Source: Blautia sp. (lineage in GTDB: Bacteria; Bacillota; Clostridia; Lachnospirales; Lachnospiraceae). Taken from it: a stretch of 55,044 nucleotides of DNA. Positions 1-55,044 of this stretch are shown piece by piece. Below the pieces are notes generated by a model, which saw nothing but the letters and a program-made list of their open reading frames with translations, was not told the origin of the DNA and did no database searches. The DNA lies in contig JAMPAC010000008.1 in assembly GCA_023667395.1 (NCBI GenBank), positions 1-55,044 on the forward strand, read 5' to 3'. Positions within the stretch are counted from its first letter, which is position 1. Every line of letters starts with the position of its first letter. The translations under genes were made by a program, and so were the position numbers.

Positions 1-2
1 CA

Positions 3-188
3 GTAACCACAAGGATTACTGGACATATATTGAATGGTCAGGTGTCAAACTTAGGCGATGAACAGGAACTGCATATAAGGCTGGGAAATACGGATAAGTC
101 TGCGCAAAGAGATGAAGTCCTAAAGTTGTCGGAAGTACCAGTAGATGCGGCGGATAGATTACAACATTTTTTTCCTTTTCAAAACTGA
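3..188 (+). CDS. C-terminal end of an unidentified protein (partial)
   Basis: The third frame is open from the left edge for 61 codons and ends at TGA 186-188. The visible tail begins VTTRITGHILNGQ and ends RLQHFFPFQN. It is polar with no membrane segment, and I recognise no family. The start lies outside the window. Codon use looks like the neighbouring genes, so this is probably the real end of a gene rather than a chance frame. A strong promoter begins 14 bases after the stop, so the next genes need not be cotranscribed with it, although they lie on the same strand. Confidence 0.5.
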   Translation, partial: VTTRITGHILNGQVSNLGDEQELHIRLGNTDKSAQRDEVLKLSEVPVDAADRLQHFFPFQN

Positions 189-201
189 CTATGGGTCAAC
201 C

Positions 202-230
202 TTGACAAAGCCCATACCGGATGCTATAGT
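202..230 (+). promoter_or_regulatory. Promoter of the RNA-repair genes
   Basis: TTGACA (202-207), a 17-base spacer and TATAGT (225-230), with a TG one base upstream of the -10 box (extended -10). This near-consensus promoter places transcription start near 237, about 330 bases before the RNA ligase start codon, so a long untranslated leader is predicted. Confidence 0.7.
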
Positions 231-565
231 AAGAGACGGTAAAAGAAACCGGATTGTGAAAGGAGTTCCCCATGTAATGCCATATTCCGACAAATGAATA
301 TAGAAAATATCACAGACACTGGCGTCAGAAGATGGCAGACAGTGGCTGAAGTTTTGTATATATAAAATTGGAATATCAGAGCAGCATGGAGTTTCTCCAA
401 ATATAAATAGAAAATGATGTACCGCCGGCGGCAGGTTTTGCTGGCAGGCGAGGTATTTTGTTTGTGTACGCTGTGGAAGATATTCTTTCGCAGTTTTTTT
501 GTTGCATTGAAGTGAAGAGAGCGGAACAAATTGCTGTAACCAGCAATTGAATAGGGGGATTGTAT
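231..565 (+). other. Long leader of the RNA-repair genes
   Basis: About 330 bases between the promoter and the ligase ATG. It holds a good ribosome binding site (AAGGAG, 260-265) followed by ATG-TAA (272-277), a start codon directly followed by a stop. An overlapping ATG at 277 gives a six-codon frame (MPYSDK) ending at TGA 295-297. The 3' end of the leader is the first copy of the hairpin repeat. No longer coding frame on the + strand was convincing. Its length suggests post-transcriptional control, but that is inference. Confidence 0.4.
504..553 (+). repeat. Leader hairpin repeat, copy 1
   Basis: The segment contains GAGAGCGGAACAAATTGCTG, then a four-base loop and CAGCAATTGAAT. The hairpin is AATTGCTG (529-536) paired with CAGCAATT (541-548). 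It ends just before the ribosome binding site (GGGGGA, 554-559) of the RNA ligase gene. The same unit recurs at 1359-1405 and 1513-1560, and a diverged relative precedes glgB. Confidence 0.7.
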
Positions 566-1354
566 ATGGAACAGATTATTAAATATCCGAGGACCAGGCA
601 TCTGGAGGGTTCCAGGGAGCAGCTGGGTGACGAGGATCTGAAATGTGTAAAACTAGAGGAAATACAGGGAAAGTACTTAGTCCTGGAAGAAAAAGTGGAC
701 GGCGCAAACTGTGGCATCAGCTTTGGCAGGGATGGGAAAATGTATCTGCAGAGCCGCGGGCATTTCCTGAACGGCGGCTACGGGGAGCGTCAGTTTGACC
801 TGTTCAAACTCTGGGCGGGCTGCTTTGAAGACAGGCTGCGCCAGCTGTTGGGAGACAGGTATGTGATGTATGGCGAATGGCTGTATGCGAAGCATACGGT
901 GTTTTATGATCGGCTGCCACATTATTTTATGGAATTTGATATTTTTGACAAAGAGGAAAGACGTTTCTTCTCAACCCGTAAGCGCAGGGAGTTTTTGCAG
1001 GGAGCGCCTTTTATACGGTCTGTCAGGGTGTTGGCGGAAGGAGAATGTGAGACCTTAGGCCACATCGGACAATGGATAGGCCCCAGCCTGTTCATCTCAA
1101 AGGAGCCGGAAAAAAGCTTCCGCGCACAATGCCAAAAGAGCGGGGTGGAGCCGGAACTTGCAATCCGACAGACAGACCTGACAGGGATCATGGAAGGGGT
1201 TTATATCAAGGTGGAAGACGGTGATTATGTGACCGACCGCCTGAAATTTGTCAGAGGGTCTTTTCTCAACACCATTCTGGATTCAGAGAGCCACTGGGTA
1301 AACCGGCCGATCATAGCCAACTGCCTGGCGGACGGGATCGATCTGTTTGGATGA
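566..1354 (+). CDS. RNA ligase family protein (ATP-dependent)
   Basis: A 262-residue nucleotidyltransferase of the RNA ligase family, predicted to seal 5'-phosphate and 3'-OH RNA ends through a lysyl-AMP intermediate. Motif I is EKVDGAN, with the adenylated lysine at about residue 43. An SRGH motif follows near 70. The motif III region is MEFDIFD, motif IV is EGVYIK and motif V is RLKFVR close to the C-terminus, so the set is complete and in order. Size suits a bare nucleotidyltransferase domain without a large accessory domain. The ATG at 566 is preferred over the TTG at 560 because GGGGGA sits six bases upstream of it. The HD-kinase gene 218 bases downstream on the same strand supplies the complementary end-healing activities, which supports an RNA-repair role. 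RNA rather than DNA specificity is inferred from family resemblance. Confidence 0.85.
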   Translation: MEQIIKYPRTRHLEGSREQLGDEDLKCVKLEEIQGKYLVLEEKVDGANCGISFGRDGKMYLQSRGHFLNGGYGERQFDLFKLWAGCFEDRLRQLLGDRYVMYGEWLYAKHTVFYDRLPHYFMEFDIFDKEERRFFSTRKRREFLQGAPFIRSVRVLAEGECETLGHIGQWIGPSLFISKEPEKSFRAQCQKSGVEPELAIRQTDLTGIMEGVYIKVEDGDYVTDRLKFVRGSFLNTILDSESHWVNRPIIANCLADGIDLFG

Positions 1355-1358
1355 GGGG

Positions 1359-1405
1359 CTGAAGTGCAGAGAGCGGAACAAATTGCTGTAAACAGCAATT
1401 GAATG
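1359..1405 (+). repeat. Leader hairpin repeat, copy 2
   Basis: Starts four bases after the ligase stop. It carries AGAGCGGAACAAATTGCTG, loop TAAA and CAGCAATTGAAT, with stem 1381-1388 / 1393-1400. Nearly identical to copy 3, 154 bases downstream. A 47-codon frame without a ribosome binding site opens at its end (ATG 1403) and stops inside copy 3 (TAA 1544-1546). Confidence 0.7.
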
Positions 1406-1512
1406 AAGAAAAAACAGTCTCGGAACGGGAGCACAATGTGCCAAAGGACGGCACATGGAAGGAATTTCCGGCTGCGAATTATGCAGATGGAAATTTCTTC
1501 CCCGCCAAGGGT

Positions 1513-1560
1513 GCTGAAGTGCAGAGACCGGAACAAATTGCTGTAAACAGCAATTGAATA
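1513..1560 (+). repeat. Leader hairpin repeat, copy 3
   Basis: Differs from copy 2 by one base in the 5' part (GAGACCGG against GAGAGCGG) and has the same hairpin and TAAA loop. It stops just before the ribosome binding site AAAGGTGA of the HD-kinase gene, the same placement as copy 1 before the ligase gene. Confidence 0.7.
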
Positions 1561-1572
1561 AAAGGTGATTTT

Positions 1573-2694
1573 ATGGCAGGAGGAATACTTGATGGGATTC
1601 GGGAAAATAACTTTTCTTTTGACTGGCTTGCCAGCTATTATCCGGGACTGGCCGCGTTAAAAAATGTTCCGCAGAACCCGGAATATCATGGGGAGGGGGA
1701 TGTCTACCGCCATACGGAAATGGTGTGCGGGAAACTGATAACACTCCCGCAGTGGCAGGAGGCCGGAAAGGAAGAACAGGAAATCCTGTTTTTGGCGGCA
1801 GCTTTCCATGATATCGGGAAAGCAGTCTGCACGAAGCAGGAGGACGGGAAGTGGATATCGCCCAAACATACCATGGTCGGGGAAAAGATGTTCCGCAGGA
1901 TGGCGTACAAGGAAGCGGAACAGTTCGGGCTGACTTTTGAGCAACGGGAAACGGTGGCTAAGCTGATCCGGTATCACGGGCTGCCCGTCTGGTTCTGGAC
2001 GAAACAAAGGCCGGAGCCGGATCTGCTGAAGGCGGCGGAAAGCATCCCGCTGCGGCTCCTGTACCTGCTCTCAAAAGCGGATACGCAGGGCAGGATGGAA
2101 AAGGAACCCGGACATATGGAAGAAAACGTGGAACTGTTTGCGGATTTTGCGCAAGAGGTTGGAGTATGGGAGAAGCCCTTTGCGTTTGCAAACCCATATA
2201 CGAAATATCAGTATTTTCATAAAGAGGGACTGTGGCATAAGGCGGAATTATATGATGACACATCGTTTGACGTGATTTTAATGTCAGGGCTGCCCCTGGC
2301 AGGGAAAGACAGCTGGATCGAGAAAAACGGCGCAGATATGCCCGTGGTTTCGCTGGATGCGATCCGGGAGGAATTGGGAGCATCCCCGGCCGAAGGTTCC
2401 GGCAAGGTGGTTCAGGCTGCCAAGGAGCAGGCGAGGATTTATCTGCGGCGGAAAGAGCCATTTATCTGGAATGCCACAAACATCATCCGGGAAACCAGGC
2501 AGAAGCTGGTAGACCTGTTTGCCGGATATGGCGCCCGGGTACATATTCTGTATCTGGAAGCGCCATACCAGGAACTGCTTGCCAGAAATCGGAAAAGGGC
2601 GCGTCATATCCCGGAACCCGTACTGGAGGAGATGATCCAAAAACTGGAGATTCCGGCGCCCTGGGAGGCATATGAAGTGCGGTATGAAATCTAA
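1573..2694 (+). CDS. HD-domain phosphoesterase / polynucleotide 5'-kinase (HD-Pnk type)
   Basis: A 373-residue two-domain protein. Residues about 1-230 are an HD phosphohydrolase: H47, the H79-D80 pair in FHDIGK, H99, H135 and D170 in SKAD. Residues about 232-373 are a P-loop kinase: GLPLAGKDS at 239-247, a likely catalytic aspartate in SLDAIRE (D262), a WNATN segment, and arginine-rich RNRKRAR typical of the lid of polynucleotide kinases. This order matches the described bacterial HD-Pnk enzymes (for example Runella slithyformis), in which the HD part removes 2',3' phosphate ends and the kinase phosphorylates 5'-OH ends. Together with the upstream ligase it would repair RNA cut to 2',3'-phosphate and 5'-OH ends. 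The start follows AAAGGTGA. The stop overlaps the convergent gene by four bases. Substrate is inferred. Confidence 0.85.
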
Positions 2695-4388
2695 CAGGGG
2701 CCTTTCCCGAACCGGACTTCACAGTCTTTCCGGTAAAAAGAGATTCCATAGCAGTCGATCTTCCGATATCCTTCCGCGCGCAGCTCCTCTGCATATTTTT
2801 GGTCATATATCTGCTGCAATGCCCTTTCCGCGTCGGCTTCCAGGTCGTCAATATTTCCGGAAACTTTCAGTTCCAGGATAAATGACCTGCCCCGGAGGGA
2901 AGGGCTTTTTACCATGATATCAGACCGTCCGCTGCCTGATTCGCGGTTGGATTTTACCAGGTAATTCTCGCTCTGACTCAGGATACCGGCAAGGAAACCA
3001 TGGTAGAAATTTTCCGCGCTGTCGTAGAAACTGATGGTGGGAAAAAGCTGCTGATTCAGGATCTCTCCCATCTTTTCGGCGTTTCCATCCTCCATTGCGC
3101 GGTAAAGATCCCGAAAATCCTGTTTTTCTATTCTCTTGCGGAACCAGCCCAGAATGGTATTCTGGTAAATGGTCTTGACCTCCGTATTGGGGATTTTCAC
3201 CTGCAGGAAGATGGAGGATTCTTTGAAATATTCGGATTTCTTCGTCAGGTATCCGGTGAAATAAAGGAAATTCCACAGGTTTTCACCCTTGTCGCGCATA
3301 TCCTCATAAGTGATTTCTTCGTGCACCTGTATATCCAGAGTCCCGCCGTTTAAGAGCGTCTCGATCTGTCCTTTCGTCTCCCTGTCGGCTTCTGCGATCA
3401 TATCCTTTATGATGTCATTGGAACTGGTGTTGATCCAGTATGGGCGGGGAAAAGCGTTGATGTCTGAATATAAGTCATATAAAAATTTGATAACACTCCA
3501 GGGGTTATAAACGTCGGCGTTTCCAAATAGATATCCATCGTACCATTCTTTCATGGTAGGAAAACGCTGTTCTGCTTTATAGTAGGCCATTGCCTGTTGT
3601 ACTTCCGGTTCTGTAAAGCCGAAATGTTCACTGTACCTTTGATCCAGCACAGAAATAATATTTAAATGATTCAATCCGGTAAAAATGCTCTCCTTTGAAA
3701 TCCTCAGACATCCAGTGATGACAGCAAACTGCAGGCAATCGTTGGTTTTCAGCGCAGATTCAAACAACGAACGGATAAAGTCAACCATTTCCGTGTAAAA
3801 ACCCTTGAAATATGAATTTTCCAGCGGCACATCATATTCGTCTATCAAAATAATGGTTTTATTTCCGGTTACCTGATAAAGGCACTGACTCAGGAATTTA
3901 AGCGAACCGGAGTAATCGTCATACTCTCCCTTCCCGGAGGCGATCCGCTGAAAGAGATTTTTACTGTCCGTGTTGATCTGATCACTTTCCAGCACATATT
4001 CATGCCTTCTGAATTCATCTGCAATCTCGGTCTTCAGCTTGCCATACGCGGACTCAAAGCTGCGCTGCTTCGCGGATTTCAAAGTCAGGTTGATCACGGG
4101 GTACATTCCCATCTGCCGAACATACTCTTCCCCGGCTGTCATGATCTTTAAGCCCTGGAACAGTTCCCGGTTCCGGGCATTTTTTTCCGCATCCATGGTA
4201 TCTTCAAAAAAGTATCGGAGCATGCTGAGGTTCAGTGTTTTGCCGAAACGCCTGGGGCGGGTGAAGAGATTGACCTTACCCTTTAAATCCAGCAGTTCTT
4301 TAATGAACATTGTTTTGTCCACATAGTAATAATCGTTTTTGATAACATCTTCAAAATTATCCACACCGATAGGCAGCGCTTTTTTCAT
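2691..4388 (-). CDS. AAA ATPase-like protein with C-terminal PD-(D/E)XK domain (DUF1703 type)
   Basis: A 565-residue protein of a family abundant in gut bacteria. The N-terminal AAA-ATPase-like domain opens with [12 protein letters not shown] and YYVDKT. It has a Walker A variant RPRRFGKT at 44-51 and Walker B in ILIDEYD. The C-terminal part carries a PD-(D/E)XK nuclease-like signature: SDIMV followed by FILELKVS, then a region of alternating acidic and basic residues (the DUF1703/PDDEXK_9 pattern). The cellular role of the family is not established; nuclease or mobile-element functions have been proposed. The ATG follows GGAGGTGTAATC. The gene is convergent with the HD-kinase gene and has its own promoter. 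It appears full length. Confidence 0.85.
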
Positions 4389-4435
4389 GATTACACCTCC
4401 ATGGTTCGCTTATTTCCAACTCCGAATATGGATTT

Positions 4436-4464
4436 ATTATACGCTATCCCAAACAAATATGCAA
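4436..4464 (-). promoter_or_regulatory. Promoter of the DUF1703-type gene
   Basis: On the minus strand TTGCAT (4459-4464), 17 bases and TATAAT (4436-4441), about 50 bases ahead of the start codon at 4388. Confidence 0.6.
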
Positions 4465-4507
4465 TCAAAAATTCGGGACAAACATATCGGTTAGAGGTAT
4501 AAACGAC

Positions 4508-5842
4508 TTAATAGTGATATCTCTTCCGGTTCCCGAGCCAGAAAACCACCGTCACCAGCGCCGCCATCACTTCCGCCGCCACAATGGAGATCCAGATTCC
4601 GTCGATCTGCCAGAAGATGGGCAGGATGATGATAGCCGCGATCTGGAATACCAGGGTCCGCAGGAAAGAAATGGCGGCGGAGATCAGGCCGTTGTTGAGG
4701 GCGGTGAAAAATCCCGAACCATATATGGCAAATCCTGAAAACAGGAAAGAAAAGGAAAATATCGCAAATCCCCTCAGTGTCAGGTCTAACAGGGCGGCGT
4801 CATATCCCACGAATAAAACGGAAAGCGGCCTTGCCAGTACTTCCCCCAGAACCAGCATACCCACAGAAAACGTGCCAGTTATGATAAGGCTCTTTTTAAA
4901 CAGGCTCTTTAATTCGCTGTGGTTCCCGGCACCATAATGAAAGCTGATCACAGGCGCAGTCCCAATGGTGTATCCGATAAAGGCCGCTATGAAGATCATG
5001 CTCACATACATCAGCACGCCGTAAGCTGCCACGCCGTTTTCCCCGGCATATTTCATCAGCTGCACATTGTAGAGCATACCCACCAGGGACATGGATACAT
5101 TGCTCATCAGTTCCGAGGAGCCGTTGGTACAGATTTTTAAAAGCGCCTTTCCGTCAAAGGAGGGTCTGGTAAATTTCAGGCGGCTGGTATTGGGACGCCA
5201 GAAATACAGGATGGGAAGCACGCCGCCGATGATCTGGCTGATCGCCGTGGCGCACGCCGCTCCCGCCACACCCCATCGAAATACCGCCATGAACAGCGCG
5301 TCCAGCACCATGTTGGCGACGCCTGCGGATACAGTAATGTAAAGACCCAGCTGGGGCTTCTCCGCCATGATGAAAAAGCTTTGGAATTCCTGCTGCAGCA
5401 TAAAGGCGGGAATGGCCGCCAGTATGATCCGCCCATAGAGGACGCAGTAATCCAGCATTTCGCCCTCCGCGCCCAGCAGGGCGGCGACGGGGCGGATGCA
5501 GATAACGCCCAGGATCGCGATCACAAAGCCCAGCCCCAGGGAGATGCAGACCACCATGGAAAACAGGGAATGGGCCTTTTCCATCTTGCCCTCGCCCATT
5601 GTCTTGGAGATCAGGGCGCTGCCGCCTGTGCCCAGCATGAAGCCGAATGCCCCCAGGATCATGAGGAACGGCATAATGAAATTGACGGCCGCAAATGGCG
5701 TCTTTCCCACAAAATTTGACACGAAAAATCCATCCACCACGCCGTAAATGGAGGTAAAGATCATCATGGCGATGGAGGGCAGCGTGAAGCGCAAAAGCTT
5801 TCCGTAAGTAAAATGGTCGGATAATTGAATGTTGAGTTTCAT
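4508..5842 (-). CDS. MATE family multidrug efflux transporter
   Basis: An integral membrane protein of about 444 residues with roughly twelve hydrophobic segments and the two-half layout of the MATE family. Near the N-terminus are FTLPSIAMMIFTSIYGVVDGF and GTGGSALISKTMGEG, typical of its cation-coupled drug or metabolite exporters. The frame opens at 5851, but the ribosome binding site GGAAGG lies only one base before that ATG and ten bases before the ATG at 5842, so 5842 is chosen. It lies about 86 bases downstream of a MarR regulator on the same strand, and the pair probably forms one operon driven from the palindromic promoter at 6404-6455. That arrangement suggests induction by the exported compound. 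Substrate unknown. Confidence 0.9.
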   Translation of the reverse strand: MKLNIQLSDHFTYGKLLRFTLPSIAMMIFTSIYGVVDGFFVSNFVGKTPFAAVNFIMPFLMILGAFGFMLGTGGSALISKTMGEGKMEKAHSLFSMVVCISLGLGFVIAILGVICIRPVAALLGAEGEMLDYCVLYGRIILAAIPAFMLQQEFQSFFIMAEKPQLGLYITVSAGVANMVLDALFMAVFRWGVAGAACATAISQIIGGVLPILYFWRPNTSRLKFTRPSFDGKALLKICTNGSSELMSNVSMSLVGMLYNVQLMKYAGENGVAAYGVLMYVSMIFIAAFIGYTIGTAPVISFHYGAGNHSELKSLFKKSLIITGTFSVGMLVLGEVLARPLSVLFVGYDAALLDLTLRGFAIFSFSFLFSGFAIYGSGFFTALNNGLISAAISFLRTLVFQIAAIIILPIFWQIDGIWISIVAAEVMAALVTVVFWLGNRKRYHY

Positions 5843-5928
5843 ATAGATCATACCTTCCTTGCAACAGTATATTTTTCAGGGAAATTGATTCTTCAGGGCA
5901 AACGGAACCGTTTCCAGTCTACGGCTTC

Positions 5929-6381
5929 TTATTTTGTTTCCAGGAATTTCCGCAGAAGCGAGCAGCGCTTCCCCGCCATCTCCACAAACAGCCTGTTCTC
6001 CTCATCGGTAAAAGATGCAAAGACCTGGTTTTCCGCCTGCTTCAGCGGGACAACGATCCGCTGCGCCAGCTGTCGCCCCTGGGGGGTAAATACCACATGT
6101 TTGCTCTTGCGGTTTCCGGGAACCGCTTCCAGCTTTATGACGCCCTGCTGCGCCAGTCCTTTCAATGCCGTGTTGATGGTCTGGCGGCTGAAAAACCAGC
6201 CGTTGCAGATATCCGCCTGGGTGACGCCTGCGTCCGAACCGTGGACCGCGTAGAGGATCCAGAGGGCGGCGTCCGACAGATCGTGGCGGAGGGCGTAATA
6301 GTGATAGATATCGTCAAGTTCTTTGTCATACTGATCCAGTAGAGCCCCATATTCCCTGTATTGATCGATGTTGTTTTCCAA
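5929..6381 (-). CDS. MarR family transcriptional regulator
   Basis: A 150-residue winged-helix protein. It has an N-terminal helix for dimerisation, a helix-turn-helix around TQADICNGWFFSRQTINTAL, and a wing region near EAVPGNRKSKHVVFTPQG. The recognition-helix residues SRQTINTALKGL fit MarR proteins. It is followed on the same strand by a MATE exporter and preceded by a promoter carrying a perfect 15-base inverted repeat, so it probably represses its own operon. Ligand-dependent relief is the usual MarR mode and is inferred here. Confidence 0.9.
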   Translation of the reverse strand: MENNIDQYREYGALLDQYDKELDDIYHYYALRHDLSDAALWILYAVHGSDAGVTQADICNGWFFSRQTINTALKGLAQQGVIKLEAVPGNRKSKHVVFTPQGRQLAQRIVVPLKQAENQVFASFTDEENRLFVEMAGKRCSLLRKFLETK

Positions 6382-6403
6382 AGCGGATTCCTCCCATAAA
6401 AAA

Positions 6404-6455
6404 TTGTCCCAAACCGGACAAAATGCATTATAATCCGGTTTGGGACAAAAGTCAA
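6404..6455 (-). promoter_or_regulatory. marR-MATE promoter with perfect palindromic operator
   Basis: Two 15-base arms, TTGTCCCAAACCGGA (6404-6418) and TCCGGTTTGGGACAA (6434-6448), are perfect inverted copies separated by 15 bases. On the minus strand the promoter is TTGACT (6450-6455), 17 bases, TATAAT (6427-6432). One arm fills the spacer between -35 and -10, and the other lies just downstream of -10. A bound MarR dimer at either arm would block polymerase. Confidence 0.8.
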
Positions 6456-6547
6456 CCTGCTGTTAGAAACGCAATTTTGGCTTCGCGGGAGGGGGTTGCC
6501 TGAACCGCTACCATTTTTACATAAAATAGGGGTATTGACTTTATCCG

Positions 6548-6600
6548 TTGACAAAATTGTCTACGTGATGTAGAATGCAATTAATTCTACAATATGTAGA
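6548..6600 (+). promoter_or_regulatory. blaI-blaR1 type promoter with two operator dyads
   Basis: Promoter TTGACA (6548-6553), 17 bases, TAGAAT (6571-6576). Two dyads of the TACA/TGTA type recognised by BlaI/MecI repressors overlap it: TCTACGTGATGTAGA (6560-6574) and TCTACAATATGTAGA (6586-6600), 26 bases centre to centre. The second ends just before the ribosome binding site of the repressor gene. Confidence 0.8.
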
Positions 6601-6613
6601 CAAAGGAGGAATT

Positions 6614-6967
6614 ATGGCGGAATATAAATTGGGCGAGATCGAGATGAAATTTGCGGAACTGATCTGGGGGCACGAGCCGATCCCCTCGGGGGAACTGGCG
6701 GCTTTATGTCTTAAGGAATTGAACTGGAAGCGCACCACCACTTATACGGTATTAAAGAGACTGTGCGACAAGGGGATTTTCGAGAACCGGAAAGGCGTGG
6801 TCACATCCCTGGTCTCCAGGCAGCTTTTTCAGGCGAAGCAGAGCGAGGAGTTTGTGGAGGAGGCCTTTGCGGGCTCGCTGCCTGATTTTGTGGCGGCATT
6901 TGTGTCGCAGAAGAAACTCTCCAAAGAGGAAATAGAGGAATTAAAGCGTATCATTGAGGAGGGGTGA
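6614..6967 (+). CDS. BlaI/MecI/CopY family repressor
   Basis: A 117-residue winged-helix repressor. It starts MAEYKLGEIEMKFAELIW, has a helix-turn-helix region ending in the WKRTTTYTVLKRL recognition helix typical of BlaI, then a KGVVTSL wing. A C-terminal dimerisation segment ends in acidic residues. In this family the repressor is cleaved after the membrane receptor is activated, freeing the operators. The ATG at 6614 follows AAAGGAGGA at 6602-6610; the longer frame from 6575 would lie inside the operator. The BlaR1-like gene follows after five bases, so the two are one operon controlled by the dyads upstream. Confidence 0.9.
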   Translation: MAEYKLGEIEMKFAELIWGHEPIPSGELAALCLKELNWKRTTTYTVLKRLCDKGIFENRKGVVTSLVSRQLFQAKQSEEFVEEAFAGSLPDFVAAFVSQKKLSKEEIEELKRIIEEG

Positions 6968-6972
6968 GGGGT

Positions 6973-9741
6973 ATGGCAGTTTTTATGAACGGATTGTTGA
7001 AAATGAGCGTGAGGGGGATCGTCATTGTACTGATTGTGACGGCGTTCCGCTTCCTGCTGAAAAAGCTGGGGGTTGGTCACAGGTATATTGTCGGTCTGTG
7101 GGTGATGGCGTTCCTGTTTTTTATCATACCATGGAAAGTCAGCCTGCCGATGGGATTCTGGGGGAATGTCACCGTGCCGGGCGGGATATGGGCGGGCGCG
7201 GAAAATCTGCCCGGAGTGAACAATGGAAGCGGCTATGACTATATGGAGGATATTGACGGTAAAACAGATGGCGGCAATATATATGGCGCAGCTGGCCATG
7301 CGGGTGATATGGCAGATCCCGATACAGGCAATTCCATGGCGAACACCGGAAATAAAGGCATCCAGGTTGGCATGGCAGGTATGGGCGCAGATGACGGTAA
7401 CGGTGTCATTGCAGGCGATCCGGCTATGCAGCCCAATGGAATCGCGGGAGCCGGTGCAGCGGCATCGGTTGCTTCTGACCACAGGGATGGTGCAGTGCCG
7501 GACGAGGCGTGGAAAGACAGTCTGTCCCATGCAAAAGTGATGGGCATACTGGCCTGTGTGTGGCTGGCGGGACTGTGCGCCTGCGTCGGGCATATGTTAT
7601 ATTCCTGTCTGATGTTAAAGAGAAAACTGGCGCTGAGCATCCCTTACAGGGATCATATCCGGTGGGCGGAAACTATCGATACGCCCATGGTGTTCGGGCT
7701 GATCCGTCCGAAGGTTTATCTGCCTTTCAGCCTGGAGGATGAGAACCTTTCTTATGTCATCCGCCATGAGGAAATGCATGTCCGTCGGAAAGACGGGCTG
7801 CTGAAGATGGCGGCATATGTGATCTGCCTGGTACACTGGTTCAATCCTTTTATATGGATCGCGTATCTTCTGCTGGGGAGCGACCTGGAAAAAGCCTGTG
7901 ACGAGGAAGTCATCCAAAACCTGGCAAAAGAGGATCGGAAAGAATATGCCTATGCGCTGGTCCATGTTGCGAACAGGGGCAGGAAAAAGAAGCGGAAAGT
8001 GTTTGTGGCGCCCATCGGTTTCGCCGAGGGAAGCTTAAAGTCCAGGGTGAAAAATGTGATGCGGTATAAGTATACTCTCCCGGGGCTGGGAGCAGTGGCA
8101 ATCGTGGTTACCATTGCTTTGGCAGTATTGTTTATGACGGAGGCGGAAGAACCGGCGGAATCCCTCATGGGACAGAGCGGCGCCCCGGCGGTTTCGGGCG
8201 GAACAGAGGGAAATGGAGAACAGGGACATTGGGCGGAAAACGGCTCGGGTGAAAATGGGGAACAGGGATATCAGGCGGAGAATGCCCCAAGCGGAAACGA
8301 GGAGCAGGAAAACGCGGATGCGGCGGACAATGCAGAGGATATTCCCGCATTTTTTGTGCAGGATATTGACAGTCTGGCGGTCAAGGAACCTTTTTCCATA
8401 GAGGACTGCTATATTACCAATCTCTGGATAGCGGACAGGCATTATTATATTGACGAAGACGGTGTGTTCTGGGGCACCGGCAGGAATGATTACGGGCAGT
8501 TGGGAACAGGCACCTATGGTTTTGAAGAATATCATGAGGAGCCGGTGAAGATAGCGGAGCATGTGGTTTCGATGGATGTGTCGGAAAACAGTTATTTCTG
8601 TATTTATCTGACGGATACAGGGGAACTTTACGGCGTGGGATCAAACTGTGGGGGAATACTTCTGGGAAAAGGAAGCGAAGTCACGCAGTACAGTGTGGGA
8701 AATTATCAGAAAGTGACAAAGCCCGTCCTGCTGATGACTGACGTCGCCTATGCCAGGGCGGGCAGGGAGAATATCGTTGCCCTGAAAACGGATGGGAGCG
8801 CGTATTGGTGGGGCGAATATTCTTCCACAACCCTTTCTCATGTGCCATATTTTGAGGACTTCTGGAGTCTGGACGAGGACGTTGTCAATCCTGCAAAGAT
8901 GTACGCCAGCGAGCCCAGGAAGATCATGGACGATTGCGTTTATATTGCCACAGGAACTCATACAGGAGCCGCCATCAACGAAGCGGGGGAACTGTATGCC
9001 TGGGGGCTGAATCTCTTTGGGCAATGCGGCGTCCCGGTGACGGAGGATGATTACATCCGGGAACCGGTGAAAGTGATGGATGATGTAAAGATGGTGTGGA
9101 TGGAATCCATTGCGTTTAATGATTCGGATACGAAGCCCTACTGGCGCGCGCGGGAGAGCAGCAGATACACATATAATGTTTTTCTCCTGACACAAGATAA
9201 TACGTTGATGGCTGCAGGCCTGGATCTGGGCGATAAGGAAAAGGTGACGGAACTTACGGGGGATCTGCCGGAAACCCATACGCATCAGTATGGGGATACC
9301 TTTGTGCCCATCCGGGTGGTGACATATTCGTCAGATAGGAATCTGCGGGCTTTAAGGGAATTGGAATTTGGCATGTCCATGGAAGAGACGGAACAGGTAT
9401 TGAACGCTGCCGGACAGTCAGTTTTCGAGCCCCGTTCGGATATGGAAGGGGCATGCCTGTGTGCTGAACATAGTCAGTACATGTGCATCTTTGACGACCA
9501 GCACAGGCTGGAAAGCATTCTGATCCAGGAAAGCGGAAGTAGGGACGGACGTTTTAGGATTGATATGCCTTTCTCCGAACTGCGGGATATCGTTGAGGGC
9601 GCGGGCGGAAAATTGACGGAAGAATTTGTGGAAAGGTTCGATGATACTTTTTATATTTATGAGGATGCGGAGCAGCATATAAAATATGGTTTTTCCGTTT
9701 ATGAGGATACCCTGAGCACAGTATGGGAAAGCGCGATATAG
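6973..9741 (+). CDS. BlaR1-like M56 metallopeptidase with C-terminal RCC1-like repeats
   Basis: A 922-residue membrane receptor. Two N-terminal membrane segments precede an unusual Gly/Ala/Met-rich loop of about 100 residues. A third membrane segment comes near 180, then the zinc peptidase motif HEEMH, another membrane segment (ICLVHWFNPFIWIAYLLL) and the ACDEEV stretch usual in M56 peptidases. A last membrane segment near 370 (GAVAIVVTIALAVLF) leads to an external part of about 540 residues. BlaR1 would have a penicillin-binding domain there. Here there is a low-complexity Asn/Gly/Glu linker and then RCC1-like repeats (FWGTGRNDYGQLGTG; YAWGLNLFGQCG) and a further region of unknown type. The start at 6973 has AGGAGG ten bases upstream. 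The cytosolic peptidase presumably cleaves the upstream repressor; the signal sensed is unknown and need not be a beta-lactam. Confidence 0.8.
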   Translation: MAVFMNGLLKMSVRGIVIVLIVTAFRFLLKKLGVGHRYIVGLWVMAFLFFIIPWKVSLPMGFWGNVTVPGGIWAGAENLPGVNNGSGYDYMEDIDGKTDGGNIYGAAGHAGDMADPDTGNSMANTGNKGIQVGMAGMGADDGNGVIAGDPAMQPNGIAGAGAAASVASDHRDGAVPDEAWKDSLSHAKVMGILACVWLAGLCACVGHMLYSCLMLKRKLALSIPYRDHIRWAETIDTPMVFGLIRPKVYLPFSLEDENLSYVIRHEEMHVRRKDGLLKMAAYVICLVHWFNPFIWIAYLLLGSDLEKACDEEVIQNLAKEDRKEYAYALVHVANRGRKKKRKVFVAPIGFAEGSLKSRVKNVMRYKYTLPGLGAVAIVVTIALAVLFMTEAEEPAESLMGQSGAPAVSGGTEGNGEQGHWAENGSGENGEQGYQAENAPSGNEEQENADAADNAEDIPAFFVQDIDSLAVKEPFSIEDCYITNLWIADRHYYIDEDGVFWGTGRNDYGQLGTGTYGFEEYHEEPVKIAEHVVSMDVSENSYFCIYLTDTGELYGVGSNCGGILLGKGSEVTQYSVGNYQKVTKPVLLMTDVAYARAGRENIVALKTDGSAYWWGEYSSTTLSHVPYFEDFWSLDEDVVNPAKMYASEPRKIMDDCVYIATGTHTGAAINEAGELYAWGLNLFGQCGVPVTEDDYIREPVKVMDDVKMVWMESIAFNDSDTKPYWRARESSRYTYNVFLLTQDNTLMAAGLDLGDKEKVTELTGDLPETHTHQYGDTFVPIRVVTYSSDRNLRALRELEFGMSMEETEQVLNAAGQSVFEPRSDMEGACLCAEHSQYMCIFDDQHRLESILIQESGSRDGRFRIDMPFSELRDIVEGAGGKLTEEFVERFDDTFYIYEDAEQHIKYGFSVYEDTLSTVWESAI

Positions 9742-9754
9742 TTGAAAGAGTATG

Positions 9755-10549
9755 CTACCCCCAATAATGCAGGATCAGCATGGTGGCTCCCAGCACCGTC
9801 AGGATCGCGCCCGTCGCCAGCCCCACGATCCGGTTGTTCACCCTGTTGGCAAACTGGGCGGAAACGATGGAGGCGGCGGTAGCCACTGTCATGCAGATCG
9901 CCAGCACGTCCCACCGTTCCAAGGCGATGGAGGGATCGATCATGATATGGCTGACGGAAGCGATCAGGGCGGTAAAGGTCATGATGAAAGTGCTGGTGCC
10001 CACAGCAGGCTTCCGGTCCATGCCCAGGAAAGCGGTGAACACCACCAGCATCATCATCCCGCCGCCGGAGCCCACAAAACCAGTGCCGAAGCCTATAGTC
10101 AGGCCGAAAAACAGGGAGATGGCCACAGCTTTCCAGTCAAGTCCCGCGCCCTTTTGCACCGCCTGTTTCCGCTGGGTATCCGGTTTGATAAGGAACCGGA
10201 TGCCGATAAAGAAAGTCAGGAACAGGGAAAAGCTGCCCAGCACCACATTTCCCGCCGACCAGGCGGCAAAACTGCCCGCGATGCACATTCCGACGATGCA
10301 GGTCAGCATGATCCAGCCGCGTTTCAGGTCAATGTTCTTGTGCCGGATGTAGATTGCCGTGGTAACGGCGGAGCTCAGGATGTCGGAGGCCAGGGCGATG
10401 GCCGTGGCGTGGTAGGCGCCTGTTTCCCCGGCGAAAGACGGGCACAGCACGATCAGGATGGGCACCATCACCGTGGCGGCGGATAACCCTGCCAGCCCGG
10501 TGCCGACACCTGCGCTCAACGCAGCAATAACATACCAGAAATATTCCAT
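9755..10549 (-). CDS. TauE/SafE (TSUP) family permease
   Basis: A 264-residue protein with about eight hydrophobic segments. It has the glycine-rich start of the TSUP family (SAGVGTGLAGLSAATVMVP) and a matching glycine-rich segment in the second half (GFGTGFVGSGGGMMMLVV), reflecting the internal duplication. Members move small sulfur compounds or other organic anions across the cytoplasmic membrane; the substrate cannot be told from sequence. Ribosome binding site AAGGAGG lies before the ATG. It is convergent with the BlaR1-like gene and divergent from the PfkB gene, and appears to be a single-gene unit with its own promoter. Confidence 0.9.
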   Translation of the reverse strand: MEYFWYVIAALSAGVGTGLAGLSAATVMVPILIVLCPSFAGETGAYHATAIALASDILSSAVTTAIYIRHKNIDLKRGWIMLTCIVGMCIAGSFAAWSAGNVVLGSFSLFLTFFIGIRFLIKPDTQRKQAVQKGAGLDWKAVAISLFFGLTIGFGTGFVGSGGGMMMLVVFTAFLGMDRKPAVGTSTFIMTFTALIASVSHIMIDPSIALERWDVLAICMTVATAASIVSAQFANRVNNRIVGLATGAILTVLGATMLILHYWG

Positions 10550-10588
10550 GGGACATCCTCCTTGACAGCAGATGATTCATTGCCTATC

Positions 10589-10617
10589 ATTATACTTAAC
10601 AATTGCCGGGACTACAA
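10589..10617 (-). promoter_or_regulatory. Promoter of the TauE/SafE gene
   Basis: On the minus strand TTGTAG (10612-10617), 17 bases, TATAAT (10589-10594), about 40 bases before the start codon. Confidence 0.5.
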
Positions 10618-10680
10618 CTGACAGATGGATAAAAATGCTGAACTGTTACGATCTGAAAGGCATATGGGGAGGAAGACAGA

Positions 10681-11577
10681 ATGATATACACCGTCACATT
10701 TAACCCGGCTCTCGATTATGCCATAGGGGTTGAGAACCTGAAGCTGGGGATGACCAACCGTTCCGCTTTTGAACAGATCCTGCCTGGAGGCAAGGGACTG
10801 AATGTCTCCACGGTCCTCAACAATCTGGGCGTGGAAAATATTGCCCTTGGGTTTATCGCGGGATTTACCGGCGCGGAGATCAGGCGCGGTTTTGAAGCCA
10901 TGGGCGGAAAATGTGATTTCATTGAACTGAAAGAGGGCATTTCCCGGATCAATGTGAAGATCAAATCCACGAAGGAAACGGAGATCAATGCCGCCGGACC
11001 TGCGGTCGATGACGAGTCCCTGTCAATGTTCATGAGAAAACTGGACGTCCTGAAAGGCGGCGATATTCTGATCCTTTCCGGAAGCATACCGGCGTCCCTT
11101 TCGGATTCCCTGTACGGCGATATTCTGAAAATGCTTTCGGACCGGCGGATCCTGGTCGTGGTGGATGCCGTCAAAGATCTGCTTCTCAATGCTCTGCCTG
11201 ACAGGCCGTTCCTGGTAAAGCCAAATGCGCAGGAACTGGGAGAAATATTCGGCGTCACATTCCGGAGCCGGGAGGAAGCGGTTCCTTATGCCAGGAAGCT
11301 TCAGGAAATGGGGGCGGCCAATGTCCTGGTCTCCATGGCAGGGGATGGAGCCGTGCTGGTCACGGAGACGGGAGAGGCGCTGATGAGCGGGGCTCCCAAA
11401 GGAAAGGTGATCAATTCCGTAGGCGCAGGAGATTCCATGGTGGCAGGGTTCGTGGCCGGATGGTGCGAAAAGCGGGACTATGTCCATGCTTTCAAGATGG
11501 GTCTGGCCGCAGGCAGCGCCAGCGCGTTTTCGGAACGGCTGGCCACGAAACAGGAGATAGAGGGGTTACTAAAATAG
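10681..11577 (+). CDS. PfkB-type hexose kinase (1-phosphofructokinase/tagatose-6-phosphate kinase type)
   Basis: A 298-residue ribokinase-fold sugar kinase. The start MIYTVTFNPALDYAI and GGKGLNVSTVLNNLG (about residues 36-50) are the substrate-binding region of the FruK/LacC branch. SVGAGDSMVAGFVAGW near residue 250 is PfkB signature 2, with its catalytic aspartate. It phosphorylates a sugar phosphate, either fructose-1-phosphate or tagatose-6-phosphate. The GH42 beta-galactosidase gene starts 19 bases downstream in the same direction, which tilts slightly toward galactose/tagatose metabolism, but sequence alone does not settle it. There is no PTS gene nearby. GGGGAGGAAG precedes the ATG. Confidence 0.85.
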   Translation: MIYTVTFNPALDYAIGVENLKLGMTNRSAFEQILPGGKGLNVSTVLNNLGVENIALGFIAGFTGAEIRRGFEAMGGKCDFIELKEGISRINVKIKSTKETEINAAGPAVDDESLSMFMRKLDVLKGGDILILSGSIPASLSDSLYGDILKMLSDRRILVVVDAVKDLLLNALPDRPFLVKPNAQELGEIFGVTFRSREEAVPYARKLQEMGAANVLVSMAGDGAVLVTETGEALMSGAPKGKVINSVGAGDSMVAGFVAGWCEKRDYVHAFKMGLAAGSASAFSERLATKQEIEGLLK

Positions 11578-11596
11578 AAAAGGGTGGATAAAGGAT

Positions 11597-13648
11597 ATGA
11601 GGAAACTGATCAATGGAAACAGCATAGACCTGGGCGTCTGCTACTATCCCGAGCACTGGCCCAAAAGCCTGTGGGCGGAGGATCTGAAGCGGATGCTGGC
11701 AGCAGGCCTCAAGACCGTGCGTATCGCGGAGTTCGCGTGGAATCTGATCGAGCCTGAGGAGGGGCAATTTACTTATGGGTTCTTTGATGAATTTCTGGAA
11801 CTGGCCGGGGAAAAGGGGATGCAGGTAATTTTCTGCACGCCCACGGCGACACCGCCCGCATGGCTGACGGAGCGATATCCTGAAGTCCTGAACGCGGACA
11901 GGGAGGGTCATTTGATTCATCATGGTTCCCGCAGGCACTATAACTACAATTCTCCGGTCTATCAGGAGTTCTGCAGGCGCATCGTGGAGAAGTCCGCGTC
12001 CCATTACGGGCAGCATCCTGCTATCGTGGGGTGGCAGCTGGATAATGAGTTCAACTGTGAGAACAGTGAATTTTATTCTGAGAGCGACACGGATGCTTTC
12101 CGTGTATTTTTACAGGACAAGTATGGGACTTTGGAGGCGCTGAACGAGGCGTGGGGCACGGTGTTCTGGAACCAGACCTACACGGACTGGAAGCAGGTTT
12201 ATGTGCCCAGAAAGACCAATACGGGCTCTGTCAATCCCCATCTGCAGCTGGACTATTACCGTTTTATCTCTGACAGTGTGTGCCGCTTTGCAGGGCAGCA
12301 GGCGGAGATTATTCGGAAGTACTGTAAGGAGGATGACTTTATTACCACAAATGGCATTTTCGGCAATATCGATTATCAGCGGATGGGGCGGGAAAGCCTG
12401 GATGTGCTTATGTATGATTCCTATCCCAATTTTGCCTACTGTCTGGACGATTACCAGGAAGAGGATCTGATGAAAGACCGGAAATGGAGCCGCAATCTGG
12501 CGGAGGTTCGCGCGGTCTCCCCGAATTTTGGCATCATGGAGCAGCAGAGCGGGGCAAACGGCTGGAATACCAGGATGGAAGCGCCCACGCCGCGTCCGGG
12601 ACAGCTTACGCTGTGGACGTTCCAGAGCATTGCCCACGGCGCGGATTTCGTCAGTTATTTCCGCTGGAGGACCTGCAATTTCGGTACGGAGATGTATTGG
12701 CACGGCATCCTGGATTATTCCGGCAGGGAGAACCGCAGGCTGCGGGAAGTGACAGAGGTGTCACATAAGATCAACGCCATACAGGAGATTGCCGGAGCGG
12801 CATACAGCGCAAAAGTAGGCATCCTGAAAGATTATGATAATATATGGGACTGCCAGGTTGACAGATGGCACGAGCGGATTGACAGGGTAAGCCAAAAAGC
12901 CTTGTTTACGGCGCTGCAGCGGGCGCATGTTCCCTTTGATTACGTCTATTTTGAGAGAGGGCTGAAACCGGAAGACCTGAAACAATATGATGTGCTGTTC
13001 TATCCCCATGCCGCTATTCTGACAGAGGAGCGGATGGCGCTTTTGGAGCAGTATGTGGCGGAGGGCGGAAAGCTTGTGATGGGCTGTCGCACCGGCTACA
13101 AGGAGAAAAACGGCAAGTGTGTCACAACTACCCTGCCCGGCCTTGCAACCGGATTGGCAGGAACGGATATCCCGGAGTATTCCTTTGTTGCCCCGGACGA
13201 CGGTAAGGTGACGGCGGAGTGGGACGGAGAGAAGATGGAGGCGGCGGTATTCAACGATCTGCTCGCCCCGGCGGGAGAAAACGCGGAGGTTCTGGCCGTT
13301 TACGCTGACAGCTATTATGCGGGAACTCCCGCGCTGATCCGCAATCGTTTTGGAACAGGGGAGGCTTACTATTTCGGGGGCGCTTTTGCCCTGGATACGG
13401 CGGAACTGTTTCTCCGAAAGCTGGGCGTCGGGGAGCCTTACGGGGAGATCCTGGAAATGCCCGCAGGCTGCGAACTGGCAGTGCGGGAAAAGGACGGAGT
13501 GCAGTATCTCTTTGTGCTCAACTATGAGAAAAATCCCGCAGAAGTCCTCCTGAAAGCGGAACTTCGGGAACTGCTCTCAGGGGAGACCTGCTGCGGGACA
13601 CAGACGCTGGAACCTTATGGGGTCAGGGTGTATAAGAAGGCATTTTAG
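11597..13648 (+). CDS. Beta-galactosidase, glycoside hydrolase family 42
   Basis: A 683-residue enzyme with the three-part GH42 build: a TIM barrel (about 10-390), a trimerisation domain (about 395-610) and a short C-terminal beta domain. The acid/base glutamate is E151 in GWQLDNE and the nucleophile is E315 in GIMEQQSG. The N-terminal CYYPEHWP motif is typical. There is no signal peptide, so it acts in the cytoplasm on imported galactosides. It shares an operon with the PfkB-type kinase upstream. The C-terminus overlaps the convergent DUF5107 gene by four bases. Confidence 0.95.
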   Translation: MRKLINGNSIDLGVCYYPEHWPKSLWAEDLKRMLAAGLKTVRIAEFAWNLIEPEEGQFTYGFFDEFLELAGEKGMQVIFCTPTATPPAWLTERYPEVLNADREGHLIHHGSRRHYNYNSPVYQEFCRRIVEKSASHYGQHPAIVGWQLDNEFNCENSEFYSESDTDAFRVFLQDKYGTLEALNEAWGTVFWNQTYTDWKQVYVPRKTNTGSVNPHLQLDYYRFISDSVCRFAGQQAEIIRKYCKEDDFITTNGIFGNIDYQRMGRESLDVLMYDSYPNFAYCLDDYQEEDLMKDRKWSRNLAEVRAVSPNFGIMEQQSGANGWNTRMEAPTPRPGQLTLWTFQSIAHGADFVSYFRWRTCNFGTEMYWHGILDYSGRENRRLREVTEVSHKINAIQEIAGAAYSAKVGILKDYDNIWDCQVDRWHERIDRVSQKALFTALQRAHVPFDYVYFERGLKPEDLKQYDVLFYPHAAILTEERMALLEQYVAEGGKLVMGCRTGYKEKNGKCVTTTLPGLATGLAGTDIPEYSFVAPDDGKVTAEWDGEKMEAAVFNDLLAPAGENAEVLAVYADSYYAGTPALIRNRFGTGEAYYFGGAFALDTAELFLRKLGVGEPYGEILEMPAGCELAVREKDGVQYLFVLNYEKNPAEVLLKAELRELLSGETCCGTQTLEPYGVRVYKKAF

Positions 13649-16600
13649 TCGGTAAGGACGTTTACGATTTCGGCCAGTTCAAAGTGACAGGCATTCAGTT
13701 CCAGCCCCTGGGCGGCAAGCTGTTTTGCCTGTTCTTTTTCGTCTTTTCCCAGATGTCCCAATGATGCCATGAGACAGCAGTGCACCCGGTTATTTTTCTT
13801 CAGGTCGCCCTCGAAGATCAGGAAGTCGGGCAGGGAGACGGCGAAGTATTCGATCTTTACCTCATCGTTTTTATGGTCCTCCGCATATTGGATAAAGGCG
13901 TCAAAGCGTCTTTCGGCTTCTTCCTCCTGCCCCAGCTTCCGGAGCGCCAGCGCGGCATAGTACATCATCTGGGGCGGCTGGTCGTTGTAATACATGGCCG
14001 AGGACAGGTTAAACTCGCCCCTGGCGGCCATCTCATAAGCTTCCCGGGACTTCGCGGGATCATGGTAGAGCGTGCCCAGCAGATAGTAAATGTCATTGTC
14101 CATATTGCCAATCAGCTTGCCTTCTCCCAGATTGCGGGGATAGACAAGAGCCTGCTGCAGGAGGGAGACCGCCTTTGACCTGTGGGACTCTATCAGGTCT
14201 GATGTGCAGAAAAACTGCAGTACGATCTCTTTTTTAGCCAGCTGGATCAGGGCAGTGCGGTACTGGGCGGGGATTTTGCCCTCTCCGCCCTCCCAGGGAT
14301 GGAAGTTGTGGCTCATGATCTTCTCATAGCTTTCCTCGTATCTGCCGTTTAAGTTCAGCAGGGTGATATACTCCGTGTAGAGGTCGTCCCGCTGCTCCAG
14401 AAGTTCCTTATGGGTTTCCATATGGGCAAGGCGTTCCCCGGGGGAGAGATTCATGGCCTTATATAACTGATCCAGTTCGAAGAACACTCTGGCATCTGTG
14501 GTGTCCATGGAAAAAGCTTTTTCCAGAAAGGCTTTCGCCTTATCTGCGTCGTGCAGCTTGTTGTAGTATATAAGGGACAGGTTCCGGTGCACGGTGGGCA
14601 GGGAGATCTGCTCCGCAGCCTGTTCCCAGAGATGCTGCGCCTCCTCCCAGCGTCCCCTGTCATACAGCAGATCCCCCAGATAATAAGCGGCATAACTGCC
14701 CTGATCCGCAACCGCTTTCTGCAGGACGGGAATATCCTCCAGGCGGTTGGGGAAGCAGTAAAGGCTGTCCGCCGATTCCGCCTGGCGCAGTTCCTCAGGG
14801 TCATTGGTAAGGAAGTAGAGGTAATAATGAACCAGGGGTTCATGAACCATAGGTGCATGGACAAGGGTCTCATGCCCGCAGGATTCGCCAGCAGAGGAAT
14901 TTGGTTCATTGGAAGCATGCGGGTTTGTGGTGTATGCCAGGGTGGTATTTCTATCAGGCGCAAGCCGCAGGATGTCGGCGGCTTCCCCGCAAAGCCCTGC
15001 ACAGCTGTAGCAGAGCGCCAGTTCGATATAGTTGTGGGCATCCCCGCGAAGCAGCCGGGAGAACTGCTCTTTTTCCCGCTGTCCCAGCAGGTAAAGTTCG
15101 TAGCAGGCGCCGTGATCCAGGGGGTCGAAGGACGCGGTTTCCAACGCAAGGGAGACAGCCCTTTCCCGCTGTCCGGTCAGGCGCAGCAGGGCGGTCTTCA
15201 GGGTTCTTGCCTTTAAATTGTGGCAGCCCCTTGCCAGCGACTTTTCGAGATGATCCAGGGCCACCCCATACAGCCCCTTACCGGCTGCAATGCAGGCGAG
15301 CTGGTAAAAGGCCTTATCCTGCATATTGCCATCCCAGACGGCCTTGTAAAAAGCGTCGTAGGCTTCGGCGGTTTTTCCCTGCATCTTCAGGGCGAGCCCC
15401 AGGTTAAAATACGGCTCGCAATCGTAGGGATTGGGATTCTTCCAGGTGGAGGAGCGGATGGCGCGGCGGAAATAAGCCTCGCTGTCCGCAAAGCGTCCCT
15501 TATTGTATAAATATTTTCCGTAACCGTTGTTCAGGCGGATATCGCTGTCGTCCCGCCTTAATCCCTCCAGATAATAGTCCTCGGGGGAACAGGTGGCGTG
15601 CCTGTACTGCTCCAGATGTGTGGCGGCAAGGAACAGCTTCTCCGTGGTCTCCAGGGCGGAGGGGGCAGGCAGCGCCTCGGCGGGAGCGGGAACGGGCTCA
15701 TGGTAGTCCGACGGGGTGTAGCGCAGGATTTCCCTGCCTGACCTGCGTACTATGGCATATATGTTTCTCGCAGCAGTGTTTGTTGCCTGCGCCCTTTCGG
15801 GGGCAGGAGAAGATTTTCTGTCAGCCAATGCATCCGCCGCATCGGACTTCTGGTTCGCAGGAATCCAATGTTCCGGCATGGGAATCACATCCCGGAATGA
15901 TTCCAGGGGAGACAGGTTCAGCTGCCGGGAGTACACCATATTTTCCCCGCAGAAAAGTTCCACCGTCACATCCTTTGATTCCACAGGGGAATAGAGGGTC
16001 AGCGCTGCCCGGCCGTCTTCAAATTCCAGATTCAGGACGGCCTCCGTGGATGCGTTTTTCACAGCGCCCGCGTCCTTATAAGGCATGAAATACTGTACGA
16101 AGCTTTTCTCCTCATAGGGTTTCAGGTAGGTAAAGTCGGGCTGGTTGTCGGTAAACATGCCGGTCATCAGTTCGATATAGGGGCCGTTCTCATCCGTCAG
16201 GTTGCGGTCCCATGCTTTCCCGAAATCGCCGCAGCCCCAGGTCCACTGCTTCTTGCCGGGGGAGACGTGGTGGTCGGCAATGTGCAGCAATCCGGCGTTT
16301 TTGGAGTAATCATAATTCCCGATAAAATCAAAATCAGAATGGTACGCCATATAGGAAGTGGGCACGGGGATATTTTTATAGCGTGAGATATCCGTGCCGG
16401 GCGCGTAATTTACCTTATAATAAACGCCGTCGGCAATGGGAAATTTCGACACGTCCCGCTTGCCGTGATCCATGACGGCGGTCACGTCAGGCGGAAAGAT
16501 GGACTGCGTGTGGTCGTTGACGGCCACAGCGGGATTAGCCCACCACAGGAAAGTCTGGGGTCTGTCCGTGGGATTATAGACCTGTCCCCGGATCTCCAGA

Positions 16601-17109
16601 TAGGCCTTGTCGGGATATACCGTAAAGCCCGCCATGCCTTTTGTGTGGAACATCTTCTCAATCTCGCCCACCCAGACGGTGACGGAGCCGTCCTCGTGTT
16701 CCTCTACGGTGCAGTCCACCGGGTCGTAGGTGGAGGGTCTGTGATGCTGGGGCCAGTTGAACTCGATGCCGCCGCTGATCCAGGGTCCCGCAAGCCCTGC
16801 CAGCGCGGGCTTGATCACCTCATTGTAATATACGGCGTCATAGCCGTTGGTCTTATCGTAAAGTCTCTGAACGCGTCCGCCCAGTTCCGGGAGGATCATG
16901 ACCAGGATATAATCATTTTCCAGGTAGATGGCGTCGTATTCCCTGTCGGTCTTTACATCCGCCACGCCTTCGCATACGGGATGGGGATATACCCGGCCGC
17001 TGGAGCCCTGATAGACGCGCTTCTCCAGGAACATGGGATTCTTGTCGTAGGGGGCGGTCTCATAGGTGGGGATGGTTACTTTTTCCTGACGGACTGTGAC
17101 TTTATTCAT
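13645..17109 (-). CDS. DUF5107 protein with C-terminal tetratricopeptide repeats
   Basis: A 1154-residue cytoplasmic protein (no signal peptide). Residues about 30-380 look like DUF5107, related to galactose-mutarotase-like beta sandwiches. It is rich in aromatic residues, with motifs such as PELGGRVQRLYDK, SGGIEFNWPQHHRP and FLWWANPA that suggest sugar binding. A linker near 430-480 is Ala/Pro-rich. From about 520 to the end there are many TPR units (NPYDCEPYFNLGLALKMQGK; YYLGDLLYDRGRWEEAQHLWEQA). A short low-complexity patch (HASNEPNSSAGESCGHE) interrupts the TPR region. Catalytic function is not established; proximity to GH42 and PfkB genes suggests carbohydrate processing. The gene has its own promoter. 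Confidence 0.8.
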   Translation of the reverse strand: MNKVTVRQEKVTIPTYETAPYDKNPMFLEKRVYQGSSGRVYPHPVCEGVADVKTDREYDAIYLENDYILVMILPELGGRVQRLYDKTNGYDAVYYNEVIKPALAGLAGPWISGGIEFNWPQHHRPSTYDPVDCTVEEHEDGSVTVWVGEIEKMFHTKGMAGFTVYPDKAYLEIRGQVYNPTDRPQTFLWWANPAVAVNDHTQSIFPPDVTAVMDHGKRDVSKFPIADGVYYKVNYAPGTDISRYKNIPVPTSYMAYHSDFDFIGNYDYSKNAGLLHIADHHVSPGKKQWTWGCGDFGKAWDRNLTDENGPYIELMTGMFTDNQPDFTYLKPYEEKSFVQYFMPYKDAGAVKNASTEAVLNLEFEDGRAALTLYSPVESKDVTVELFCGENMVYSRQLNLSPLESFRDVIPMPEHWIPANQKSDAADALADRKSSPAPERAQATNTAARNIYAIVRRSGREILRYTPSDYHEPVPAPAEALPAPSALETTEKLFLAATHLEQYRHATCSPEDYYLEGLRRDDSDIRLNNGYGKYLYNKGRFADSEAYFRRAIRSSTWKNPNPYDCEPYFNLGLALKMQGKTAEAYDAFYKAVWDGNMQDKAFYQLACIAAGKGLYGVALDHLEKSLARGCHNLKARTLKTALLRLTGQRERAVSLALETASFDPLDHGACYELYLLGQREKEQFSRLLRGDAHNYIELALCYSCAGLCGEAADILRLAPDRNTTLAYTTNPHASNEPNSSAGESCGHETLVHAPMVHEPLVHYYLYFLTNDPEELRQAESADSLYCFPNRLEDIPVLQKAVADQGSYAAYYLGDLLYDRGRWEEAQHLWEQAAEQISLPTVHRNLSLIYYNKLHDADKAKAFLEKAFSMDTTDARVFFELDQLYKAMNLSPGERLAHMETHKELLEQRDDLYTEYITLLNLNGRYEESYEKIMSHNFHPWEGGEGKIPAQYRTALIQLAKKEIVLQFFCTSDLIESHRSKAVSLLQQALVYPRNLGEGKLIGNMDNDIYYLLGTLYHDPAKSREAYEMAARGEFNLSSAMYYNDQPPQMMYYAALALRKLGQEEEAERRFDAFIQYAEDHKNDEVKIEYFAVSLPDFLIFEGDLKKNNRVHCCLMASLGHLGKDEKEQAKQLAAQGLELNACHFELAEIVNVLTD

Positions 17110-17160
17110 ATGACATCATTCCTTTCTGCCTTTTAATGGATTGATTGCTTATATAAGAGT

Positions 17161-17189
17161 ATCATATACTTTATATTGCAAAATATCAA
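17161..17189 (-). promoter_or_regulatory. Promoter of the DUF5107 gene
   Basis: On the minus strand TTGATA (17184-17189), 17 bases, TATGAT (17161-17166). The -35 box overlaps the stop codon of the upstream gene, so the promoter is packed against its end. Confidence 0.6.
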
Positions 17190-17800
17190 TCATTTATTTG
17201 CAGATTTTCCAGCATATAGCGCAGATTTCGCTCATTTACCAGAGTGTTTTTTCCGTTGGCGTATTGTTTTATCATACGCCGCTCCGCTGGTTTAAAGGAT
17301 TTTGCATATTCGCGGGCTGCCCTTATGGCTTCCTCCCGTCCGAAAAGTTCGTCGATCAGCTGGATGGAATTGCCATAAGCGTTGAGACCATGGCTGTAAA
17401 TAAGGTGCAGCAGCCCGCTGTCAAAGTCTGCCTCCATTTCAGAGGTGAAAGGGAGCACTTTCGTGTTGATCTCCTGCAGGAGCGACTGCAGGATCGCGTC
17501 TCTGTCCTTTTCGCGGGCAATATCCCACCAATATTGTTTCTTTTCCAAAAAAGCGATATTTGCAATGCCGCTTTTGGCGGTGTTAGAGGCGTCATATTTC
17601 CGATACCAGACGCGGCATTCGCTTCTGATCTCGATATGGGAATCCACGCTGTTGTATTTGGAAGAATAGAAGTTGATCTCGAAAATAATGTCGCCGATCT
17701 GTTTCTTTAATTTCCGGCTGCTTTTCAGATATTTCCAGTTGATTGCGGTGTTGATGTCGTTGATGAATGAATCAAGGTATTCTTTGACGGACGTGATCAT
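17186..17800 (-). CDS. Unidentified protein, possibly DUF4304-like
   Basis: A 204-residue soluble protein. The frame is open from 17854, but AGGAGG nine bases before the ATG at 17800 (MITSVKEYLDSF) decides the start. The middle has KLKKQIGDIIFEINFYSSKYNS and ECRVWYRKYDASN, a pattern vaguely like DUF4304 proteins, but the match is too weak to name it. The C-terminal third is helical and charged. Its start lies inside the upstream 199-residue gene (29-base overlap), so the two are translationally coupled. Function unknown. Confidence 0.65.
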   Translation of the reverse strand: MITSVKEYLDSFINDINTAINWKYLKSSRKLKKQIGDIIFEINFYSSKYNSVDSHIEIRSECRVWYRKYDASNTAKSGIANIAFLEKKQYWWDIAREKDRDAILQSLLQEINTKVLPFTSEMEADFDSGLLHLIYSHGLNAYGNSIQLIDELFGREEAIRAAREYAKSFKPAERRMIKQYANGKNTLVNERNLRYMLENLQIND

Positions 17801-18371
17801 GGTTCTGCGCCTCCTGGTTATTACGTCGTAAATGCTGTATGATCTTTCGTGCATGATTTCTAAAGGTTATTTTTGTGCGGTCATGGGCAAGCCAGAAATC
17901 GTGACCGCCGGAATACGCCAGAATCTTCTGGTAATATCCGTCAGAGGACGCATCCGCCGAATCCATGACTGCATCCATAAATTCCTGCGGCGGCTGATAT
18001 CCATGCTGTAAAATATAATGAAAGATCAGACTTGGGGCTGCGTACACGGTTCCGCCTTTTCCCCAGACACGGATCTCGTAAAATCCGGCTTCCCGCTTTT
18101 GCCGTTTGAACGCAATGACTGGCACGCCCTTTTCCGGATTCTCACATAGATCGCAGACATGGTATCCCCTGCAGACCTGCACGGGATACCTGAAGTACTT
18201 CCAAAGCTTTTCCATAAATTCCTCAGGCACGCTGCCCGTGTTAAAAGAATATCCTTTTTGCAGCCAGCCGACATTCAGGGAATCTTCCGCTGCTATGTAT
18301 TGATATTTTGTCAGATCTTTAAAATACATTTTCTGTAGGTTCACCTCATACATTCTGTTTTCAGCAGACAT
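17772..18371 (-). CDS. Unidentified protein related to the 30260 orphan
   Basis: A 199-residue soluble protein of unknown function. It contains a CDLCENPEKG segment with two cysteines. The C-terminal half has PSLIFHYILQHGYQPPQEFMDAVM, resembling the end of the protein at 30260-31051 (KYVLKYHVTLPQEFIDHVM). The ATG is three bases after the stop of the solute-binding pseudogene, with AGGA immediately ahead, which is poor spacing; reinitiation from the upstream gene may be needed. It overlaps the next gene by 29 bases. Confidence 0.6.
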   Translation of the reverse strand: MSAENRMYEVNLQKMYFKDLTKYQYIAAEDSLNVGWLQKGYSFNTGSVPEEFMEKLWKYFRYPVQVCRGYHVCDLCENPEKGVPVIAFKRQKREAGFYEIRVWGKGGTVYAAPSLIFHYILQHGYQPPQEFMDAVMDSADASSDGYYQKILAYSGGHDFWLAHDRTKITFRNHARKIIQHLRRNNQEAQNHDHVRQRIP

Positions 18372-18373
18372 TC

Positions 18374-20679
18374 CTACCGATTTTCTTTCAAATATAAACT
18401 GGCGCGGTTCTGGATCACTTCCGCCACCTCCCGGGCATCCTTGTCCCCCTCGAACAGATAAGGGACCTCCTCCTGGATGATGGTTCAGAGTTCGGAACGG
18501 CTGATGCTGCCTGCCGGGTGCATCTGCTCGGCCATATAGGCAAGATCCTCCGCCCCCGCGCCGGGATCGTCCCCCCGGACATTGTTGGAGGCGCTGTAAG
18601 GGCGTGCCAGATAGGCTTCAAAGGCGTCCTTGCGCACAGGGAATGCAGAATGTTTGTCCCCATACCAAGTCTGCTCCTGCTCTGACAGCAGGAACTCGAT
18701 AAAGGCCCATGCCCCTTCTTTGCATTCCGAATTTCCATAGATGGCAAGCTGCTGGCTGGCGTTCATCAGATACTGTGGGCCCTCTTCGGAGGGATATCCT
18801 ATATTATACGCCTTGTTCCCGTATTGGCCCAGGTACCGCTGGTAAAAGAAAGGCGAACCGAACCCGTCCAGCTTTAACAGATATTCCTGCGCCAGGAATT
18901 TCCTGACCACCTCATCCTCCTCTAAAAAGTCGATGGGTATGTTATCTTCCGGCGGATATTCCAGGGCGGCGATTCGTTCCAGCAGATCCACAAATTCAGG
19001 GCTGTCAAAGGAACATTTTCCCTTTTTCCAGTCAACGAAAGCATCCAGCGCAGTACTGGCAAAGACATCCATCACTTCTGCAGGCGTATAAGAGGACAGT
19101 ATTTTCCTGCCCGGATATTCCTGTGCCAGGGCAAAGAAATCCTCAATGTCCCAACCGTCCCTGGGAAAATCCGGGACAGTGGTCCAATAGGTCTGCATCC
19201 TGAAATCGGTGACTGCCCCTGCCTCGATGCCCCCGATTTTACCCGCCTCCCATACGGCGGGCAGGATATCCTCTTTTTTTGCAATCTCACTTTTTTGAAA
19301 ATAAGGCTCCAGATCCTCCAGCAGTCCCTTGTTCACCAGAACGTCCGGCACGATCCATTGGATATCCAGAACATCCGGCACCTCTTCCGGATGCAGGATC
19401 AGGTCATCCAGCATGGTGGAGGTATCATACCGCTTTAATACCACCCGGTACTGAGTGTTGCTGCGGTTAAACCTCCGCACGGCGTCCTCCTGTGTGAAGT
19501 CAATGCCCCGCTGCAAGCAGCGGGGCATTGACCCTCGCGGCATTCGCCAAATGTCCATGCAAGCATGGCCGTTTGGCTCATGGCTCGCGGGAATAATAGG
19601 GACACCCCCGCTACAATGTCCTGCCTTGCGGGCACATAAGCCTGATCCACCCAGGTGATTTTTGCCACTTCCGGCACAACTGTGTCATAACCATCCAGCA
19701 ATACATCCAATTCCCTGCTGCCATCCTCCAGTGTATCGCCAAAGCGGATACTGCAGACATTATTTCCCTGGATATTGACTTCCGGGCCGAGCCAGGAAAG
19801 TATTGTCTCCCACGCCCCGGTGTCCGGGTCATAGTTCCATAAGGTATTCTCGCTTGACAAAAGGATTCCCTCCTGGCTGCCCAGGGCAATGATATTGCCC
19901 TCCTCCATCCGGAGATCGGTTTCCACCCAGAGATCTTTCAGCTGTTGGCTCGTTCCTGTGGCAAGATCTACTTTCCGGAGGGGCATCGCCCCCATCGCCT
20001 CATGCTGATATAGATAGAGTCCCTGGTTCCCGCAGTCGAGGATCTCCGGCTGTCTCATCCCCGGTTCCGTCACTTCCAGGGACTTTCCCTCTGCATCCAG
20101 CAGATAAGCCTTTCCCTCCTGCGTCACATACAATACATTCCCATCCGGATCCATGGCGCCCTCCAGGATATCAGACGGGTCTCCCTGCAGCCTGATGGGA
20201 GCCCTTGATATCTCCTGCCCTGTCAGGTCTTCCCTGATCAGGTAATATTCCGCCTCCGTATCTGCGTGCTCACAGCTGATAAATCCCAGGTTCCCGGCAT
20301 TATCGGTAAACAGTGCATAGATCAGACGGTCATCCTGTGCGTCGATGGTCTCCTTTCCTGAGGAGCCGTCCACAGCCTCCCGGTAGATCGTATTTCTGGA
20401 GGGACCGCCCTCCTCGGGCCTTTCCCACTCCGAATAATAGATGGAATCCCCGATCCAGCAGTATGCATTTTCCGACATCCCCTGTATGTCGGGGCGTACT
20501 TCCTGAAAAGTGGCCATGGGAACCATGATGCCTGTGGGGCCTGTCGGTTCCACTTCCGGCTCCTGCGGGGTTTCCCTGCAGGCTGACAGACAGGCGGCAA
20601 GCGCCAGGATGAGGCCTCCCGCCATGCTCCAAAAAGCTGTATTTTTACGCTGCATTTTTATGTTCCGCGTGTTTTTCAT
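18374..20679 (-). pseudogene. Broken extracellular solute-binding lipoprotein
   Basis: One gene split by two lesions. The 5' part (from ATG 20679, GGAGG eight bases upstream) encodes a lipoprotein signal with lipobox LSAC and a region with propeller-like repeats ending near VPARQDI. The frame then enters a palindromic insertion of about 100 bases (19500-19602) and loses register. The 3' part resumes at DFTQEDAVRRFNRSNTQY and encodes a sugar-binding type SBP domain to residue L before TGA 18485-18487. Beyond that TGA the same frame continues for 36 codons (TIIQEEVPYLFEGDKDAR, then EVIQNRASLYLKEN) to TAG at 18374. A comparable ending is present in the intact paralogue at 48958, so the TGA is a premature stop, perhaps from TGG. 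Confidence 0.8.
19500..19602. repeat. Palindromic insertion inside the solute-binding gene
   Basis: Contains a perfect 14-base-pair hairpin (TCAATGCCCCGCTG, 19500-19513, loop CAAG, second arm to 19531). A second near-perfect hairpin has arms GCCAAATGTCCATGC (19546-19560) and GCATGGCCGTTTGGC (19563-19577). CTCGCGG is repeated at 19534-19540 and 19584-19590. It carries no gene and separates two halves of an otherwise continuous protein. It looks like a small non-autonomous repeat element. The exact right boundary is uncertain. Confidence 0.65.
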
Positions 20680-20738
20680 CAGGGTTTCCTCCCGCATTGT
20701 TCCGCTTTTTCTGCTGGAAAAGACTTTGGTATACCTGC

Positions 20739-20767
20739 ATTATATCCGATATTTTCAGGATTCGCAA
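20739..20767 (-). promoter_or_regulatory. Promoter of the solute-binding pseudogene
   Basis: On the minus strand TTGCGA (20762-20767), 17 bases, TATAAT (20739-20744), about 60 bases before the start. Confidence 0.55.
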
Positions 20768-20817
20768 TATGACTGGCCAGCTGGCAAATTGTAAAAATAC
20801 ATATACTGTAATAAAAT

Positions 20818-20854
20818 TATGGCAGATTTAGAATCAGATTCCAAATTTGCCATA
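20818..20854. repeat. Long inverted repeat
   Basis: Arms TATGGCAGATTTAGAATC and GATTCCAAATTTGCCATA are 18 bases each around a single central A, with two imperfect pairs (one G-T, one A-C). There is no T-tract and no gene end nearby, so it is not an ordinary terminator. Confidence 0.6.
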
Positions 20855-21015
20855 AACTTGAAAGGAAGTTGAATGCATATGGATCATATTCCCAGGGCCT
20901 TGGAACGCTTCGGGAAAATGTGATGCAGATACTGGCGTGGTATGTATAAAAATTTAAGATTCCCTTAAGATTTTTGAGAAATAATAAAGATTTATTGAAA
21001 ATCAATAAAAATATA

Positions 21016-21044
21016 TTGACTTTCACTGTGGGCACTGTTATATT
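21016..21044 (+). promoter_or_regulatory. Promoter of the DUF2975/XRE operon
   Basis: TTGACT, 17 bases, TATATT, about 85 bases before the DUF2975 start codon. Confidence 0.6.
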
Positions 21045-21129
21045 GACCCTATCGGGCAGGCGGGAAACCGTAATTGCTCCGGTTGGGGCGCAGTGCCCTT
21101 TGTGATGTGAGAAAGAAAGCGAGGCAGAT

Positions 21130-21618
21130 ATGGCAGAGCAGGGTAATAAGCAGACAACAGACTTGGAAAGCAGGAAGAAGCGTCTGACTGTTTTGACAAA
21201 ATATTTTCTGGATTTTATGTTTTACACGGGCATTGCAGTGACGATATCGCTTCCCCTCAGCATCCGCTGGGCGGGCAGGTATCTTCCCTGGTTTGAGCAG
21301 CATTATTGGGCGCTGCTGGCGATTTATTTTATCCTGGGGGTGGCAGCGGTGTTGCTGATCCAGGAACTGCGGAAGATCTTCCGCACAGTGGTGGCGCGAA
21401 ACTGCTTTGTGACGGAAAATGTAAACAGCCTCCGGCGGATGGGAAATATCAGTTTCTTTATCGTAGCCATGAGCCTTGTGCGCTGCATCGTATATCTCAC
21501 CATCGCCATGGCGGTGGTGATCTTCGTATTCATCATTGCCGGATTGTTCAGCAGGGTACTGGCGTATGTGTTTGAGGAAGCGGTGCGGTACAAGGAAGAG
21601 AACGATATGACCATTTAA
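21130..21618 (+). CDS. DUF2975 membrane protein
   Basis: A 162-residue protein with four hydrophobic segments (near 25-45, 60-78, 100-122 and 125-145) and the conserved layout of DUF2975. The segment ELRKIFRTVVARNCFVTENVNSLRRMG between segments two and three is the most diagnostic part. It lies just upstream of a small XRE-type regulator, a pairing seen widely in Firmicutes (for example YoaS/YozG in Bacillus). Role unknown; a membrane sensor or modulator of the regulator is plausible. GAGG precedes the ATG. Confidence 0.85.
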   Translation: MAEQGNKQTTDLESRKKRLTVLTKYFLDFMFYTGIAVTISLPLSIRWAGRYLPWFEQHYWALLAIYFILGVAAVLLIQELRKIFRTVVARNCFVTENVNSLRRMGNISFFIVAMSLVRCIVYLTIAMAVVIFVFIIAGLFSRVLAYVFEEAVRYKEENDMTI

Positions 21619-21700
21619 ACGGTTTCGGAATTTGCGACGCTGCGTGTCCCAAAGTTCCCGCTGATTAAAATGCCGCTTGTGCGGCGGAATGAGAGGAAAT

Positions 21701-21925
21701 ATGTCGATTATTGTAAACCTGGATGTGATGATGGCGAAGCGCAAGAAAAACCTGACCGAACTTGCGAACGAGGTGGATATCACGCTGGCCAATCTTTCCA
21801 TCCTGAAAAATAATAAAGCAAAGGCTATCCGGTTTACCACCCTGGAGGCCATATGCAGGGCCTTGAAATGCCAGCCGGGAGATATCCTGGAGTATGTGGA
21901 GGACGGAGAAGGGGAGGAGAATTGA
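21701..21925 (+). CDS. Small XRE-type helix-turn-helix regulator
   Basis: A 74-residue Cro/CI-like regulator, almost only a DNA-binding domain: MIVNLD-like start (MSIIVNLDVMMAKRKKN), helix-turn-helix around LTELANEVDITLANLSILKN, and the CQPGDILEYV ending common to YozG-like proteins. The start at 21701 follows GAGAGGAAAT; the longer frame from 21677 lacks a binding site. It is paired with the DUF2975 gene 82 bases upstream and is followed after three bases by a membrane protein gene, so probably one operon. Confidence 0.9.
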   Translation: MSIIVNLDVMMAKRKKNLTELANEVDITLANLSILKNNKAKAIRFTTLEAICRALKCQPGDILEYVEDGEGEEN

Positions 21926-21928
21926 TTC

Positions 21929-22609
21929 ATGAATTTTACTGTCTATGTGGGAATTGGAATTTTACTTGTTTTAGCGATAATCGGATTCCTTATTTTGTTA
22001 AGGCGCGATTCCTTTAAATCTGAAAATAGTAAAAGAATATATATTGTGACAGGGGCGCTGCAAGCGGTTCATATAATATTGTATTTGACAGGATTATTGG
22101 AGAAAATCGCTCAAATTAATGTATATATTGCATTTGGAATTTGTGCTGTTGTTTCCATCATATGTATTTTGATGTCCGGTTGGATGCTGCTGCCTTTTTC
22201 AAGGTTTAAGCACGGAATAAAGTATCTGCTTATGTTTATTGCCATACTGCAAGTGATTGGTACAATTATCATATTTTTGCTGCCTGAAGCAGGGATTCCA
22301 CCATTAATCCAATTATCCGCCTGTGGGGAACAGCAGGAACTGGCGGATATGGAATCGGTCATTATCGACGACAAACGGGCGGTGATCTGGGAGGAAAGGG
22401 TATATGTGCCGTTTTGCGTCGTGTCAAAAAATGACCGTGGGGCACAGATCGGCTATGTGGATGGAGATCCGGATGACAGGATTAGTGAATTCAAGGGCTT
22501 TCTGCCGGAAGAATGGCTGATAAGCTGGATGCCGATGGACGGCGGCGCAATGTTGTTAAAAGAAGAAAACGTGACGGATATCCCGGCTGGACTGAAGCAG
22601 GAATATTAA
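21929..22609 (+). CDS. Unidentified membrane protein
   Basis: A 226-residue protein with about four hydrophobic segments in the first 115 residues and a soluble, acidic C-terminal half that includes KNDRGAQIGYVDGDPDDRISEFKGFLPEEW. I do not recognise the family. GGGGAGGAG lies nine bases before the ATG, and the gene starts three bases after the XRE stop. It is more AT-rich in its first half than its neighbours. It precedes the DUF4173 gene by 32 bases. Confidence 0.75.
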   Translation: MNFTVYVGIGILLVLAIIGFLILLRRDSFKSENSKRIYIVTGALQAVHIILYLTGLLEKIAQINVYIAFGICAVVSIICILMSGWMLLPFSRFKHGIKYLLMFIAILQVIGTIIIFLLPEAGIPPLIQLSACGEQQELADMESVIIDDKRAVIWEERVYVPFCVVSKNDRGAQIGYVDGDPDDRISEFKGFLPEEWLISWMPMDGGAMLLKEENVTDIPAGLKQEY

Positions 22610-22641
22610 GATCGGATATGGGACGGGAAAGGAGAATCATT

Positions 22642-24420
22642 ATGAGCAGTGTAAATGAAAATCAGGGAGTTTGGGCGGAACCGTCGCAGCTTTCCGGGGA
22701 CAATGAAACCCTGCGTGAACAGAAATCGGTATCTAATGCAGCAGGCGGCGTATTTGCGGGACAACCGGCGGCCGCCTCGGTAGACGGCACAGCCGCGTGT
22801 CAGCCTGCATCACCCGCAGGCGGGAATGCAGTTCCTTATTCCGTGGTGCAGAACGATGCCAGCCGCATGGAAACGGAAGAGACGAAGAAGTTAAAGGAAA
22901 ATTACGGTTTTTTCGGCATTGCCTCGTTTTTGTACGCAGTATTCTATGCCTTTTGCATGTTCCGCAACGGATCGGGGGTGACGTTCCCTTTTTTCGTGGC
23001 AGGCAGTCTCTTACTTTTGTACTTATCCTTGTCAAAGTTAGGGATTACCTTAAAAAGCGGAAGCATCTTTTATATGGTGAGCATGATGCTGCTTGGTATC
23101 TCCACCTTTCTCACGGACGACGGGCGGATCATCGCGTTTAACAAGCTTGGCATTTTCCTGCTGTTCATGAGTCTGGTGTTAAAGCAGTTTTTTGATACTT
23201 CCGGATGGAAGCTTGGGAAATATCTGGGCAGCATCATACGGGTCTCTTTCATGAGCATCGGCGAACTGCAGCGTCCTGTGCAGGACGGAGCCCTTTATCA
23301 GAAAAACAGGAATGAGAAAAGGAGCAGGACTACCGGATATATACTGATCGGCCTTGCCGTTTCCGTTCCCCTGCTGCTGGTCGTGCTGGCCCTGCTTGCC
23401 AGCGCCGATGTGTTCTTCCTGGAGATGACCAGGAAAGTGTTCGGGAGCATCAACCTGTCCAATGTGACGGATATCACCCTCCGCATAGCGGTCATGTTTT
23501 TCTTTTCCTATATGCTGACCGCGTATCTCTGCAAAAAGCAGATCAAGGAGGAGGTAAGGGACCGCCGCACCGGCGAACCTGTGATCGCTGTGACGGTGAC
23601 GGCCATGCTGACTTTTGTGTACCTGATCTTCTCCGTGGTGCAGATCGCGGGATTGTTCCTGGGGCAGCTGAAACTGCCAGCGGGGTACACATACGCGGAA
23701 TACGCCAGACAGGGGTTTTTCCAGCTTCTGGCGGTGAGTATCCTGAACCTGATTATAGTGCTGGTATGTATGAGCCATTTCCGTGAAAGCAGAGTCCTGA
23801 AAGTGATTCTGACATTGATGTCACTTTGCACCTTTATCATGATCGCATCCAGTGCCATGAGGATGATCATTTACATTCGCTTTTATTATCTGACTTTCCT
23901 GAGGATCCTGGTGTTGTGGGCGCTGGCGCTGCTGGCCGTGCTGTTTCTGGGGATCCTGGTAAATATATACGCGGAAAAGTTCCCGCTGTTCCGTTACAGC
24001 ATGGCGGTGGTGACGGTATTTTATCTTGCGCTGTCCTTTGCCCATCCCGACTACATTATCGCCCGGGTGAATGTGGCCAACATGGAGGCGGAAAGCAGGC
24101 AGTGGTGGGTGGATGAGAGCGTGGAGCCCTACCATGATTACAGCTATCTCAGCAGGCTCAGCGCGGACGCGGCGCCAGTGCTGGCGCCCTATATGGAAAG
24201 CATCGGATATGATTTTGCAGCGTTTGATAGTGAGAGCGCGCTGGATTATGCCCGGGAACAGAGAAAGGACAGCGACAACCATTATCTGCTCAGACATACG
24301 GCGGAAGATTTCGGGTATTGGTGGATGGAGAATCTGCAGGAACGCACGGAGAATTTCGGGATCAGGACATTTAACCTGTCCAGGTATTATGCGATGAGGC
24401 TGCTGCGGTCAAGTTCATGA
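22642..24420 (+). CDS. DUF4173 (DUF4153-like) multi-pass membrane protein
   Basis: A 592-residue protein. The first 85 residues are soluble and Ala/Gln-rich; about ten to twelve hydrophobic segments follow. The diagnostic part is the second half, with SADVFFLEMTRKVFG, YAEYARQGFFQLLAVSILNL and VNVANME near the end of the membrane region. A soluble tail of about 110 residues contains YSYLSRLSADAAP-like and SESALDYAREQRK segments that resemble the usual DUF4173 tail. Function unknown. The ATG at 22642 follows AAAGGAG; the longer frame from 22513 overlaps the previous gene and has no support. Confidence 0.85.
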   Translation: MSSVNENQGVWAEPSQLSGDNETLREQKSVSNAAGGVFAGQPAAASVDGTAACQPASPAGGNAVPYSVVQNDASRMETEETKKLKENYGFFGIASFLYAVFYAFCMFRNGSGVTFPFFVAGSLLLLYLSLSKLGITLKSGSIFYMVSMMLLGISTFLTDDGRIIAFNKLGIFLLFMSLVLKQFFDTSGWKLGKYLGSIIRVSFMSIGELQRPVQDGALYQKNRNEKRSRTTGYILIGLAVSVPLLLVVLALLASADVFFLEMTRKVFGSINLSNVTDITLRIAVMFFFSYMLTAYLCKKQIKEEVRDRRTGEPVIAVTVTAMLTFVYLIFSVVQIAGLFLGQLKLPAGYTYAEYARQGFFQLLAVSILNLIIVLVCMSHFRESRVLKVILTLMSLCTFIMIASSAMRMIIYIRFYYLTFLRILVLWALALLAVLFLGILVNIYAEKFPLFRYSMAVVTVFYLALSFAHPDYIIARVNVANMEAESRQWWVDESVEPYHDYSYLSRLSADAAPVLAPYMESIGYDFAAFDSESALDYAREQRKDSDNHYLLRHTAEDFGYWWMENLQERTENFGIRTFNLSRYYAMRLLRSSS

Positions 24421-24436
24421 GCAGCTTTGTGGCGCT

Positions 24437-24631
24437 TTAGAATTTGTAGTTAATGCCGCTCTGTTTTAAAATGGCATTGGCAGTATGTCTCGATTTTATC
24501 TTTGTATCTACGGTTACATGGCGGTCGGTTATCGGGCTATACCAGATATCATGATCGCCTTTTCCACGCCGCTCGAAAGTACAGCCGTTGTCAGACAGGA
24601 TTTTACGGACTTTCTTTTCGTATTCTGCCAT
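24437..24631 (-). CDS. hicA: HicA-type toxin (mRNA interferase)
   Basis: A 64-residue protein with the double-stranded-RNA-binding-like HicA fold. Key part: LSDNGCTFERRGKGDHDIWYSP with the catalytic histidine in GDHDIW, then VDTKIKSRHTANAILKQSGI, the usual C-terminal helix. HicA toxins cleave mRNA. The start codon overlaps the antitoxin stop by one base (TAATG), so translation is coupled. Antitoxin-first gene order is less common for HicAB but known for DUF1902-type partners. Confidence 0.85.
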   Translation of the reverse strand: MAEYEKKVRKILSDNGCTFERRGKGDHDIWYSPITDRHVTVDTKIKSRHTANAILKQSGINYKF

Positions 24632-24849
24632 TACAGCACCATCCTTTCGTGCCGTTCTGATTTGAATGTCAGCGAAAAAGGCTGGGGATTGGAAGAATTT
24701 AATGCGAGCAGCTCCGGTATAGCGAAGCGTGTACGTTCCAATAAGGCATCAAATGACCCGGATTCCAGAACAAGTCCGGGGATATCATCGCTGGTGGCAA
24801 TCCATACATCGGCTTCGTCATCCCATGTAAATGTTATAATATATTCCAT
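24631..24849 (-). CDS. HicB-like antitoxin (DUF1902 type)
   Basis: A 72-residue protein beginning MEYIITFTWDDEADVWIATSDDIPGL, the degenerate RNase H-like HicB fold that covers the toxin active site. It is short and ends in SLTFKSERHERMVL without the ribbon-helix-helix or helix-turn-helix that longer HicB proteins use to bind DNA. AGGAGG precedes the ATG. The promoter region upstream carries an inverted repeat, so autoregulation may still occur through the complex or another protein. Confidence 0.8.
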   Translation of the reverse strand: MEYIITFTWDDEADVWIATSDDIPGLVLESGSFDALLERTRFAIPELLALNSSNPQPFSLTFKSERHERMVL

Positions 24850-24871
24850 GATAAATTCCTCCTGAAAGTTG

Positions 24872-24920
24872 ATAGGGTTACCTTGATATACTATACCCTA
24901 TTATCAAAAAAAAGTGTCAA
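24872..24920 (-). promoter_or_regulatory. hicBA promoter region with inverted repeat
   Basis: ATAGGGT (24872-24878) and ACCCTAT (24895-24901) form an inverted repeat. On the minus strand TTGACA is at 24915-24920 and the best -10 (TATAGT, 24890-24895) is 19 bases away, so the promoter assignment is less firm than others here. Confidence 0.4.
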
Positions 24921-24976
24921 TCTTATTTCGAAAATGTTATCACGTCCCGTAACAGTTCAGACAGGGCGCTGAACTG

Positions 24977-26338
24977 TTACCACGTCCCGCCCTGCTCCGC
25001 AGGCAGCTTCCCGGCCACGACGAGCCAGCTGGCAACCAGGATCACATCGGCTCCCAGCCAGGCGGAAACTTCTGCGTAAAAGATGCCGGTTTCGCCCATG
25101 ACAAGGGGCAGCAGGAGCGCTGTGCCTGTCCGCATGATGAATTCCGCGATGCCGGAGGCCATGGGCAGCAGGGTGTTGCCCAGCCCCTGGAGCCCGGCGC
25201 GGGTCACATGCAGGATATAGAGGATGGGCAGGCAGACGCTCATGACAGCCAGATAAAAGTAGGCGATCTGTAGAGTCTGCGCCGTTTCCTCCGGCGTGCC
25301 GGAGATGAACCAGCTTAAGATCGCCCTGCCGAACAGCAGCATGACTGCGGCGATCGCCACCGACGTGACGACTGCAATCACCAGGGCGGAGCGCATCCCC
25401 TGACGGATGCGTTTCGTTTTTCCCGCACCCAGATTCTGCCCCACATAGGTGATCATGGCGTAGCCGTAGGAGGTGGCGGCAATCTCCAAAATGCCGTAGA
25501 GCTTGTTGCTGGCGGTAAAGCCCGCGATAAAGAGCACGCCGAAACCGTTGACAACAAACTGCACGATCATGCCGCCTATGGCGATGATGCAGTTCTGGAA
25601 CGCCATGGGGAAGCCCAGAGCCATCAGCTTTCCGCCCAGGCGGCCATCCATCCGAAAATCGGAAGCCGCCATCTGCAGGATCTCAATCCGGCGGATATGG
25701 TAAAGGCAGAACAGACCCGATACAAGCTGGGCAATCAGCGTGGCGGAAGCCGCCCCCGCAATGCCCCAGTGAAAGACCAATACAAACAGCAGATCCAGCC
25801 CGATATTGGTAAAGGAAGCGACCACCATGGCATGCAGGGGCGTCTGGCCGTCGCCCAGGGAGCGCAGGACGCTGGCAAAGAAGTTGTACGCCATGACAAT
25901 GGGCAGTCCCAGGAACATGATGCGCAGGTACAGCAGCGCGTTTCCCATGATATCATCGGGAGTCTGCAGCAGCGTCAGCACGGGGCGGGCGGTCAGCTGC
26001 CCTATGACCACAAGCGCCAGGGAGGAGAGCAGGGCAAGGATGCCGGAATTGCCGATGACTTTCCGCAGGCTGTCATATTTCTCCGCGCCGAATTCCTGGG
26101 CCATGCGGATGGCGAACCCCTGCGCAAATCCCTGCACGATGCCCAGCATCATCCAGTTCATCCAGTCCGAAGCGCCCAGCGCCGCAAGCGCGCCCACGCC
26201 CAGGTATTTTCCCACCACCATGGTGTCTACGACGGTATATAACTGTTGAAAGACGTTGCCCGCCATCAGGGGCAGCGCAAAAGTCAGGATCAATTTTCCG
26301 GGATTTCCCTGGGTCATGGTTTTGATGCGTGCGCTCAT
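24977..26338 (-). CDS. MATE family efflux transporter (second copy)
   Basis: A protein of about 453 residues with twelve hydrophobic segments. MATE signs include LILTFALPLMAGNVFQQLYTVVD near the N-terminus, GALAALGASDWMNWM and a second-half FPMAFQN segment. It is not close to the MATE protein at 4508. The frame opens with TTG at 26350, but GGAG seven bases before ATG 26338 fixes the start there. No regulator gene is adjacent. It has its own promoter and appears to be a single-gene unit. Substrate unknown. Confidence 0.9.
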   Translation of the reverse strand: MSARIKTMTQGNPGKLILTFALPLMAGNVFQQLYTVVDTMVVGKYLGVGALAALGASDWMNWMMLGIVQGFAQGFAIRMAQEFGAEKYDSLRKVIGNSGILALLSSLALVVIGQLTARPVLTLLQTPDDIMGNALLYLRIMFLGLPIVMAYNFFASVLRSLGDGQTPLHAMVVASFTNIGLDLLFVLVFHWGIAGAASATLIAQLVSGLFCLYHIRRIEILQMAASDFRMDGRLGGKLMALGFPMAFQNCIIAIGGMIVQFVVNGFGVLFIAGFTASNKLYGILEIAATSYGYAMITYVGQNLGAGKTKRIRQGMRSALVIAVVTSVAIAAVMLLFGRAILSWFISGTPEETAQTLQIAYFYLAVMSVCLPILYILHVTRAGLQGLGNTLLPMASGIAEFIMRTGTALLLPLVMGETGIFYAEVSAWLGADVILVASWLVVAGKLPAEQGGTW

Positions 26339-26390
26339 ATGTTTCTCCAAGGCCTCTAAAGGTGTTTTAAAAAATAGGTGTCATATGCGT

Positions 26391-26419
26391 ATTATAGTAT
26401 ATTTCTTTCGATACCACAA
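26391..26419 (-). promoter_or_regulatory. Promoter of the second MATE gene
   Basis: On the minus strand TTGTGG (26414-26419), 17 bases, TATAAT (26391-26396). Confidence 0.5.
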
Positions 26420-26458
26420 TGCATAATTCCTGAAAGAACCTGTACGGCATTGACGGGG

Positions 26459-27040
26459 CTAATCGGCATTTTCCTGAAAATACAAGCTTCCCCTGTTTTC
26501 GATCACTCGCAGGGTCTCCTCCAGCGTCTTAACCCCTTCAAAATAAAATGCGCTCTCTTCTCCAATGATATCCAGAAACGAATCAGTGAAAGCAGGATAT
26601 ACATCGGCCATGGCAGTCAATTCATCCCGCCATTCCACTATGATGGCAAGCTGTTCTTCGTCCATATCCTCCTTTTTCTGCTGTTCCCACTGAAACTCTT
26701 CCTCCAGCTCCTGCTTGCATGTGGGAATTCCACTGGCCTGATAAAACAGTCCGGATCGCTCCCTGGGATCCAGTTCTCCCGCAAAAAAAAGTTCCAGAAA
26801 GGTCCATGCGCCTTCCTTGTCAGACGCATTGGCGGGAATGGCATATAAGCCATTGACCGGAGACAGCAATGCTTTTGGCACTGCGTCCAGGGTGGGATAT
26901 CCTATGGGAATCAGTCCGTCCTCTCCCGTCTCTCTTTTCTGTCCTGTAAAAACAGCCAGGCTGATTCCTGCAGCGATCACTATAACAAATCCCGCCATTC
27001 CCAGGGCAATTCTCCGAAATCCCGGTTCCTCATTTTTCAT
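26459..27040 (-). CDS. Truncated, membrane-anchored solute-binding protein
   Basis: A 193-residue protein: a short cytoplasmic start, one membrane segment (ALGMAGFVIVIAAGISLAVF), then a domain matching only the C-terminal third of extracellular solute-binding proteins (IGYPTLDAVPKALLSPVNGL; ASDKEGAWTFLELFF; final VIENRGSLYFQEN). No lipobox cysteine is visible. The N-terminal lobe and hinge are missing, so it cannot bind ligand as a normal SBP. It is either an internally deleted remnant or a repurposed anchor. The reading frame is clean, with GGAGG before the ATG and an extended -10 (TGCTATAAT) upstream, so it may be expressed. Confidence 0.65.
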   Translation of the reverse strand: MKNEEPGFRRIALGMAGFVIVIAAGISLAVFTGQKRETGEDGLIPIGYPTLDAVPKALLSPVNGLYAIPANASDKEGAWTFLELFFAGELDPRERSGLFYQASGIPTCKQELEEEFQWEQQKKEDMDEEQLAIIVEWRDELTAMADVYPAFTDSFLDIIGEESAFYFEGVKTLEETLRVIENRGSLYFQENAD

Positions 27041-27463
27041 TTTCCGCCCTCCTGCTGCAATATTTATGGCTGATACCTCTTACAGCCAGTAAGGATATGA
27101 TCATCTCCATATGATATTATAGCACCGCTCCCCGGTTCCTGAAAACAGGGACTGTCATGAATTTATTTGAAAATGTCAGCAGATCATTCCTATCCACTAT
27201 CCTGTTGTTTGCCAACGGATAAGCCTCCGATGCCTGATTACAGGTTGAGAACCGCCTACACCATTATTGGACGACGCTTTCCGGGAAGACAGGTTCCCGG
27301 CGAATACATTTGGGCGGTTTTATGAAACAACCCTGACAGGATAAACATACATATGGCAAAAATAATGAATATATATTATAATGAAATAAAACCACGGTAC
27401 GGAAGTGAATGAATTCAAACAATTGCAGACAGTTTCAGAGAAAGGAATCCAGGTACAAAGGAT
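27041..27463. other. Non-coding region with nested hairpins
   Basis: No credible gene in 423 bases. The left end holds the TATAAT box (27116-27121, minus strand) of the truncated solute-binding gene. At 27250-27319 an outer stem AACCGCC/GGCGGTT encloses an inner stem CCGGGAA/TTCCCGG and is followed by TTTAT. The right end, before the next gene, is AT-rich. Confidence 0.4.
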
Positions 27464-29482
27464 ATGATCAACAACATGGTAGTATGGGTAAGGGAATTTC
27501 TGGCCACGGTGGAATTTGAAAAATGGTATGGGGTGTTAATGGCGGTCGTCTCCTCCTTTGCGTCAGAGCTGCTTTTTGCCTGGGGAGATCCGACGGGAAA
27601 GAAGAAACGCGACGGCCGGACGCCTGAACAGCGGGGCGGCGTTGCGATGGGGATTTTGCGGGTAGTGATATATCTCCTGGCGTATGCCGTTTTCCTTGCG
27701 GTCAGTGTTCTCGCATATGTGATAACCCAGAATATAAGGCTCGGTACTTCCGGCGTCTGGAAAAACTTCCTGAAAATGATAGTGATATTCTGGAACGAGT
27801 ATAAAACGGCCATGATATTGGTCCCGGTTGTGGTCAAGATCCTCAACCTGGCCGACAGGGGGCGATCCCGGCTGTTCCGGTCTGTGGTCATCATTTTTTT
27901 GATACTGATCATGCTGTTTGCGCCTTCCGTGATCACTTATCCCAGGGGAAACAGGCTGATGATCGAGCCGCTGCTGCTGGAACAGCTGAAAGAGACGCCG
28001 TTTCCGTTCGTGACGAGATTTTATGTCGCGAGCCATTTTTGGGATACCTTTGGATATGATGCGCCTACTGACGGGTCGGATCAGACTGATCCGGGAAATG
28101 AGCCTCTGCCATCTGGAGAAACGGAAAATATGAGTTTTGATGAACTGATGGAGGCGGCTGTAATCTGCGGCGAAAGGAATGAAAAAGAATTACAAAAGAT
28201 CTATGTGGATGCAGCATATGCACTTTATCAAAACGGGCACTATGAGGACAGTTTTAATGTGGGGCTGATGTGGTATTATAAGGGAGAGTTTGAAGAATCG
28301 GCAGAATTTTACGTGAAAAGCGGGGAGGTGGATGAGAAAATGTCTCAACCTTGGAATGCCGTGTTATCCTATATGATGGCCTATAAAATAGACTGGAAGC
28401 CGGAATATGCGGAAAAGGCGATTGAAAATCATTATCAGTATGCGCAAAGCGTAGATACGGTATCACAAACATATATCAACAGAATTGCCCAACTCCTGAC
28501 CCACGCTCAAAGCCACTATGAGGGCGACATCCCGCATTTGGATGATTTTTGCGAAATGTATCCCGATAATCTGGCGATCCAAACAGTGAGGGTCATGCGG
28601 CATATCCAGGATGGGACATTTGACGAAAGTGACAGGGATATCATCACGGATCTGGATTCGCTGGAAAGAGTTGCATACTGTCCCAAGCTTGCATTGGTGG
28701 GTAAATATTATGATTGGTATTTTGAAAACGGGAGAGGACAGAATATCGATGAGCTATATGACCAATATCAGCAGGACAGTGAACTGTATGAGCCGGAGGA
28801 TATTCTCAATCTTGCATGGTTTTTGTATGTGAATGGAGAATACACAAAGGCATATAAACTGGCAACGGAAGCGGTAGCCGATGGCGCGGCGCTGAAAGAC
28901 GCGTATCCCCTGATCGCTGAGATATATCTGCAGGATGCCAGTGCGCTGCCTGCCCTGGATGGGGAAGAACTGGCGGTAGACCTGACGGAGGCGGTTGATG
29001 AGATAAGGCTCTGGTACAGTGAGGACAATCTGCTCCGGTTTCAAATGGTCACATTACTGCTTTCCAACAGGATCGGGCTGGAACTGGATCTGAGTCAGGT
29101 CATAAGCCAGGCAAGGGAATTGTTTGACGGCGATACCTTTACGGAAGGACTGATTCAGGCAACGCTGGATTATGAGGACGGCAGGTATGCAGACTGCGTG
29201 GAAAAGTGTGACCGGATCCTGGATATTGAAGTTTCCGGCGGCGATCTGCACAAAGCGCTGTTCCTGCAGACTGACGCCCTGATCGAAATGGCAAGGGCAA
29301 CCGATGACCAGGAAGAGAGGATACAGTTTTTGACCAAGGCGGAAGATGCGATGAAAATGGTTCAGATGGACGTCGAGGATGATTATATCGAGTGCCTGAA
29401 CAGGCTGTCTGCCATCTATAGCGATATGCCGGACCGGGAAGCGGAACGCATGGAGGTTAACGATATATTGCAGGCATTCTGA
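27464..29482 (+). CDS. Membrane protein with tetratricopeptide-like repeats
   Basis: A 672-residue protein of no family I can name. About four hydrophobic segments lie between residues 15 and 160 (LLAYAVFLAVSVLAYVI; MILVPVVVKIL; SVVIIFLILIMLFAPSVI). A soluble part follows with TPR-like helices (AAYALYQNGHYEDSFNVGLMWYYKGEFEESAEFY; LATEAVADGAALKDAYPLIAEIYLQ) and acidic stretches. The orientation suggests a large repeat domain, probably outside the membrane since it follows an even number of segments, but topology is uncertain. The binding site AAAGGA is very close to the ATG at 27464; the in-frame ATG at 27476 is a possible alternative. Confidence 0.7.
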   Translation: MINNMVVWVREFLATVEFEKWYGVLMAVVSSFASELLFAWGDPTGKKKRDGRTPEQRGGVAMGILRVVIYLLAYAVFLAVSVLAYVITQNIRLGTSGVWKNFLKMIVIFWNEYKTAMILVPVVVKILNLADRGRSRLFRSVVIIFLILIMLFAPSVITYPRGNRLMIEPLLLEQLKETPFPFVTRFYVASHFWDTFGYDAPTDGSDQTDPGNEPLPSGETENMSFDELMEAAVICGERNEKELQKIYVDAAYALYQNGHYEDSFNVGLMWYYKGEFEESAEFYVKSGEVDEKMSQPWNAVLSYMMAYKIDWKPEYAEKAIENHYQYAQSVDTVSQTYINRIAQLLTHAQSHYEGDIPHLDDFCEMYPDNLAIQTVRVMRHIQDGTFDESDRDIITDLDSLERVAYCPKLALVGKYYDWYFENGRGQNIDELYDQYQQDSELYEPEDILNLAWFLYVNGEYTKAYKLATEAVADGAALKDAYPLIAEIYLQDASALPALDGEELAVDLTEAVDEIRLWYSEDNLLRFQMVTLLLSNRIGLELDLSQVISQARELFDGDTFTEGLIQATLDYEDGRYADCVEKCDRILDIEVSGGDLHKALFLQTDALIEMARATDDQEERIQFLTKAEDAMKMVQMDVEDDYIECLNRLSAIYSDMPDREAERMEVNDILQAF

Positions 29483-29651
29483 TGTAACGTTCAGCCACAA
29501 TGTCTGGATGCATGTTTTCCACTTGCAGCCGAAAAAAACGCACGGCAAATAAACGGGGTTGCATCCGCCCCAAAATAGGAGTATGCTAATGACAGCGGCC
29601 TCGCATACACTTCCTGTTTGACACATTCATGTATACCGGATGGAGGGGAAA

Positions 29652-30206
29652 ATGGTTATAGAGGAGACAGAATATACATTGAAAGACGGAAGAAAGGCAG
29701 TCATTCGCAGCCCCAGGGAGGAGGATATTCAGGGGATGCTGGACTATCTCTATATTTCTGCGGGAGAAACAGAGTTTATTTTGCGGTATCCGGAAGAATG
29801 CACGAAATATACAGTGGAAAATGAGAAAGCTCTTATTGACAGGATGAATGATTCTTCAAACGAAGCAATGTTAGTCTGTATCGTAGAGGGCAGACTGGCG
29901 GGGAACTGTCAGATCAGCTGGAACGAAGGAATCAAAACGAGACATCGCGCAAGTGTCGCAATCGCGTTATTAAGTGAATTTTGGGGTCAGGGAATCGGGA
30001 CCAGATTTTTTGAAGAATTGATACATATAGCGGAAGAAAACGAAATCATGCAGCTGGAACTGGACTTTGTGGAAGGAAATACCCGCGCAAGGGCATTATA
30101 TGAGAAGATGGGATTCAGGATCACAGGGGTAAAGCCTGATGCGATCCGGTTGAAAGATGGAACTTTGCTGAATGAGTATTCTATGATCCGGAAGGTCTGT
30201 TTTTAG
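29652..30206 (+). CDS. GNAT family N-acetyltransferase
   Basis: A 184-residue acetyltransferase. The acetyl-CoA loop is in FWGQGIGTRFFEELI (R/QxxGxG/A motif). LELDFVEGNTRARALYEKMGF gives the usual C-terminal beta-bulge and the YEKMGF helix. It transfers acetyl from acetyl-CoA to an amine or peptide N-terminus; the substrate is unknown. GGAGGGG precedes the ATG at 29652, and the frame opening at 29640 has no binding site of its own. The following orphan gene on the same strand is 53 bases away. Confidence 0.9.
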   Translation: MVIEETEYTLKDGRKAVIRSPREEDIQGMLDYLYISAGETEFILRYPEECTKYTVENEKALIDRMNDSSNEAMLVCIVEGRLAGNCQISWNEGIKTRHRASVAIALLSEFWGQGIGTRFFEELIHIAEENEIMQLELDFVEGNTRARALYEKMGFRITGVKPDAIRLKDGTLLNEYSMIRKVCF

Positions 30207-30259
30207 TGTTGCACTGCATGAAACGGTTACGGTTTTTTGGATGAGTGGAGGGATACGTT

Positions 30260-31051
30260 ATGGAAATATTATATGTCAGGGGATGCCCGTATGAAGACAA
30301 TGAAGGGGAAGTCCTCAATCTGCACGTCAGGCTTGAAGAGGGTGAAACACTTGCGGAAGGTGGAAATATCCGAATTGAAATGATGGATGATTCCGTGATT
30401 GAAAGAGAGATCAAGATCATCAATCCCAAGTGGGCGGGAGACTATGCGCCTGTTTCCAAAGAGGCAAAACAGTGGAAGCAGTCGGGGGAAACTTTAAAAG
30501 AAATCAAAGGGCCCGGCGAATGGGATGTGGTGGTCATGAACGTCCCGTATCATGAGGTGAAAACTCCGGAGGAGATACGGCAGAGAGCCGCCATGGACGA
30601 TTTTATGGCGGAAATGGACGGCAAGGTCTGCATATCGCCTTTCAGGGAGATCGAATGCGGCGGGGAGAGCATTTATGATCATGTGAAAGAGGGATATTCC
30701 GTACCGGACAAGGTGATAGCGTATCTACAGACGAAAGAACTTCTGACAATGAGCCTGGGACTGTACGAGCATCCTTTTAAGCCGGGAAAGGATTTGACAG
30801 GACCGTACTGGTATACGGACGGGCATTATTTCTGGGACAGGGATACCTGGAAATATGTCCTGAAATACCATGTGACGCTGCCGCAGGAATTTATCGATCA
30901 TGTGATGTCGGACGCAGGCACGGCGTTCCTGAAAGAGCAGACCGGGAAAGACGATTCATGGGCGGCCAGAGTCCGGGAATGGAAAGGGCAGGAAAACACG
31001 TTATGCCTTTTGCCGGAGGACGCGGGAAATCTGGAATTGGAGGACTTTTGA
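30260..31051 (+). CDS. Unidentified protein sharing a C-terminal motif with the 17772 gene
   Basis: A 263-residue soluble protein with no recognisable family. The N-terminal half is acidic and includes VRGCPYEDNEGEVLNL. The C-terminal half has DGHYFWDRDTWKYVLKYHVTLPQEFIDHVM, similar in pattern to the end of the protein at 17772-18371: an aromatic stretch, then K/QYxxxxPQEFxDxVM. The rest of the two proteins differs. GGAGGG lies seven bases before the ATG at 30260. Function unknown. Confidence 0.7.
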   Translation: MEILYVRGCPYEDNEGEVLNLHVRLEEGETLAEGGNIRIEMMDDSVIEREIKIINPKWAGDYAPVSKEAKQWKQSGETLKEIKGPGEWDVVVMNVPYHEVKTPEEIRQRAAMDDFMAEMDGKVCISPFREIECGGESIYDHVKEGYSVPDKVIAYLQTKELLTMSLGLYEHPFKPGKDLTGPYWYTDGHYFWDRDTWKYVLKYHVTLPQEFIDHVMSDAGTAFLKEQTGKDDSWAARVREWKGQENTLCLLPEDAGNLELEDF

Positions 31052-31127
31052 TAGAGGTTGCTCTTTTGTTCGGTGTAAAAATGTGATTACATTTCAATTT
31101 ATCGTCGTAATTTTTGCTGACTCGTGC

Positions 31128-31144
31128 TATAATACAATTGTATT
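31128..31144 (+). promoter_or_regulatory. Extended -10 promoter and palindrome before the DUF4143 gene
   Basis: TGCTATAAT gives an extended -10 (TATAAT 31128-31133) with a weak -35. It overlaps the perfect palindrome AATACAATTGTATT (31131-31144), placed where a repressor would block transcription start. Confidence 0.5.
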
Positions 31145-31163
31145 ATTCTTTGGAGGCGCGTAT

Positions 31164-32492
31164 ATGTACCGAATTGCGATGGAAAAACTGAATCAATGGA
31201 AAGAGGGCAAACGCCGCAAGCCGATGATCATTGAAGGCGCAAGGCAGGTCGGCAAGACCTGGCTGATGAAAGAGTTTGGCAGGCAGGCGTATGCGGATAC
31301 CATATATATTAACTTTGACTCCAATTCCAGAATGGCGGCGTTGTTTGCATCCGATCTGGATACAGACCGTTTGATCATGGGGTTGGAACTGTATGCAGGC
31401 AGAAAAATAAACCCCGACAATACGCTGCTTATTTTTGACGAGGTGCAGGAAGTCCCGAGGGCATTGGTGTCGCTCAAATATTTTTATGAAAATGCCCCTC
31501 AGTATCACATCGTCTGCGCCGGTTCTCTTTTGGGAATCGCCCTGCATGAGGGTACTTCTTTTCCGGTAGGTAAAGTTGACTTTTTAAAGCTTTATCCCCT
31601 GTCTTTCAGGGAATTTCTGATGGCTGTCGGGCAGGAACGCTTTGCCGGACTGCTGGACAAACAGGATTTCGATATGGTCACACGCTTTAAGCAGACTTAT
31701 ATGGATGCTTTGAAACAATATTATTTCATCGGCGGCATGCCGGAAGCGGTACAGAATTTTATTGAGGACAGGGATTTCAACGAAGTACGCGAAATTCAAA
31801 AGCGCATTCTTGCCGCCTATGAGCAGGACTTTTCCAAACATGCTCCCAATGAGATCGTGCCGAAAATCCGTATGATTTGGAACAGTATCCCCTCCCAGCT
31901 TGCAAAAGAAAACAAAAAGTTTATCTATGGTCTTATTCGTGAAGGCGCCCGGGCCAGGGAATATGAAACAGCTATCCTGTGGCTGACGGACTGCGGATTG
32001 GTTCACAAAGTCAGTCGTGTCAATGCAGCGGGTATTCCGCTAAAAGCTTATGAAGACCTGAAAGCGTTCAAGCTGTTTGTACTTGATGTAGGCCTGCTCG
32101 GATGCATGACAGGACTGCGCCAGCGAACACTCCTTGACGGCAATGATCTGTTTATGGAATTCAAAGGCGCTCTGACAGAGCAGTATGTCTGCCAGCAACT
32201 TAAAACGATCGACGACCTGGGCGTTTATTATTACACTAATGACAGAGGATCCTGTGAAGTGGATTTTGTGGTGGATACGGGCGAGACGGTCGTTCCGGTT
32301 GAAGTGAAGGCTGAAGTCAACCTGAAGGCAAAGAGCCTGAAAACATATCGGGAGAAATATTCGCCTGAGATATCTGTCCGTGTTTCCATGGCTGACTATA
32401 AAAGAGGGGACTGGCTTGTCAATCTGCCATTGTATGCGATTGAAAAGTTATCATGCCTGGACAGTATCAATCTTTTGCCGCCACTATCGTAA
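31164..32492 (+). CDS. AAA ATPase with DUF4143 domain
   Basis: A 442-residue protein of the AAA_14/DUF4143 family. Walker A is GARQVGKT (about residues 21-28) and Walker B is LLIFDEVQ. The C-terminal DUF4143 part has the nuclease-like pattern EVDFVV followed by VPVEVKA. The family is common and often variable in copy between strains; its role is unclear. The start at 31164 follows GGAGG seven bases upstream; the longer frame from 31083 lies over the promoter. It is monocistronic and is followed by a long hairpin-rich non-coding stretch. Confidence 0.9.
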   Translation: MYRIAMEKLNQWKEGKRRKPMIIEGARQVGKTWLMKEFGRQAYADTIYINFDSNSRMAALFASDLDTDRLIMGLELYAGRKINPDNTLLIFDEVQEVPRALVSLKYFYENAPQYHIVCAGSLLGIALHEGTSFPVGKVDFLKLYPLSFREFLMAVGQERFAGLLDKQDFDMVTRFKQTYMDALKQYYFIGGMPEAVQNFIEDRDFNEVREIQKRILAAYEQDFSKHAPNEIVPKIRMIWNSIPSQLAKENKKFIYGLIREGARAREYETAILWLTDCGLVHKVSRVNAAGIPLKAYEDLKAFKLFVLDVGLLGCMTGLRQRTLLDGNDLFMEFKGALTEQYVCQQLKTIDDLGVYYYTNDRGSCEVDFVVDTGETVVPVEVKAEVNLKAKSLKTYREKYSPEISVRVSMADYKRGDWLVNLPLYAIEKLSCLDSINLLPPLS

Positions 32493-32880
32493 ATTCCTCC
32501 GGAATCCTTTCATGCGTCCATGCTGGATGCTTGTCGAATCTTTTCTGGTTCTTTCAGCCGGGGTTCCGGGTTTTTGACCCAGAATTCATAAAGCGGAATA
32601 TTCCCATGCCTTTTTGTTTTGTGCGCGGTAGTTTTCCGGTTTTGCCGTTTGTTTCAACAGTTCGGCTCCGATGGTGTCTGAACTACCATTGGATAGAAAG
32701 TCTTCTCACACTTCCCGTCATGCCGCCTCCGGCGGCACAAATAATCGGTGCAAGTCTGGAAGAACGCCTGCCTTTGGCGTTCTTCTAACTGCTTTAGCGG
32801 TTTGTGCATAGGTTCCGCAAATCGGAACCGTAGATTTTCTTAGTCAGTGTACTTTGCTGACTTAGAAAATCTTTGCACAC
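32493..32880. ncRNA. Candidate structured non-coding RNA or palindromic element
   Basis: About 390 bases with no convincing gene but many consecutive stems: GCGTCCA/TGGATGC near 32513; a possible H-type pseudoknot (AGTTC 32659-32663 with GAACT 32680-32684; ATGGT 32671-32675 with ACCAT 32685-32689); TGCCGCC/GGCGGCA 32721-32737; AGAACGCC/GGCGTTCT 32761-32783; AACTGC/GCGGTT 32787-32802. At the right end a stem TGTGCA/TGCACA (32803-32808/32874-32879) encloses GGTTCCG/CGGAACC (32811-32829) and a 16-pair hairpin with one mismatch (32832-32872), a three-way junction. The strand is undecided. It could also be the remnant of a mobile element end. Confidence 0.45.
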
Positions 32881-32887
32881 TATTCCC

Positions 32888-32915
32888 TTGACACTTCCCC
32901 AAATGAGGGTACAAT
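32888..32915 (+). promoter_or_regulatory. Promoter of the SGNH hydrolase gene
   Basis: TTGACA (32888-32893), 16 bases, TACAAT (32910-32915), directly after the hairpin-rich region. Confidence 0.6.
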
Positions 32916-32975
32916 AGAATGAGTAGCTTTTGGTGAGAGAAGCAGCGGAGGAAAACTGTCATTCCGGAACGGAGG

Positions 32976-34646
32976 ATGAAAGTGACGGATTTTATAAAAC
33001 AGTGTGGAGCCGACATCCGGTATCATGATATTACATACGGCGAAAAAGCACCGGGCTGGGTGGACGGCGTGTATTATCCCAGAAACGCTGGGCGGGAACC
33101 GGGCAGCGGCTTTCTGGAGGAGCGGGACGGCGTCCTGAAGATTCACAGCCGCGTATGGCGGGAGATCGAAGAGACGGGTTTTGGCGTCTATTATTATGAA
33201 GAAACGACACAAATGTCAGGGAAGCTTCCCGACAGTAATTACCTGATAAAGGCAGTTCTGACGAATCCGGGGGAGGAGCCTTATACCTGCCATATCCGGG
33301 TGAACGGGATCGTGAAAGAGGAAGCAGTGACGGTAGAGCCGGGAGAGGAGAAAGAGGCGGCGGTCACGCTCTGCCTGACGGACGATCACTTTACCCTGGC
33401 CTTTGCTACGGCGGCTTTACAGGAGATTCATGAGCAGGCGATTGAGGGGGACGTCTATCTTAGTTCCCTGGAGATCGTGGAGCAGCCGCCCCTGGAGCAG
33501 CGGCGGATTCCCAGAATTTTCCTGATATCGGATTCCACGGTGCAGAGTTATGAGAAACGATTTTATCCCCAGACGGGCTGGGGGCAGATGCTGCACCTGT
33601 TTTTCAAGGGAGACGAGCAGTATAAGGAGTATCCTGCGGAGCACAGCGATTATTCCCTGGCGCGGACATATGAACTGCCCGGGGTGGTGATTGAAAACCG
33701 TGCCATCGGCGGCAGGAGCGCCAGGTCTTTCTATGACGAGGGAAAGCTGGATCAGGTGTTGGAAATTTTGTGCCCGGGAGACTATATGTTTGTCCAGTTT
33801 GCCCACAACGACGCCACGGCGATCCGCCCCAACCGCTACATAGCCGTGGAGGAGTTTCCCTTTTTTATCCGGCGGTATATCGACGCCTGCAGGCGCCGGG
33901 GGGCGCAGTGTGTCCTGGTGACGCCCGTGACCATGCGGGTGCTGGAGGAGGACGGCAGCAATAAGCTGTGTTTTGCGGCATATCGGGAGCAGATGTTACA
34001 GATCGGTCAGGAGCAGGGCGTTCCCGTGCTGGATCTTGGAAAGAGGAGCAACGACTATGTGAACCGGATTGGCTCCGAGGAGAGCAAGAATCTGTACATG
34101 TGGCTGGAGGAAGGGGAGTACCCAGAGGGCGCATACGCCGCCGGAGTTTCCGACAAGGCCCATCTGCAGGAATACGGCGCAAAGGTCTATGCGGATATGG
34201 TGGCGCAGATGATACAGGAGTATGACAGGGACGGCCAGCTGGATGAACTGAAAAATCTGGTTCAGCCGGTGCCCCTGGAAGAGATAAAGAAGCCTGAAAA
34301 GAGGATTGACAGCGCCGGAAAGGTCAGGGCGTACGCGGAGGATGCGGTGACCGGATTTGTGGCACAGGAGATTGACCTGAAGAACGGCAGGGGCAGCTTC
34401 CTGCTGAACTGGAACCTGGTGGAAAATGCGGTGTCCTACCACATTTATGGGAAGAAGAAAGAAGAACTGACCTTTGAGGTGGCGCGGAACGTGACGAAAG
34501 AGGAGAAAGAGTCCCTTGCCGTATTCCCTTTTACTGCGGAGGCGGGCATCCTGTGGCAGTATTATGTGACCGCTGTGTTTGCCAACGGCAGCGAGGGGCG
34601 CGCCAGCAGGATGATAGAAGTGGATCTGAGGGGAAAAGCCGTCTGA
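32976..34646 (+). CDS. SGNH/GDSL hydrolase (rhamnogalacturonan acetylesterase-like)
   Basis: A 556-residue protein with no signal peptide. Residues about 1-180 form a beta-rich, galactose-binding-like region. From about 180 to 420 is an SGNH esterase domain: ISDSTVQSY (nucleophile serine), a glycine-rich GGRSARSF block, FVQFAHNDAT (AHND as the asparagine block) and DKAHLQEYGA (Asp-His). The last 110 residues look like a fibronectin-type module. It probably removes acetyl groups from plant cell-wall polysaccharides or their oligosaccharides. The ATG at 32976 abuts its GGAGG; the in-frame GTG at 32982 has six-base spacing and may be the real start. Confidence 0.85.
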   Translation: MKVTDFIKQCGADIRYHDITYGEKAPGWVDGVYYPRNAGREPGSGFLEERDGVLKIHSRVWREIEETGFGVYYYEETTQMSGKLPDSNYLIKAVLTNPGEEPYTCHIRVNGIVKEEAVTVEPGEEKEAAVTLCLTDDHFTLAFATAALQEIHEQAIEGDVYLSSLEIVEQPPLEQRRIPRIFLISDSTVQSYEKRFYPQTGWGQMLHLFFKGDEQYKEYPAEHSDYSLARTYELPGVVIENRAIGGRSARSFYDEGKLDQVLEILCPGDYMFVQFAHNDATAIRPNRYIAVEEFPFFIRRYIDACRRRGAQCVLVTPVTMRVLEEDGSNKLCFAAYREQMLQIGQEQGVPVLDLGKRSNDYVNRIGSEESKNLYMWLEEGEYPEGAYAAGVSDKAHLQEYGAKVYADMVAQMIQEYDRDGQLDELKNLVQPVPLEEIKKPEKRIDSAGKVRAYAEDAVTGFVAQEIDLKNGRGSFLLNWNLVENAVSYHIYGKKKEELTFEVARNVTKEEKESLAVFPFTAEAGILWQYYVTAVFANGSEGRASRMIEVDLRGKAV

Positions 34647-34725
34647 CGGCTTGAGTCTCGATCGGTAGAGTTGGAACCGGAAATGTATATGGATTGCAGG
34701 AAGCGGTTCTGGCATGGAGGATAAC

Positions 34726-36492
34726 ATGAAGAAATTTTCTCTATTTCCTTATTTATGGAAATATAAATGGAATTATATCGCAGGTATCATTATCCTGCTG
34801 TTGGTGGATATGGCCAGCCTCTACATTCCCCAGTATACGGGGGAGATCATAGACGGCCTGACGGAGGGCGCTTTCGGGATGCAGGGTGTGATTCCCATAT
34901 TGGTGAAGATTTTCGCGGCGGGCATGGTCATGACGCTGGGGCGCTTTGGCTGGAGGTATTTTCTCCAGGGAGCGGCGCGGGGCATCGAGTATCATCTGCG
35001 AAACGATATGTTCGGTCATCTGGAAACCCTGTCGGCCAGGTATTTTAACAGCCACAAGACAGGAGACCTGATGGCGCATTTTACCAATGATTTACAGGCC
35101 ATCCGCATGGCGGTGGGCATGGCGGTGGTGACCACCTTTGACGCGGTGGTGATGACCGTCATGGTGCTGGTGAAGATGATCGTGTATGTGGATTTCCGGC
35201 TGACGCTGCTGGCCTTTATCCCCCTGATCCTGGTGGCCATAGGATGTTATTTTTACGGCATTGAAGTGAAAAAGCGGCAGTTAAGGCGGCAGGACGCCTT
35301 TTCCGAACTGTCCGACAAGGCTCAGGAGAGCCTGGCTGGCGTGAGGGTGCTGAAAGCCTTTGTGCAGGAGGAGGCGGATTTCAAATCTTTTGAGGAGGCG
35401 AGCCTGAACAATATGGACAAGAACCTGGCAGTGGTAAAGCTGCGCGCCATCTTCGGCCCGCTGCTGGATGCCATCACGGGTATCAGCCTGCTGCTGACCC
35501 TGATCTTCGGGGGAAAGATGGTGCTGGGCGGCCAGGTTTCCATCGGCCAGTTTGTGGCATTCAACACTTATATCGGTATGCTGGTGTGGCCCATGATCGC
35601 CTGCGGGGACTGTATCAATTCCTTTACCCAGGCGGCAGCGGCTTTCAAGCGTATCGCCTGCATTTTCGCGGAAAAGCCTGATATCGTGGACAAGTACCCT
35701 GAGTGGACGGAGACGGATCACATCAAGGGGGACATTCAGTTAAAAGACCTGACTTTTACATACCCCGACGGGGAATTTCCGGTGTTAAAAAATATCAACC
35801 TGCATATCAGGGCAGGGGAGATGCTGGCAATCCTGGGAAGAACCGGCAGCGGGAAATCTTCCCTGGCGGATCTGCTCCTGCGGGTCTATGACTGCGGGGA
35901 GGGAATGCTGCTGATCGACGGAAAGCCCATCGATGAGATCCCCCTTGCCATGCTGCACCGGGATGTGGCTTATGTGCCCCAGGATAATTTCCTGTTTTCC
36001 GACACGCTGGAGGAAAATATCGCTTTCGGGCTGGAGGAGCGGATCGGGGAGCACCCGGAACTGCGGAAGAAGATCCATCAGGCCGCAAGGCTTGCCTGCA
36101 TCCATGACAATATCATGGAGTTTCCGGAAAATTATGAGACTGTGGTGGGCGAGCGGGGCGTCACCCTGTCCGGCGGACAGAAGCAGAGAAGTTCCATTGC
36201 CAGGGCGCTGCTGATGAACGCGCCCATCCTGATCCTGGACGATTCCCTCTCGGCGGTGGACACAGATACAGAGGAGCAGATTTTGGAGAATCTGGTGCAG
36301 CTGCGCCAGGGCATGACCACGATCCTGATCGCGCACCGTGTTTCCACTCTGCAGAAAGCGGATCATATCGCCGTGCTTACGGAGGGCGAGATGACGGAGT
36401 ACGGCACACATGAGGAACTGCTGGAACTGGGCGGCTTCTACGCGCATATTTACGAGAAGCAGCAGCTGGAGCAGGAATTGAAAGAGTTATAA
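34726..36492 (+). CDS. ABC exporter subunit, degenerate ATPase half
   Basis: A 588-residue type IV exporter half: six membrane segments (about 15-310) then a nucleotide-binding domain with Walker A GRTGSGKSS, Q-loop, signature LSGGQKQ, Walker B ILILDD and H-loop IAHRVS. The residue after the Walker B aspartate is aspartate instead of the catalytic glutamate. Start at 34726 with GGAGG five bases upstream; the ATG at 34714 would contain that site. The next gene, 15 bases downstream, encodes the partner. Together they resemble heterodimeric multidrug exporters such as BmrCD or TM287/288. Substrate unknown. Confidence 0.9.
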   Translation: MKKFSLFPYLWKYKWNYIAGIIILLLVDMASLYIPQYTGEIIDGLTEGAFGMQGVIPILVKIFAAGMVMTLGRFGWRYFLQGAARGIEYHLRNDMFGHLETLSARYFNSHKTGDLMAHFTNDLQAIRMAVGMAVVTTFDAVVMTVMVLVKMIVYVDFRLTLLAFIPLILVAIGCYFYGIEVKKRQLRRQDAFSELSDKAQESLAGVRVLKAFVQEEADFKSFEEASLNNMDKNLAVVKLRAIFGPLLDAITGISLLLTLIFGGKMVLGGQVSIGQFVAFNTYIGMLVWPMIACGDCINSFTQAAAAFKRIACIFAEKPDIVDKYPEWTETDHIKGDIQLKDLTFTYPDGEFPVLKNINLHIRAGEMLAILGRTGSGKSSLADLLLRVYDCGEGMLLIDGKPIDEIPLAMLHRDVAYVPQDNFLFSDTLEENIAFGLEERIGEHPELRKKIHQAARLACIHDNIMEFPENYETVVGERGVTLSGGQKQRSSIARALLMNAPILILDDSLSAVDTDTEEQILENLVQLRQGMTTILIAHRVSTLQKADHIAVLTEGEMTEYGTHEELLELGGFYAHIYEKQQLEQELKEL

Positions 36493-36507
36493 GAAAGAGG
36501 GTAACGA

Positions 36508-38283
36508 ATGAGTGTTTTGACAGAAGACAATTTGGAATCCAATTATAAAGGAAACGCGCTGCTCCATCTGCTTTCCTATATGAAGCCCTATATTGGCTGG
36601 ATGCTTTTGAGCCTGGCGCTGGTGCTTGCCCTGACGGGATTCGACCTGTATCGGCCTACGCTGATCGGCAATGCGGTGGACACTTTTGAAGCAAACGGCG
36701 ATTATGATGTGATTGTGGACACGGCGGTCAAGTACGGGATCGTGCTGGCGCTGAGTTTTATCTTTAATATCTCCCAGACTTGGATCCTGCAGAAGACGGG
36801 GCAGAGTATCATCCACACGGTCCGCAAGGAGTTGTATGCCCACATCCAGAGCCTGAGCAGCCGTTATTTTGACCTGACGCCTGTGGGGAAGCTGGTGACC
36901 AGGGTGACCAATGACGTGGAGGCATTGAATGAAATGTACTCCGGGATCCTGGTCAGGCTGTTCCGCAACATTATCAAGATCATCGGCCTGGCTGCGGTGA
37001 TGCTGCTGATGGACTGGAAGCTGGCGCTGGTCTCCTTTGTGCTGCTGCCCGTGGTGGCGGTGCTGACAGTGGTTTTCAGGAAGATCGCGCGGGAAACTTA
37101 CCGCCTGTCCAGGACCAGGCTGACGGATATCAACACGTTCCTGTCGGAAAATATTTCCGGTATGCGGATTATTCAGATCTTCGGCAGGGAACAGCGCAAA
37201 TTTGAGGAATTTGACGATAAGAACAGGAAGCTGTTCAAGGCTTACTACCGGGAGATGCTGGTGTTTGCGATCTTCCGCCCGCTGATCTATATCCTCAGCG
37301 TCATCTCCCTGATGATCGTGCTGGGCGTGGGCAGCAGGGATGTGCTGGGTCAGGTGATTTCCATTGGTACGCTTTATATTTTCGCCCAGTATATCCAGTC
37401 TTTCTTTGAACCGATCCAGGAACTGGCGGAGCAGTTCTCCACGCTGCAGTCCTGTATCGCCTCTGCGGAAAAGATTTTTACCATCATGAGCGAGGAGCCT
37501 ACGGTGAAAGAAGATGACAACCCTGTCATATTGCCGGAGATTAAGGGAAAGATCGAGTTTTCCCATGTGTGGTTCGCCTATGACAACGAGAATTATGTGC
37601 TGCGGGATGTGTCCTTTGTGATCGAGCCGGGACAGAGTGTGGCCTTTGTGGGCGCCACGGGGGCGGGCAAGTCTTCCATCCTGAACCTGATCGGAAGATA
37701 CTACGACATTCAGCGGGGAAATATTTACATTGACGGCGTGGATATCAGGAGACTCAGCAAGAAACAGCTGCGCAACGCCATTGGCCAGATGCAGCAGGAT
37801 GTGTTCATCTTTGAGGGAAATATCGAGAGCAATATCCGGCTCTATGACGAGGATATCACGACGGAACAGATCAAAGAGGCGGCGGAATACGTGAACGCGT
37901 CCCATTTCATAGAGAGACTGCCAAAGGGATATCAGGAGACGGTTTCCGAGAGGGGCGCAACCTTTTCCGCCGGAGAGAGGCAGCTGCTCTCCTTTGCCAG
38001 GACGCTGGCTCACAAGCCCCAGATTCTGGTGATGGATGAGGCCACCGCCAATATCGATACGGAGACGGAACTGTTGATCCAGGAGGCGCTGGAGAAGCTG
38101 ATGCGGGGCAGGACCACCATCATGGTGGCGCACCGTCTCTCCACCATCCAGCACGCGGACTGCATCATGGTCATGCACAAGGGCAAGATCAGGGAGCAGG
38201 GAACCCACCAGGAACTGCTGGCCCAGAACGGCATTTATAAGAAATTATATGAATTACAGATCCAGCACGAAGTTTCCGCATAA
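36508..38283 (+). CDS. ABC exporter subunit, partner of the 34726 gene
   Basis: A 591-residue exporter half with six membrane segments and a nucleotide-binding domain: Walker A GATGAGKSS, Walker B ILVMDEAT with the catalytic glutamate, H-loop VAHRLS. Its signature is FSAGERQ, a departure from LSGGQ. In heterodimeric exporters the degenerate site is made from the non-catalytic Walker B of one chain and the altered signature of the other. That is exactly the distribution here, so the two genes form one transporter with a single competent site. AGAGGG precedes the ATG. Probably cotranscribed with the partner. Confidence 0.92.
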   Translation: MSVLTEDNLESNYKGNALLHLLSYMKPYIGWMLLSLALVLALTGFDLYRPTLIGNAVDTFEANGDYDVIVDTAVKYGIVLALSFIFNISQTWILQKTGQSIIHTVRKELYAHIQSLSSRYFDLTPVGKLVTRVTNDVEALNEMYSGILVRLFRNIIKIIGLAAVMLLMDWKLALVSFVLLPVVAVLTVVFRKIARETYRLSRTRLTDINTFLSENISGMRIIQIFGREQRKFEEFDDKNRKLFKAYYREMLVFAIFRPLIYILSVISLMIVLGVGSRDVLGQVISIGTLYIFAQYIQSFFEPIQELAEQFSTLQSCIASAEKIFTIMSEEPTVKEDDNPVILPEIKGKIEFSHVWFAYDNENYVLRDVSFVIEPGQSVAFVGATGAGKSSILNLIGRYYDIQRGNIYIDGVDIRRLSKKQLRNAIGQMQQDVFIFEGNIESNIRLYDEDITTEQIKEAAEYVNASHFIERLPKGYQETVSERGATFSAGERQLLSFARTLAHKPQILVMDEATANIDTETELLIQEALEKLMRGRTTIMVAHRLSTIQHADCIMVMHKGKIREQGTHQELLAQNGIYKKLYELQIQHEVSA

Positions 38284-38351
38284 ATCTGGATAGAATAATG
38301 GGAGGGCGTTGTAGTGCAGAAGCGGAACTGGAATGGAGGTTATGTTTATTT

Positions 38352-39074
38352 ATGAAAAAATTATTTGTGTATCTGTGTATGGGAATGATGCTGGTGAGCC
38401 TTGCTGCCTGCGGGAATGGCGATAAGACCGGGGACAGTCAGGGCAGCGCAGCAGGAGACCAGATAGAGGGCAGCGTGACGGCGGGAAGCCAGACAGACAG
38501 TGCAGCGGGAAGCAGCGATCAGTCTGCCAGCGGCGCAGGAGACCAGACTGCCAGCGGCTCCGGGGCGGCTGACCCGGTTCAGGGCGGCGCAGTGGGTGAC
38601 AATGGCCATAACTATGAGGAAGGCTGGACCGAGGAGATGGCAGGGATCAGGGAAGCCGTGCTGGAGCAGGCTGGCGACGATTATTTCCCCAATATGCCAC
38701 TGATGCCCGATATGCTGGAGGCGCAGTTCGGGATCACTGCGGATCTGTATGAAGATTATTTTGCGGAGATGCCCATGATCAGCGCAAATGTAGATACCCT
38801 GTTGATTATCAAGGCAAAAGATGGTAAGGTGGAAGATGTGGAGGCCGCTTTGGAGGCTTACCGCGACGTCCAGATCAACGGTACGCTGCAATATCCCGCG
38901 AACGTGGGCATTGTGCAGGCATCCAAAATCGAGACGATGGGAAATTACGTCTGCTTCTCCCAGCTGGGCGGCGATGTCATGGATCTGATGGACAGCGGCG
39001 ACGAGGCGGTGATCCTCCATTGCCAGGAATTGAACGATCTGGTGATTGGGATCATCAGGGATAAAGTGCAGTAA
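38352..39074 (+). CDS. DUF4358 lipoprotein
   Basis: A 240-residue lipoprotein: signal KKLFVYLCMGMMLVSLAACG with lipobox LAAC, then a Ser/Gly/Ala/Gln-rich linker of about 75 residues with repeats of the type AGDQTASGS, and a C-terminal DUF4358 domain (DTLLIIKAKDGKVEDVEAAL is characteristic). The GGAGG is 12 bases before the ATG, slightly long. It begins a cluster with an MBOAT acyltransferase and a DHHW protein, a grouping common in this family of bacteria, so it probably serves extracytoplasmic O-acylation. Its exact role is unknown. Confidence 0.85.
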   Translation: MKKLFVYLCMGMMLVSLAACGNGDKTGDSQGSAAGDQIEGSVTAGSQTDSAAGSSDQSASGAGDQTASGSGAADPVQGGAVGDNGHNYEEGWTEEMAGIREAVLEQAGDDYFPNMPLMPDMLEAQFGITADLYEDYFAEMPMISANVDTLLIIKAKDGKVEDVEAALEAYRDVQINGTLQYPANVGIVQASKIETMGNYVCFSQLGGDVMDLMDSGDEAVILHCQELNDLVIGIIRDKVQ

Positions 39075-39087
39075 AAATGGTAAAACC

Positions 39088-39112
39088 GTTCCTGCGGACA
39101 GTGCGCAGGAAC
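39088..39112 (+). repeat. Intergenic hairpin between DUF4358 and MBOAT genes
   Basis: GTTCCTGCG (39088-39096) pairs with CGCAGGAAC (39104-39112) around a seven-base loop. There is no T-tract, so it is more likely an mRNA processing or stability element than a full terminator. Confidence 0.45.
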
Positions 39113-39131
39113 CGGCGGAATGGGAGGGAAA

Positions 39132-40544
39132 ATGGTTTTCAGCAGCGTCCTGTTTTTGTTTCGGTTTCTCCCCTTTTTCTTGATAGCGTATTTTCTGATT
39201 CCCGGGAGAGGAAAGAATGTGGTCCTCTTCCTTGGGAGTCTGCTTTTTTATGCCTGGGGCGAACCGGTCTATGTGCTGCTGATGCTGTTTTCCACCATTG
39301 TGGACTATGTGAACGGGCGGCTGATCGGTAGATTTCGGGGGCGGAATCAGGCGAAAGCGTTCCTGGTTCTCTCCGTGATGGTCAATCTGTTCATTCTGTG
39401 CTTTTTTAAATACGCGGATTTCCTGATCCGGTCGATAAACGGGCTGACGGGGGCGGGGCTGCCGCTCTTGAATCTTCCGCTGCCCATCGGAATTTCCTTT
39501 TATACTTTTCAAACCATGTCCTACACCATCGACGTATATCGCGGCAAGGCGAAAGTGCAGAAGAACATCCTGGACTTTGGCGTATATGTGGCCATGTTTC
39601 CCCAGCTGATCGCGGGTCCCATCGTAAAATACAGTTCCGTGGAAGAGGAACTGCATAACAGGAAGGTGGATATCATGGGGATCAGCCACGGCCTGAAGCG
39701 TTTTGTGGCTGGTCTGGCGAAGAAGGCGCTGCTGGCCAATACCATTGGCGAACTCTGGGCGGATATTTCCGCCATGGATTTCGGAAATTTAAGCGTCTTT
39801 ACCGCATGGATGGGCGTGGTGGCTTTTGCGTTCCAGATTTATTTTGATTTTTCCGGGTACTCCGATATGGCCATCGGGCTGGGGGAGATTCTGGGGTTCC
39901 ATTTTCCGGAAAATTTCAATTACCCTTACATTGCCTCTTCCGTCACGGACTTCTGGCGCAGGTGGCATATTTCCCTCGGAAGCTGGTTCCGGGAATATGT
40001 CTATATCCCCCTGGGCGGAAACCGTAAGGGCGTGCTCAGGCAGCTTTTGAATATCCTGGCAGTCTGGACACTCACCGGCATCTGGCACGGCGCAGGCTGG
40101 AATTTCCTGCTCTGGGGGCTGTGGTTCGCGCTGCTGCTGATGGTGGAAAAACTGTTTTTGGGAAAAGTCCTGTCCAAACTGCCCAAAGTGGTCGGAATGC
40201 TGTATAACGGGCTGGCGGTGCTGCTGGGCTGGGTTCTGTTCGCCCTGGGAACCCCTGCGGAGATCGGCGGATATCTGGCGGCAATGTTTGGCTTTGGAGG
40301 AAATCTGACGGACAATATGGGACTTTACCTGTTTGGAGAATATGCTATCCTGTTTGCCATCGCCGCTGTGGCGGCGACACCGCTGCCCGGACTGCTGACT
40401 GGCAGGCTGGAGAGAGCGCAGACGGGATGGGGGATCGCGCTGTACCGCCTGTGGGAAAAGGTAATTCCGGCGGCGTTGCTGCTGCTTTCCATTGCCGTGA
40501 TCGTAGACGGTACATTTAACCCTTTTCTGTATTTCAGATTTTGA
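39132..40544 (+). CDS. MBOAT family O-acyltransferase (AlgI-like)
   Basis: A 470-residue multi-pass protein. The invariant histidine is H319 in LTGIWHGAGWNFLLWGLW, and H279 lies in the conserved FWRRWHISLGSWFREYVYIPLGG block. PIGISFYTFQTMSYTIDVYRG and GPIVKY near 120-165 are typical of the AlgI/PatA branch. It moves acyl (usually acetyl) groups across the membrane to an extracytoplasmic partner, here most likely the DHHW protein 27 bases downstream. GGAGG precedes ATG 39132. The acceptor glycan is unknown. Confidence 0.92.
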   Translation: MVFSSVLFLFRFLPFFLIAYFLIPGRGKNVVLFLGSLLFYAWGEPVYVLLMLFSTIVDYVNGRLIGRFRGRNQAKAFLVLSVMVNLFILCFFKYADFLIRSINGLTGAGLPLLNLPLPIGISFYTFQTMSYTIDVYRGKAKVQKNILDFGVYVAMFPQLIAGPIVKYSSVEEELHNRKVDIMGISHGLKRFVAGLAKKALLANTIGELWADISAMDFGNLSVFTAWMGVVAFAFQIYFDFSGYSDMAIGLGEILGFHFPENFNYPYIASSVTDFWRRWHISLGSWFREYVYIPLGGNRKGVLRQLLNILAVWTLTGIWHGAGWNFLLWGLWFALLLMVEKLFLGKVLSKLPKVVGMLYNGLAVLLGWVLFALGTPAEIGGYLAAMFGFGGNLTDNMGLYLFGEYAILFAIAAVAATPLPGLLTGRLERAQTGWGIALYRLWEKVIPAALLLLSIAVIVDGTFNPFLYFRF

Positions 40545-40571
40545 GGGAACCGATCAGAAAGAAAGGCCGCT

Positions 40572-41690
40572 ATGGAAGAAAAGAAAAACGCTTTTTTTAC
40601 ATCCGCAGTGATTGCTGCCATCATATTAATCTTTACCGTGGCGGATCTTTGCCGTGGGGACAGGCTGTATTCGGAGACTGAGAACAGGATTCTTGCTGCC
40701 AGACCTGCTGTTTCCAGGGAAAACATTCTCTCCGGGAAATATGCGGAGGATTATGAAGCCTATGTAACAGATCAGTTTGTCAGCAGGGACAAGTGGATCG
40801 GGATTAAGACCCGGATGGATATTCTGCTGCAGAAAAAAGAGATAAACGGGGTTTATCTGGGGGCGGACGGCTATCTGATCGAACAGCACCTGCCGGAGGA
40901 TTATTCGGGGATCCTGGCGGCAAAGAGGATGGTATTGCTGCAGAACCTGATAGATCAGTGGGATGCCGTCGTCATGCTGGCGCCCACCGCAGATAATATC
41001 CTGACGGACAAGATGCCCGCCAACGCGCCTTATTACGATCAGGCGGCGTTCCTGGAAAGGGTGGCGGCGCAGGTGGGGGAGGGGCATTATGTGGATGTCT
41101 ACGGAAGCTTGAAAGCCCATATGGATGAGGAGATCTATTATCGCAGCGATCATCATTGGACAAGCCTGGGAGCCTATTACGGATATCTGGCATGGGCGGA
41201 GGCAGGGGGGGAGGAGCCTTACGCTTACCGCACCAATGCCATGACGGCGGTTTCCGGGGATTTTCTGGGGACGCTGCATTCCAAAACGAATCTGGAGCGG
41301 GAAGGGGACGTTATCCGGTATTTCGAGGGAACGGAGAAGCGCCCCGTGACGGTGACCTATGATTTTGACAGGGTGACGGATACCTTTTATGAGACTTCTT
41401 ACCTGGATACGAAGAATCAGTACGGCTTCTTTCTGGACGATAATCACGCGTTTATCCAGATTGACACCAGCTATCGGAACGGGAAGACGCTGTTTGTCAT
41501 CAAGGATTCTTACGCCAACAGCATGATCCCGCTGCTGACGCCGCATTATGAGAGGATTTATGTGGTGGATCCGAGGTATTATAACGGAAGACTGTCCACG
41601 CTGATGAAGCAGATGGAGCCCGAGGGAGGAATGGATGTGCTGGTGCTTTATAACTGCATCCATTTCCTGGAAGAATTCAGTTACCTGTAG
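40572..41690 (+). CDS. DHHW family protein (AlgJ/AlgX-like acetyltransferase)
   Basis: A 372-residue protein anchored by one N-terminal membrane segment (about 10-27), with an SGNH-like extracytoplasmic domain. The family motif is D193-H194-H195-W196 in YRSDHHWTSLGAYYGY. A nucleophile-type serine lies in LFVIKDSYANSMIP near the C-terminus. It would accept acyl groups from the MBOAT protein and transfer them to a surface polymer. AAAGG lies five bases before the ATG. It completes the DUF4358-MBOAT-DHHW cassette. Confidence 0.88.
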   Translation: MEEKKNAFFTSAVIAAIILIFTVADLCRGDRLYSETENRILAARPAVSRENILSGKYAEDYEAYVTDQFVSRDKWIGIKTRMDILLQKKEINGVYLGADGYLIEQHLPEDYSGILAAKRMVLLQNLIDQWDAVVMLAPTADNILTDKMPANAPYYDQAAFLERVAAQVGEGHYVDVYGSLKAHMDEEIYYRSDHHWTSLGAYYGYLAWAEAGGEEPYAYRTNAMTAVSGDFLGTLHSKTNLEREGDVIRYFEGTEKRPVTVTYDFDRVTDTFYETSYLDTKNQYGFFLDDNHAFIQIDTSYRNGKTLFVIKDSYANSMIPLLTPHYERIYVVDPRYYNGRLSTLMKQMEPEGGMDVLVLYNCIHFLEEFSYL

Positions 41691-41752
41691 CTGCGCAGAA
41701 CCAGGCAGTGTTTTCGAGGCTGGCCCGGACTATATGACCACGGAGGTTAAGT

Positions 41753-42412
41753 ATGAAAGCGGTAGTATTTGATATGGACGGGGTGTTGTTCGACACGGAG
41801 CGGGTGTGCATGGAAAGCTGGATCGCCGTGGCGGCGGAGGACGGCCTGCCGGATATGGAGAAAATTTTTCCCAGGTGTATCGGGGGCAATTCCAACGACA
41901 GCAGGAAGATCGTGCTGGAGGCCTATGGGCAGGATTTTGACTATGATACCTTTCGGGAGAAAGCATCCCGGAAATTCTGGGAGTATATTGAGAAAAACGG
42001 CCTGCCCATGATGCCGGGGGTGAAAGAGATCCTGACCTGGCTGAAAGAGGAGCAGTGGATCGTGGGACTGGCTTCCTCCACCAAAAGGTCTTCCGTGATG
42101 GATCATCTGGAGCGCGCGGGGATCCGGGATTATTTTCAGGCTGTTGTGACCGGGGATATGGTGGAACACTCCAAGCCCCTGCCGGATATTTACCTGATCG
42201 CCTGCAGGCATCTGGGCATAGAACCCTGTGAGGCTTACGCCGTGGAGGATTCTCCCAACGGGATCCGCTCCGCCTATTCCGCGGGGATGTGCCCCCTTAT
42301 GGTACCGGATATGCTGCAGCCGGACGAGGAGATAAGGCGTCTGAGTTACCGGGTTTTTCAGGATCTGCCAGAGGTTCTGGCGTTCCTGAAATGGGGCGCG
42401 AGCCTTGTCTGA
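41753..42412 (+). CDS. HAD superfamily hydrolase (beta-phosphoglucomutase-like)
   Basis: A 219-residue HAD subfamily IA phosphatase or mutase. Motif I is FDMDGVLFDTE (Asp nucleophile and the second Asp), motif II threonine/serine in ASSTKRS, motif III lysine in SKPLPDIY, motif IV VEDSPNGI. The helical cap lies between motif I and II (about 15-85). The usual activities are sugar-phosphate phosphatase or phosphomutase; the substrate cannot be told. GGAGG precedes the ATG. It sits between the O-acylation cassette and rsmA with short spacers, so may be cotranscribed with rsmA. Confidence 0.9.
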   Translation: MKAVVFDMDGVLFDTERVCMESWIAVAAEDGLPDMEKIFPRCIGGNSNDSRKIVLEAYGQDFDYDTFREKASRKFWEYIEKNGLPMMPGVKEILTWLKEEQWIVGLASSTKRSSVMDHLERAGIRDYFQAVVTGDMVEHSKPLPDIYLIACRHLGIEPCEAYAVEDSPNGIRSAYSAGMCPLMVPDMLQPDEEIRRLSYRVFQDLPEVLAFLKWGASLV

Positions 42413-42440
42413 GAGCGAGTGGTTTCAGGGGTAGTGTGAA

Positions 42441-43295
42441 ATGGCAAATTTAGGGATACCGCGTAATACCATTGAAATATTGCGGAAATACAACTTTAAC
42501 ATCCAGAAGAGATTCGGGCAGAATTTCCTGATCGATACCAATGTGCTGGACAGGATCGTTGCTGCCGCCGAGATCACAAAAGAGGACTGTGTGCTGGAGA
42601 TCGGGCCGGGCATCGGCGCCATGACACAGTACCTGGCGGAAAGAGCGGGGAAAGTGACGGCGGTGGAGATCGATAAGAACCTGATCCCCATTCTGGCGGA
42701 AACGCTGTCCGGCTATGACAATGTGACCGTCATCAACGGGGATATCCTGAAGCTGGACATTGGAAAGCTTGTGGAAGAGAAGAATGGCGGAGCGCCCGTC
42801 AAGGTGGTGGCCAATCTGCCCTATTACATAACCACGCCCATTATCATGGGACTGTTGGAAAGCCATGCGCCCATAAAGAGCATTACCGTCATGGTGCAGA
42901 GAGAGGTGGCTGACAGGATGCAGGTGGGACCGGGCACCAAGGATTACGGCGCGCTGTCCCTGGCGGTGCAGTATTATGCGAAGCCGGAGATCGTGGCAAA
43001 TGTGCCCCCCAACTGCTTCATCCCCCGGCCCAATGTGGGCAGCGCGGTGATACGCCTCACCAGGCATGGGACGCCGCCGGTCCAGGTAAAGGATGAGAAG
43101 AAAATGTTCTCCCTGATCCGGGCTTCCTTTAACCAGAGGAGAAAGACCCTGGTGAATGGGTTATGCAACGCGGCGGAACTGCGCTTGTCGAAAGAACAGG
43201 TAACAGGCGCGCTGGAGGAGATGGGACTGCCCCCCGCCATACGTGGGGAGGCGTTGACCCTGGGACAGTTCGCAAAGCTGAGCGATCTGCTGTGA
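42441..43295 (+). CDS. rsmA: 16S rRNA (adenine1518/1519-N6)-dimethyltransferase
   Basis: A 284-residue KsgA/RsmA methyltransferase that dimethylates two adjacent adenosines near the 3' end of 16S rRNA, a late step in 30S assembly. It uses S-adenosylmethionine: FGQNFLID at the N-terminus, motif I VLEIGPGIGAMTQYL, motif II acidic EID, and motif IV NLPYYITTPI with the catalytic NLPY. The C-terminal domain has FNQRRKTLVNGL, typical of RsmA. Full length. A clear terminator follows. Confidence 0.97.
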   Translation: MANLGIPRNTIEILRKYNFNIQKRFGQNFLIDTNVLDRIVAAAEITKEDCVLEIGPGIGAMTQYLAERAGKVTAVEIDKNLIPILAETLSGYDNVTVINGDILKLDIGKLVEEKNGGAPVKVVANLPYYITTPIIMGLLESHAPIKSITVMVQREVADRMQVGPGTKDYGALSLAVQYYAKPEIVANVPPNCFIPRPNVGSAVIRLTRHGTPPVQVKDEKKMFSLIRASFNQRRKTLVNGLCNAAELRLSKEQVTGALEEMGLPPAIRGEALTLGQFAKLSDLL

Positions 43296-43336
43296 GGCGC
43301 TTTGGGAGGGACAGAATTTCGATATTTTGTAAAGGG

Positions 43337-43370
43337 ATACAAGGTATAACTACTATATCTTGTATTTTTT
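43337..43370 (+). terminator. Terminator after rsmA
   Basis: ATACAAGGTATA (43337-43348) pairs with TATATCTTGTAT (43354-43365) around a five-base loop, one G-T pair, then a T run to 43370. Confidence 0.75.
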
Positions 43371-43392
43371 ATGAAAAATTAAACAATATTTT

Positions 43393-43422
43393 TTGACATA
43401 TGTGTGCAGACTATGGTAAACT
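43393..43422 (+). promoter_or_regulatory. Promoter of the long TPR/acidic protein gene
   Basis: TTGACA (43393-43398), 18 bases, TAAACT (43417-43422), about 60 bases before the TTG start. Confidence 0.55.
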
Positions 43423-43480
43423 ATATAGAATCGAAATAGTGGGATTTTATTGCCTTACAGAGGATAGGGAGCGAGATACC

Positions 43481-46400
43481 TTGGATAAGTATGAATACAA
43501 AGTAAGATCGGACGAGATAAAGGATCTGATCGCACAGGGCGAGTATATACAGGCTGCGGAGATCGCGGATACCATCGACTGGCGCAGGGTAAAGAGTGTC
43601 ATGATGCTCTGTACCATCAGCGATCTGTATAAGATCAACAGGCGGTACGAGGATGCCAGGAATATGCTGCTCCTGGCATACGAGAGGAGACCCGGCGGGA
43701 GGACAATCTGTTATTCCCTCTGTGAACTTTCCATCAAGATGGAAGACTTTGTTCCGGCAGTGAATTATTATAAAGAATTTGTGCAGGTGGCGCCCAGGGA
43801 TCCGGGACGCTATATCCTGCAGTACAAACTTTATGAAGCGCAGGATGTCAGCCTGGAAGAGCGGATCGGGGTTCTGGAAGAACTGAAAAAGAGGGACTAC
43901 CGCGAGAAGTGGGCGTATGAACTGGCGTATCTCTATCACAGGGTGGGACTTGGTACCCGCTGCGTGGAGGAGTGCGACGAACTGATCGTCTGGTTTGGCG
44001 AGGGAAAGTATGTCATAAAGGCAATGGAACTGAAAATGCTGCATCAGCCGCTGACGCTTGCCCAGCAGGAGACGTATGCCCATCGCTTTGACCCGGCGCC
44101 TCAGGAGCAGCCTTACTATGGAACCGGACAGGAATCGGCGCCCCAGGAGCAGCTTTATTATGAGAATCAGCCGGAACCCGTGCCCCAGGAGCAGTTTTAT
44201 TATGAGAATCAGCCGGAACCTGTGCCCCAGGAACCGCTTTATTATGAGGCCGGATCGGAACCTGTGCCCCAGGAGCAGTTTTATTATGGGAATCAGCCGG
44301 AACCCGTGTCCCAGGAACAGTTTTACTATGAAGCCGGACAGGAACCGGTGTCCCAGGAGCAGTCTTATTACGGGAATCAGCCGGAATCGGCGTCCCGGGA
44401 GCAGGCTTATTATGCACCGATGCCGGAGCAGCCGCCTGGGTACGATATGGGTGGGAAGACCCGGATCTATGAATCCGTTTCCGGAACCCTGCCTGCGGAA
44501 AACGCAGAGACTGTGCCGCAGCAGCCGGAAGAAATGGATATCCAGGTAAAGCCCATGGATATGGGGCAGTATAATACGATCAACCTGCAGGCGGAGATTG
44601 CGGCAGGATTGCGGGAAGTGTTAGAGGACGACCAGAAAGCTTCCAGGGAGAGCGAGATCACCAAGTCTATCATGGCGCCGCTGTTGGAAGCGGAGACGGA
44701 ATCCCTGGATCTGCCTGAGATAGATGAGGTGGACGCGGACGATCTGGGGCCGGAAACGGAAGTGATGGAAGACTCGGAGGTCTTTTTCGGCGAAACGGGA
44801 GAGATTGGGGACATACAGGGCGGAAGGCAGGCCTCTGACGGAAAAGAAACCGTAAAAGAGATTGTGCCTGAGATCGGCGCCGGAAGAAGAACCGTGTCGG
44901 CGGAGGTCTTTGAGTATGCGCCCCCGGAGCCGTTACCGGAAAAGGAGACGGCGGAGCGCATAGCCGAAAAGCCTGCGGAGAAAACCGACAGCACAGAAGC
45001 CGCTAAGGAAAAACCTGAGCCGGTGGCGGCCATAGAACAGCCGAAAGCGGAAACTGCGGCGGAGAAACAGAGGGCAAATGACACCACGGCGGAGGCTGTG
45101 ATGGCGCAGCTTAGGCGGGAGTCCAGGGCGGAAGAGCAGGTGCTGACCGCCCAGCCTCCCAAGGAGATCGCCGGTGTCCTTTCGCAGGAATCTGACGGGC
45201 AGATTCGTCTGGTCATACCGGAAAGCGAACAGATCGAGAAACAGATCACGGGGCAGATGAACCTGGAGGATGTCCTCCAGGAATGGGAGCGCATGAAGCA
45301 GGAGAATGCGGAGAAACGCAAGGAGGAAGTGCGCCAGCATGTGCTCCGGCATACGGGGGAAATGTTCACCGCTTTCGAGGCGTCTGTCAGGGACGGCCTG
45401 CTGGAGCAGTTGGAGAGCGGTAATGCGGACGCGCAGGAAACCGTGGAGGACACACCGACGGACGATGATCTGTTCGACAATGGAACGGCGGATGAAAGTT
45501 TTGGCGGAGAGTCTGAGCAGGAGTTTCCTGCGGAAGAGAATCTGATAGATGGGCAGGATGAAACTGAGGATTGGGACAGCCAGTCCCAGGAGGATCCGGA
45601 AGAAGAGTTGGAGACGATCCTGAAAGAGGCCGAGCAGGAAGTGATCTTCGGGGATTCGGATGAAGTGGAAGAGATGGAGGAGATCGAAGAACTGCTGGAG
45701 TCTGATGATGCAGAGGAGATTGGGCAGGATCCTGACGAAGAGGACGATACAGGAGTGCCGGAGTGGCTTGGCGGAGGAGAACCCGAAGAAGTAGAGGCGG
45801 AGGATCTGGAGGAGGAGACATCCGCAGCAGAGCCGGAAGAAGCGGAGAAACAGGGAGAGATTGCCGGGCAGGAGTCCCAGTCTGCGGCGGATGATTCCAA
45901 ACCGGCGGAGGAGTCTGAACCCGGGGAGACAGCAAAGGAACCCGAAGCGGCAGGGGAAGAACCAGAGCCGGAAAAAGATGGGAAGAAAGAACCCGCGAAA
46001 CCGGCAAAATCCGCAAAGAAGAAATCGGAAGAGGATTCGTCTTCCGTGGAACGTGAGAAAGGCAAAGTGCGCAGCCTGACCAAGGAGGAAAAAGACCTGT
46101 ATGGTCCTTATATCCAGAGCCGCGCCTCAAGGGAACAGCTGGTTCATGCCATCGACAATATCAGTATGGCGGCATATACCGGAAATATTATTATTACCGG
46201 CGAGGAGGGCATGGACACGGTATCCCTTGCCAAGAACATGATCCGTGAGGTGCAGGTGACGGACAGCAATTTTGCGGGGAAAGTGGCCAAGATATCCGGT
46301 CAGGCATTGAATAAAAAAGACGTGGAATCGACGGTCAATCAGCTGAAAAACGGCGCGTTGATCATCCAGAAAGCGTCCGGTATGGACGAGGATACGGCGA

Positions 46401-46813
46401 AGCGCCTTCACAAGGCTCTGCAGCAGGAATCATTCGGAATCATCATCATCCTGGAAGATGTGAAAAAAGCCATGAACAAATTCCTGGAGAAGCATTCCGA
46501 ACTTGCAGCCTGCTTTACCGCAAGGATGGATGTGGAATCGCTGAGCAACGGCACGCTGGTGGCATTCGGCAGGAAATATGCCAGGGAACGGGAATACTCC
46601 ATTGACGATATGGGCATCCTGGCGCTTCACACCAGGATCGACGAGATGCAGACCAGCGACCATGTGGTGACGGTCATGGAGGTGAAGGAACTGGTGGACA
46701 GCGCCATCAAACACGCCAACAAAAAGAACCTGAAGCATTTCTTTGACATACTGCTGGCGAGGAGATATGACGAGGAAGATATGATCATACTTGGTGAGAG
46801 GGATTTTGCGTAA
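43481..46813 (+). CDS. Long TPR/acidic protein with C-terminal AAA-like domain
   Basis: A 1110-residue soluble protein of a type common in Lachnospiraceae. The TTG start at 43481 (LDKYEYKVRSDEIKDL) has AGGGAG nine bases upstream and matches the usual N-terminus; the frame open from 43400 crosses the promoter. Residues about 1-200 are TPR-like helices (LAYERRPGGRTICYSLCELSIK). Then come eight 14-residue repeats, a long acidic Glu-rich and Lys/Ala/Glu region (about 330-850), and a final domain of about 250 residues that resembles an AAA module (NIIITGEEGMDTVSLAKNM; GALIIQKASGMDEDTAKRL; FGIIIILEDVKK). The expected P-loop GxxxxGK[ST] is absent, so it may not hydrolyse ATP. Function unknown; glgB follows. 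Confidence 0.8.
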   Translation: MDKYEYKVRSDEIKDLIAQGEYIQAAEIADTIDWRRVKSVMMLCTISDLYKINRRYEDARNMLLLAYERRPGGRTICYSLCELSIKMEDFVPAVNYYKEFVQVAPRDPGRYILQYKLYEAQDVSLEERIGVLEELKKRDYREKWAYELAYLYHRVGLGTRCVEECDELIVWFGEGKYVIKAMELKMLHQPLTLAQQETYAHRFDPAPQEQPYYGTGQESAPQEQLYYENQPEPVPQEQFYYENQPEPVPQEPLYYEAGSEPVPQEQFYYGNQPEPVSQEQFYYEAGQEPVSQEQSYYGNQPESASREQAYYAPMPEQPPGYDMGGKTRIYESVSGTLPAENAETVPQQPEEMDIQVKPMDMGQYNTINLQAEIAAGLREVLEDDQKASRESEITKSIMAPLLEAETESLDLPEIDEVDADDLGPETEVMEDSEVFFGETGEIGDIQGGRQASDGKETVKEIVPEIGAGRRTVSAEVFEYAPPEPLPEKETAERIAEKPAEKTDSTEAAKEKPEPVAAIEQPKAETAAEKQRANDTTAEAVMAQLRRESRAEEQVLTAQPPKEIAGVLSQESDGQIRLVIPESEQIEKQITGQMNLEDVLQEWERMKQENAEKRKEEVRQHVLRHTGEMFTAFEASVRDGLLEQLESGNADAQETVEDTPTDDDLFDNGTADESFGGESEQEFPAEENLIDGQDETEDWDSQSQEDPEEELETILKEAEQEVIFGDSDEVEEMEEIEELLESDDAEEIGQDPDEEDDTGVPEWLGGGEPEEVEAEDLEEETSAAEPEEAEKQGEIAGQESQSAADDSKPAEESEPGETAKEPEAAGEEPEPEKDGKKEPAKPAKSAKKKSEEDSSSVEREKGKVRSLTKEEKDLYGPYIQSRASREQLVHAIDNISMAAYTGNIIITGEEGMDTVSLAKNMIREVQVTDSNFAGKVAKISGQALNKKDVESTVNQLKNGALIIQKASGMDEDTAKRLHKALQQESFGIIIILEDVKKAMNKFLEKHSELAACFTARMDVESLSNGTLVAFGRKYAREREYSIDDMGILALHTRIDEMQTSDHVVTVMEVKELVDSAIKHANKKNLKHFFDILLARRYDEEDMIILGERDFA
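44093..44428 (+). repeat. Tandem 42-base coding repeats
   Basis: Eight in-frame copies of a 42-base unit encode 14 residues with consensus PVPQEQFYYENQPE. The copies diverge at some positions (EAGQE, GTGQE, SASREQA). They lie inside the reading frame at 43481 and are not a CRISPR array: there are no spacers. Confidence 0.9.
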
Positions 46814-46830
46814 AATAAAAACTTGTGTAA

Positions 46831-46860
46831 AGACGGAATAAATTGCCGCAGGTGGCAATT
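46831..46860 (+). repeat. Diverged leader hairpin before glgB
   Basis: AGACGGAATAAATTGCC, six bases and GGCAATTGAAAT share the layout of the repeat at 504-553 (CGGAACAAATTGC, loop, GCAATTGAAT), with stem AATTGCC (46841-46847) / GGCAATT (46854-46860). It ends just before the glgB ribosome binding site. Confidence 0.5.
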
Positions 46861-46880
46861 GAAATCAGGAGGGAAGGGTT

Positions 46881-48788
46881 ATGGAGAAAGAAACACAAAA
46901 AGTATTTATCTCGGAGGCGGATCAGTATCTGTTTTCACAGGGGACGCACTACGACATTTACAAGAAGCTGGGGGCGCATCTGTCCGTGGAGAAGGGGAAA
47001 GCGGGCGTCTATTTCGGCGTCTGGGCGCCTAACGCGGAGGAAGTGCATGTGGTCGGCAGCTTCAACGGATGGAACGAGACGTCCCATCCCATGGAGAAGC
47101 TGGGTCCCGTGGGAATCTGGGGGCTGTTCATTCCCAATGTGGGCGAGGGCACGATGTATAAGTTTCTGATCACGGCAAAAGACGGCAGGAAGCTGTACAA
47201 GGCGGATCCTTTCGCCAATTATGCGGAACTCCGTCCGGGAACCGCTTCCATTGTCACGGATCTGAGCGGATTTGACTGGCAGGATGCCAAATGGATGGCG
47301 GCGCGGGACAAGAAGAACTGGAACAGGGAGCCCATGGCCATCTATGAGTGCCATGTGGGATCCTTTATGAAGCATCCCGACGGCACGGAGGAAGGGTTTT
47401 ACAATTACCGTGAGTTTGCCGACCGCATTGTGGAATACTTAAAAGAGATGAAGTTTACCCATGTGGAACTGATGGGGATTGCAGAGCATCCCTTTGACGG
47501 CTCCTGGGGCTATCAGGTGACGGGGTATTACGCGCCCACGTCCCGCTATGGAACGCCCAAGGATTTCATGTACCTGGTGAATAAGCTGCACAAGGCGGGG
47601 ATCGGCGTGATCCTGGACTGGGTACCCGCCCATTTTGCCACGGACGCCCACGGACTTGGGGAGTTTGACGGGCAGTGTATCTTTGAGCATCCCGATCCCC
47701 GTCTGGGAGAGCATCCTGACTGGGGCACGAAGATATTTAATTACGGCAAATATGAGGTGAAGAATTTCCTTATCGCCAACGTGCTGTTCTGGCTGAGAGA
47801 GTTCCATGTGGACGGCATCCGCGTGGACGCAGTGGCTTCCATGCTGTATCTGGACTACGGCAAACAGGATGGACAGTGGGTACCGAATAAATACGGCGGG
47901 AACGAGAACCTGGAGGCGATCGAATTTTTCAAGCATATGAATTCCGTGGTAAGGGGCACCTATCCCGGCTTCCTGACCGTGGCGGAGGAGTCCACCGCAT
48001 GGCCCAACGTGACCGGCAATATCGGCGGCGAGAGCCTGGGCTTTGCCTTTAAGTGGAACATGGGCTGGATGCACGACTTCTGCGAGTACATGAAGCTGGA
48101 TCCCCTGTACAGGAAAGGGAATCATTATGCCATGACTTTCGCCATGACATATAATGAGAGCGAGAAATATATCCTGCCCCTGTCCCACGACGAGGTGGTG
48201 CACCTGAAATGTTCCATGGTGAACAAGATGCCCGGTTATACGGTGGATAAATATGCCAACCTGAGGGTGGGGTATACATATTACTTCGGCCATTGCGGCA
48301 AGAAGCTGCTGTTCATGGGACAGGAGTTCGGGCAGGAGCGGGAGTGGAGCGAGGCCAGGGAACTGGACTGGTATCTGCTGGAGGAGAAGAACAACCAGGG
48401 CATGCAGGCTTATATGAAAGAACTGCTGAAGCTGTACAACAAATATCCCGCGTTTTATGAATTTGATGACAGCTGGGCGGGTTTTGAGTGGATGAACGCG
48501 GACGACGCGGAAAACAGCGTGTACTCTTTTGTGAGGAAGTCCTCCACCGGCAGGAACAGCCTGCTGTTCGTACTGAACATGACGCCTGTGAAGCGCGAGG
48601 GGTATACCGTGGGCGTGCCCAAGAAGAAAAAATACAAACTGCTCCTGAACAGCGACGAGGAGAGGTTCGGCGGCTGGGGCAACGAGATTCCCGCAGAGAT
48701 CGCGGCGGTGAAAGAACCCTGCCATTATCATGATTATTCCATCTCCTTTGACCTGCCTCCTTATGGCGCGGCGGTGTTCGTGTTCTAA
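46881..48788 (+). CDS. glgB: 1,4-alpha-glucan branching enzyme
   Basis: A 635-residue GH13 enzyme that makes alpha-1,6 branches in glycogen. The N-terminal CBM48-like module includes FGVWAPNAEEVHVVGSFNGW. The barrel carries the nucleophile D316 in DGIRVDAV, acid/base E369 in TVAEEST and D437 in LSHDEV. The LDWVPAHF block is typical. The C-terminal beta domain ends near the stop. AGGAGGGAAGG precedes the ATG. No other glycogen genes lie nearby. A terminator-like hairpin follows. Confidence 0.95.
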   Translation: MEKETQKVFISEADQYLFSQGTHYDIYKKLGAHLSVEKGKAGVYFGVWAPNAEEVHVVGSFNGWNETSHPMEKLGPVGIWGLFIPNVGEGTMYKFLITAKDGRKLYKADPFANYAELRPGTASIVTDLSGFDWQDAKWMAARDKKNWNREPMAIYECHVGSFMKHPDGTEEGFYNYREFADRIVEYLKEMKFTHVELMGIAEHPFDGSWGYQVTGYYAPTSRYGTPKDFMYLVNKLHKAGIGVILDWVPAHFATDAHGLGEFDGQCIFEHPDPRLGEHPDWGTKIFNYGKYEVKNFLIANVLFWLREFHVDGIRVDAVASMLYLDYGKQDGQWVPNKYGGNENLEAIEFFKHMNSVVRGTYPGFLTVAEESTAWPNVTGNIGGESLGFAFKWNMGWMHDFCEYMKLDPLYRKGNHYAMTFAMTYNESEKYILPLSHDEVVHLKCSMVNKMPGYTVDKYANLRVGYTYYFGHCGKKLLFMGQEFGQEREWSEARELDWYLLEEKNNQGMQAYMKELLKLYNKYPAFYEFDDSWAGFEWMNADDAENSVYSFVRKSSTGRNSLLFVLNMTPVKREGYTVGVPKKKKYKLLLNSDEERFGGWGNEIPAEIAAVKEPCHYHDYSISFDLPPYGAAVFVF

Positions 48789-48808
48789 AACTGCATTGAG
48801 ATAAAAAG

Positions 48809-48845
48809 AATTCCCCGCTGGTTTGCGCCGACGGGGAATTTTATG
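48809..48845 (+). terminator. Terminator after glgB
   Basis: AATTCCCCG (48809-48817) and CGGGGAATT (48832-48840) form a nine-pair stem followed by TTTAT-type bases. AT-rich flanks on both sides allow use in either direction. Confidence 0.7.
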
Positions 48846-48957
48846 GCGAGGGGGATCCCGGGAGTTGCATTAGATACATATTGGATACATATTTCCACTA
48901 CAATGGTTCTGATCAAAATCTGGAATGATAGATTAAAATGAGAGGAGTCGTCAGGGA

Positions 48958-50469
48958 ATGAAAAGGAAAAGAATATGCAGTCTGATAATATGTATGTCCC
49001 TCTTTCTGACAGGCTGCGGGGCGGATACCGATGAGGAGAGCAGTACGGTGGATCCTGTCAGCCGTTATATGGACAGCAGGCAGGCGGAGGACAGCGCGTC
49101 CGGGGGTTCTGGCGGCAGTCCCGACAGCAGTGTGACGGATGCTGATGGGACGTCACAGCCCAATATCATGGAGAATCCAGCCTACAACGCCCTGGGGCGT
49201 CAGGTGGTGACGGCAGTGGTCACGGCGCCGTTCCGGGAGACCATGGATCGGATTATTGCCTTCAATGAGGACAGCCCGGATTATTTCATCGAGATGAAGA
49301 GTTACGGGGGCGGCGCGAACGCATTTGAAAATCTGGAGACACAGCTTCCCCTTGAGGTTTTGTCAGGGAAAGGACCTGACATGGTGGTATGGGATAACAG
49401 TCTGAACTATTCCCCGGCGCTGGTGTCGGGAAGGCTGATGGAAGACCTGTATGGTCTTATGGATGCAGACCCGGATTTCCACAGGGAGGACTATTATGGG
49501 AACATCCTGCAGGCATTTGAAGAGGATGGGGGGTTGTACCTGTGCCCTGCTTCTTTCAGTGTGGAAACAGGGTGCATCAAGGCGGATGAAATGGAAGCGG
49601 GCAGGGGCGCCACGGAGAGTTGGACCCTCAGCGAGATGATAGAGACCTATGAGAACAGCGCCCGGGCAGACAGGTTTTCCCTTAATTTTTCCGAGACACT
49701 GCAGCTCAAGATCTTCTGCATGGACTGCATGGAGAATTTTATAGACTGGGGAAGCGGGGAATGCCGTTTTGACACGCCGGAGTTTGTGGAACTGCTGGAA
49801 TGGTGCGATACCTTCCCTGAACAGCTGACGGAACCGGAAGGTTATAATTCCCTGGAGGAGCAGCAAAGCGGCAGGGTGTTCTGGCAGCCTGTGCGGCTCA
49901 TGGCTCCCTGGGACGTAGCATTTCGGGAGACGATGAACAGCGGGACGGACATACTCTGGCCGGGACATCCGGTGTCGGACGGGGAGCAGGAACTGGGAGG
50001 CGGGATAGCGGAGCCTTACGGGGAATGCTATTCCATATGCCGGAACAGCGGTAATAAGGAAGCTGCCTGGGAGGTCATCAAAAGCTTCCTTATGGCGGAT
50101 GCGCAGAGGGAGGTACGGGGCATCCCGCTCCTGCGCTCCGTGTCCGAGGAGAGGATCCAGGACGCCCTGACCGTGGAGTATGAGACGGTGGACGGCGTAA
50201 GGCAGGAAAAGGTCAAATATGATACGATGGCCGTTACTACGGGGGAAAGCGCGGAGACATTTGAATTCTCCTGCATCACGGAGCAGGACGCGGAAACCTA
50301 TCGCAGCATCATTGAGAACACCCACCGCAGCTACGGCAGCGATCCCGGCATACTGGACATCATCATGGAGGAGGCGGGAGCCTTTTTCGGAGGCGATAAG
50401 GACGCCGCCACCGTGGCGGATATCATCCAGAATCGGGTCAGCATCTATGTGGGGGAGCGGATGAAGTGA
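48958..50469 (+). CDS. Extracellular solute-binding lipoprotein
   Basis: A 503-residue lipoprotein: signal MKRKRICSLIICMSLFLTGC with lipobox LTGC, a Ser/Gly/Asp-rich linker (about 25-70), then a sugar-type solute-binding domain (VVTAPFRETMDRIIAFNEDS; LPLEVLSGKGPDMVVWDN; ending near FFGGDKDAATVADIIQNRVSIYVGERM). It would capture a ligand for an ABC importer, but no intact permease or ATPase is adjacent; the only ABC gene downstream is a decayed one. Related to the broken gene at 18374-20679 and the truncated one at 26459-27040. No convincing promoter was found; the start is taken from the ATG at 48958 at the head of the signal peptide. Confidence 0.88.
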   Translation: MKRKRICSLIICMSLFLTGCGADTDEESSTVDPVSRYMDSRQAEDSASGGSGGSPDSSVTDADGTSQPNIMENPAYNALGRQVVTAVVTAPFRETMDRIIAFNEDSPDYFIEMKSYGGGANAFENLETQLPLEVLSGKGPDMVVWDNSLNYSPALVSGRLMEDLYGLMDADPDFHREDYYGNILQAFEEDGGLYLCPASFSVETGCIKADEMEAGRGATESWTLSEMIETYENSARADRFSLNFSETLQLKIFCMDCMENFIDWGSGECRFDTPEFVELLEWCDTFPEQLTEPEGYNSLEEQQSGRVFWQPVRLMAPWDVAFRETMNSGTDILWPGHPVSDGEQELGGGIAEPYGECYSICRNSGNKEAAWEVIKSFLMADAQREVRGIPLLRSVSEERIQDALTVEYETVDGVRQEKVKYDTMAVTTGESAETFEFSCITEQDAETYRSIIENTHRSYGSDPGILDIIMEEAGAFFGGDKDAATVADIIQNRVSIYVGERMK

Positions 50470-50533
50470 GGGTTGTACAGGGGAACACTGCATAAATATT
50501 GGGGAACGTAGAAAGGGGACTGCAGCAATGCCA

Positions 50534-51157
50534 TACATATACAAAAACTGAAAAACCACCGCCTGCTCCTCCTGTTGGTCGCATTCAGTACGATCGGATA
50601 CAGTATTTTCGGAGTGGGGATGGCGCATTATTCGAAATACGTGGTAGATGGAATCGGGGGCGGATACCTGATGGTTTCTGGTGCGTGACGACAGGGCAAT
50701 GGGACTTGTCGCCCGGATACAGGGCTTCTCTATATCATCGTGTTTGACTCAATCGCATTCTAACAACGCCCTTTGCCACATACAGACGTGTGCTGACGCC
50801 GTTTAAGGGGACGAAAGCCTCCATGGATAGATTAGGCGGGGATATCCCGTGACAGGGAATCAGAGGAGCCAGTCGGCGGGAACGGCAGCGGAAAGTCCGT
50901 CATTGGAAAACTGCTTATGAACCTATACGAACCTATACGAACCGATAAGCGGAACCGTTCAGTATAAAAGGAATCCCCAAAAGGGCAATAAGATAGTTTA
51001 TATAGGGGACAAGCCTGCGGTTTTATTTGATGATATCGTTCAGAACATTATGGTGGATAAGTCCTTGGATCATGACAAATTGGGCAGAACCCTGCATCAG
51101 ACAGAACTGAGAACGGAGGAGGGGGCTTATATCAAGGGGAAAAAGCAGGGGAATTGA
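50534..51157 (+). pseudogene. Decayed ABC transporter (fused permease-ATPase type)
   Basis: Pieces of one gene in changing frames. From 50534 a frame reads KNHRLLLLLVAFSTIGYSIF and GVGMAHYSKYVVDGI, an exporter first membrane segment, and soon stops. A large part of the membrane domain is missing. From about 50878 a frame reads GNGSGKSVIGKLLMNLYEP (Walker A). The 10-base tandem duplication ACCTATACGA at 50921-50940 then shifts the frame; past it the next frame continues SGTVQYKRNP and IVYIGDKPAVLFDDIVQNIM to TGA 51155-51157. The signature and Walker B are absent. Non-functional. Confidence 0.75.
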
Positions 51158-51285
51158 AAAATGCAAGAAATTTCATAAAAGAATTTGTTTGTTTCACATA
51201 TATTATTGCCAGAAGACAACCAAAGTTATGTGCCAAAGATTAGGGAAAATAGCGTGCCTTAATATTTAATTTCAAAGGAGGGTTT

Positions 51286-51313
51286 AACTCCCCGCAGCAA
51301 GCTGCGGGGAGTT
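51286..51313. repeat. GC-rich hairpin
   Basis: AACTCCCCGCA (51286-51296) and TGCGGGGAGTT (51303-51313) form an 11-pair stem with loop GCAAGC. The style resembles the hairpin at 19500-19531 (GCCCCGCTG-CAAG-CAGCGGGGC), so it may be related repeat material, but it could also serve as a terminator for the decayed transporter transcript. The 270 bases around it hold no gene. Confidence 0.55.
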
Positions 51314-51424
51314 TCATTGGGAAAAGTGTTTAAATAAAATTTTAGTGAGAATGTACTTGAGACTGTTGTGATAATATGATATGATGGCAAAATCACATAC
51401 GATAACTAAAGATGGAGGAATCCT

Positions 51425-51940
51425 ATGAAGCAACCAAAGAGCAATATCGGAAACAGTCAAAGGGAAGAATTTTATACACCAGAATTAAAAATTCTGAAAA
51501 ATGTATTTATATTTAATGAGACAATTATTCCACTGTATAACATATCTCAAATAAATATTGTAAAGGGTTCCAAAAAGCCATATTCATTAATACACTTTAT
51601 ATTGGTATTGGCAGGTATTGGCTGTTTGCTTTCTAGGGATATTTTGTTGGGTATTATAGGTTTGGTCTTAATATGTTTGGGAGTCTGGTTTATATATGAA
51701 GTATATGAGGAAAATCATGCAAAAGATGAATTTTTGGTTTTGGGCTTGAATTCAGGGAAAGATGTTTGTTTATATAGTAATAATCATGCATTTACAGTTG
51801 AAATATTGAATGTGATAATTAATTGCATTAATTCAGGTAAGGAATACATAATTAATATGGAAAATTGTAAAATTGAAAAATGCCAGTTTGGGGAAAGAAA
51901 TACTTTATATGATAAGGGGGATAAAACAGTATGCAAATAA
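51425..51940 (+). CDS. Unidentified small membrane protein of the AT-rich segment
   Basis: A 171-residue protein in a distinctly AT-rich stretch. An N-terminal soluble segment precedes one or two hydrophobic segments (FILVLAGIGCLLSRDILLGIIGLVLICLGVWFIY). A cytoplasmic-type tail ends CQFGERNTLYDKGDK. The general build resembles short DUF6232-like proteins, but I do not claim it. The ATG follows GGAGG. It overlaps the next start by ten bases. The next reading frame carries the same QFGxxNTxY motif, so the two genes probably belong together. Base composition suggests transfer. Confidence 0.65.
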   Translation: MKQPKSNIGNSQREEFYTPELKILKNVFIFNETIIPLYNISQINIVKGSKKPYSLIHFILVLAGIGCLLSRDILLGIIGLVLICLGVWFIYEVYEENHAKDEFLVLGLNSGKDVCLYSNNHAFTVEILNVIINCINSGKEYIINMENCKIEKCQFGERNTLYDKGDKTVCK

Positions 51941-52257
51941 GTTTTGGGGATAATTCTGTTGTGAAGGAATCACAGTTTGGAGATGGGAATACGATGTATA
52001 TTGAAACTGCTCCGTCCAATATACCGGAAGAGTATTGGGGAGAACTTAATACTGTTTTTACTCTTTTACTAAATCAAAAAAAACATACCAGAAGAACAGC
52101 AGGCAGTTGTTCGTGATGCAATAAATTGTGTAAAAGCAAAGATACGAAAGGGCTAATTTCATTTATCAAAAAAAATAAAGATGGGTTTATGGCAAATATT
52201 TTGAGTAATTTTGTCTCATCAGGTTTATTGAAGCTTTTAAACAACTTATGCAGGTAA
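51931..52257 (+). pseudogene. Frameshifted small gene sharing QFGxxNTxY with its neighbour
   Basis: From ATG 51931 (AAGGGGG ten bases upstream) the frame reads SFGDNSVVKESQFGDGNTMY and continues to an A8 run at 52076-52083, after which it turns to nonsense and stops at 52116. One base fewer gives KNIPEEQQAVVRDAINCVKAK. A second shift near 52131-52145 then gives DTKGLISFIKKNKDGF and FMANILSNFVSSGLLKLL, ending at TAA 52255-52257. Restored length is about 108 residues. Two lesions or assembly errors would explain it; the A8 run makes slippage plausible. Confidence 0.55.
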
Positions 52258-52390
52258 TATAATGCGATGGCAAACCGACATAAAAACGGGGTCATTCAGA
52301 GCGGTTTGCCCCGGACATAATGAGAGATATTAAAAACGCTGAAAATCAAGCATTTTTGAGCACTCCGCAATACACATATAAGTAAATTAT

Positions 52391-52469
52391 AGGAACCCCC
52401 GAAAAAAGGGCAGACTTTCCCAGCGGAAGTCTGAGTGGGCTTTTTCAAATATCAAGGTTCCTGTTTTTT
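52391..52469 (+). terminator. Composite hairpin with T run
   Basis: Outer stem AGGAACC (52391-52397) / GGTTCCT (52456-52462), inner stem CAGACTTTCC/GGAAGTCTG (52411-52420/52425-52433, one bulge), then a run of six T (52464-52469). Acts like a terminator; the two-level fold could also be part of a small RNA. Confidence 0.45.
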
Positions 52470-52639
52470 ACTCCAGTCGCACTCCAAGCGCCCATATATT
52501 GCGGAATGTTTCGGATACAATGGAATACCAGATCGGTCAATATGGCAGAAAATGAGGGCGTGGCGGAGCAGTTAAAATCTGATGACTGGCTGGTTTATTC
52601 CCTGTAGTATCTATATGATCGTCGACATATGCATAAAGC

Positions 52640-52677
52640 AAGGGTAAAGTCTATGGAATCAACGGGACTTTACCCTT
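52640..52677 (+). terminator. Strong hairpin terminator
   Basis: AAGGGTAAAGTC (52640-52651) and GACTTTACCCTT (52666-52677) form a perfect 12-pair stem with a 14-base loop and T-rich 3' flank. It isolates the ParB-AAA gene from upstream transcription. Confidence 0.65.
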
Positions 52678-52795
52678 TTCCTATAAATTTGTATTGCGGA
52701 ATATGATACCTGATGTTATGATTTAGTAGGCAAGATCGTTGGAAAGCTATGCACAGTATTGGATTGGAAAGTCCCGGAAGTTATAAACTGCCATA

Positions 52796-52824
52796 TTGTT
52801 ATCAAAGTGCGAATATGGTAAAAT
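52796..52824 (+). promoter_or_regulatory. Promoter of the ParB-AAA gene
   Basis: TTGTTA (52796-52801), 17 bases, TAAAAT (52819-52824). The motif ATGGTAAAAT recurs near 52886, closer to the gene, as a possible second site. Confidence 0.5.
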
Positions 52825-52956
52825 GTTAACACGGAAAGGCATTGTGTCAACGTCTGATTCCATGTGCGCTGAAGCGCATGGAAACATGGTAAAATATGTC
52901 CGTATTCAAAACAAACGGCGGGCATTCGGAGTGTTTGGAAGCGAGTGAGGAGAACA

Positions 52957-55044
52957 ATGTCGGAGGAAGTCAAAACAGGTGAATCAAAGGGTAAAATAAG
53001 CAGAAATATCAAGAATCTGTATCTGGATCCCAATAATTACAGATTTGTTGACGACTTGAATTATGAGAAAGTCAGTGATGAAAAACTGCAGGACGAGAAG
53101 GTTCAGCGCCGTACCCGTGGACTGATTGAAGGCGCCAAACGAGAGAAGATAAAAGATCTGATAGACAGCTTCAAAGCCAACGGCTATTTAAAGGTCGATG
53201 TGATACAGCTGAGAGACCTGGGAGACAATCATTTTCCTGTAATAGAAGGAAACCGCCGTGTCGCAGCGTTGAAATGCCTTCAGGAAGATTATAAGAACGG
53301 ACTGTCCATCGGAAAGCTGGATCCCCAGATCTTTTCCAGTGTCCCCTCCGAGATCAATGAGGACAAAGATGGTCTGGATCACCTCATCGTTATGGGGCTC
53401 AAACATATCAGCGGAAATAAGAAGTGGGCGGCGATCAATCAGGCGCAGCTGATCTATGATTACTTGCTGAAATACTGGGAGGACAAAGAGGTATATTGGG
53501 AAAAAGAAACGGAATTGTGTAATTCTCTTGGAATTTCAAAGACAAAACTGAGAAACTCCCAGAGGGCATATCGTTTTATCAACGCTTATAAAAAAAGTGA
53601 TTATGGGGATCAGTTTACCAGCGACAAGTTCTCTATTTTTGAGGAAACAACCAAGAGACCGATATTGAGGGAATGGCTGGGGTGGGATGATAATTCATAT
53701 ACTGCCACAAACCGAACCAACGAAGAGCGCTTTTTCTCCTGGATTTCCCAAGTCGATGAGGGGAATGATGATGAACTGTCCGGGGAGGACAGTGAAGAAT
53801 TCGGGGAAGACAGCGGATTTGCCGTGGAAAGGGAAACCAGGGAACCGATCATAACCAAGGCATTTGAAATCCGTGACCTGGCTACGTTTATCAAAAATGA
53901 GGATATGCTCTTTTCCATGGAAGAATGTGGCAGCGTCAGTAAAGTCATGTATGAAAAAGGAATTGACGGCAGAACTACCATTGATAAGGCAATGTCGGCT
54001 GTCAGGGAGAATGTCCGGACGATCAAAAGATTTGCGGATATATTGGAAGAGGAAGATGTCTCTTCTTTGAAAGAAGTGGAGAGAAATCTGGGAGAACTGA
54101 TCCCCAGGGAGAAAATCTCGGAACTTTCCAACAGTGGCGTGAAGGAAATCTTTTCAGCGGGAAAGATAACGCACTTCGCAGAGGTCCGGATACAGCAGTT
54201 TAAAAAAATCGCCGGGATGGATATTGAAAATTTACGCAGGGTCAATCTGTTTGCAGGCCCTAATAATTCCGGAAAGACTACTATCCTGGAGGCAATTTAT
54301 CTCTTGTGCCATCAAAACGATATCGGCGCACTTCTGGAAATGGCAAAGTCCAGAAACCGCGCTACAGGAGTGACGCCGCAGTACCTGTATTCCCTGCTGG
54401 AGCAGAATATAGCGATCGGGGGAGAGTTTAATGCCTGCGCTGTCTCCGCGGCTATTGCCAGATATCAGGATCCCAATGTGGAGAAATATGATGATTATAT
54501 CACCTCCGTTCAGGCTGACGGAGAAGTGGAGGATCAGTCCGCCTGCATGAAACTGCATTTGTACGGATCCAACCAGCCCAATCGGGAATATGCGTCCATA
54601 CAGCATATCTGCAGAACGATTTACAGCAGCCCTTATCATTACCAGCCGGAGCAGTTGTATCAGCTATATGCGAAAGCAGTGGAAGCTAAGATAAACGGAG
54701 AAATGGTTTTTGGAAAGGTGCTGGAATTTATCAGAAGAATCGATCCCAAAATCAGAAATATCTTTCTGGTGGAAGAAAACGGCGAAAAGAGTTTTCGGGT
54801 TGATTCAGAAGCTTTTCAGGAAAAAACGATGGAATTGTCCAGCTACGGTGAAGGCCTGGTGAGAATTTTTGAACTGGCGCTGAGCGTTTCAAACTGCAGG
54901 AACGGTGTACTCCTGATCGATGAATTTGAGGCGGCGATCCATTATTCGCTGTTGGTAGAATTTACAAGGTTCATCCATGAACTGGCGGATGAATTTTATT
55001 TGTTTTATGATGCGGATGATATGGGAGTCACAGGACGGCTTGAG
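52957..55044 (+). CDS. ParB-like/AAA ATPase fusion (partial, runs off the window)
   Basis: The first 696 codons of a longer protein. Residues about 15-110 look like a ParB/sulfiredoxin-fold domain: LYLDPNNYRF, a helical stretch and VIEGNRRVAAL with EGNRR at 97-101. A helical region follows to about 260, an acidic linker (about 265-290), another helical region to about 405, then an SMC/OLD-type ATPase: FAGPNNSGKTT (Walker A, 434-442) and VLLIDEFEAAIHY (Walker B, D655-E656), with an SSYGEG-type signature before it. ParB-like domains bind DNA and nucleotide. With an overcoming-lysogenisation-like ATPase the combination suggests a DNA-sensing or defence machine, which is inference. GTGAGGAG precedes the ATG. 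The C-terminus is not in the window. Confidence 0.75.
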   Translation, partial: MSEEVKTGESKGKISRNIKNLYLDPNNYRFVDDLNYEKVSDEKLQDEKVQRRTRGLIEGAKREKIKDLIDSFKANGYLKVDVIQLRDLGDNHFPVIEGNRRVAALKCLQEDYKNGLSIGKLDPQIFSSVPSEINEDKDGLDHLIVMGLKHISGNKKWAAINQAQLIYDYLLKYWEDKEVYWEKETELCNSLGISKTKLRNSQRAYRFINAYKKSDYGDQFTSDKFSIFEETTKRPILREWLGWDDNSYTATNRTNEERFFSWISQVDEGNDDELSGEDSEEFGEDSGFAVERETREPIITKAFEIRDLATFIKNEDMLFSMEECGSVSKVMYEKGIDGRTTIDKAMSAVRENVRTIKRFADILEEEDVSSLKEVERNLGELIPREKISELSNSGVKEIFSAGKITHFAEVRIQQFKKIAGMDIENLRRVNLFAGPNNSGKTTILEAIYLLCHQNDIGALLEMAKSRNRATGVTPQYLYSLLEQNIAIGGEFNACAVSAAIARYQDPNVEKYDDYITSVQADGEVEDQSACMKLHLYGSNQPNREYASIQHICRTIYSSPYHYQPEQLYQLYAKAVEAKINGEMVFGKVLEFIRRIDPKIRNIFLVEENGEKSFRVDSEAFQEKTMELSSYGEGLVRIFELALSVSNCRNGVLLIDEFEAAIHYSLLVEFTRFIHELADEFYLFYDADDMGVTGRLE

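Follow-up and report, generated by a model that had tools for sequence, protein, structure and literature searches.

A conserved start-stop leader precedes a predicted RNA break-repair cassette in Blautia and may subject it to ribosome-sensing attenuation

The HD-Pnk of Runella slithyformis, studied by Munir and Shuman, reportedly joins an N-terminal HD phosphoesterase to a C-terminal kinase, and genes of this type often adjoin a ligase gene. The operon DRB0098-DRB0100 of Deinococcus radiodurans, according to the accessible text on it (PMC1997131), shares with the locus studied here an HD domain followed by a polynucleotide kinase in one chain and an operonic, ATP-using protein of the ligase superfamily, but has the macro-like DRB0099 in between and is induced by irradiation; that text does not mention a start-stop leader. 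The Pnkp1-Rnl-Hen1 complex (PMC4411300, accessible text) unites healing, sealing and methyltransferase parts, the healing part being a different protein. Among leaders that respond to ribosomes, the available portions of two reports describe the toiL upstream frame of E. coli topAI-yjhQ (PMC12121999), a short frame that detects ribosome stalling at its start codon as well as at other positions and alters leader folding, and the hflXr/rli80 attenuator of Listeria (PMC6310831), where ribosome stalling flips terminator and antiterminator of a ribosome-rescue gene. Start-stop sites are mentioned for E. coli and C. jejuni in the accessible part of PMC11955535.

The window analyzed here, meaning the whole stretch of 55,044 nucleotides examined, comprises positions 1-55,044 of the forward strand of contig JAMPAC010000008.1 from Blautia sp. 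(Lachnospiraceae; assembly GCA_023667395.1). Both cassette genes lie where the first-pass annotation had placed them, in a span of 202-2694 that begins in non-coding DNA; since position 202 is the first base of the TTGACA box of a strong promoter, the span takes in a leader as well as the genes (Table 1). That annotation noted neither the start-stop leader nor the repeats.

Table 1. Features of the cassette and its leader (window positions)
Feature	Position	Strand	Details
Promoter	202-230	+	TTGACA 202-207, 17-nt spacer, TATAGT 225-230, extended -10; 11/12 match
SD1 and start-stop frame	261-277	+	AGGAG 261-265; ATG 272-274; TAA 275-277
Helix P0 (predicted)	270-389	+	CCATGT 270-275 with GCATGG 384-389; start codon hidden
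Helix P1 (predicted)	282-376	+	ATATTCCGA 282-290 with TTGGAATAT 368-376
Hairpin P2 (predicted)	313-356	+	313-321 with 340-348, then a short U-rich tract
Predicted antiterminator strand	370-385	+	common to the 3' strands of P1 and P0
Intrinsic terminator T2 (predicted)	470-500	+	11-pair hairpin and seven T
BOX-like repeat, 3' part	503-555	+	ends 10 nt before ligase ATG
ATP-dependent RNA ligase (predicted)	566-1354	+	262 aa; nucleotidyltransferase domain, second domain not clear
BOX-like repeat, 3' part	1355-1407	+	between ligase and HD-Pnk
BOX-like structured repeat, full unit	1413-1562	+	ends 10 nt before HD-Pnk ATG
HD-Pnk (predicted)	1573-2694	+	373 aa; N-terminal HD phosphoesterase, C-terminal P-loop 5'-OH polynucleotide kinase

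The downstream protein had been described as an HD phosphoesterase and a polynucleotide kinase in one chain, and this description is borne out by matches to PF01966 (HD; 4.5e-8, residues 66-138) in its N-terminal part and to PF13671 (AAA_33; 4e-22, residues 234-361) in its C-terminal part; against the bacterial Pnkp model TIGR04075 it scores 23.3 bits and does not reach the curated cut-off of 750. All 49 aligned HD-Pnks, the window's included, are identical at the HD metal-site residues (H47, H79-D80, H99, D170), the P-loop lysine K245, and D262, R265, R309 and R342, while H135 is the same in 43 of the 49, and the AlphaFold model has a mean pLDDT of 96.0. The ligase ATG at 566 lies 6 nt inside a TTG-started ORF (560-1354). 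Its product passes the PF09414 RNA_ligase threshold (5.6e-33, residues 37-228; 114.9 bits, cut-off 27), and the nucleotidyltransferase motifs K43-x-D45-G46-x-N48, R64-G65, E104, E123, E210-G211, K215 and K227 do not vary in any of the 30 aligned ligases (window included), confirming the motif series read in the first-pass annotation. Its model (mean pLDDT 89.1) is closest in fold to TbREL1, NgrRnl and T4 Rnl2, with DNA ligases lower in the ranking; as to membership of the Rnl2/Rnl5 clade, these fold matches stand at a TM of about 0.5 and the clade-specific second domain is not clear in the 262-aa protein.

RNA-repair cassettes of this kind are already known, a point that the first-pass annotation did not make, and the proposed division of labor, with predicted healing by HD-Pnk and sealing by the ligase, agrees with the results on family, conservation and fold: HD-Pnk would strip 2',3'-cyclic or 3'-phosphate and phosphorylate 5'-OH ends, and the ligase would seal RNA ends with ATP, possibly against the damage left by toxin nucleases. 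Counting against the enzymatic reading of HD-Pnk, mutation of the HD motif left the 3'-phosphatase activity of the Deinococcus homologue undiminished, as measured in an assay affected by a contaminating activity (PMC1997131, accessible text).

The co-occurrence check suggested with the first-pass annotation was run and upheld the pairing, a ligase ORF lying at most 500 nt upstream of HD-Pnk on the same strand in 74 of the 80 best relatives; in two others the ligase is elsewhere in the locus, and four have none, two of these lying at contig edges. Six of the 74 paired loci, all from Bacteroidota and presumably kin of Runella, match our ligase profile only weakly, and the two of these ligases that were scanned fall in PF09414. 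Within the family sample, 299 genomes hold 12 full-length HD-Pnk homologues, 11 of them paired with a ligase; the twelfth, checked across 16 kb, is unpaired. One protein family follows the cassette in six cyanobacterial loci of the 80, and the one member scanned (L092) carries MJ1316, 2'-5' RNA ligase and poly(A)-polymerase domains. Six loci have a methyltransferase gene just upstream of the cassette, recalling the three-part Pnkp1-Rnl-Hen1 arrangement (PMC4411300, accessible text). The encoded protein resembles bacterial Hen1 structures only about as well as it does unrelated methyltransferases and is therefore not assigned to Hen1 as a third partner.

Both cassette genes are preceded by copies of a genus-level BOX-like repeat with at least 147 copies in the genome. 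Likened by description and not by sequence, the repeats at 503-1562 resemble pneumococcal BOX elements, which the accessible text of PMC3049150 describes as modular, tandem, structured, intergenic and present in many copies. Context was read for 30 of the 147 own-genome copies and for 30 copies from four other genomes, some ends being imprecise near contig edges; among the own-genome copies, each of the 21 terminal ones examined has a start codon no more than 32 nt from its 3' end, and in 16 an SD-like string lies in between. Two of the 26 distinct sequences in the anchored hairpin test are false anchors that were left in. We considered the three copies as an RNA substrate or repair-specific signal and rejected this, given the at least 147 genomic copies, those read standing before unrelated genes; the same-genus genomes G299, G312, G317 and G324, which carry the repeat without an HD-Pnk match, also count against a repair-specific role. 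A Y1/REP-type transposase as mover of the repeat was not found in the own genome, which is 94% complete.

Judged by sequence features, the leader holds a promoter, an SD-preceded short frame and a terminator before the first gene, and its promoter core is also seen in the sister locus L039. The whole leader of the window folds with a z of -4.6. Against Rfam 15 it yields no match up to E 5, and seven relatives' leaders yield none above the gathering score. On visual inspection, the T2 5' arm and loop look similar to the sequence flanking the start-stop in many of the leaders. Five leaders are short, and in these the 3' strand of P1 extends into the beginning of the ligase Shine-Dalgarno.

Of the 50 loci in the Bacillota set, 28 have an SD followed by ATGTAA ahead of the ligase, where shuffling gives a mean of 1.02 and at most 5 over 100 shuffles; none of 30 other loci has it. 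One of the latter (L102) is itself Bacillota, and several of the 50 are titled only "uncultured bacterium"; by this test the start-stop is absent from the remaining 22 of the 50. The control rate of 40 in 605 gene upstreams takes in the ligase and its neighbours and so overstates the background, and conservation of the bases themselves stems partly from selection, since the leaders were chosen by SD+ATGTAA. Three further leaders, L066-L068, recognised by eye, have AAG in place of AUG and keep the SD and UAA. SD spacing to the AUG is similar in Lachnospiraceae (GGAGG) and Clostridium (AGGAA), with the spacer sequence wholly changed. After a redundancy filter (24 of 28 leaders), all 24 leaders have a start-stop segment whose pairing with its own downstream region exceeds the mean of the shuffles in stability (mean z -2.6, Stouffer -12.9), ten of them at no more than 3 of 300 shuffles; the P1 duplex of the window itself is no better than shuffles (91/300).

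The strands that make up P1 have entirely unlike sequences in L076, L081 and L054, and P0 shows covariation, with CCCC:GGGG of Lachnospiraceae replaced by TTATT:AATAA in Clostridium, where ATTATTATG partners CATAATAAT in compensation; this P0/P1 covariation is seen between clades only and without an alignment. In alignment A7 (Lachnospiraceae-type), 96.7% of P0, P1 and P2 cells are paired, against 32-39% when slid, and four pairs are changed on both sides, as reached by 0 of 500 shuffles; all four are in P2, with no P0 or P1 pair so changed. Over 397 family genomes the covariance model R2 gave four strong matches, each of them immediately in front of the cassette; three of the genomes concerned hold training leaders or a leader identical to one. 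With E up to 1, the model misses the Clostridium leaders L072, L073, L075, L078, L084, L085 and L081. A class-wide pattern search, with one match in 391 genomes, is uninformative because the pattern misses the window's own leader. Viral spread of the leader was also considered and rejected, the two exact GGAGGNNCCCCATGTAAT matches in IMG/VR carrying neither the cassette nor an R2 match. Comparison across loci demonstrates the gene pair, the leader architecture and its tie to the cassette, along with the predicted helices P0, P1 and P2.

We hold it somewhat better than an even bet that an RNA break-repair operon is here under ribosome-sensing transcription attenuation by the start-stop leader. 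The leader fold is the supported part of this reading; we infer translation of AUG-UAA, an ON state when a ribosome occupies it, and a signal consisting of ribosomes that load without clearing. The nascent leader would expose SD1 and AUG-UAA first. If no ribosome stays, the start-stop region would pair with the downstream strand (P0, P1) once this is transcribed, hiding SD1, and T2 would then fold and end transcription before the ligase. Ribosomes halted at a start codon extend to +16 to +18 (PMC12121999, accessible text), so one held on AUG-UAA would shield the P0 and P1 5' strands; the P0/P1 3' strand, thereby freed, could then pair with the T2 5' arm and loop as an antiterminator, and the operon would be transcribed. 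Where the leader is short (five cases), P1 overlaps the ligase Shine-Dalgarno, so there the sensor would control translation of the ligase instead. Candidate triggers are blocked termination or recycling, damaged ribosomes and excess free ribosomes.

The predicted exchange of T2 and antiterminator was modeled by blocking the ribosome footprint on the start-stop in 24 of 30 leaders, leaving out L039, a near copy of the window, and L043, L044, L045, L047 and L097, in which the pattern finds no T2. Unblocked, 23 of the 24 have a stable T2 (P at least 0.8). With the footprint blocked, T2 falls to 0.25 or less in 14; a control block has this effect in 1 of 24, and with swapped T2 the figure is 26 of 96. 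The block barely shifts T2 (0.74 or more) in nine leaders (L040, L077, L096, L046, L057, L076, L072, L263, L011), and in L084 T2 drops just to 0.50. The T2 arm pairs elsewhere than with the P1/P0 3' strand in L054, L070 and L081. In the window, T2 goes from 0.86 free to 0.21 blocked and 0.31 under the control block; the collapse is thus non-specific, and the window's own leader makes a weak modeled case for a ribosome-broken terminator. L085, also among the 14, falls to 0.16 under the control block. Blocking raises T2 in the sister leader L039 (0.57 to 0.90) and in L011 (0.59 to 0.98).

Other explanations were weighed against attenuation by a start-stop ribosome. Rather unlikely, in our judgment, is the reading of AUGUAA as an untranslated motif of sequence or structure within a riboswitch-like or protein-bound RNA, whose choice between P0/P1 and the antiterminator would be set by a ligand, protein or RNA end. 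The AAG of L066-L068 beside a kept SD and UAA would suit it, as would a platform that varies between terminator and SD, as in riboswitches, and the pairing of the AUG within P0 could explain AUG conservation; nevertheless, the SD keeps a similar spacing in Lachnospiraceae and Clostridium although the spacer has changed completely, and no Rfam family matches. It is improbable that the polarity is reversed, with the loss of initiating ribosomes (through cut initiator tRNA or a damaged 16S 3' end) inducing the operon and an occupied AUG-UAA as the off state. Such a switch would suit an RNA-repair operon that answers failing initiation, and T2 does rise on blocking in L039 and L011, but in 14 of 24 leaders folding gives termination when free and antitermination when AUG-UAA is covered, and the P1 overlap with the ligase SD in the five short leaders likewise predicts OFF with P1 formed.

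A structured but constitutive leader, serving as a 5' stability element or small RNA with unregulated readthrough, is given still less weight; T2 stays stable under the start-stop block in nine leaders, which favors it, whereas two platforms, terminator and SD occlusion, hang on the same P1, and the likeness of T2 to the start-stop flank, judged by eye, also speaks for regulation. Equally small is the likelihood we assign to repair of DNA strand breaks as the enzymes' function: DRB0098-DRB0100 is a putative DNA-repair operon upregulated on irradiation and DRB0098 phosphorylates a DNA 5'-OH end (PMC1997131, accessible text), but the ligase belongs to PF09414 with RNA ligases as its top folds and DNA ligases below, and the family that follows the cassette in cyanobacterial loci (6/80) has a member with RNA-related domains (L092).

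Returning to ribosome-sensing attenuation, toiL differs in having a multi-codon frame, in working on translation and Rho instead of an intrinsic terminator, and in serving a toxin-antitoxin operon (PMC12121999, accessible text), and hflXr/rli80 in its drug-responsive 14-codon peptide with an RLR motif (PMC6310831, accessible text). More tentatively, and as something less likely than not, we propose a peptide-free AUG-UAA attenuator that senses whether a loaded ribosome terminates and leaves, a jam switching the RNA-sealing operon on through the terminator in long leaders or the ligase Shine-Dalgarno in short ones. To our knowledge, a start-stop attenuator of a bacterial operon has no earlier case; a literature search confined to open-licence papers, in their accessible text, found none, and so narrow a search does not establish absence in print. 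If the proposal holds, ribosome or tRNA damage would induce its own repair, and a peptide-free AUG-stop frame could serve as a sensor in bacterial gene control. The conserved, cassette-tied leader directs attention to the behaviour of ribosomes and lends itself to reporter assays; whatever conditions open T2 would identify the damage that the cassette serves.

The first-pass annotation had described an RNA break-repair cassette, an RNA ligase followed by an HD phosphoesterase fused to a polynucleotide kinase (HD-Pnk), and domain matches to PF09414, PF01966 and PF13671 confirmed the gene pair at that place; both the observation and the reading of the cassette stand. The nearest folds of the predicted ligase model (pLDDT 89) are TbREL1, NgrRnl and T4 Rnl2, with TM of about 0.5, and its sequence profile gives weak matches to the PDB (best E 0.047). 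In profile searches against solved structures, the C-terminal half of HD-Pnk is related to archaeal PSTK, the polynucleotide kinase of Clostridium thermocellum and T4 Pnk; the HD half is related to the corresponding domain of a tRNA-processing enzyme of the poly(A)-polymerase type. The residue following a P-loop lysine is usually S or T. In the HD-Pnk P-loop GxxxxGKD (residues 239-246, window 2287-2310), 46 of 49 aligned sequences have D at this place and the other 3 have N, so the departure from S or T is a family trait. The ligase of the related locus L010, on the contig of L050, has a C-terminal extension built of repeated PTAGEPDQEIPFS-like units, and the Blautia genome harbors two RtcB genes besides the cassette. 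Enzyme pairs of this type are already known, and the window cassette adds one more example. Such systems reportedly include the HD-Pnk studied in Runella and are said to feature in a survey of RNA-repair systems by Burroughs and Aravind. In PMC1997131, the HD plus kinase protein DRB0098 of D. radiodurans shares one operon with the ligase-superfamily protein DRB0100, an arrangement like the window pair; its kinase activity was demonstrated on DNA, whereas the 3'-phosphatase activity, measured in an assay that had contaminating activity, was not reduced by mutating the HD motif, which left the HD function open there.

Features of the cassette and its leader (window coordinates)
Feature	Position	Strand	Remarks
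Promoter	TTGACA starts at 202, TATAGT 225-230	+	extended -10, 11/12 match
Shine-Dalgarno AGGAG	261-265	+	between promoter and ligase
Start-stop frame ATG, TAA	272-274, 275-277	+	between promoter and ligase
Terminator T2, GCTGTGGAAGATATTCTTTCGCAG plus T7	470-500	+	between promoter and ligase
RNA ligase, 262 aa	566-1354	+	PF09414 RNA_ligase, 5.6e-33
HD-Pnk, 373 aa	1573-2694	+	HD (PF01966) and AAA_33 kinase (PF13671) domains
BOX-like structured repeat	503-555, 1355-1407, 1413-1562		genus-level, 105-150 nt, often tandem

The expected conservation of the pairing was borne out in relatives. At least 594 stretches were listed in genome contigs, 572 were confirmed and the best 80 kept; among these best 80 of 572, a same-strand ligase ORF lies at most 500 nt upstream of HD-Pnk in 74, the ligase is elsewhere in the locus in two (L059, L101), and four have no ligase (L083 and L113, plus L094 and L104 at contig edges). 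In six of the 74 paired loci, all from Bacteroidota, the ligase-profile matches are weak (E 4e-7 to 1e-4). The full HD-Pnk protein is present in 12 of 299 genomes of a family sample (11 paired and one unpaired when checked in 16 kb) and in 6 of 61 genomes of a genus sample, own included. Of the other five, four are paired; in the fifth, the gene starts 73 bases from a contig end, with the ligase position out of view. Patchy occurrence together with near-constant pairing points to a patchy but tightly coupled cassette.

Several neighbors recur around the cassette. Among the best 80 of 572, six cyanobacterial loci (L092, L099, L103, L104, L114, L118) encode a common protein family downstream of HD-Pnk, whose sole scanned member, a 1020-aa protein directly downstream in L092 (11173-14232), has MJ1316, exo/endo-phosphatase, 2'-5' RNA ligase-like and poly(A)-polymerase domains. 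In six loci (L107, L115, L106, L101, L019, L020) the ligase is immediately preceded by an ORF for a conserved SAM methyltransferase, which may be Hen1-like or generic; L016 and L115 share one contig, and the L109 match is weak and partial. Hosts of these loci include Clostridia, a Chloroflexi MAG and a Hyphomicrobiales MAG. A protein family whose L059 member was identified as HSP90/HtpG is found a few kb upstream in L051, L052, L053, L055, L058, L059, L061 and L064, eight loci without the start-stop leader described below. L041 has a GA-cis RNA match (10248-10332; RF02987, 46.4 bits, above the gathering score) within the HD-Pnk reading frame. In the window, a group II intron remnant (56-152; RF02001, 1.2e-12) is found at the left end of the contig, immediately ahead of the promoter of the cassette, and bases 1-195 gave no alignment with the sister locus L039. 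A convergent gene (2691-4388, minus strand; AAA-ATPase-like plus PD-(D/E)XK, PF09820 and PF08011) overlaps the HD-Pnk stop by 4 bp.

Ahead of each cassette gene lies the 3' end of a structured repeat that resembles the BOX elements described in PMC3049150 and has no match in Rfam. The Blautia genome itself, in which 150 candidates were scored, has at least 147 copies. A search of 61 genomes, this one among them, found the repeat in 10, all of which belong to the 37 genus members searched; elsewhere in the family it was found in 1 of 148 genomes from other genera. The terminal hairpin shows covariation (88% paired vs 77% in shuffles, equaled by 0 of 1000). All 21 terminal copies among the 30 examined in the own genome have a start codon (counted if the ORF had at least 80 codons) no more than 32 nt from their 3' end, 16 of them with an SD-like string; the mirrored end gives 3 of 21. 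The corresponding counts in four other species are 22 of 27 vs 4 of 27. Since every in-frame start codon is counted, random positions on the same strand reach 475 of 1050, so the mirrored end is the better control. The ligase/HD-Pnk gap of L039 contains additional tandem repeat units and a masked stretch, and the repeat model found no unit at 16 further cassette loci from the family and genus. The BOX-like repeat is independent of the cassette.

A promoter scan of the region upstream of the ligase returned three promoter-like sites vs 2.5 expected, the 202-230 site scoring best. The leader that follows contains the start-stop frame AUG-UAA behind a Shine-Dalgarno (SD) sequence. SD-ATG-TAA precedes the ligase, at distances from 114 nt upward, in 28 of 50 Bacillota-set loci with at least 300 nt upstream of the ligase, compared with a mean of 1.02 loci and a maximum of 5 in 100 dinucleotide shuffles. 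It is absent from all 30 other loci, which are from other phyla, viral contigs or, in one case, a further Bacillota. Two more leaders were recognized later (L011/L269 and L263), and a second, partial ligase ORF in L078 is preceded by the same start-stop leader sequence. In L066-L068, AGGAGG..AAGTAA replaces AUGUAA, with pairing resembling leader helix P1 by eye, and other Bacillota loci, e.g., several beside htpG, have a promoter-like stretch without the start-stop leader; the leader is therefore a clade trait and not a universal part of the cassette.

In helix P0, the spacer and AUG pair with CAU and the spacer complement (CCCATGT : GCATGGG in Lachnospiraceae, AATTATTATG : CATAATAATT in Clostridium), extending to 14-15 pairs, Shine-Dalgarno included, in L050 and L075. 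In P1, the bases following the start-stop frame pair with a farther-downstream strand, e.g., CTATATTCTGA : TCAGAATATAG, with ATCGTATCAGAGTTT : AAACTCTGATACGAT in L076 and GTTTATAAG : CTTATAAAC in L081. An alignment-free test compared the duplex of the -8..+21 segment and its own downstream region with shuffles, and in all 24 non-redundant leaders it was more stable than their mean (mean z -2.6, Stouffer -12.9; 10 of 24 at no more than 3/300 shuffles); the window's own duplex was not significant (91/300 shuffles), and the window leader fold lies 4.6 sd below shuffles. In A7, an alignment of 12 Lachnospiraceae-type leaders, P0-P1-P2 cells are 96.7% paired vs 32-39% in slid versions, the scored structure being itself derived from A7. 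The four pairs in which both bases are altered all belong to P2, a count matched by 0 of 500 shuffles; A7 shows no more than one-sided variation in P0 and P1, so their compensatory evidence is the between-clade comparison.

Folding predicts T2 with a probability of at least 0.8 in 23 of 24 folded leaders carrying this terminator. When a ribosome was mimicked by forcing nt -20 to +16 around AUG unpaired, predicted T2 fell to 0.25 or below in 14 of 24 leaders, vs 1 of 24 (L085) with an equally long control block inside the leader; with T2 swapped from another leader, the count was 26 of 96, many of the swaps being between related leaders. By eye, the freed T2 5' arm re-pairs around the P1/P0 3' strands in 11 of the 14 (L041: +95..+110), its new partner lying outside that region in L054, L070 and L081. 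The start-stop block left T2 at 0.74 or above in nine of the 24 leaders, the control block too lowered T2 in the window leader, to 0.31, and blocking raised T2 in the sister L039 from 0.57 to 0.90, the opposite direction. A pattern search found no T2 in L043, L044, L045, L047 and L097, where the P1 3' strand runs up to the beginning of the ligase's own Shine-Dalgarno and ends 7-14 nt ahead of the ligase start codon. The edge of a ribosome halted at a start codon is placed at +16 to +18 in PMC12121999, so that the P0/P1 5' strands would be covered.

A covariance model built from A7 recovered L263, outside the training set, at 96 bits, L011 at 60 bits and short leaders at 54-95 bits, matched L070, L054, L057 and L076 weakly (25-38 bits), and missed the Clostridium leaders and L081. 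Across 397 family genomes (Infernal's stricter filters, 8 candidates scored per genome), strong hits (E < 1e-10) occurred only in four, in every case immediately ahead of the ligase and HD-Pnk genes. Because G000 and G157 supplied training sequences and G432 has the same leader as training sequence L100, G173 (L011) is the sole independent genome among the four. The remaining weak hits were on the opposite strand of the same sites, plus two elsewhere at E 0.006-0.009 that we take as noise, and Rfam 15 has no match at the leader. The leader is an RNA of conserved structure that, within what was searched, occurs only ahead of this cassette; its fold and its association with the cassette are well supported. 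The start-stop frame sits at the predicted switch point of this RNA. AUG-UAA may be translated, and a ribosome held there would then break T2 and allow the repair genes to be transcribed; this polarity and the trigger are likewise proposals. It is the leader that makes this locus interesting.
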